This document shows, in pieces, positions 1-36,145 of a DNA stretch of 36,145 nucleotides (its first letter is position 1; each line of letters starts with the position of its first letter). A program made the translations under genes and the position numbers. Below the pieces are notes generated by a model that saw nothing but the letters and a program-made list of their open reading frames with translations, was not told the DNA's origin and made no database searches. The DNA lies in contig SVTA01000010.1 in the NCBI GenBank assembly GCA_015064005.1, positions 1 to 36,145 of the forward strand. Direction: 5' to 3'. This stretch comes from Oscillospiraceae bacterium (GTDB lineage Bacteria > Bacillota > Clostridia > Oscillospirales > CAG-272).

Positions 1-156
1 TTCCGTTCAATAGACGTGTTCGATAACCTTCGGTTGTGCTCATATTTTGTAGGGACTGGCCTCCCGGACAGTCCGAAAATGATGCACTTCAACCGAAAGC
101 AAATCGGACCGTCGAGGACGCCGGTCCCTACAAATTGTAATCTTCCTTATGAGAAG
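1..156. repeat. 156-bp direct repeat, copy 1; contains a MITE-like inverted repeat (TTTGTAGGGACTGGCCTCCCGGACAGTCCGA ... TCGGACCGTCGAGGACGCCGGTCCCTACAAA)
   Basis: Same sequence reappears at 777..932 (offset 776), from ttccgttcaatagacg to ccttatgagaag. Confidence 0.95.
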
Positions 157-266
157 GAGCGTAAAGCCTCCTTCTTCTTTATGTTGCGTCCCAGCGCCCG
201 CTCCATGGCCGCGTCAAACGCCCGTAGCACCTTACCGCTGTTGTCTGTGAATTTGATGCTGCTCAA
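147..266 (-). pseudogene. 39-codon ORF with TTG start, MSSIKFTDNSGKVLRAFDAAMERALGRNIKKKEALRSFS; resembles the N-terminus of an HK97-gp10-like phage protein, cut short at the repeat boundary
   Basis: Shine-Dalgarno AGGAGG just upstream, immediately after the stop of the 67-aa ORF. Stop codon lies inside the 156-bp repeat. Family resemblance by eye only. Confidence 0.4.
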
Positions 267-278
267 TCTTCGTGCCTC

Positions 279-482
279 CTAATTGGCATAATAAATATCA
301 TCGTAAAGTTTTTGGAGCATTACGCCTTCTCGCGTTAACCTATATTTGTCATCCATGCCATGGTCAATAATAGCTTGATCCAAATTTATTTCCAACTCGT
401 AGAGGTCATCTCTTGCGACTAACTCGTCTACGTTTGGAATGTATTTTTTTAAAATGCTGATTTGCTCATCTGTAATTATCAT
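279..482 (-). CDS. hypothetical 67-aa acidic protein
   Basis: ORF MIITDEQISILKKYIPNVDELVARDD...; lies between the two direct repeats. Confidence 0.5.
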   Translation of the reverse strand: MIITDEQISILKKYIPNVDELVARDDLYELEINLDQAIIDHGMDDKYRLTREGVMLQKLYDDIYYAN

Positions 483-545
483 ATCAGTGAGATTCCTTTC
501 TGTGCACTTCGGGCGAAGCCCATACCCCTATGTTTGCACGTATCC

Positions 546-684
546 AAAGGCTCCCTCCGGGAGGGAGCTCCCGACGGAGTCGGGTGAGGGAGAGTGCGTT
601 ACAATGAGATTAGCACAAAACTAAAATCACGCAGGCTCCTTCCGTCACGCTACGCGTGCCACCTCCCTCTCGGAGGGAGGCTTT
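546..684. repeat. palindromic MITE/REP-like element with near-identical terminal inverted repeats (AAAGGCTCCCTCCGGGAGGGAG / CTCCCTCTCGGAGGGAGGCTTT)
   Basis: Ends are inverted repeats with about 2 mismatches in 22, and each end is itself palindromic. Confidence 0.7.
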
Positions 685-776
685 CTGTTAGCCTCATTAT
701 AACACAAATCGGCAGAGGAAACAATACCTCTGCCGAAAATTATGTGTAGCGGACCGTCGAGGACGCCGGTCCCTAT

Positions 777-932
777 TTCCGTTCAATAGACGTGTTCGAT
801 AACCTTCGGTTGTGCTCATATTTTGTAGGGACTGGCCTCCCGGACAGTCCGAAAATGATGCACTTCAACCGAAAGCAAATCGGACCGTCGAGGACGCCGG
901 TCCCTACAAATTGTAATCTTCCTTATGAGAAG
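777..932. repeat. 156-bp direct repeat, copy 2
   Basis: Matches 1..156; preceded at about 750..775 by a further partial copy of the TIR (ggaccgtcgaggacgccggtcccta). Confidence 0.95.
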
Positions 933-962
933 CCTCGTAAACGAAGCGCTTTTTCTTCATGA

Positions 963-2396
963 TCAGTCCGCGATTAGTCGTACCGCCTTTTCCGCCAGTG
1001 GCTCGGCCATGCGCCAATAGGTATCGGCATCTAGATGCCGCTCCACCGACCACAGCCGCTCGGCAAAGGCAGGGAGATTTTCCAGCAGACGGGAGATCAG
1101 TTGCTCGTAATGCATGCTCCAGGCACACATCGTGCCGCCGAGCAATCGGTCCGTAGGCTCGATGCGCAGCGGCTCCTTGGTGGCAACGGATTTGGGGTGC
1201 CAGTTTTTCCAGCAGTGCACATCCCAATCCATCACATCTCGCCATCCGTAGTGCGCATACCGATACGGCAGCACGATATACAGCGGCTTCCAGGAGGCAG
1301 AGATGATCCGAAAGCCGTTTTCCAATAGCTCGTTTGCCAGCTGATAACGGGATTCCCACGCAATCACCACGGTTTCCTTGGGAATGCGGTGTGCGCACTC
1401 CTTGGAAAAGCCCTCCCACACCATGGGCGTTTTGCCCAGCGACAGCACGAAGGAGGCCACACGCCCCACGTATTCGCCATACAGATCATAGGCGTTTTCG
1501 ATACCGTTTGCCGCCATATAGGCACGACAGTCGGCACATTTCTCCCACACACCGAAGGGTGCCTCGTCACCGCCGATGTGAATGTAGGGAGCGTTCGGAA
1601 ACAGCTCAACCACCTCGCGGATCAGTGCCTTGATGCCCTCAAAGCTCCGCTCACTGCCGACGCAGACCACACCGGCACCGCCGTGCTCAAAGCCCGCCGT
1701 GCTGCAAACAGCGCCGTCCTCCCCGTGATCCGCAAAGACATCGGGGTAGGTTTCCGCCAGCAGCTTGGTGTGGCCGGGGCACTCCAACTCGGGAATCACC
1801 ATGATACCGCGGGCAGCGGCATAATCATTCAACACCTTCAGCTGCTCGTAGGTATAATATTTCCCCGACTTGCAAAGCTTGGGGAAGGCCTTGGAGGGGA
1901 CAGTGTACAGCCCGCTGTCCGCAAAATGAAAATGAAAATACTTCACCTTGTAGAAAAAGCAAAGGTCAATATATTTCAGCAGCTTGTCAAAGGGGTGATA
2001 TATTCTTCCCGTACAAATCATCAGAGAGCGGTATTCCTTATCCGGCTGATCCTCTATGACAACTGCAGGCACGGAAAGCTTACCGCCCCGAGCACGCAGC
2101 AGCTGCAGAGCCGTGGCAAGACCGTAGCATGCGCCCTCCCGCGTTGAAGCGCGAATTGCCACACCCTCAGTGCTATCAAGCGCATAGGCATCGGGCGGCA
2201 GAGATGTATCAAGCACGACGGAAACGCCGCCGGAAGCAACAGAAAGCTTCACGTCGTAAATGCGGGAAACGGCGTCGCAAAATACGTCCATTGCATCTCG
2301 CCAAAGCTCCACATCTACCCAAACGGCATGGGAAACAGCGTGATATTCCTCATTTTGAACGGTGAGCTTGCGCGGTGTAGGGATCAGGCTTACCAT
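963..2396 (-). CDS. glycoside hydrolase family 20 (beta-N-acetylhexosaminidase-like), no obvious signal peptide
   Basis: HIGGDEAPFGVWEKC motif (GH20 HxGGDE), ELECPGHTKLL. ATG at 2396 with AGGAGG upstream. Confidence 0.88.
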   Translation of the reverse strand: MVSLIPTPRKLTVQNEEYHAVSHAVWVDVELWRDAMDVFCDAVSRIYDVKLSVASGGVSVVLDTSLPPDAYALDSTEGVAIRASTREGACYGLATALQLLRARGGKLSVPAVVIEDQPDKEYRSLMICTGRIYHPFDKLLKYIDLCFFYKVKYFHFHFADSGLYTVPSKAFPKLCKSGKYYTYEQLKVLNDYAAARGIMVIPELECPGHTKLLAETYPDVFADHGEDGAVCSTAGFEHGGAGVVCVGSERSFEGIKALIREVVELFPNAPYIHIGGDEAPFGVWEKCADCRAYMAANGIENAYDLYGEYVGRVASFVLSLGKTPMVWEGFSKECAHRIPKETVVIAWESRYQLANELLENGFRIISASWKPLYIVLPYRYAHYGWRDVMDWDVHCWKNWHPKSVATKEPLRIEPTDRLLGGTMCAWSMHYEQLISRLLENLPAFAERLWSVERHLDADTYWRMAEPLAEKAVRLIAD

Positions 2397-2480
2397 AAAG
2401 CACCTCCGAGAATCATTTTTTACAGTATAGCACAAATGCGGTACCCGCACAAGCGGCGCGGGCAAATTCATCAAAAAATG

Positions 2481-2509
2481 TTGAATTTCCGCCGCAACTG
2501 TGCTATAAT
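2481..2509 (+). promoter_or_regulatory. sigma-A-like promoter for dut-maf
   Basis: TTGAAT-N17-TATAAT with extended -10 (TGC). Confidence 0.7.
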
Positions 2510-2542
2510 GGCAGTATCAACTGTACGGAAAGGATTCATTCC

Positions 2543-2992
2543 ATGGATATTCAAGTAAAAGTTCTGCTCTCCCGCGGCATGGAGCTGCCCGCCTACGCCA
2601 CCGACGGCTCTGCCGCAGTTGATCTGCGTGCCGCTGTAGAGGCCGATTCCCCTGTGACCATCGCCCCCGGTGAGCGAGCGCTCATTCCTACCGGCATGGC
2701 CATTTCCCCCGCGGCACGGGACGTGGTAGCCATCGTGGCCGCCCGTAGCGGTCTTGCCATCAAAAAGGGCATTTGTCTTGCCAACGGCATCGGCGTCATT
2801 GATTCCGACTACCGGGGCGAGATCTGCGTGGGGCTTTACAACACCTCGAAGGAGCCCTTTGTGGTGAACAGAGGAGATCGCATTGCTCAGCTGATGTTCA
2901 TGCCCGTACTTTCTGCCAAGCTCTGCGAAGTCGCCTCTCTTGATGAAACCGAGCGCGGCGCCGGCGGATTTGGCTCCACGGGGGTCAAATGA
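2543..2992 (+). CDS. dut: dUTP diphosphatase
   Basis: YATDGSAAVDLRA, ARSGLAIKKGI, NGIGVIDSDYRGEI, RIAQLMF and C-terminal RGAGGFGSTG motifs. Confidence 0.95.
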   Translation: MDIQVKVLLSRGMELPAYATDGSAAVDLRAAVEADSPVTIAPGERALIPTGMAISPAARDVVAIVAARSGLAIKKGICLANGIGVIDSDYRGEICVGLYNTSKEPFVVNRGDRIAQLMFMPVLSAKLCEVASLDETERGAGGFGSTGVK

Positions 2993-3588
2993 TGCGAGTT
3001 GTGCTTGCCTCCAAATCCCCCCGCCGCAGAGAGATCCTCAGTATGCTGGGGGTACATTTTGACATCGTCAGCGCCGATGCGGACGAGTCCTCCGACATCC
3101 TTGACCCTGCCCTTTTGGTGCGCGAACTCGCTCTGCGCAAAGGGCGCGCGGTGCGCGATCTCCTTTTTGAAAAGGGAGAATGGAACGACGATACCCTCAT
3201 CATCGCAGCCGACACGGTGGTGGCCGCCGAGGGGGAGATCCTCGGCAAGCCCCGGGACGACGCCGACGCCGCTCGGATGCTGCGGCTCCTTTCCGGCAAG
3301 AGCCACCACGTTATCAGCGGCATCGCGCTGCTGCTGGGCGACCGCGAGATCGCCGCAGCAGAATCCACTGCCGTACGCTTTGCGGAAATGACCGAGGAGG
3401 AGATCCTCGCCTACGTGGCCTCCGGCGAGCCCCGGGACAAGGCCGGCGCCTATGCGGTGCAAGGTCTTGCCTCCCTCTATATCGAGGGGCTCTGCGGCGA
3501 CTACTTCAACGTGGTGGGGCTGCCTATCCACCGTCTGAACGTGCTGCTGCGTGAATTTGCAGATCGCACGCTGCTGCAGCTTTCATAG
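2989..3588 (+). CDS. maf: Maf family nucleotide pyrophosphatase
   Basis: LASKSPRRREIL; DTVVAAEGEILGKP; GEPRDKAGAYAVQG. Start overlaps the dut stop. Confidence 0.95.
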   Translation: MMRVVLASKSPRRREILSMLGVHFDIVSADADESSDILDPALLVRELALRKGRAVRDLLFEKGEWNDDTLIIAADTVVAAEGEILGKPRDDADAARMLRLLSGKSHHVISGIALLLGDREIAAAESTAVRFAEMTEEEILAYVASGEPRDKAGAYAVQGLASLYIEGLCGDYFNVVGLPIHRLNVLLREFADRTLLQLS

Positions 3589-3619
3589 CAAAACGCCGCC
3601 CGTTTGGGCGGCGTTTTGC
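3588..3619 (+). terminator. terminator after maf
   Basis: gcaaaacgccgccc-gttt-gggcggcgttttgc, perfect 14-bp stem. Confidence 0.8.
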
Positions 3620-3772
3620 GCAAGTGAGCAATATTTTACAACAAACGAGCAATATTTTGCTATGAAAAGCACGCTCTTACTGATATAATAGAAGCAACAG
3701 CTGCGCAAAATCCCCCAAAACGGGGACGAAAACGAGATCCTGCGCGGCAATTTAGTACGTTGGGAGGATATC

Positions 3773-6109
3773 ATGAAAAAAGCATTTTCTTTTGTTCTTA
3801 CCCTTTCCCTGCTTCTTTCCGCCATTGCCCTGCCGGTGCTGTCAGCCACCCCGGAAAGCGGCACGCTGGAGGTCACGTGGCAAAACGGCTACTGCGTGGC
3901 CGCGCCCCACAACGGACGAAGCGCCTACATCGGAAAGGACTATACCGAAAGCGAAAAATTTGCTGCCACCGACGTCTTTACCGTGCCCAAGGCCGGCACC
4001 AAGCTCAGTTGGAGCGACACCGGAAAATTTGCCGCCGAATCGATTCTGACCGTTTCCTCCTGGAAGCAGGTGAACGGTGCCTGGGTGCTGGACGCAGACG
4101 GTGCCATGTTCCTTGGTGCCTCCGGCAACTACAACACCTGCATTGAAACCAAAAAGAACGCAGACGGCGTGGTGGAATACACCTACACCACCTCTAAGGA
4201 CAACGAGCACCTGCGCCTTTGCATCCAAAGTGAGAACCAGGATACCTTCCCCACCGTCAGCTATACGGTGACGGGCGACAAGGGCACCTGGGACGCGGTG
4301 CAGTCCCTCTTCCCCACCGATCCCGGCGCACCGGTGGACGGTGCTGTGGCGGTAGGCGACATCAGCTGGTACAACGGCTATGTCGGCTCTGCCACCAATA
4401 CCAGCAACACCAACAAGATCTCCTACGGCGGCGTTTCCTACGCCTTCTCCTCGGTGATCACTGTGCCGAAGGCCGGTACTACCATTTATTTTTACGACGA
4501 CCTTGGCACCGACGCCAATAACAAAAAACACGCATCCTCCAATGCTTACGGCGTTTCCACGTGGACGGAAAGCGGCAGCTCCTGGAAGATCGATCTCACC
4601 GGTGACAACATTGCCGCTCCCCAGCTTCCCGCCAGCAGCGAGGTGGCAGGCTACAAGCTCTACAGCTTCACCACCACCCGGGATAATCAGTCCATCCGTC
4701 TGTGCTTCCTTTACGGTCTCTCCGACGCTTCCCTGCCCATTCGTCCTGCCACCGTCTGGATGAAGGAGGCCGACACGGACGCGCCCCCCATCACGGCCGG
4801 CAGGATCACGGAAACCGCTATGCTCAGCTCCTCTGGCGAGCGCGTGGATTTCAAGATCTATCTCCCCTCCGGTTATCTCAACAAGAACGATAAGCTCTGG
4901 ACCAGAGCCATCTTCACCTTCGGCACGGACACGGCGCTGCTCACGGAGCTTTCCGCCAGAAAGGATCTGACGGTGGTGCAATATGCCGGCAAGGCGGAGC
5001 ACGCACCGGCACTGATCCAGTATTTGATCTCCAACGGCAAGGTCAACAAATACAGTCTCTTTGCCATCGGCGCCAAATCCTACACCGACGCCTGCAGCAG
5101 CCTGCTGGTGCATTCGCTGGAGAGCACCTCTGCCTACGCCGACACCGATGCGCTGCTGAACGCGCTACTGGAGCCCAACAAAATGCCCTATCACAGCATT
5201 CTGGAAGGACTCACCTTCTACGCTATGGGCGACAGCTACTTCAACGGCTCAGACATCGGTACCGAGAACACCTGGGTCAACCGCATGGGCGACCGCTACG
5301 GTATGACCTATGAAAACTACGGCATTGGCGGCAGCACCATGTCCGCCTACGTCACCAACCGCAACCCCATGGTAAACCGCTACCAGAACATGGCCAAGGG
5401 CGACGCGGACTTCATTCTGCTGGAGGGCGGCCGTAACGACCGCAACGTAGCAGCCCCCCTCGGTGATATTGACAGCCGAGATCCCAAAACCTTCTACGGT
5501 GCCGTCAATACCATGCTGGACGGCATGCTGGAAACCTATCCGAACGCCTTGATCATTCTGGTAACCCCCTGGTACACGCTTTCCCCCTCCTCCGCCGACG
5601 GCAAATCGCATAACGTGATCTACGCCAACGCCCTGCGGGATCTGGCAGAGCATCGCAATCATCACCGCATCGTTTGCCTCTACGCTGCCGACAAGGATGC
5701 CACCGGCGTCAATATGGACGACAAGAATTTCCGCAACACCTACACCATCAACGCGGATACCAGCCACCTGAACCTGAAGGGCATGATGATGGTGCAGCCC
5801 TATATGGAAAAGTTCATCGCTGACGCCCTCACCGCCTTCCGCGCAAATCAGCAGGAGCACGTTCACACATACGGCGACTGGGTCACCATCAAGGAGCCGA
5901 CACAGACCGTGCCGGGCATGCGGGAAAAGGCCTGCGGCTGCGGTCACAAGGTTTCGGAGCGTCTGCTCTGGCAGCCGCCTGCTACCGAGCCCGGCGAGGA
6001 GATGCCCAGCCATACGGGGCTGATCATCGGCATTGCAGCCGGTACCGCGGCGTTGATCGCCGCCGCTTGCGTTACCGTTGTATTCGTCAAGCGCAGAAAA
6101 TCCGTATAA
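3773..6109 (+). CDS. secreted/cell-surface SGNH-type hydrolase with duplicated N-terminal beta domain and C-terminal TM anchor
   Basis: Signal peptide MKKAFSFVLTLSLLLSAIALPVLSA; GDSYFNG, GGRNDRN and DTSHLN catalytic-type blocks; C-terminal TM followed by KRRKSV. Confidence 0.8.
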   Translation: MKKAFSFVLTLSLLLSAIALPVLSATPESGTLEVTWQNGYCVAAPHNGRSAYIGKDYTESEKFAATDVFTVPKAGTKLSWSDTGKFAAESILTVSSWKQVNGAWVLDADGAMFLGASGNYNTCIETKKNADGVVEYTYTTSKDNEHLRLCIQSENQDTFPTVSYTVTGDKGTWDAVQSLFPTDPGAPVDGAVAVGDISWYNGYVGSATNTSNTNKISYGGVSYAFSSVITVPKAGTTIYFYDDLGTDANNKKHASSNAYGVSTWTESGSSWKIDLTGDNIAAPQLPASSEVAGYKLYSFTTTRDNQSIRLCFLYGLSDASLPIRPATVWMKEADTDAPPITAGRITETAMLSSSGERVDFKIYLPSGYLNKNDKLWTRAIFTFGTDTALLTELSARKDLTVVQYAGKAEHAPALIQYLISNGKVNKYSLFAIGAKSYTDACSSLLVHSLESTSAYADTDALLNALLEPNKMPYHSILEGLTFYAMGDSYFNGSDIGTENTWVNRMGDRYGMTYENYGIGGSTMSAYVTNRNPMVNRYQNMAKGDADFILLEGGRNDRNVAAPLGDIDSRDPKTFYGAVNTMLDGMLETYPNALIILVTPWYTLSPSSADGKSHNVIYANALRDLAEHRNHHRIVCLYAADKDATGVNMDDKNFRNTYTINADTSHLNLKGMMMVQPYMEKFIADALTAFRANQQEHVHTYGDWVTIKEPTQTVPGMREKACGCGHKVSERLLWQPPATEPGEEMPSHTGLIIGIAAGTAALIAAACVTVVFVKRRKSV

Positions 6110-6114
6110 ATACC

Positions 6115-6144
6115 AAAAGGAGCTGACGCAGTCAGCTCCTTTTT
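6115..6144. terminator. bidirectional terminator between convergent genes
   Basis: aaaaggagctgac-gca-gtcagctccttttt. Confidence 0.8.
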
Positions 6145-6727
6145 ATTCCGCAAGCCGCGCCACGGCGGCCTTGTACTCCTCGTAGGTGGCCACTACCGAA
6201 AGCGCCGCCAGCAGCGCATTTGGCGTCATATCTCCCGGCAAGCCGAAGGCCTCTGCCAGCGCGGCGCGCCGGGCGGTACAGCCCTCACTGCCCGTGAGGC
6301 CGTCCTCATAGAGATCCGCCTTGGTAATGGGAGCGCGGGGCGGCAGCTCGCGCTCGGCAAAGGGCTGCAGCAGTTCTCGCAGCAGCGCCTGCTCTTGGCC
6401 CTCCACTCCCAGCACGCCCTCAGCCGAGGGGGCGGCCTTGCGATCTTCCTTGCCTGCAATTTTCGGCACGTACAGCGGAATGAGGCGCTCCTTCGGGATC
6501 GCGGAGCCGATATGGGCACGAATCAGCTTGCCTGCGCCGTCGGGGTCGGTCAGCACGATCACCGGCGTTTTTCTCGCCAGCGCCCGAAACAGCGCCAGCT
6601 TTTCCTTTTTTTTGAATAGCCCAAAGCCGTCGGTGGTCAAAATCTGCCCCTCCATCACGGTAAGCAGCCGCAGGCGGTCGTATTTTCCCTCCACGATCAC
6701 GGGATAGGGAATATGCAGTTTTTCCAT
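6143..6727 (-). CDS. Toprim domain protein, RNase M5-like (DUF4093)
   Basis: VIVEGKYDRLRL, TDPDGAGKLIR Toprim motifs. Confidence 0.75.
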   Translation of the reverse strand: MEKLHIPYPVIVEGKYDRLRLLTVMEGQILTTDGFGLFKKKEKLALFRALARKTPVIVLTDPDGAGKLIRAHIGSAIPKERLIPLYVPKIAGKEDRKAAPSAEGVLGVEGQEQALLRELLQPFAERELPPRAPITKADLYEDGLTGSEGCTARRAALAEAFGLPGDMTPNALLAALSVVATYEEYKAAVARLAE

Positions 6728-6743
6728 ACCGTTACCTACCTTT

Positions 6744-7565
6744 TTATGAGATCAGGAGTGAGAGCAGCACCGCTGCGCCCAAGAAAATGCGGTATACACC
6801 GAAGGCCGAAAAGGAGCGGCGGCGCACAAATTCCATCAAAAAGCGAATGGTCACAAGAGAAACAAGAAATGCTGTGAGCGTGCCGGTCAGCAGCCACACC
6901 CATTCCTTTGTGGAGAGCATTTGCCCCACGGCAAAAAATTTCACCGCCTTCAGGGCAGATGCCCCTGCCATCACGGGGATGGCAAGATAAAAGGAGAACG
7001 CGGCAGCGGCAGGGCGGTCTACGCCAAGCAGGCGCCCGCCGAGGATGGTCGCGCCGGAGCGCGAGGTGCCCGGCACCAGTGACAGCACCTGAAAGCAGCC
7101 GATCAGAAGGGCGTCCCTGACGCCGATCTCTGAGAGTGCCGATACACGGGGCGGACACTGCCGTTTTTCCAGCAAAAGAAACAGCACGCCGTAAAAAATC
7201 AGCGTCGCAGCCACAGTAGGGGCGTTGTAGAGTGTTTGGTCGAGCCATTCCTCCAGTAGGAGCCCCGCGATCACCGCAGGCAGCGTGGCAAGAACAATCT
7301 TGCCCCACAAAAACCACGTATCCCGGCGCTCCGCCCGGCTCTTATCCCCGGAAAAGGGCCATAACGGTGCGAAAAACAGCAAGACAACCGCCAAAATGGC
7401 ACCAAGCTGGATCACCACCTCAAACAGCGAAAAGAAAGCCTCGTCAAAGCAAGGGCTGAGCCACCTCTCCAAGAGGATCAGATGACCTGTGGAGGATACG
7501 GGCAGCCATTCCGTCACGCCCTCCAGCACACCAAACAGCACCGCCTCAAAAACGCCGCGCCACAT
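6744..7565 (-). CDS. uppP: undecaprenyl-diphosphatase (UppP/BacA)
   Basis: EGVTEWLPVSSTGHL and PGTSRSGATILGG motifs; multiple TM segments. ATG at 7565 with GGAGG. Confidence 0.95.
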   Translation of the reverse strand: MWRGVFEAVLFGVLEGVTEWLPVSSTGHLILLERWLSPCFDEAFFSLFEVVIQLGAILAVVLLFFAPLWPFSGDKSRAERRDTWFLWGKIVLATLPAVIAGLLLEEWLDQTLYNAPTVAATLIFYGVLFLLLEKRQCPPRVSALSEIGVRDALLIGCFQVLSLVPGTSRSGATILGGRLLGVDRPAAAAFSFYLAIPVMAGASALKAVKFFAVGQMLSTKEWVWLLTGTLTAFLVSLVTIRFLMEFVRRRSFSAFGVYRIFLGAAVLLSLLIS

Positions 7566-7582
7566 AGGCACCTCCGTGAAGT

Positions 7583-8851
7583 TTACTGCTTCAACTTCCC
7601 GCCCTCACGGCGAATGGTGGCAGCGTAGCCTGCCGCCGCCTGCTCGGTCTTGTTATCTCCAAAGGTGTAGTATTTCCGTCCGCGCAGATCGTTTGGTAAA
7701 TACTGCTGCGCCACGTAGTGATAGGAGTATTCGTGGGGATATTTGTACCCCTTGAACAGCGGGGATTGCAGGTGCGTGGGCACCGTATTGCCCAGCCCCT
7801 TATCCACGTCCTCGCGGGCCATAGCTACCGCCATATAGGCGGAATTGGACTTGGGCGCGGTTGCCAGCAGCAGCGCCGCGTTGGCCAGCGGGATCTGCGC
7901 CTCGGGGAAGCCCAGCTCCTTGGCGGACTCGCAGCAGGCGCGGACGATCACCGCCGCCTGGGGATACGCGAGCCCCACGTCCTCGCTGGCAATGACCTGC
8001 AGGCGCCGACACAGCGAGATCAGCTCGCCTGCCGCCACCAGCTTCGCCACGTAAAAGGCCGTGGCATCGGGATCAGAGCCCCGGATGGACTTTTGCAGGC
8101 AGGAGAGCAGATCGTAGTGGGAGTCGTCGTTGAAGTTCCCGATCTTGACGTGAAACTCATCCACGTTTTCCTTAGAAATCGCACCCGTTCGGGGGCTATT
8201 TTCGTTTTCCCCCTCGCCGCCGGCGGCGAAATAGGCGTTTTCCAAAAGCCCGATGCCACGCCGCACGTCACCGCGCACCATATGACCGATATAGGTCAGC
8301 ACCTCGTCCTCAGCGGCGATGGCCGTTCCGTTCTCGGCATTGAGATGCTCCAGCGCCCGACGCAGCGCCGGCACCATATCTGCCGCCACCACAGGCTTGA
8401 ACTCAAACAGCGACGAGCGGGAAATGATGGCGTTATAAATGTAAAAATGAGGATTTTCCGTGGTGGAGGCGATCAGCGTCACCCGTCCGTCCTCCATATA
8501 CTCCAGCAGGCTCTGCTGCTGCTTGCGGTTGAAATACTGGATCTCGTCTAAATACAGCAAAATGCCGCCGGAGCCAAAGACGTTGTTGGTTTCCGAAAGC
8601 ACCTCCTTCACCTCGGCCAGCGTGGCGGAGGTGCAATTGAAGCGGTGGAAGGTCATGCCGGAGCTTTTGGCGATGATGGCAGCGGCGGTGGTCTTGCCCG
8701 TGCCGGGAGGGCCGAAGAAGATCATATTGGTGACCCGTCCGCTTTCCACCATGCGGCGCACCACGCCCCGAGGGCCAAACAGATGCTTTTGGCCAACAAC
8801 GGTATCAAAGGAGGTGGGGCGCAAAATGTCAGCAAGCTGCTCGTTTCTCAT
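7583..8851 (-). CDS. rarA: replication-associated recombination protein A (MgsA/RarA AAA ATPase)
   Basis: LADILRPTSFDTVVGQKHL, GPPGTGKTT, LDEIQYFNRKQQQ, STTENPHF. Confidence 0.93.
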   Translation of the reverse strand: MRNEQLADILRPTSFDTVVGQKHLFGPRGVVRRMVESGRVTNMIFFGPPGTGKTTAAAIIAKSSGMTFHRFNCTSATLAEVKEVLSETNNVFGSGGILLYLDEIQYFNRKQQQSLLEYMEDGRVTLIASTTENPHFYIYNAIISRSSLFEFKPVVAADMVPALRRALEHLNAENGTAIAAEDEVLTYIGHMVRGDVRRGIGLLENAYFAAGGEGENENSPRTGAISKENVDEFHVKIGNFNDDSHYDLLSCLQKSIRGSDPDATAFYVAKLVAAGELISLCRRLQVIASEDVGLAYPQAAVIVRACCESAKELGFPEAQIPLANAALLLATAPKSNSAYMAVAMAREDVDKGLGNTVPTHLQSPLFKGYKYPHEYSYHYVAQQYLPNDLRGRKYYTFGDNKTEQAAAGYAATIRREGGKLKQ

Positions 8852-8855
8852 ACCG

Positions 8856-10115
8856 TTATACCTCCTTTTCCTCTCCGGCGCGCAAAATATCACCGGGCGT
8901 CACCGGGAAGGGCACTCTTGCGTAAAACTGCATCAGGGGATGGGGTGCGGCCTCAATGGGCGCACCGCTCTCGTCGTAAAGCTCGGTGACCGTAAAGGGC
9001 ATACCCACTCGCCCCGGCGTCAGCAGCTCCGCCGTGTCGCCCACGGAAAGCTTATTGCGCTGCAGGAATCGGTACAGCCGTCCGCCCTCCGTCTCGGCCG
9101 CAAGCCCTGCGGGCAGCGGCGCCTCCTCGGTGGCCGTGGCGAAATAAGCCTTCTCACGGATGTAGCCGGGCGTTGTACACAGCTGGGCGTTTTCCCTGGG
9201 GTCATCAAACCAGTAGCCGGTGCAGTATTCCCGATGGGAAACGCTCTCCACCTCCCGGTACAGCGCCTCGTCGAAGCGGTATCCGTCGGGATCGCGCAAA
9301 TAGGCGTCGATGGCCATGCGATAGGCGTTGGTGATGACGGCGGTATAGTATGCGCTCTTCATCCGCCCCTCGATCTTGAAGGAGGACACGCCCGCCCGGA
9401 TCAGCTCCGGCACGTGGCGCAGCATGCACATATCCTTGGAGGACATCACAAAGGTGCCATGCTCGTTTTCCATGATAGGCAAATGCTCATCGGGGCGCTT
9501 TTCCTCGATGATGGTATAATTCCAACGGCAGGGCTGGGTACAGGCGCCACGGTTGGCATCTCTGCCGGTAAACTGGTTGGACAGCATACATCTGCCGCTG
9601 TAGGAAACGCACATCGAGCCGTGGACAAAGGCCTCCAGCTCCACGTCGTCAGAGAGCGCCTCCCGGATGGCCACCACCTCACCGAGCGTCAGCTCCCGCG
9701 CCAGTACCAGACGCTTCGCGCCCAGAGCCGCCCACGCTTTTGCGGCGGCAGGGCTAACGATGCTGCTTTGCGTGGAGATGTGGATCTCCATTTCCGGCAG
9801 CAGCTCCTTGACGGTGGAAAGCACGCCGAGATCGGTGACGATCATGGCATCGATCCCCACACCCGAAAGGGACTGCAAATAAGCCCGCAGGGCGGGATAT
9901 TCTGCACCGTGTGGCATGGTATTGACGGTGAGATAGATCTTTTTGCCCCTTTCGTGGACATAATCAGCGGCCTTTTTCAGCTCCTCGTCGGTGAAATTAT
10001 CTGCCGCCGAGCGCATACCGAAATGCTGTCCCGCCAGATACACCGCATCCGCTCCGAAGCGCAGCGCAGCCTGCATTTTTTCAAAATTGCCCGCAGGTGA
10101 TAACAGTTCAACCAA
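8856..10115 (-). CDS. peptidase U32 family protein (TrhP/RlhA-like)
   Basis: ELLSPAGNFEKMQAAL; EAFVHGSMCVSYSGRCMLS; ACTQPCRWNY; FKIEGRMKS. Start codon appears to be TTG. Confidence 0.9.
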   Translation of the reverse strand: MVELLSPAGNFEKMQAALRFGADAVYLAGQHFGMRSAADNFTDEELKKAADYVHERGKKIYLTVNTMPHGAEYPALRAYLQSLSGVGIDAMIVTDLGVLSTVKELLPEMEIHISTQSSIVSPAAAKAWAALGAKRLVLARELTLGEVVAIREALSDDVELEAFVHGSMCVSYSGRCMLSNQFTGRDANRGACTQPCRWNYTIIEEKRPDEHLPIMENEHGTFVMSSKDMCMLRHVPELIRAGVSSFKIEGRMKSAYYTAVITNAYRMAIDAYLRDPDGYRFDEALYREVESVSHREYCTGYWFDDPRENAQLCTTPGYIREKAYFATATEEAPLPAGLAAETEGGRLYRFLQRNKLSVGDTAELLTPGRVGMPFTVTELYDESGAPIEAAPHPLMQFYARVPFPVTPGDILRAGEEKEV

Positions 10116-10306
10116 AATATGCTCCCCTCCCCACGCGCGTGGGTGTTTTGATACTTCTTATATTATAATGCTTTTTCCCTTTGCTGTCAACAAGCGACCA
10201 CGCAATTTTCTCTTGCAATCCTTTCAATTTTATGCTACAATACGAGAAAGACCCCTTCCAGTATATAAGAAGCAAGGGGAAACTATGTCAAAGGAGGCAA
10301 AACGGT

Positions 10307-11212
10307 ATGGAAAAAACGACGCTCAGCTATCAAAAATGGCGCGAGAAGCACCTATCCGATCTGTCAGGAAGGGTGGCAGTAGTCACCGGCGGCAACAGCG
10401 GCATTGGCTTTGAATCCGCAAGAGGGCTGCTTGCCCTTGGTGCCGAGGTGGTGCTGGCCTGCCGGAATCCGGAGAAAGGCGCGGACGCGGTCAAGCGGCT
10501 ACAAAACGAAATTCCCGATGGGCACGTCAGCGTTGAGCTCGTTGATCTTGCTTCCTTTGCCTCTATTGACGCATTTGCGGAAAATCTCCGGGGACGGTAT
10601 GAGAAAATCCATATTTTCCTTCACTGTGCCGGGGTCTATTACCCAAGAGAAGCCCGCACCGTTGACGGCCTCCCCACCACGGTGGGCGTGAACTTCGTGG
10701 GCACGGTGCGCCTTGCGGGCGCGGTGCTGTCCCTCATGGACGAGGAGTGCCGCATGATCTTTACCACCAGCCTCACCGACCGCTTCGGGCAGGTAAGGGG
10801 CGGTGACGCGCTGGCACCGGATAAAGCCGAGGGCTATCCTGCCTATGCCCGCAGCAAGCATCTGCTTTCTGCCTACGTCTGCCGCGCAGCCGCCACCCGC
10901 AAGGAGGGGCAGCCCGCCTTCATCGCGGTGCATCCCGGCATCACCGCCACGGATCTCCTCTCCCCCGCCAAGACCTCTCACAAGCCTCTCTTTTCGCGGC
11001 TCGGCCACGCCTTTCTTTACGTGTTCACCCATTCGCCGGAAAAGGCGGCGCTGACGGCACTGTGGGCGGCGGCGGGCAACGTGGAAAACGGTGCCTGCAT
11101 CGGCCCACGCGGCCTCTTCGGCATCAGCGGCTATCCGCACCGCACCCGTTTTGCCCGTCGCGTGCGAAAAAGTGCCCGCATTTCGAAAACTTTTCGTGCC
11201 TCAAAGCCTTGA
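10307..11212 (+). CDS. short-chain dehydrogenase/reductase
   Basis: VAVVTGGNSGIGFESARGL (TGxxxGIG); YARSKHL (YxxxK). ATG at 10307 after aaaggagg. Confidence 0.88.
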   Translation: MEKTTLSYQKWREKHLSDLSGRVAVVTGGNSGIGFESARGLLALGAEVVLACRNPEKGADAVKRLQNEIPDGHVSVELVDLASFASIDAFAENLRGRYEKIHIFLHCAGVYYPREARTVDGLPTTVGVNFVGTVRLAGAVLSLMDEECRMIFTTSLTDRFGQVRGGDALAPDKAEGYPAYARSKHLLSAYVCRAAATRKEGQPAFIAVHPGITATDLLSPAKTSHKPLFSRLGHAFLYVFTHSPEKAALTALWAAAGNVENGACIGPRGLFGISGYPHRTRFARRVRKSARISKTFRASKP

Positions 11213-11237
11213 CAATCCCGTCGCGGAGGTGTAAAAT
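11209..11237 (+). promoter_or_regulatory. promoter of PHP paralog 1
   Basis: TTGACA-N17-TAAAAT, overlapping the stop of the SDR gene. Confidence 0.7.
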
Positions 11238-11290
11238 ACCCCCAAGAGAGCCAATCACTCTACATGATTCTAAAAATTAAGGAGTCCATT

Positions 11291-12628
11291 ATGCTTGAAA
11301 GATATCCCTCTCTTTACAGCTATGACATTTTCCCCAAGGTGGTACCCGTAGGCCGCGAGGTGACCGTCACCGTCCGCGTGCTGGATCCCCATCTGATGGG
11401 CGAGCTGCCCTACACCGTTTCCCTCTACGCCATCAACGGCGGGGGAGAAGCAATGGTCAAGGATCTGCCTCGCACGCTGCTTCCCGCGCCGCAGCAGGGC
11501 TTTACCGTCACCGTCACACTGCCCTCCGAGCAGGAATATCAGCTGCACATCAATTACGAAAACAAGACCCGTCCCCGTGCGGCACTTCCCTTTTATGCCG
11601 TAGAGGACGACCTGCTCTGCCGCACGCCCTTGGTCGGTGACCTGCACGCCCATACCTTTTTCTCCGACGGCCAGCAGGGGCCTGCATTCATCGCCGCCGA
11701 ATACCGCAAGAACGGTTACGATTTTCTTTCCGTGACCGATCACCGTCGCCGCGCTCCCTCGCTGATGGCCATAGAGACCTTCGAGGAGCTGGAGCTTCCC
11801 TTCAAGCTCTATCCCGGCGAGGAGGTACACCCCCACGGCATCCGCACGCACATCGTCAATTTCGCCTCCGACAACAGCGCCAACGAATACGCGCTGGCGG
11901 CCAAGGCGCAGGAGGAATGGAGAAACACCGACCCCACGCCCGAGTGGGAGGCTGAGATGGCGCGCATCAAGGAGACCCTGACCGATCTGCCCGACGGCGT
12001 TTCCGCCGACGAGGTGGCCTCTGCCATGATCGTTTGCCGCATCATCCGCGAGGGCGGCGGACTCGCCATTCTCGCGCACCCTCATTGGGTCTATCCCCTG
12101 CGCAGCGTACCGGATCAGACCACCCGCTACTTCTTCGAAAAGGGTATTTTCGACGCCCTGGAGCTGATTGGCGGTATGCGTTGGTATGAAAACCATCCCC
12201 AGGTAGCACTGTACCATCACCTCACCGCCGAGGGCATCCGCATTCCTGTGGTGGGCTCCAGCGACGAGCACGGCGTGCTGCCGCACGACCACCCTGCCAA
12301 GACGGTTGCCTATTTCACCGAGGAGCGCACACTGGTTTTTGCCAAGGAGAACAGCCGCGAGGAGATCATCGGAGCCATCAAGGATCTCTATTCCACCGCC
12401 GTGCTGAAATATGCCGAGCAGTATCCGCAGGTCTGCGGCGGCAGCTATCGCCTTTACCAGTACGCCCAGTTCCTGCTCCTCAATTACTTCCCGCTGCGTG
12501 ACGAACTGTATGCTGCCGAGGGCAGGTTGATGCTGGATTACGCCGCAGGCGTCCCCGGTGCCAAGGAGAAGCTGCTCCGCACCGTACAGAGCCACGCTTA
12601 TTTTGAGGAGAAATACTTCTGCCGCTGA
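11291..12628 (+). CDS. PHP-domain metallohydrolase, CehA/McbA-like (paralog 1)
   Basis: GDLHAHTFFSDGQQGP, SVTDHRRR, ILAHPHW, GSSDEHG metal-site motifs; N-terminal about 100-aa beta domain. Confidence 0.85.
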   Translation: MLERYPSLYSYDIFPKVVPVGREVTVTVRVLDPHLMGELPYTVSLYAINGGGEAMVKDLPRTLLPAPQQGFTVTVTLPSEQEYQLHINYENKTRPRAALPFYAVEDDLLCRTPLVGDLHAHTFFSDGQQGPAFIAAEYRKNGYDFLSVTDHRRRAPSLMAIETFEELELPFKLYPGEEVHPHGIRTHIVNFASDNSANEYALAAKAQEEWRNTDPTPEWEAEMARIKETLTDLPDGVSADEVASAMIVCRIIREGGGLAILAHPHWVYPLRSVPDQTTRYFFEKGIFDALELIGGMRWYENHPQVALYHHLTAEGIRIPVVGSSDEHGVLPHDHPAKTVAYFTEERTLVFAKENSREEIIGAIKDLYSTAVLKYAEQYPQVCGGSYRLYQYAQFLLLNYFPLRDELYAAEGRLMLDYAAGVPGAKEKLLRTVQSHAYFEEKYFCR

Positions 12629-12699
12629 CGGCGCCCTTGTAAAAATCTCCTCACGCGAGGAAATTGCGTCATTCTCCTCAAAACTCTCCGCCGAAGGGG

Positions 12700-12728
12700 T
12701 TGACATCGTCCATATTCTTTTATAAAAT
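12700..12728 (+). promoter_or_regulatory. promoter of PHP paralog 2
   Basis: TTGACA-N17-TAAAAT, same architecture as upstream of paralog 1. Confidence 0.7.
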
Positions 12729-12766
12729 GAAAACAAATTCCATACACACCGAAAAGGAGTAACGCT

Positions 12767-14104
12767 ATGTTGAACAGACGCATCGACCTTTACAGCTACG
12801 ATATTTACCCCAAGGTGGTGCCCGTGGGGCGCAAGGTAACCGTCACCGTGCAGGCAATAGACCCCCATTTGATGCAGGATTTCTCCTACACCGTTTCGCT
12901 CTACGCCATCAACGACGCGGGCAAGGTGCTGGAATCGAACCTGCCCTGCACGCCTTTGGCCGCCCCCCGGCAGGGCTTTACCGTTACCGTGACGCTGCCG
13001 AAGGAGCAAGAATACCTCCTGCAGATCACGTATGCCGACAAAGCGCGCCCTCAGGCCAATCTGCAATTTTACGCACTGGAGGATGACCTCCTCTGCCGCA
13101 AGCCCCTCTTTGGTGAGTTTCACGCTCATTCCTTCTTCTCCGACGGCAAGCAGGGTCCCGCCTTCCTTGCCGCCGAGTACCGTCAGCACGGCTTTGACTT
13201 CCTTTCGGTGACCGATCATCGCCGCCGTGCCCCCTCTCTGCTTGCCATCGAGGCCTTTGAGGGCTTGGAGCTTCCCTTCAAGCTCTATCCCGGTGAGGAG
13301 GTGCACCCCGCCGATATCCGCACACACATCGTCAACTTCGCCTCCGATAACAGCGCCAACAAGTTTGCCCTGAAGGAAAAAACGCAGGAAACCTGGCGCG
13401 ACAGAACCGGCGATCCCGAATGGTTTGAGGAGCTGGAGCGCGTAAAGGCCACCCTGCCCGCGCTTCCCGAAAACGTTTCCGCCGATGAGGTTGCCTCCGC
13501 TACCATCGTTTCCCGCATCATCCGCGAGGGGGGCGGCCTGTGCATTTTGGCGCATCCTCATTGGCGCTACCCCCTGCGCAGTGTCACCGACGAAACCACC
13601 CGTTACTTCCTGCAAAGCGGCCTTTTTGACGCGCTGGAGCTGATCGGCGGTCAGCACTGGTCGGATAACCATTCCCAGATCGCCTACTACAACCAGCTGA
13701 CTGCCGAGGGCATGCGGATCCCCGTGGTGGGTGCCAGTGACGAGCACGGCGTACTGCCTGTAGGCTCTCCTCCTGAAAAACGCCACTATTTCACCGAGGA
13801 GCGCACTCTGGTCTTTGCCAAGGAAAATTCCCGCGAGGGCATCATGGAGGCGGTAAAGGGCTGCTACTCGGCCGCCATGTTCATGCCGGTGGATCAGTTC
13901 CCGCAGATCAACGGCTGCTCCTACCGTCTCTTCAAGTACGCTATGTTTCTGCTGCTGAATTACTTCCCGCTGCGTGACGAGCTTTACGCCGTGGAGGGTC
14001 GATATATGCACGAGTACGCCGCCGGCACCCCCGGCGCAAAGGAAAAGCTGCTGCGCACCGTTGCGGACAACGCCTACTTTGAGGATAAATACTTCTGCCG
14101 TTAA
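12767..14104 (+). CDS. PHP-domain metallohydrolase, CehA/McbA-like (paralog 2)
   Basis: GEFHAHSFFSDGKQGP, SVTDHRRR, ILAHPHW, GASDEHG; collinear with paralog 1. Confidence 0.85.
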   Translation: MLNRRIDLYSYDIYPKVVPVGRKVTVTVQAIDPHLMQDFSYTVSLYAINDAGKVLESNLPCTPLAAPRQGFTVTVTLPKEQEYLLQITYADKARPQANLQFYALEDDLLCRKPLFGEFHAHSFFSDGKQGPAFLAAEYRQHGFDFLSVTDHRRRAPSLLAIEAFEGLELPFKLYPGEEVHPADIRTHIVNFASDNSANKFALKEKTQETWRDRTGDPEWFEELERVKATLPALPENVSADEVASATIVSRIIREGGGLCILAHPHWRYPLRSVTDETTRYFLQSGLFDALELIGGQHWSDNHSQIAYYNQLTAEGMRIPVVGASDEHGVLPVGSPPEKRHYFTEERTLVFAKENSREGIMEAVKGCYSAAMFMPVDQFPQINGCSYRLFKYAMFLLLNYFPLRDELYAVEGRYMHEYAAGTPGAKEKLLRTVADNAYFEDKYFCR

Positions 14105-14126
14105 AAATCTGTAGAGGAGATTCGTT

Positions 14127-15482
14127 ATGTTCAGCAAAAGCAACAGCCTTGCCCGCTTTGATCTCTTTCCCAAGATCGTTCCCGTAGGGAAAGAGATTCT
14201 CTTCACACTCCGCGCCTACGACGTTGACCGCCTGCGAAACGCAGAAAGCTGCACACTTAACATTTGGTCGATCAACGATCCCATCGATGGATTGGATGAT
14301 CAGAACGCTACCTTTTACGACGTCAAAAAGGAGGCGCTCCCCGCGCCGCAATACGGCTACACCTTTCGCTTGGCCCTGCCGAGAGAAGAGGAATTTCTGG
14401 TATATGTGGTGACCAAGAAAAACGGCAAGACCTCTCAAGATATTCTGCCAATTTACGCGCTGGAGCCCGACCTGCTCTGCCGCACCCCGCTTATGGGTGA
14501 TATGCATGCCCACAGCTGCTACTCGGATGGCGAGCAAGGCCCTGCCTTCATCGCCGCTCATTATCGACAGCACGGCTACGATTTTCTTTCCATCACAGAT
14601 CATCGCCGTTATCAGCCGTCCCTAATGGCAATCCATGCGTTCGAGGGACTGGATATCCCATTCAAGCTCTATCCCGGTGAGGAAGTGCACCCCAGCGGTG
14701 TCCGCACGCATATCGTGAACTTTGGCGGCGAAAAAAGCGTCAATGCCTATGCCTTGGCAGCAAAATCCGTAGAAAGCTGGATGGACACCGAGCCCACACC
14801 GGAATGGAGCGCGGAAATGGAACAAATCATGGCTTCCTTGACCGATCTGCCGGATCGTGTGCCTGCCTATGAAGTGGCTGCCGCCATGATCACAGCCCGC
14901 ATCATCCGCGAAGGAGGAGGGCTTGCGATTCTTGCCCACCCCCACTGGATATGGAAGGTACGCAATGCTCCCGAAGAGCTGACACAATATCTGTTAGAGC
15001 ACGGCATTATGGATGCACTGGAATTGATCGGAGGGCAGGATTGGGGTGAGCAACAGCTACAGCTTGCCTTTTATGATCATTTGCGCAAAAAAGGCTTGCG
15101 TGTTCCTGTTGTTGGATCCAGTGATGAGCACACCGTACTCACACTGCGCCGTCGACGCGTTCAACATTTTACGGAAGAAAGAACCGTGGTTCTTGCCACC
15201 GAAAACACGCGTGACGCCATTATTTCTGCAGTAAAAGCTGACTATTCCACCACCGTCGGGCAATATCAGGATGAGTATCCGCGCGTACGCGGCGGAGAAT
15301 ACCGTATTCAAAAATATGTGATCTTTCTTCTTCAAAACTATTTCCCCCTGCGTGATGAACTCTATATCTCAGAGGGACGTCTGATGCACGAGTACGCCGC
15401 CGGCACCCCCGGCGCAAAGGAAAAGCTGCTGCGCACCGTTGCGGATAACGCTTATTTTGAAGATAAATATTTCTGCCGCTGA
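14127..15482 (+). CDS. PHP-domain metallohydrolase, CehA/McbA-like (paralog 3)
   Basis: GDMHAHSCYSDGEQGP, SITDHRRY, ILAHPHW, GSSDEHT; 22-bp gap from paralog 2. Confidence 0.85.
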   Translation: MFSKSNSLARFDLFPKIVPVGKEILFTLRAYDVDRLRNAESCTLNIWSINDPIDGLDDQNATFYDVKKEALPAPQYGYTFRLALPREEEFLVYVVTKKNGKTSQDILPIYALEPDLLCRTPLMGDMHAHSCYSDGEQGPAFIAAHYRQHGYDFLSITDHRRYQPSLMAIHAFEGLDIPFKLYPGEEVHPSGVRTHIVNFGGEKSVNAYALAAKSVESWMDTEPTPEWSAEMEQIMASLTDLPDRVPAYEVAAAMITARIIREGGGLAILAHPHWIWKVRNAPEELTQYLLEHGIMDALELIGGQDWGEQQLQLAFYDHLRKKGLRVPVVGSSDEHTVLTLRRRRVQHFTEERTVVLATENTRDAIISAVKADYSTTVGQYQDEYPRVRGGEYRIQKYVIFLLQNYFPLRDELYISEGRLMHEYAAGTPGAKEKLLRTVADNAYFEDKYFCR

Positions 15483-15484
15483 TA

Positions 15485-15531
15485 AAAAGGACACCGTTTT
15501 GGGATTTAACCCCAAAACGGTGTCCTTTTTA
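15485..15531. terminator. bidirectional terminator
   Basis: aaaaaggacaccgttttggg-atttaa-ccccaaaacggtgtccttttt; contains the stop codon of the convergent gene. Confidence 0.85.
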
Positions 15532-16617
15532 CTTTTCAAGATGCGTTTCGGAAAGGAACGCGGGGCGGAGCTTTTTCCCCTCTGCCCAACGGAGTGCCGC
15601 CTCAATGCGCTCTCTGTAGTCGGGCAGATGGTTGACATAATGGGGGTAAAAATACTGCTCATGAATGAGGAACTCCCAAAACCCTTTTTCGGGGTGAGTC
15701 TCGTAAGCCTCCTCCAGGATCTCCACGATCCGCTCCGGCGTGTGAGAGTTCAGCACCACATCGATCTTGGAGAAGATCACGTCCTCCCGCTTGTCATACC
15801 AAATACCGTAGCGATCGGTGTGACGAACCTCATCCGGCGTCAGATAATAGGAAACGCGGGGTCTGCCGTGACGATCGAAATCAAGATAGCCCGCCAAAAT
15901 GCGTATGCCCTCGTCACGCAGGGCGCGTACGCCCTCTCGGGTGCATTCACCGTAATGCACGGTGGTCTCCACAGAGGTCACCGCCTCGCCGGCGAAACGA
16001 TAGATCTCCTTCATAACAGCCTTAAAGTCACCGTGGATACGGTCGTAATCGGTATCGATATACGGTGCGGCAGGCGTATCGGCCTTGGCATGGAAGGAAA
16101 GGTGCAGCCAATCGGCATTCTGCTCCCACTCCTTTTTGAACTTGTCGGGCATGTCGGAAAGCTGAAAGCCGCCGAACTCCGGACAGCCGAGATAGATGTT
16201 TGCGTTGACTTTAGTGCCATAACGGGTGTGGAAATCCCGGTACATGCCAAAATAAGGGTTGTCGAAAATCGACTTGTAGACGTTCTGATTCTTGGCAATA
16301 TCCTGCAAGCACCACACGTTATCGTCAAGAGAAAGGCGATAAGCGTTGGTGGCACGGGGAAGCCAAAGCACCGTGATCGTTTCCGTCTCGCCGCTCTCAA
16401 GCCGAGCGGTCAACTCGGTGCGGTAGTCAGCAAGCGGCACCTCGGCTGTATAGCAGGAGCCATTCCAAACGGCCGGAACGCCGTTGACGGTAACGCCGCT
16501 CCCTTCGGGTGCCTCCACCAACACCTGCACCGCCAGCACCTCGCCGCGACGAACACCGGCCTTATCGGTCAGACAATCGCCCTCCATGGGGCTTAAAAAC
16601 TGCAGTTTTTTGGTCAT
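15529..16617 (-). CDS. NodB-like polysaccharide deacetylase-superfamily protein with N-terminal Ig-like region
   Basis: WLHLSFHAKADTPAAPY, VETTVHYGECTREGVRALRDEGIRILAGY; fold assignment by eye. Confidence 0.5.
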   Translation of the reverse strand: MTKKLQFLSPMEGDCLTDKAGVRRGEVLAVQVLVEAPEGSGVTVNGVPAVWNGSCYTAEVPLADYRTELTARLESGETETITVLWLPRATNAYRLSLDDNVWCLQDIAKNQNVYKSIFDNPYFGMYRDFHTRYGTKVNANIYLGCPEFGGFQLSDMPDKFKKEWEQNADWLHLSFHAKADTPAAPYIDTDYDRIHGDFKAVMKEIYRFAGEAVTSVETTVHYGECTREGVRALRDEGIRILAGYLDFDRHGRPRVSYYLTPDEVRHTDRYGIWYDKREDVIFSKIDVVLNSHTPERIVEILEEAYETHPEKGFWEFLIHEQYFYPHYVNHLPDYRERIEAALRWAEGKKLRPAFLSETHLEK

Positions 16618-16704
16618 CACACTACCTCCTTTACGATGTCATCTGCATTGTAACACATTTCCCCGCCGGAATCAATGCAAAATGCGTAAAATAATTTGTT
16701 TTTT

Positions 16705-16750
16705 CGAAAAAGGAGCTGCGTCACGTTTTCGTGAATCAGCTCCTTTTTCG
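16705..16750 (-). terminator. terminator after glnN
   Basis: cgaaaaaggagctg ... cagctcctttttcg perfect 14-bp stem with inner cacg/cgtg hairpin. Confidence 0.75.
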
Positions 16751-16764
16751 ATACCGTTTGGGGG

Positions 16765-18858
16765 TTAAACGCTGAAAAGCATGTCGCCGTAGGTGGGCAT
16801 GGGCCAGAAATCTGCGGCGGTGAGCGTCTCCATTTCATCCACGGCTTGGCGCAGCTCCTCCATCAGGGGCAGGACGTTGTCCCGGAAGGCCTCGGCCATG
16901 GTCTCGCCCATGGGCACGCGGCGGGCGGCCAGCACCGCCTCCCGCAGGACCTGCATGCTGTCGTAGGCCTGATGGGTGAGGGCGGAGAGCTTTTTCAGAA
17001 TGTCGGTCTCCGTCACAATATCCGCATCGGAGAGCACTGCGGTCTTGGCGGCAGCGGCGGCGGCCACCTCGGCAGTATAGGCGTTGACGGCAGGAATGAT
17101 CTCGCGGGCGGTCATGTCGATCATGGTCTGCGCCTCGATGTTGATGACCTTGGCGTAGTTTTCAAACATGATCTCCTCGCGGGAGTGCATCTCCACCTCG
17201 CTCATCACGCCGTGGGTGGCAAAGAGCGCCACGTTCTTCTCATTGGTGAAGACCTTGAAGGCGTCTACGCAGGTCTTGAGGCTGGAAAGGCCACGGGAAA
17301 CCGCCTCCCGCTCCCACTCCTCGGAGTAGCCGTTGCCGTTGAAGAAGATGCGGCGGTGCTTGGTGAAGGTGTCCTTGATGAGCTTCGACAGTGCCTCGTC
17401 AAAGTTCTCCGCCCCCTCCAGCACGTCGGCAAACTGCCGGAAGCTTTCTGCCACGGCAGTGTTCAGCACCACGTTGGGGAAGGCCACGTTCTGGGCGGAG
17501 CCCACCATACGGAACTCAAATTTATTACCCGTAAAGGCAAAGGGCGAGGTGCGGTTGCGGTCGGAGGTATCCTTGGTAAAGGTGGGCACCGAGGGCACAC
17601 CCAGATTCATCTTGCCGCGGACAGCGCCCTTGAAGGACTTGCCGCTGATGATGGAATCCACCACCGCCTGCAGCTCGTCGCCGATGAACATGGAAACGAT
17701 GGCAGGGGGCGCCTCATCACCGCCGAGACGGTGATCGTTGCTGGCGCTGGCCACGGATACCCGCAGCAGATCCTGATATTCATCCACCGCCTTGACCACG
17801 GCGGCCAGCATCAGCAGGAACTGCTTGTTTTCAGCGGGGGTCTTGCCGGGCTTCAGCAAATTGATGCCCGTATCGGTGCCCACCGACCAGTTGTTGTGCT
17901 TGCCGGAGCCGCTGATGCCCTTATAGGGCTTCTCGTGCAGGAGACAAACCAGGCCGTGCTTCTCGGCCACCCGCTTCATATAGGACATGATCAGCAGATT
18001 CTGGTCAACGGAAATATTGGAGGTGGCGTAGATGGGCGCCAGCTCGTGCTGGGCGGGAGCCGCCTCGTTGTGCTTGGTCTTGGAGAGGACGCCCAGCTTC
18101 CACAGCTCCTCGTCCAGCTCTGCCATAAAGGCCGCCACACGGGGGTGAATGGGGCCGAAATAATGATCCTCCAGCTCCTGTCCCTTGGGGGCGGGAGCGC
18201 CGAAGAGGGTACGACCGGTATAGATCAGATCCTTGCGCTGGCGGTAGATCTCCTGATCCACCAGAAAATACTCCTGCTCCGCGCCCACCGTGGTGGTGAG
18301 GCGTTTGGCGGTGGTATCACCAAACAGTCGCAGGATCCGCATGCCCTGGTTGGAAATGGCATCCATCGAACGCAGAAGGGGGGTTTTGGTGTCCAGCGCC
18401 TCGCCGGTATAGGAGCAGAAAGCCGTGGGAATATACAGAGTACCGTCCTTCACAAAGGCGTAGGAGGCAGGGTCCCAGGCAGTATAGCCGCGAGCCTCGA
18501 AGGTGGCACGCAGACCGCCGGAGGGGAAGGAGGAGGCATCCGGCTCGCCCTTGATCAGCTCCTTGCCGGAAAACTCCATCACCACGTGACCGCCCTGAAC
18601 GGGAGCGATAAAGGAATCATGCTTCTCCGCCGTGGTGCCGGTCAGAGGCTGAAACCAATGGGTGAAATGGGTAGCACCCTTTTCGATCGCCCAGTCCTTC
18701 ATGGCACTGGCCACCACGTCGGCAATGGAGGGATCGATCTCGTTGCGCTCCTCAATGGTCTTTTTCAGAGATTTGAACACCTCGCGCGGCAGGCGCTGGC
18801 GCATTACATCCTCATTAAATACCATACTGCCAAAGATCTCGGGAACATTTTTCGTCAT
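16765..18858 (-). CDS. glnN: glutamine synthetase type III
   Basis: [87 protein letters not shown]. Confidence 0.96.
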
Positions 18859-18909
18859 GCGCGTCTCCACCTTTCTTGAATCACAGACATTCGGCCATTA
18901 TATGATGCA

Positions 18910-18938
18910 ATTATACGCCACACCGCGAATTTTGTCAA
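18910..18938 (-). promoter_or_regulatory. consensus promoter for glnN
   Basis: Minus strand TTGACA-N17-TATAAT. Confidence 0.8.
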
Positions 18939-19039
18939 GAGGCGAGGCGCGATTTCTCTCATACAGTATATGACGAAGTTCGTTTTTTGCCCGGCATCAA
19001 GAAAATTGCCCCTTCACCCGCCTTTTTTCCGAAAAACTG

Positions 19040-19069
19040 TTGACAAAGGAAACGAAATTGATGTATACT
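19040..19069 (+). promoter_or_regulatory. promoter of zinc-ribbon membrane protein gene
   Basis: TTGACA-N18-TATACT. Confidence 0.7.
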
Positions 19070-19079
19070 GTAACTGTTC

Positions 19080-19097
19080 ACATTATGTTCATAATGT
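19080..19097. promoter_or_regulatory. 18-bp perfect dyad, candidate operator
   Basis: ACATTATG-TT-CATAATGT, about 10 bp downstream of the -10. Confidence 0.6.
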
Positions 19098-19123
19098 AAA
19101 ATCAATGAAAAGGAGACAATTTT

Positions 19124-20284
19124 ATGAATTGTACACGCTGCAACGCGCCTCTCGAGGAGGACGCACTTTACTGCAAGTCCTGCGGTACACAGCATGCTGT
19201 ACTAGAGCAGAAGGCCAAGATTGAGGGGATCACCGCCAATATCAAGGGGCTGATCGTCACCAAGCTGAAATCCCCCCTCTTCCTCGTAGCGGCCATCCTC
19301 TTCTCGATCATGTTCGCCAGTACCATATCCTCCGTATTCTCCGGCGGTTTCGCGGGCATTGCCGGCAGCATCCTTTCCTTTATCTTTATGCTGATCGCAA
19401 CCATCGGCATGTGGAAGGGCTACGCCTCCAAGACCCCGGCAGACGCCGCCTCCGCACTGCGTAAGGCCTCCATCTACGACGCTTACCAGCGCGTGATGTA
19501 TACCATCAGCATCGTGCTGACCAGCATCATGGCCGTGATCTGCATCATTCTCGTTGCGCTTGGCGGTCAGGCGATCGCCGGTGTCCTTGCCTCCGCCGGC
19601 CTTGTAGAGGACAGCGAGAGCGCTGCCGGCGGCGGCATCATTGCCATTCTTCTCGTAACCGTGATCTTCGCCATTACCATTGCCGTGATCAGCATCTTCA
19701 GAGGCATTTACGCCAAGAGAAGAGCCTATTTCATGGCGCTGGCACAGACCGCTGAGACCGGCAGCTACACCGCTGCAAAGGCTCCCGTGGTCGGCTCCTA
19801 CATCCTCGGTGGCTACAGCGTGCTCAGCTCCATCTCCACCATCGCATTTGCCCTTGTCGGTCAGGCACTTCTCAACGGTCTCGTTGCCGCTGTTATCGCC
19901 GAGATGGATCTGCCGGCCGAGCTAAGCGAAATGCTGCTGGGTCTGGTTTCCTCCGCTATGAGCGGCTTTGTATTCGCGGGCATCGGCAGCCTCATTACCG
20001 GCGCTTACATGATCCTTTCCGCCGTCTGGATGGCCAAGGTTCACAGCGCACAGGTCGCCAACGCCGAGGCCGCCAACATTGAGCAAGCCCGCCTTGTTGT
20101 GATCGAAAACGCCACCCGCGAGGCTATGGCTGCCGATGAAGCCAAGAAGCGCGCTGAGGAGGAGGCCAAGAAGGCTGAGATGATGCAGATGATGCAGATG
20201 ATGATGGCTCAGAATATGAACGCTCAGAATGCACAGGCCGCTCCCGCTCCGGAAGCACCCGCCACCCCCAACGACGAGGCATAA
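19124..20284 (+). CDS. zinc-ribbon multi-TM membrane protein with Met/Gln-rich C-terminal tail
   Basis: CTRCNAPLEEDALYCKSCGT double-CxxC; several hydrophobic segments; C-terminal KKAEMMQMMQMMMAQNMNAQNAQ. Confidence 0.75.
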   Translation: MNCTRCNAPLEEDALYCKSCGTQHAVLEQKAKIEGITANIKGLIVTKLKSPLFLVAAILFSIMFASTISSVFSGGFAGIAGSILSFIFMLIATIGMWKGYASKTPADAASALRKASIYDAYQRVMYTISIVLTSIMAVICIILVALGGQAIAGVLASAGLVEDSESAAGGGIIAILLVTVIFAITIAVISIFRGIYAKRRAYFMALAQTAETGSYTAAKAPVVGSYILGGYSVLSSISTIAFALVGQALLNGLVAAVIAEMDLPAELSEMLLGLVSSAMSGFVFAGIGSLITGAYMILSAVWMAKVHSAQVANAEAANIEQARLVVIENATREAMAADEAKKRAEEEAKKAEMMQMMQMMMAQNMNAQNAQAAPAPEAPATPNDEA

Positions 20285-20295
20285 GGCTGCTTCAT

Positions 20296-20340
20296 AAAGC
20301 AAAAAAGAAGCACTCCGTCGGAGTGCTTCTTTTTTGCTTT
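20296..20340. terminator. bidirectional terminator
   Basis: aaagcaaaaaagaagcactccgtcggagtgcttcttttttgcttt. Confidence 0.85.
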
Positions 20341-20342
20341 GA

Positions 20343-20588
20343 TCAATCCTTAAAAACACCGACAAAGCGCAGGATGGAGAACACGATGCCTGCGGTGCAA
20401 TAGAGGTCGATCAGCGTGCCGAGAATGGCAAAAATAAAGCCTACGATCTTGATGCCGCCAAGGAAGCCCATAAGTACACCCAGCACAGCCGCAACCACCA
20501 CGAAGATAATCAGCTGGATTACAAAGGGGCGAACCTCACCCTTCTGCAGTTTAAAGGCAGAGGGCCAGAATTTCTTCAAAATATCCAT
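20343..20588 (-). CDS. small 81-aa membrane protein
   Basis: Two hydrophobic stretches; good RBS (aggaggttt). Confidence 0.6.
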   Translation of the reverse strand: MDILKKFWPSAFKLQKGEVRPFVIQLIIFVVVAAVLGVLMGFLGGIKIVGFIFAILGTLIDLYCTAGIVFSILRFVGVFKD

Positions 20589-20682
20589 TTCAAAAACCTC
20601 CTGAATAATTTGTATTTCTATTATAGCACGATGCCCGCCATTTTACAAGCAGCAAACGATTATTTTTTTCGCCCAAAAAGCA

Positions 20683-20709
20683 AAAGCCTCCCCCGGCGGG
20701 GGAGGCTTT
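20683..20709 (-). terminator. terminator after AGCS symporter
   Basis: aaagcctcccccggcgggggaggcttt. Confidence 0.8.
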
Positions 20710-20718
20710 CCTTTCGGA

Positions 20719-22131
20719 TCAAAGATCCTGATTCCGCTTGCCGGTCACCAGCTTGCCAAGGGCGACAAGCGCGATCACGTTGGGCAGCACCATCAGGTAG
20801 TTGAAGAAGTCGGTGAGCTCCCAAACCAGGTCGTCCTGGAAGACAGAGCCAAGGAATACGAAGCCAACGGCGATGATGGAGTACACCAGCACGGCCTTTT
20901 TGCCGAAGAGGTACTGCACGTTGATCTTGCCGAAGAAGTTCCAGCTGAGAATGGTGGAGAAGGCAAAGAAGAACAGGCATACGGCAACGAAGATGTTGCC
21001 GAAGGTCTCGCCAAACACGGTACCGAAAGCCATCTGTGCCAGATTTGCCTTGGGCCAATTGGCGGGATTCAGCAGGCCGCCCTTTGCGGCATCGTACAGT
21101 GCGGCATTGCCCAGCTCGCCGTCACCTGCATACAGGGTAGAGATGACAACCAGCGCGGTCATGGTCAGCACGATGAAGGTATCGATAAACACACCGATCA
21201 TGGCGGTAACGCCCTGCTCGTGGGGATCCTTCACGTTCGCCTGTGCGTGTGCGTGAGGGGTAGAACCCATGCCGGCCTCGTTGGAGAACAGACCGCGCTT
21301 AGCACCCTGGCTGATGGCGGTCTTCAGCGCGTAGCCGATGCCGCCGCCGATGAGTGCCTTAGGAGCGAAGGCATACTTGAAGATCATACCGAATGCCTCG
21401 GGCACGTGCTGGATGCGGGCAAAGATGACCACAAGAGAGCCAAGGATGTAAAGAAGTGCCATAACGGGTACCATTTTCTCGGTTACGGCCGCCAGACGGT
21501 TCACGCCGCCAAGGAAAACGATACCGGCAAGCAAAGCTACCACAAGGCCGATGATCCAGTAAAGGCTGCTGCTCATACCGATAGCCGTACCGGCGGTGCC
21601 GGCAATGGAGTTGGACTGTACCATGGCGCCCATGAAGCCAAGGGCGAGGATGGTGGCCACGGCAAAGAACACGGAAAGGAACTTGCCGAAGCCGCCCTTG
21701 AAGGCTGTCTTGATATAGTACACGGGGCCGCCCTGCACGTTGCCGTCGGCATCGACCACACGGGTCTTCTGCGCCAGCACTGCCTCGGCGTAAATGGTAG
21801 CCATGCCAAGGAAGGCGATGACCCACATCCAGAAGATGGCACCGGGACCACCCACAAGGATCGCACCGCAGGCACCCACGATGTTACCGGTACCGACCTG
21901 TGCGGCAATGGCGGTGGCCAGCGCCTGGAAGGAGCTGAGGCCGCTCTTCTGCTTGCCGCCCTTCAGGGAAATGTTGCCGAACACCAGCTTCATGCCCTCG
22001 CCAAAGCAGCGAACCTGCACGAACTTGGTGCGGATGGTGAAGAAGAGACCGACGCCCACCAGCAGGAAAATGAGGATGTAGTCAGTCAGATACGAGTTTG
22101 CGGTTTGAACGATTTTCAATAATGCGTCCAT
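20719..22131 (-). CDS. alanine/glycine:cation symporter (AGCS family)
   Basis: GTGNIVGACGAILVGGPGAIFWMW; SNEAGMGSTPHAHAQANVKDPHEQG. ATG at 22131 after GGAGG. Confidence 0.94.
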   Translation of the reverse strand: MDALLKIVQTANSYLTDYILIFLLVGVGLFFTIRTKFVQVRCFGEGMKLVFGNISLKGGKQKSGLSSFQALATAIAAQVGTGNIVGACGAILVGGPGAIFWMWVIAFLGMATIYAEAVLAQKTRVVDADGNVQGGPVYYIKTAFKGGFGKFLSVFFAVATILALGFMGAMVQSNSIAGTAGTAIGMSSSLYWIIGLVVALLAGIVFLGGVNRLAAVTEKMVPVMALLYILGSLVVIFARIQHVPEAFGMIFKYAFAPKALIGGGIGYALKTAISQGAKRGLFSNEAGMGSTPHAHAQANVKDPHEQGVTAMIGVFIDTFIVLTMTALVVISTLYAGDGELGNAALYDAAKGGLLNPANWPKANLAQMAFGTVFGETFGNIFVAVCLFFFAFSTILSWNFFGKINVQYLFGKKAVLVYSIIAVGFVFLGSVFQDDLVWELTDFFNYLMVLPNVIALVALGKLVTGKRNQDL

Positions 22132-22143
22132 TTTTCTACCTCC

Positions 22144-22174
22144 AAAAAGAAAAAGTTGCCCCCAAAAGGCAACT
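22144..22174 (-). terminator. riboswitch-associated intrinsic terminator
   Basis: Minus strand AGTTGCC-TTTTGGG-GGCAACT-TTTTCTTTTT just before the symporter RBS. Confidence 0.75.
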
Positions 22175-22218
22175 CCTGAAAATAAAGATGTGCAGACATA
22201 TAAAAATTGCGCGCATGC

Positions 22219-22345
22219 CTGCTCCGTCCTTTTGCCTGAGAGATTCGGCGGCTCGCGCCACCTTGCACCTTCGGCACTCTTGCGAGATTCTCCGGAGCTT
22301 CCTCCGCACCCGGTCTCCCTCATGGATTCCGGATACTTCACTGGG
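22219..22345 (-). ncRNA. glycine riboswitch, apparently one full aptamer with an upstream partial (ghost-like) hairpin
   Basis: Minus strand contains GCUCCGGAGAAUCUCGC...GUGCCGAAGGUGCAAG...CCGAAUCUCUCAGGCAAAAGGACGGAGC; P1 GCUCCG/CGGAGC. Confidence 0.92.
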
Positions 22346-22602
22346 AATTGGGCTTATTGTATCACGCCTTTCCCCTTTTGTCAATACCCATTTTCAACTT
22401 TTTTTGATTTTTTGCGATTTTTTGCACAAAAGAGGCAGAAAAGAGCGAATATTGAACGGATTTCCGCCGGGATCCATTCCAAAAGCTATTGATCTGACCA
22501 CGGAAAACGTTGCTTTCCGCAAGCAGCCTCAGAGGGTTGCATTTTGCCGACTCCTGTGCTATAATATCAATGAAAGCTTGCGCAACTCAGAAAGGAGCAG
22601 CT

Positions 22603-23787
22603 ATGGACGGTCTCAAACGCAAAGCCATCGTTCGCTATATCCTCGCCTTTTGGCAAGGCGCGCTCTCCTATCTTTTATTTATGCTGATGGCGCAGGCCGT
22701 GGACAAGGGATTTTCCGGCGCGCCCAACGTGCCTGCCCTTGTGTTTGCACTGTTATTTATGATGGGGGCAAAATTTCTCCTGATATATGGGATACTGCGC
22801 AACTACACGCTTCCCCACCTTTACGGTGCCGAGGACGTTGCGGCCGCCGGCGGCAAGCTGCGTACCTTTCTCCCCTACTTACTCCGCCTGCGGCAGTTTC
22901 AACTGGAGCTCCTGCCGCTGCTTTCGCTCAGCGCTCTCGTCCACCCAAGGGTCTGCTTCAACATCGCAGTGCTGCTCTTCCCTTACCTTGGCATTCCCTT
23001 CACCGCGCCGCTGCGGTGGGCTCTTTCTCTCGCCATCACCGCTGTCACGTTTTTCATGGCTGTGCTTGCCAAGCGCACCTCGCTGCGGCTGACTGCCGCA
23101 AGCAAGAAGAAAACGAAGATGGCTCTTGTTTCGCAAATCGTCTTTGTCCCCTGTGCCGCACTTGTGGTGCTGCCCGTACTGCTGTTTTTGCTGACCGATC
23201 TGGTGGGGCTGATTGCGGATATGGGCGTTTGGGCGCTGCTGATTCCGGTTGCGCTCATTCTGATCGGCGCGCTGATCTACTTCGTCCGCTACCTGCGCGC
23301 CGTGCGCATTCGCCGCAAATTTTATCGCGCTCTCGACCGCGTATGCCGCCAAACGGGCGCGGAAACTACAGAATGGTACCGCCCGTATCGCTCTGTTTTT
23401 CATCTGGGCGAAAGGCACACCTTCACCCTTTGGCATAAGGGGCATCGCTACGATTGTCAGATGGTGGCGGGGCTGAAGCGTCGAAATCCTCTGTATTTTT
23501 CCGATACGGGGTATGTGGAAAACCGCCATATTTTCAATATGCCGCGCCTGCGCGTGCATCTGCTCACCAACGACCGCCCGGTGCTGTTTGAGTATACCAC
23601 CAGGCAACGCTACGCCTTTGAGGGCGAGGGAGGCAAAAAGATACTGATCATCTCCCCCATTCCCCATGAGATCTATACCGGAAACACCGTCAGCCATAAG
23701 CCCGCCGATGTGGGTGAGCAGATCGGTGAATATACGCTGTATAACGGCTCGGGCTTCCTCAACGCCATCGAGCGGGATTGTCTTTAA
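22603..23787 (+). CDS. multi-TM membrane protein of unknown function (paralog A)
   Basis: Hydrophobic N-terminal half; C-terminal GSGFLNAIERDCL. ATG at 22603 after aaaggag. Confidence 0.75.
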   Translation: MDGLKRKAIVRYILAFWQGALSYLLFMLMAQAVDKGFSGAPNVPALVFALLFMMGAKFLLIYGILRNYTLPHLYGAEDVAAAGGKLRTFLPYLLRLRQFQLELLPLLSLSALVHPRVCFNIAVLLFPYLGIPFTAPLRWALSLAITAVTFFMAVLAKRTSLRLTAASKKKTKMALVSQIVFVPCAALVVLPVLLFLLTDLVGLIADMGVWALLIPVALILIGALIYFVRYLRAVRIRRKFYRALDRVCRQTGAETTEWYRPYRSVFHLGERHTFTLWHKGHRYDCQMVAGLKRRNPLYFSDTGYVENRHIFNMPRLRVHLLTNDRPVLFEYTTRQRYAFEGEGGKKILIISPIPHEIYTGNTVSHKPADVGEQIGEYTLYNGSGFLNAIERDCL

Positions 23788-23859
23788 GTTACATACCGAA
23801 AACTCGCCCCGTTTAAGGCTCAATTCACGATTCAACACCATTTGGACAGGGAGGACACC

Positions 23860-25074
23860 ATGCAACAGGATTTCAAAAGAGCTCTCATCCTCCGCATCTG
23901 TCGGGGAACACTCCTCTACGTCCTCTTTTTACTGCTTTCCCTTTGCTCCGGTGTTTTCTTCGTGCCGGATGGCGGTGCGGAGCTGGAGGTGGAGCTGGCC
24001 ACGCTGCCCTATATCATCGGCACCGTGTTCATTCCCTTTGCGCTGGATATCGCCGTGCGTATCTTTGCGGAAAACGACGCTCTCATCCGCTCGGATGAAA
24101 ATTTCCGGGGCGGAAAGCGCCTGCCCTTCCGGAAAAACGCCCGCTACATCCTCACCCGACAGGAATTCTATATGGAGGTCGCCACCCTCTGCCTGTGGTG
24201 TGTCCTGCTTCCCTTGGAAAGCGCCTTTTATCCGGTGCTGAAATGGCTCTTTGCCGGCGTCACGTGGCCACGCGCCCTCAAAAAGCTGGTGATTCTGGCG
24301 GTGATGTGCCCCCTCTTTTTCGGGATCGAATTCATCGGCTGGTTCTTTTCTCTGGTGGCCTGGCAGCAAAAGCACTTCCGTGAGCCGCCCCGCAACTGGA
24401 GCCTTCGCATTTTCCTGCAGAGCATCTTTGCCCTCGCCATGGCGATCCCTGCCTTTTTCGTGCTTTCCTATCTGACGGCCATTCCCCTCACCGTTTTCTA
24501 CGGTTTCATGGGCAGAGAATGGCTTTACTTCGCCGTTCCCGCCGTTTTCGCGGCCGTGCTGCTGCTCCTTTGGTTCATGCGCGGCTTTCACGCCCGCCTC
24601 TGCTATCTTCGCATCCTCAGACGACGCTGCAAGGCTGCAGGCTTCAAGGTTTCCCGCGTTCGCCGGCCTCTCCGCTCCCTCTTTCGCCCCGCCAAGGACA
24701 TCAGCCTCACCATTGAGGGCAACGGCAAGCGATACGATTGCAAGCTCATCGGCAGTATGCAAAGGGATTGTCCCCTTTACATTTCCGAGGACGGCGTTTG
24801 CTATTTTCTGCACGCCATCCGCGTACGGCAGACCCGCGTCTTTCAGTATATTTCCTCCTACCGCTTTGATTTCGAAAGCGACGGCATCAAGGTTCTGATC
24901 GTCAATCCGGACGTGGAGGCACTTTACGCCGGAACGCCGGACTTTTACCGCTTGATCTATACCGGAGAGACTGTTGGCGCCTACAAGATATTTGAGGGCA
25001 TTCCCTTTCTCAACGCGCTGGAGCGGGACTGCGTGGAGCGCGATCCCAACCGCCCCGAGAAAACACCTCATTAA
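23860..25074 (+). CDS. multi-TM membrane protein of unknown function (paralog B)
   Basis: C-terminal half aligns with paralog A: RPLRSLF, YDCKLIGSMQRDCPLYISEDG, GIPFLNALERDC. Confidence 0.75.
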   Translation: MQQDFKRALILRICRGTLLYVLFLLLSLCSGVFFVPDGGAELEVELATLPYIIGTVFIPFALDIAVRIFAENDALIRSDENFRGGKRLPFRKNARYILTRQEFYMEVATLCLWCVLLPLESAFYPVLKWLFAGVTWPRALKKLVILAVMCPLFFGIEFIGWFFSLVAWQQKHFREPPRNWSLRIFLQSIFALAMAIPAFFVLSYLTAIPLTVFYGFMGREWLYFAVPAVFAAVLLLLWFMRGFHARLCYLRILRRRCKAAGFKVSRVRRPLRSLFRPAKDISLTIEGNGKRYDCKLIGSMQRDCPLYISEDGVCYFLHAIRVRQTRVFQYISSYRFDFESDGIKVLIVNPDVEALYAGTPDFYRLIYTGETVGAYKIFEGIPFLNALERDCVERDPNRPEKTPH

Positions 25075-25081
25075 CCGGACA

Positions 25082-25118
25082 AAAGGATCCCGTTGCACAA
25101 TGTGCAACGGGATCCTTT
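25082..25118. terminator. bidirectional terminator (37-bp near-perfect palindrome)
   Basis: aaaggatcccgttgcaca-a-tgtgcaacgggatccttt. Confidence 0.85.
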
Positions 25119-26203
25119 CATTTTTCCGCCGCGCGGCGGCGCTGACGCCGCTGGCGGTTGATGTGCCGCTCAAAATCTCCGCCGTCGAGGAGCTCAGCCA
25201 GCACGTATTGCTCAAAGGTGGGGACAGTGCAGGAATATCCCCCCAAACGGTGCTGAAATTCTGCCAAAAGCGCCGGCGGCAGCACCATATATCCCACGCG
25301 GATCGCGGGAGCGACGGTTTTGGTGAAGGTATTGATATAAACGGTTCTGCCTGCCGTATCCAGCGAAAACAGCGTATCCTGGGGCTTAGCGGAGGGGGTG
25401 AATTCCGAGTCGAAATCGTCCTCAATCACGTAGCCGTCCCGCGCCTCGGCGAAGGCGATATACTCCCGCCGCTTAGAGGCGGTGGCAGTGACGCCGGAGG
25501 GATAGCTGTTGTAGGGCGTCACGTGCAAGACGGTGGCTCCCGTCGCTGCCAGCGCCTCGCTGAGCAATCCCTCTGCGCCCAGCGGCAGGGTCTCAAATTT
25601 CACACCGTTTGCCGCGTAAACCGTGCGGATCTTCTCGTAGCAGGGATCCTCCACGGCAAAAATCCGTCCTCTGCCCAGCAGCTGAACCGCAAGGCCGTAC
25701 AGATATTCCGCACCCGCGCCGATCACCACCTGCTCCGGACTGACCGTAAGCCCCCGGTTGCGGGCAAGATAGGCACAAATGGCGCGGCGCAGTTCCTCAC
25801 AGCCGTTGCTCGGTGATTTCACCAAAATCTCCGCACCGTACTCCGCAAGCACCCGCCGCATGGTGCGGGCAAGCACCGAAAACGGGAAGGTCTCTGCCGC
25901 ATCCCCGGAAACGGTGTGGATTTTGTGGGGCTGCTCTGCGGGCGCAGCAGCAAAATGATCCGCCGCACGGTACAACACAAAGCATCCGCTGCGCTCCCGC
26001 GCACCGGCGTACCCTTCCTCCGCCAGCAGCTCCAGCGCGTGCTCCACGGTGGATACGCTGACGCCGAAATCGGCGGCCAGCGACCGCTTGGAGGGCAGCT
26101 TTGCGCCATATGGGTAAATGCCGGACACGATATCCTGCCGTAGCAGCTCGTAGATCTGCAAGTACGCCGGTCGCCCGGCACACGGATCCAGTGCGTAGCG
26201 CAT
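25118..26203 (-). CDS. MocR-family (GntR HTH + aminotransferase-like) regulator
   Basis: LRQDIVSGIYPYGAKLPSKRSLAADFGVSVSTVEHAL HTH; PLP-fold DDFDSEF, TFTKTVAPAIRVGYMVLP. Confidence 0.93.
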   Translation of the reverse strand: MRYALDPCAGRPAYLQIYELLRQDIVSGIYPYGAKLPSKRSLAADFGVSVSTVEHALELLAEEGYAGARERSGCFVLYRAADHFAAAPAEQPHKIHTVSGDAAETFPFSVLARTMRRVLAEYGAEILVKSPSNGCEELRRAICAYLARNRGLTVSPEQVVIGAGAEYLYGLAVQLLGRGRIFAVEDPCYEKIRTVYAANGVKFETLPLGAEGLLSEALAATGATVLHVTPYNSYPSGVTATASKRREYIAFAEARDGYVIEDDFDSEFTPSAKPQDTLFSLDTAGRTVYINTFTKTVAPAIRVGYMVLPPALLAEFQHRLGGYSCTVPTFEQYVLAELLDGGDFERHINRQRRQRRRAAEK

Positions 26204-26242
26204 CGTATCCCTCCTTTTCTGCCACTTCTTATTATATTTCAT

Positions 26243-26271
26243 ATTATACTACGCTTTTTTTGTTTTGTAAA
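26243..26271 (-). promoter_or_regulatory. promoter of the mocR-like gene
   Basis: Minus strand TTTACA-N17-TATAAT. Confidence 0.65.
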
Positions 26272-26274
26272 GGG

Positions 26275-26303
26275 TTGACTTTTCCCCGCCCGCCATTTAT
26301 AAT
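26275..26303 (+). promoter_or_regulatory. promoter of the serine hydrolase gene
   Basis: TTGACT-N17-TATAAT; -35 is 3 bp from the divergent -35. Confidence 0.7.
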
Positions 26304-26327
26304 GAAGAAAATCAAAAGGAGGTCGCC

Positions 26328-27182
26328 ATGAGCGCATTTTTGCATGATTTTGCCGCCTTTGCCGAGGCGAATGGCTATCATATGTTTCGGGTAACGGAGA
26401 TCCAAGGCGGAAAAAGTGAAACGCTGGAGCTGCACCCTGCCCCTCGCTGTCAGAATTCCTATTCGGTAGCCAAGGTATTCACCGTCACGGCGCTGGGGCT
26501 ATTGTGGGATCGTGGGCTGCTCCGAATGGAGGATAAGATTACGGATATTTTGCACCGTTTTCTGCCCAAATCCTTGGACCCCCGCTGGGAAGCGATCTCC
26601 GTGGAGGATGCGATCCTCCACAAATTGGGACTGCCAAGCGGCTTTCTTGACATCGACGTGGAAAATTGCCCCGCCTATGGCGTGGATTTTCTTACCCGTA
26701 TCTTTGAGGAGCCTCTCGTCACCGATCCCTGCCGCACCTACTGCTATACCGACGCCGCCTACTATCTGCTCTCTCGTGTGGTGGCGGAGCTTGCCGGTAT
26801 GCCGCTGGATGATTTCTTGCGTAAGGAACTGTTTTCGCCCCTGCAATTCGCAGAGGCGGCCTGGACGCGTTGTCCCAAGGGGCACGCCATGGGCGCCACG
26901 GGGCTCTATCTCCATTCTGCCGATATGGCAAAGCTGGGGGAGGTCTATCTCCGAGGAGGTCTATACGGCGAAAAACGAATCATTTCTGCAGAATGGGCGC
27001 AAACGGTGCTGAAAAAGAGCTATGAGCTTTCCCCCATTGCCGACACCGGCGCCTGGGGCAAGCGGGGTATGTACGGTCAGATGCTGCTGATCTCTCCCCA
27101 CACGGAGCGGGTGGTGGCCTTCCACGGCTTCTCTCAAAAAAGCATCGGCGACCTCAACCTCTTCGCCGCCAGATATGAATGA
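26328..27182 (+). CDS. serine hydrolase, class C beta-lactamase-like
   Basis: SVAKVFT (SxxK), YCYTDAAYYLL (YxN-type region), overall beta-lactamase/DD-peptidase layout. Confidence 0.85.
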   Translation: MSAFLHDFAAFAEANGYHMFRVTEIQGGKSETLELHPAPRCQNSYSVAKVFTVTALGLLWDRGLLRMEDKITDILHRFLPKSLDPRWEAISVEDAILHKLGLPSGFLDIDVENCPAYGVDFLTRIFEEPLVTDPCRTYCYTDAAYYLLSRVVAELAGMPLDDFLRKELFSPLQFAEAAWTRCPKGHAMGATGLYLHSADMAKLGEVYLRGGLYGEKRIISAEWAQTVLKKSYELSPIADTGAWGKRGMYGQMLLISPHTERVVAFHGFSQKSIGDLNLFAARYE

Positions 27183-27212
27183 CAAAACGGAGCCCGACGG
27201 GCTCCGTTTTGT
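27182..27212. terminator. bidirectional terminator
   Basis: acaaaacggagccc-gac-gggctccgttttgt. Confidence 0.8.
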
Positions 27213-27217
27213 TCATT

Positions 27218-28258
27218 TCACTTACCTAACACATAGGCCAGCATCAGCCGCGCCGTGTTTTCGATACCGTCCTTGTGGGTACGCTCTACGCCGTGGCTGG
27301 CATATACGCCCATACCGAACAGCCCCGCGCGCACGTTGTTGCCGCCCTTCATGGCTTGGCTGGCATCGGATCCATAACGGTAGAAAAGATCCACCGCATA
27401 GTCGCAGCCCACCCGCTTGGCGGTCGCAATCAGCTGATTGGTCAGATCGTAATCATAGGGCATGGAGGCATCCTTGGCACAGATGGTCACCGCACGGTCG
27501 CTGCCGTCGGCATCCGGCCCCAGAATGGAAATATCCACGCTGATGAACTCCGAGATCTCTCCGGGCACGTATACGCCGCCAAGACCGATCTCCTCATAGA
27601 AGGAAAAGGCGAAAACAGTATTGCATTTCGGCTTTTTCCCGGTCTCGCGGAGATACTTCAGCGTGGCAAAAGAGATGGCCATAGCGGCCTTGTTATCAAT
27701 GAAACGGGACTTGATATAGCCGTTTCCGGTAACGGTGAAGCGAGGATCGATGGAAATATAGTCCCCGTGGCCGATTTCCAGCGCCCGTACGTCAGCGGCG
27801 CACTTCACCGGCTCATCCAGCAGCACGCAAACGGTGTTTTCGTTGCGCTCCATGCTCTTGGCGTCGTCATAGGCGTGGGAGGAATGGTGGTTGCAGATCA
27901 TCATGCCCGTAAATGTCTTGCCCTCCCGCGTGTGCAGGGTGACGTTTTCGCCCTCGGTGCTGACGAAATGCACGCCGCCGAGGGGACGAATGCGCAAGGT
28001 GCCGTCGGCATTGATGCCTCGCACCATCAGCCCCAGCGTATCCGCGTGGGCGCTGATGCAAACGGTTTTGGCCGTGTCCTCACCGGGCACGGTGATGTAG
28101 GCTGTGCTGCGGTTGTCGTAGGTCACGGTATAGCCAAGCTCAGCCGCCAGCCCCTCGATCACAGGCTTCATTTCGGTATAATAGCCCGTGGGGCTGGGGG
28201 TGTTGATCAATTTCTCCATGGTGGCCATCAAATAGGCCATATCGGGTGCATATTTCAT
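27218..28258 (-). CDS. M42 family metallopeptidase (glutamyl aminopeptidase-like)
   Basis: SAHADTLGLMVRGINADGTLRI; SRFIDNKAAMA; FSFYEEIGLGG; ASHGVERTHKDGIENT. Confidence 0.92.
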   Translation of the reverse strand: MKYAPDMAYLMATMEKLINTPSPTGYYTEMKPVIEGLAAELGYTVTYDNRSTAYITVPGEDTAKTVCISAHADTLGLMVRGINADGTLRIRPLGGVHFVSTEGENVTLHTREGKTFTGMMICNHHSSHAYDDAKSMERNENTVCVLLDEPVKCAADVRALEIGHGDYISIDPRFTVTGNGYIKSRFIDNKAAMAISFATLKYLRETGKKPKCNTVFAFSFYEEIGLGGVYVPGEISEFISVDISILGPDADGSDRAVTICAKDASMPYDYDLTNQLIATAKRVGCDYAVDLFYRYGSDASQAMKGGNNVRAGLFGMGVYASHGVERTHKDGIENTARLMLAYVLGK

Positions 28259-28401
28259 GATGTTCTCCTTTTTCCGCCCCGTTTGGGCACTTTTGCTTGA
28301 TAATGATCATTTTTCGCGCATGACCGCCCCAAAGTTTTGGGAGCGCCTTGCTCGTTTTTATTATTATAGCACAACTTTGGGCCATTTGCAAGAAAAATCG
28401 A

Positions 28402-28427
28402 AAGCGGAGCCTCGAAAAGCTCCGCTT
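28402..28427 (-). terminator. terminator after acyltransferase gene
   Basis: aagcggagc-ctcgaaaa-gctccgctt. Confidence 0.65.
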
Positions 28428-28446
28428 ATCGCAAATTCCACCGGTA

Positions 28447-29205
28447 TCAAACCGCCTCCAGCTCTCGTTCGGCAGCCTCAATATCGGCGTCAAGGTTCAT
28501 TCTACCCAGCTCGTTGCACCGATCCAGCAGCCGCTTGGCGATCTCCTCTCTTGTGGCACCGTCCCGTATCAGCTCCGAGTAACGGACAGGGGCATCCACC
28601 ACGTACTGCAGCTCCTTCTTTTTGAAGTAGGTCACGTAGATCGGCACGTCCATGCCCTTCTTGTAGCAGACCTCCGCCAGCACCACAAAGCCGAGGAAGA
28701 AGCCCTCCAGCTCCGGCAGGTAGCCGTTTTCGGCCTTTTCCGGGAATACCACCACATTTTCACCCTGCCGCAGCGCCTCAAGACTCTCGCGAATGGTGCG
28801 CTTGAAGCGGGCATCCTTGTAGGTGGAAATGAGGTTGAGGCCCTTATAAAACATATTGGTGAGGGGGCTGGCGATCAGGCAGAAGGTGCGGGCCAGATGA
28901 ATGTTCCAGTGCTTGCGCTTGTGGAAATAGATCTCCGATTGGTACTTGTACATCGGTACAAGACCGGAGTTCATTTCGTGCGCACCCCACATCCGCAGGG
29001 GCTGATCGCAATACAGCTCCAGCGACAGCGGCGCGTCGGTGCCCTCGTGATTGCTGACAATGATGGAGCCTTCACCAAAGCCCTCTCCCAGATAAACGAA
29101 CACCGGGCGCTTATATCTGCCCACCATCAGCTTTTTCAGCATCTTGAACCACAGCTTGCGGTTTTTCTGGCCTCCGGCATTGCCTTTACCAAAATCAATT
29201 GTCAT
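28447..29205 (-). CDS. lysophospholipid acyltransferase (PlsC-like) family protein
   Basis: VSNHEGTDAPL (NHxxxD), VVVFPEKAENGY. Confidence 0.75.
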   Translation of the reverse strand: MTIDFGKGNAGGQKNRKLWFKMLKKLMVGRYKRPVFVYLGEGFGEGSIIVSNHEGTDAPLSLELYCDQPLRMWGAHEMNSGLVPMYKYQSEIYFHKRKHWNIHLARTFCLIASPLTNMFYKGLNLISTYKDARFKRTIRESLEALRQGENVVVFPEKAENGYLPELEGFFLGFVVLAEVCYKKGMDVPIYVTYFKKKELQYVVDAPVRYSELIRDGATREEIAKRLLDRCNELGRMNLDADIEAAERELEAV

Positions 29206-29344
29206 ACTGCACCTCTGTCAAATTCGTTCTATATAATCATTATGCAGGATGCGGCAGGAAAAGTAAATATGCAAAACGCGACTTTTGCCAAAAAACGCAC
29301 ATTTTGCAGAAAAATACCGAAACGGGGCGGAAAACACGGGCCAA

Positions 29345-29400
29345 AAAGCGGCAGATGACCTTGTCCTCCGCCCCCGGAGCATACCACGCTGTAACGTATA
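29345..29400 (-). pseudogene. degenerate relic related to the 3' part of the adjacent GH28 gene
   Basis: aagcggcagatgaccttgtcctccgc...gagcatacc versus aagcgacagatgaccttatcctccgcatcgccccagagcatacc at 30120..30163; translates to AEDKVICRF in both. Confidence 0.7.
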
Positions 29401-29480
29401 ATACGGTGAAAGGATAGATGGATTTTCGACGATCTGTTTTTTATTATATTTCGTTATATTTATATCGACAAAAAGCTACA

Positions 29481-29515
29481 AATGGATTGATTTGCTCATA
29501 GATCTGTGGTATAAT
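29481..29515 (+). promoter_or_regulatory. sigma-A-like promoter leading into hairpin unit 1
   Basis: TTGATT-N17-TATAAT; the -10 is the first 6 bp of the repeated unit. Confidence 0.5.
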
Positions 29516-29586
29516 AAACCCAGCAATGCGCCGCACCCGCTATTCGCGGGCCCCTCGGCGCGATCTAAAGAAGGGTTTATTGATCA
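29510..29586. repeat. 77-bp nested hairpin unit, copy 1
   Basis: Identical to 29655..29731; stems AATAAACCC/GGGTTTATT, GCGCCG/CGGCGC, CCCGC/GCGGG. Confidence 0.95.
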
Positions 29587-29655
29587 TAATTCTACCGATT
29601 TTATGTTGACGGTGCGGCCCTTTGCCTTCCGTCAACGGGCGGTAAGAATTATGAT
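29583..29655. repeat. inverted repeat/hairpin linking the two 77-bp units
   Basis: ATCATAATTCT-ACCG ... CGGTAAGAATTATGAT outer arms; GTTGACGG ... CCGTCAAC inner arms. Confidence 0.85.
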
Positions 29656-29731
29656 ATAATAAACCCAGCAATGCGCCGCACCCGCTATTCGCGGGCCCCT
29701 CGGCGCGATCTAAAGAAGGGTTTATTGATCA
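29655..29731. repeat. 77-bp nested hairpin unit, copy 2
   Basis: Exact copy of 29510..29586 (offset 145). Confidence 0.95.
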
Positions 29732-29776
29732 CAATTTCTTTTATTTTATGTTGTTTTCCCGCCTGTTTGTATGGAA

Positions 29777-31210
29777 TTAACCATCGCTTCTTTTGCCCAG
29801 CTTTTTTCGCATAGATTCATCGCCCTCCACGGGGGGTGCGAAGGGATCCTTCAGATCCCAGAAAACGTATTTGCCCCGATCAAGCAGAGCAATACCGCCC
29901 GGATGCGCCTCCACGCACTCCTCGAAGGTGGTCTTTTTCAGCTCCATTTCGCCGGAACGCACCACCTCGATTGCCTCCATATCGTCGGTGCCGATGAGCA
30001 GAATGGGCTTTTCGTACCCCTCAAAGGTGCAATCCTCAAATAGCAGCTTTTCCACGTTACCCACCGCAAGCAGCGGCACGTGCCCCATCCCCTCGCGGCT
30101 GGCAAAGGTGACGTTTTTGAAGCGACAGATGACCTTATCCTCCGCATCGCCCCAGAGCATACCCGTATAGTACAGATCGCCCATATAGCAATTCTCAAAG
30201 GTGATCTCCTTCAAGGCTCTCTGACGGCACCAGCGGTTGAGGCCCGTAAATTCCAGGCGCACGGTCTCTCTCACCTGCTCAAAGCGGCAATTCCGGATGA
30301 CGATGTTTTCAGGGGATCTGCGCACGTCGGCGCGGAAATCGCAGTAATAGGAAAAGACCGCGCGGCACTCGTGGCGGCCGTCCACGTTGGTGGCGGTTCC
30401 CTTGATCTTATCCTCCAGCGGCATCACGCCGCGGGGGCCGAAATTGCGCTCGTCGGAGACGCAGTTTTCCACCAGGAAATTATTGCCACCAACGCGCAAA
30501 GGCATACAGGCCGAATTCAGCTTGCAGTTCCGCACGATGACGTCGTGATTATCAAAGCCCGCAACAGCATCGTCGCCCGCGTTAATGTCGCAGCCCTCGA
30601 TGAGCACGTCGTCGCAGGTGCGGATGTCGATGCCGTCCTCACCACCGTGAATGGTCACGTTCCGGATGGTGACATGCTGACTTTGGAAAATGGCGTGGCA
30701 CCAGTTGCCGCTGTTGATGAAGGTGTAGCCCTCAAAATGCATATTTCGGCATCTCCACACGCCGATGCCGTGAGGGCCGCGGTAATGGTGCTCTCCCTCG
30801 GGATCGTACGCGTTGGCGCCGTCAATGTAGGAGCCTTTTTCGCCAATGATGGAAAAATCGTGGGCGTCCAGAGCGCGGATCAGCGCATTGGACCAGCGGC
30901 TGGTGGCAACCGAGCTGCGGCCGGTTTTCGGGGTATCCCCGACCTCCTCGATGGTGACGGGCTCCAGCGTATCCTCCAGGTAGCCAAAATAGTCCTCGGC
31001 ATCGCGGCTGCCCTTGAGAATGGCGCCGGTTTCCAGATACAGCTGCACCCCCGAGCGGATGCGGAGGCCGCCCGTCAGATAAATGCCGCAGGGAATGACC
31101 ACGCGGCCGCCCCCCGCGAGAAAGCACGCGTCAATGGCCTTTTGAATGGCAGCGGTCTGCAGCTGATCGCAAATTCTGGCGCCGTAATCGCGAATGTTGA
31201 AGATTTTCAT
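29777..31210 (-). CDS. glycoside hydrolase family 28 (polygalacturonase-like)
   Basis: IRDYGARICDQLQTAAIQKAIDACFLAGGGRVVIPCGIYLTG; HYRGPHGIGVWRC; NAGDDAVAGFDNHDVIVRNC. Confidence 0.85.
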   Translation of the reverse strand: MKIFNIRDYGARICDQLQTAAIQKAIDACFLAGGGRVVIPCGIYLTGGLRIRSGVQLYLETGAILKGSRDAEDYFGYLEDTLEPVTIEEVGDTPKTGRSSVATSRWSNALIRALDAHDFSIIGEKGSYIDGANAYDPEGEHHYRGPHGIGVWRCRNMHFEGYTFINSGNWCHAIFQSQHVTIRNVTIHGGEDGIDIRTCDDVLIEGCDINAGDDAVAGFDNHDVIVRNCKLNSACMPLRVGGNNFLVENCVSDERNFGPRGVMPLEDKIKGTATNVDGRHECRAVFSYYCDFRADVRRSPENIVIRNCRFEQVRETVRLEFTGLNRWCRQRALKEITFENCYMGDLYYTGMLWGDAEDKVICRFKNVTFASREGMGHVPLLAVGNVEKLLFEDCTFEGYEKPILLIGTDDMEAIEVVRSGEMELKKTTFEECVEAHPGGIALLDRGKYVFWDLKDPFAPPVEGDESMRKKLGKRSDG

Positions 31211-31410
31211 TTCGTGCAGTCCTCTCTTTTGGAATCATTTACGCTCGCAAGCTCGCGTTTGAAAACGCATCTACCTTTGTATTGTAGCCCCAAAAAGAAG
31301 GTTTGTCAATACGTTTATTTACGAAACATTTTCGAAATGAAAAGCGCGTTCCGCTATACCGTTTGCGATCGTTTTGGGCTTCAAAATTTTAAGTGTTGTC
31401 GCGGGATAAG

Positions 31411-31454
31411 AAAAGCCCCCAGAGATCCTTGTCATAAGGATTCCGGGGACTTTT
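31411..31454 (-). terminator. terminator after guaA-like gene
   Basis: aaaagcccccagagatccttgtcataaggattccggggactttt, imperfect stem. Confidence 0.65.
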
Positions 31455-31459
31455 GTGTA

Positions 31460-32461
31460 TTATTCCCACTCGATCGTGCCGGTGGGCTTAGGCGTGATAT
31501 CGTAGAGCACGCGGTTGATGCCCTCCACCTCGGAGGTGATGCGGGCGCAGACCTTATGCAGCACGGCGTAGGGGATCTCCTCGATCTGCGCGGTCATGGC
31601 ATCCTTGGTATTGACGGCGCGCAGAATGGCGGGCCAGCCCTCGTAGCGGCTATCATCCTTGACACCAACGCTCTTGATATCCGGGATCACCACGAAATAC
31701 TGCCACACCTTTTCGGCAAGGCCACATTTGTCAAACTCATCACGGAGAATGGCATCTGCCTCGCGGAGTGCGTGAAGACGGTCGCGAGTAATGGCACCGA
31801 GACAACGGACGCCGAGACCGGGGCCGGGGAACGGCTGACGGTACACCATGGCGTGGGGCAGACCCAAAGCCTCGCCCACCACGCGAACCTCGTCCTTGAA
31901 GAGCAGCTTCAATGGCTCTACCAGCGAGAATTTCAGATCCTCAGGCAGGCCGCCCACGTTGTGATGAGACTTGACGGCTTTTTTGCCCTCTGCCTGCTTG
32001 ATGCTTTCCAGAATATCGGGATAAATGGTGCCCTGGGCGAGGAACTCCACGCCTGCGAGCTTGCGCGCCTCGTCGGCAAACACCTCAATGAACTCCTTGC
32101 CGATGATCTTTCTCTTTCTTTCGGGGTCGGAAACGCCCGCAAGCAGATCAAGGAAACGATCGGTGGCATCCACATAAATGAGATTGGCGTTCAATTGGTT
32201 GCGGAAAACCTCGATCACGTTCTCGGACTCGTTCTTACGCATGAGACCGTGGTTGACGTGTACGCAAACCAGCTGCTTGCCAATGGCCTTGATCAACAGT
32301 GCCGCTACCACGGAGGAGTCTACACCGCCCGACAGCGCGAGCAGCACCTTTTTATCACCCACCTGCGCACGAACCGCAGCGACCTGTTCCTCAATAAAGC
32401 GCTCTGCCAGCTCCTTGGTGGTGATACGTACCATGTTTTCCGGTCTTTTGTTTGTGTCCAT
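31460..32461 (-). CDS. guaA: GMP synthetase ATP-PPase + dimerization domains, no GATase domain
   Basis: LLALSGGVDSSV P-loop; HVNHGLMRKNE; RQPFPGPGLGVR; C-terminal YDITPKPTGTIEWE. ATG at 32461 after AAGGAG. Confidence 0.92.
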   Translation of the reverse strand: MDTNKRPENMVRITTKELAERFIEEQVAAVRAQVGDKKVLLALSGGVDSSVVAALLIKAIGKQLVCVHVNHGLMRKNESENVIEVFRNQLNANLIYVDATDRFLDLLAGVSDPERKRKIIGKEFIEVFADEARKLAGVEFLAQGTIYPDILESIKQAEGKKAVKSHHNVGGLPEDLKFSLVEPLKLLFKDEVRVVGEALGLPHAMVYRQPFPGPGLGVRCLGAITRDRLHALREADAILRDEFDKCGLAEKVWQYFVVIPDIKSVGVKDDSRYEGWPAILRAVNTKDAMTAQIEEIPYAVLHKVCARITSEVEGINRVLYDITPKPTGTIEWE

Positions 32462-32679
32462 AGATAACTCCTTTTCCGCGGGGTGACCGCACAATATAAA
32501 ATCGACTACTATGATATTTTATTATAACACCGCACCCCCTTTTTCTGCAAGTATTTTTTTGAACTTTTTTTGATTTTGTGTAACATATAAAAAAGGACGA
32601 TAATTTTACCTTGCTGATTGACAAATATGCACCTTTAGTGGTAAAATAATAGAAGAACCATAGGAAAGGAGAGGCGACG

Positions 32680-33714
32680 ATGTTTCCCATGATCACCGAG
32701 GCGGAGTACCGCAAGCAACTGAACCGGATCCCCGGTCGCGCCTTTCTTTTTTTTGGCGACGAGGACTATCTGAAGGGCGTGGCGCTGCGGCTTTCCCGCG
32801 AAGCACTTTGCCCAGACCCCTCCTTTGCTATTTTCAATGATGTGACCATTGACGCGCTGGACTACACGCCGGAGAAGCTCCTTGATGCCATGATGCCGCC
32901 GCCCATGATGACCGAGGCGCGCCTTATTTTGCTGCGAGGCATTGATTTCACCTCCTTCCGGGACGAGCTGGACGATCTACTGGAGGTGCTTGCTCAGCTT
33001 GCGGACTACGACTACAACACCGTCATCATCCACGTGGCCGCCGGTCTCATCGAGGAGGGAAATATATCCAAAAAACCCTCCACCATTATGAAACGCTTCG
33101 CCGAGGTAGCAACCCCCGTACATTTTCCGGCACAGACCGACGCCCGCCTGGCCGTGTGGGCAGGCAAGCATTTTGAGCATCTGGGCGTCACCGCGGCACC
33201 GCCTCTTTGCGCCGAGCTGATCGCCTACGCGGGCAGGAGTATGTTTGTGCTTGCCAGCGAGATCGAGAAGCTGGCCTGCTACGTAAAGGCAAAAGGGCGA
33301 AACACGCTGGAGAGGGACGATATCTACACCGTTGCGGCCCCAAATACCGTGATCGATGCCTTTTCCTTCTCCAACGCCATCCTTGACGGCAACAGCGCCA
33401 AGGCGCTGGAGGCGTTGTCCGTTATGAAATTTGAGCGCCGCGACCCCATTCTGATCCTCGGAGAGATCTCCTCTAACCTCGCCAATATTTATCGCGTACG
33501 CCTGCTGCTTGACGAGGGGAAGACCAAGCCCGAAATCGTTTCTGTGCTGAAGCTGCACGATTACAAGGTGGGGCTTCTCATGCGCTCCGCCGCCCGCACG
33601 GATGCCACGCGTCTTGCCCGCATCCTTTCTCTGACCGCGGAGGCCGACGCCGCTGTCAAGCGCACCTACAACGATTACGCCCCTATTGAGCGACTGATCT
33701 CCATACTTTCGTGA
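32680..33714 (+). CDS. holA: DNA polymerase III subunit delta
   Basis: RAFLFFGDEDYLK; SEIEKLACY; IVSVLKLHDYKVGLLMRSA; terminal ERLISILS. Confidence 0.88.
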   Translation: MFPMITEAEYRKQLNRIPGRAFLFFGDEDYLKGVALRLSREALCPDPSFAIFNDVTIDALDYTPEKLLDAMMPPPMMTEARLILLRGIDFTSFRDELDDLLEVLAQLADYDYNTVIIHVAAGLIEEGNISKKPSTIMKRFAEVATPVHFPAQTDARLAVWAGKHFEHLGVTAAPPLCAELIAYAGRSMFVLASEIEKLACYVKAKGRNTLERDDIYTVAAPNTVIDAFSFSNAILDGNSAKALEALSVMKFERRDPILILGEISSNLANIYRVRLLLDEGKTKPEIVSVLKLHDYKVGLLMRSAARTDATRLARILSLTAEADAAVKRTYNDYAPIERLISILS

Positions 33715-33721
33715 AAAAGCA

Positions 33722-33749
33722 TTGACTTTTCCCGAAAGTTGTGTATAAT
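33722..33749 (+). promoter_or_regulatory. promoter of PRTase-aspS
   Basis: TTGACT-N16-TATAAT. Confidence 0.65.
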
Positions 33750-33781
33750 AAAATAGGTTGACATATTAAGGAGGAATCGCT

Positions 33782-34336
33782 ATGCTGACTTATAAAATGA
33801 ATATTGCGGGGCTTGACCGTGAGCTGCCGCTCTGCCCGCTGAATGAAAATCTTTCCATCGCGGCCTTTGTGATCTTCGGCGACCCGGAGCTGACCACCGC
33901 CGCCGCCAAGGCGCTGCTGGATAAAGCGCCCGCCTACGATTATCTGATCACCGCCGAGGCCAAGGGCATTCCGCTTGCCCACGAAATGGCACGCCTTGCC
34001 GGCAATCAGAAATATTTCCTTGCCCGCAAGACCCCCAAGCTCTACATGACCGACGTATTTGAGGTGACGGTACATTCCATCACCACCGCCAAGGAGCAGA
34101 AGCTCTACCTCGACAGAGCCGACGCAGACCTGATGCGCGGCAAGCGCATCCTCATTGTGGATGACGTGATCTCCACGGGCGAGTCGCTCCGCGCGGTAGA
34201 GGAGCTGGTCAAGGCCGCCGGCGGCGAGATCTGTGGCAAAATGACCATTCTGGCCGAGGGCGATGCCCAGAACCGTGAGGATCTCATTTATCTCGAAAAG
34301 CTGCCCCTGTTCAACAGCAAGGGCGAAATCATCTGA
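33782..34336 (+). CDS. adenine phosphoribosyltransferase-like PRTase
   Basis: PRPP motif RILIVDDVISTGESL. Confidence 0.8.
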   Translation: MLTYKMNIAGLDRELPLCPLNENLSIAAFVIFGDPELTTAAAKALLDKAPAYDYLITAEAKGIPLAHEMARLAGNQKYFLARKTPKLYMTDVFEVTVHSITTAKEQKLYLDRADADLMRGKRILIVDDVISTGESLRAVEELVKAAGGEICGKMTILAEGDAQNREDLIYLEKLPLFNSKGEII

Positions 34337-34348
34337 AAGGATATCAAT

Positions 34349-36145
<1,797 letters not shown>

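What the first reader, a model, noticed from the sequence alone, without database searches (positions are those of the whole stretch)
29510..29731. Hairpin cassette: two identical 77-bp nested-stem units bridged by a third palindrome
29510..29586 and 29655..29731 are identical over 77 bp. Each can fold as AATAAACCC/GGGTTTATT enclosing GCGCCG/CGGCGC enclosing CCCGC-tattc-GCGGG, with asymmetric unpaired strands (AGCAAT / GATCTAAAGAA). The linker is itself a two-tier inverted repeat. No ORF explains this, and it matches no riboswitch or ribozyme motif I recognise. Options are a structured RNA, a non-autonomous palindromic element, or a strong transcription barrier downstream of the GH28 gene.
Basis: partly seen in the sequence, partly recalled or inferred. 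Interest (0 to 1): 0.7.

Follow-up and report, generated by a model that had tools for sequence, protein, structure and literature searches.

The report
Mobile hairpin element that invades promoters
The repeated hairpins are two copies of a small, gene-free mobile DNA element that, in a range of related bacteria, jumps precisely into the TATAAT (-10) box of gene promoters and rebuilds that box at both of its ends, so it can land in front of essential genes; no such family was found in the literature or databases searched.

Summary
The repeat is real: two identical 77-bp copies, each the left part of a ~145-bp unit. The unit belongs to a multi-copy mobile family present in 5 of 21 sampled species of the genus, several other genera of the family, and two other families of the class. 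Each unit runs from one TGnTATAATA to the next and holds an internal inverted near-copy ("I") of the joined ends ("J"); I differs from J consistently at the centre of the -10 box.

Mobility is shown at five promoters occupied in one species and uninterrupted in relatives. The element sits at the -10 box: a -35-like hexamer lies 17 nt upstream in unrelated flank (26 sites: mean 3.9/6 matches, at most 2.2 at any other spacing). At one site relatives have TATACT; the occupied copy reads TATAAT on the left and TATACT on the right, placing the exchange before the fifth base of the box. Some members form head-to-tail arrays. Downstream genes include homoserine dehydrogenase, prolyl-tRNA synthetase, RelA/SpoT and tRNA-Thr.

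No Rfam family, terminal inverted repeats, encoded protein, autonomous copy or consistent Y1 transposase was found. Best reading: a non-autonomous promoter-targeting element moved in trans by an unidentified recombinase acting on folded ends.

The parts
29487..29492 (+). -35 hexamer TTGATT of the host promoter, in the flank and not part of the element
29507..29516 (+). Left junction: extended -10 box TGGTATAATA, shared by the host promoter and the element's left end
29510..29654 (+). Unit 1 of the element, complete (145 bp, hairpin A + hairpin B)
29513..29581 (+). Hairpin A: outer stem AATAAACCC (29513-29521) with GGGTTTATT (29573-29581), and nested inner stems
   Evidence: covariation
29573..29592 (+). 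I site of unit 1 (GGGTTTATTGATCATAATTC): inverted near-copy of J with TATAAT replaced by TCAAT; pairs with both element ends
29583..29654 (+).
29646..29666 (+). J site (GAATTATGATATAATAAACCC): head-to-tail junction of units 1 and 2, containing an extended -10 box
29655..29769 (+). Unit 2: hairpin A identical over 77 bp, hairpin B of a different subtype and truncated; its right end is missing
   Evidence: (100.7 bits against 173.7 for unit 1)
29718..29736 (+). I site of unit 2

Best explanation
This is a small non-autonomous mobile DNA element, here as one complete and one truncated unit in tandem. It inserts, in fixed orientation, exactly into the extended -10 box (TGnTATAATA) of host promoters. 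Shown by sequence: (1) many copies at unrelated sites; (2) uninterrupted orthologous promoters in sister species; (3) exchange inside TATAAT, with the target's left half kept on the left and its right half on the right, so that a -10 box stands at both ends; (4) an internal site I complementary to both ends, mismatched mainly around the exchange point; (5) head-to-tail arrays in which neighbouring units share one TGnTATAATA. Inferred: the ends are brought together by pairing with I, in single-stranded or extruded DNA, or possibly with an RNA copy of I; a recombinase acting in trans, not identified here, then exchanges strands in the unpaired TAT. Because the left -10 box is rebuilt next to the native -35, the host promoter probably keeps firing through the element, and the right-end extended -10 box may add a second start, which would explain insertions in front of essential genes. 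My split: mobile and inserted at -10 boxes about 0.95; exchange through folded J:I pairing about 0.6; enzyme class open.
For: Copies: four places in the window's genome by DNA search and five by covariance model, plus four other species of the genus; 11 of 297 family genomes in 8 genera; two other families of the class. Empty sites: junction-spanning matches for G014:C125 (homoserine dehydrogenase; empty in the window's own genome at 84% identity and in most sampled relatives), G016:C58, the G017 tRNA-Thr promoter and G000:C131; and G001:C17, where all nine relatives fetched have an uninterrupted promoter at the expected place, eight of them with TATACT, while the occupied copy has TATAAT left and TATACT right. 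Promoter targeting: 26 sites, mean -35 match 3.88 of 6 at spacer 17, 18 of 26 with at least 4 matches, at most 2.19 at every other spacing. J/I rule: in 25 units from several genera the arm AATAAA and beyond matches almost fully and I reads CAAT where J reads TAAT. Covariation: one outer-stem pair is GC, CG, AU or UA in different copies; 0 of 500 shuffles reach the score. Tandem arrays with shared junctions. Housekeeping targets.
Against: No enzyme and no autonomous copy were found. Y1 transposase is absent from several genomes with copies. Whether the pairing acts in DNA or RNA cannot be told; strand preference is slight. The exchange point is fixed only to between the third base of TGn and the fifth base of the box. 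No empty ortholog of the window's own site was found. The -10 restriction might partly reflect that TGnTATAATA occurs mostly in promoters, or survival of harmless insertions. All genomes are draft assemblies.
Confidence: 0.75

Rival explanations
1. A family of small structured RNA genes, each with its own -35/-10 promoter, duplicated around the genome; the hairpins are the functional RNA.
For: Conserved structure with covariation; first units are preceded by a promoter and units in arrays each carry an extended -10 box.
Against: Empty orthologous sites are complete promoters of the downstream gene, and the -35 lies in non-homologous flanks. Covarying bases include positions just after the -10 box that a transcript from that promoter should lack (inference from standard start-site spacing). 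No terminator-like site on the + strand at the window locus. Presence is patchy among sister species.
Confidence: 0.1
2. An IS200/IS605-like single-strand transposon derivative (palindrome-associated element) moved by a Y1 HUH transposase, with I as guide and TGnTATA as target.
For: Two similar hairpins in direct orientation, no terminal inverted repeats, fixed orientation, and an internal sequence complementary to the cleavage region, like the guides of IS200/IS605 (PMC8266576). The right side of the target is not required (TATACTG target).
Against: No Y1 gene found in G000 (80% complete), G287, G279, G264 or G206, which carry copies. Known guides are tetranucleotides 5' of the palindromes, whereas here nearly the whole end pairs with I. 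The Y1 genes seen in the genus are either IS200-type or REP-associated-like genes with their own GTAG repeats.
Confidence: 0.25
3. An integron-cassette-like element: J:I is a folded attC-like site recombined by a tyrosine recombinase into promoter sites that play the part of attI.
For: J and I form a long imperfect hairpin with an unpaired centre at the exchange point; head-to-tail arrays; a circular form would restore the hairpin.
Against: No ORF cargo, no attC consensus by eye; integrases were not searched. Targets are scattered promoters, not one attI.
Confidence: 0.25
4. An RNA-guided recombination system (comparable in logic to IS110 bridge RNAs) in which the transcript carrying I pairs with target and donor DNA.
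For: The element lies just downstream of a host promoter and should be transcribed; I lies in the transcribed part and complements both the -10 target and the element's ends; covariation fits RNA-DNA pairing as well as DNA-DNA pairing.
Against: No transposase gene in the element and none tested in trans; no evidence for the RNA.
Confidence: 0.1

Closest known systems
IS200/IS605 family derivatives (palindrome-associated transposable elements)
   Same: Hairpins near both ends, no terminal inverted repeats, oriented insertion next to a short target, end recognition by internal complementary sequence
   Different: Target is an extended -10 box, one internal site pairs with both ends along most of their length, -10 boxes are rebuilt at both ends, tandem arrays; Y1 transposase not found in several carriers
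REP elements with TnpA-REP (RAYT)
   Same: Short non-autonomous hairpin repeats in intergenic DNA, presumably moved in trans
   Different: No 5' GTAG-foot REP structure; the genus has REP-associated-like genes with their own GTAG repeats, separate from this family; REPs are not tied to -10 boxes
MITEs
   Same: Small, gene-free, multi-copy, moved in trans
   Different: No terminal inverted repeats; asymmetric ends; exchange within the target box instead of a clear flanking duplication
Integron gene cassettes (attC)
   Same: Folded imperfect hairpin with unpaired centre, head-to-tail arrays
   Different: No ORF, no integron platform seen, targets are many host promoters
IS elements that carry promoter hexamers in their ends (for example ISCth4, PMC7780238)
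   Same: Promoter hexamers embedded in element ends
   Different: ISCth4 carries its own transposase, has terminal inverted repeats and is flanked by 8-bp duplications; here the host -10 box itself is the target

Membership tests
MITE | Terminal inverted repeats | tested here: not met
   Left end TATAATAAANNC and right end ..AATTATGRTATAATA are not inverted copies of each other
MITE | Target site duplication | tested here: inconclusive
   TATA(ATA) stands at both ends, but at G001:C17 the two ends differ at the fifth base of the box, so any duplication is at most its first bases
IS200/IS605-derived element | Y1 transposase available in the host | tested here: not met
   PF01797 absent from G000, G287, G279, G264 and G206; draft genomes, so not final
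IS200/IS605-derived element | Sub-terminal hairpins, no terminal inverted repeats, oriented insertion | tested here: met
REP element | GTAG tetranucleotide 5' of a short palindrome | tested here: not met
   GTAG/GAAG lies 3' of the inner hairpins and varies
Integron cassette | attC site, ORF cargo and intI platform | tested here: inconclusive
   J:I folds attC-like but there is no cargo ORF; intI was not searched
Rfam RNA family | Match above gathering score | tested here: not met
Plasmid- or phage-borne element | Copies in plasmid, phage or viral collections | tested here: not met

The most novel reading that the evidence does not exclude
A new class of promoter-parasitic mobile element, spread across at least three families of one bacterial class: ends and target are recognised by pairing with a single internal splint sequence, strand exchange happens inside the -10 box (possibly in DNA opened by RNA polymerase), and insertion rebuilds a -10 box on both sides so that even essential promoters tolerate it; it would be moved by a recombinase not yet connected with such elements.
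Probability: 0.4. Interest if true: 0.9.

Novelty: new variant of a known kind. Interest (0 to 1): 0.78.

Why it matters
An element that takes the -10 box itself as target and restores it would be an unusually host-friendly way to multiply in dense bacterial genomes, and would plant structured 5' leaders and extra promoters in front of housekeeping genes. The J/I rule gives a simple, testable code for its target, and a recombinase that reads it could become a tool for inserting DNA at promoters. It also warns that such hairpins upstream of genes in these bacteria may be mobile repeats and not regulatory RNAs.

Tried and rejected
Terminator or transcription barrier: no + strand terminator-like site and essential genes downstream. 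Known RNA family: none. A right-end pattern search for autonomous copies mostly returned ordinary extended -10 promoters and was uninformative. A model of hairpin B found no B-only element with cargo (its predicted structure was poor, so it worked mainly on sequence); G089:C29 is a copy without hairpin A. Y1 transposase as resident enzyme: patchy; the divergent Y1 genes of the genus look REP-associated with their own repeats. Viral contigs, plasmids and phages: nothing. Paper searches gave no description of such an element. Wobble counts favour the promoter-sense strand (43 G-T against 5 A-C cells), but the structure was predicted on that strand and folding energies hardly differ, so I draw no conclusion on the strand.

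Full report
OBSERVATION. The two 77-bp copies at 29510-29586 and 29655-29731 are identical and belong to a direct repeat with 145-nt spacing. The region folds strongly on either strand, matches no Rfam family and lies between two minus-strand genes: one of unknown family at 28447-29205 and a right-handed beta-helix / GH28-like protein at 29777-31210, whose 3' end faces the element.

A MULTI-COPY FAMILY. Searching the window's own genome gave further copies on other contigs, and sister species carry copies at unrelated places. A covariance model found copies in 5 of 21 genomes of the genus, 11 of 297 of the family in 8 genera and, in 396 genomes of the order, only in that family. A broader model of the left half found it in two more families of the class, including one genome with 10 copies. 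Several of these form head-to-tail arrays with periods of 86 to about 150 bp in which neighbouring units share one TGnTATAATA.

IT INSERTS AT -10 BOXES. First units start with the -10 box of a promoter whose -35 lies in the flank. Over 26 sites the match to TTGACA at spacer 17 averages 3.88 of 6, 18 of 26 have at least 4 matches, and no other spacer from 8 to 31 exceeds 2.19. A few of the 26 may be related by descent, so this is a description and not a strict test.

EMPTY SITES. I joined the left and right flanks of nine occupied sites and searched the genus. Matches across the junction were found for the homoserine dehydrogenase promoter (element in G014:C125; absent from the window's own genome at C109 and from most other species), the G016:C58 promoter, the G017 tRNA-Thr promoter and the G000:C131 promoter. 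The empty versions are intact promoters: -35, about 17 nt, TGnTATAATA, gene. At a fifth site (G001:C17) the nine relatives fetched have uninterrupted promoters at the expected place, eight with TATACT as -10 box; the occupied copy has TATAAT on the left and TATACTG on the right. The target's left part therefore stays left and its right part stays right, and the exchange lies before the fifth base of the box. The third base of TGn varies with the flank at left ends but follows the element family at right ends, so the exchange lies after it.

ANATOMY. Call J the sequence formed when the right end meets the left end (GAATTATGA-TATAAT-AAACCC here, and physically present at 29646-29666 between the two units). 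Each unit holds inside it an inverted near-copy, I (29573-29592). In 25 units from several genera and three families the flanking arms of J and I agree closely, and the constant difference is at the centre: where J reads TATAAT, I reads T(T)CAAT or a close variant. I can therefore pair with both ends at once and leave the exchange point unpaired. The pairing is under selection: the variable bases of the left end covary with I, one pair occurring as GC, CG, AU and UA, and none of 500 shuffles reaches the observed score; the complete structure behaves likewise. By the usual spacing of transcription starts these left-end bases should not be in a transcript from the same promoter, so the pairing is either within DNA or between an RNA copy of I and DNA. 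That is inference.

CONSEQUENCES FOR THE HOST. The downstream genes include homoserine dehydrogenase, glycerol-3-phosphate acyltransferase, prolyl-tRNA synthetase-like, a SpoU methylase, RelA/SpoT, a DHH phosphoesterase, a LysR regulator and a tRNA-Thr. The native -35/-10 pair is kept at the left end and another extended -10 box stands at the right end, with no + strand terminator-like site between them at the window locus. I infer that transcription continues.

WHAT MOVES IT. No unit encodes a protein, and no copy with cargo was found. Y1 transposases are present in some carriers and absent from others. Tyrosine and serine recombinases and IS110-type enzymes were not tested. The enzyme is unknown.

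THE WINDOW'S OWN SITE. The closest relative, G014, has the same left flank, the same promoter and hairpin A followed by the second B subtype, whereas the window has A + B + A + truncated B. A unit was gained in one lineage or lost in the other, or the contig end in G014 hides a collapsed copy; this cannot be decided. No empty ortholog of this site was found.

VERDICT. Its precise choice and reconstruction of -10 boxes, together with the single internal splint, set it apart from the MITE and REP families tested here; in its manner of working it resembles single-strand systems (IS200/IS605, integron attC), but membership in either is not shown.

Noticed in passing
window 22214-22305, minus strand: Glycine riboswitch aptamer, 60.2 bits.
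   Followed up: no
L137, L138, L139, L140, L141, L146, L147: Divergent Y1 (REP-associated-type) genes of this genus, several of them next to a der-like GTPase gene; GTAG-plus-palindrome repeats lie around them and appear to encode inserted peptides such as AIHESP or EGLAPP within the proteins.
   Followed up: partly
L002 about 1300-1480 (left of the element in G000:C131): Another repeat family (GATGATATAC... stem-loops) that matches many places in most genomes of the genus (query 2403-2547).
   Followed up: no
L004 1491-1565 (G000:C105) and L165 (G089:C29): Remnants with most of hairpin B and the right end but without hairpin A; in L004 they lie between a -35/-10 promoter and a sodium:neurotransmitter symporter gene.
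   Followed up: partly
L198 and L192 (G670): Units of only ~86 bp without GC-rich hairpins, made of two half-repeats with ATTGTTGTTTTCAAGGWAG, perhaps the minimal form of the element.
   Followed up: partly
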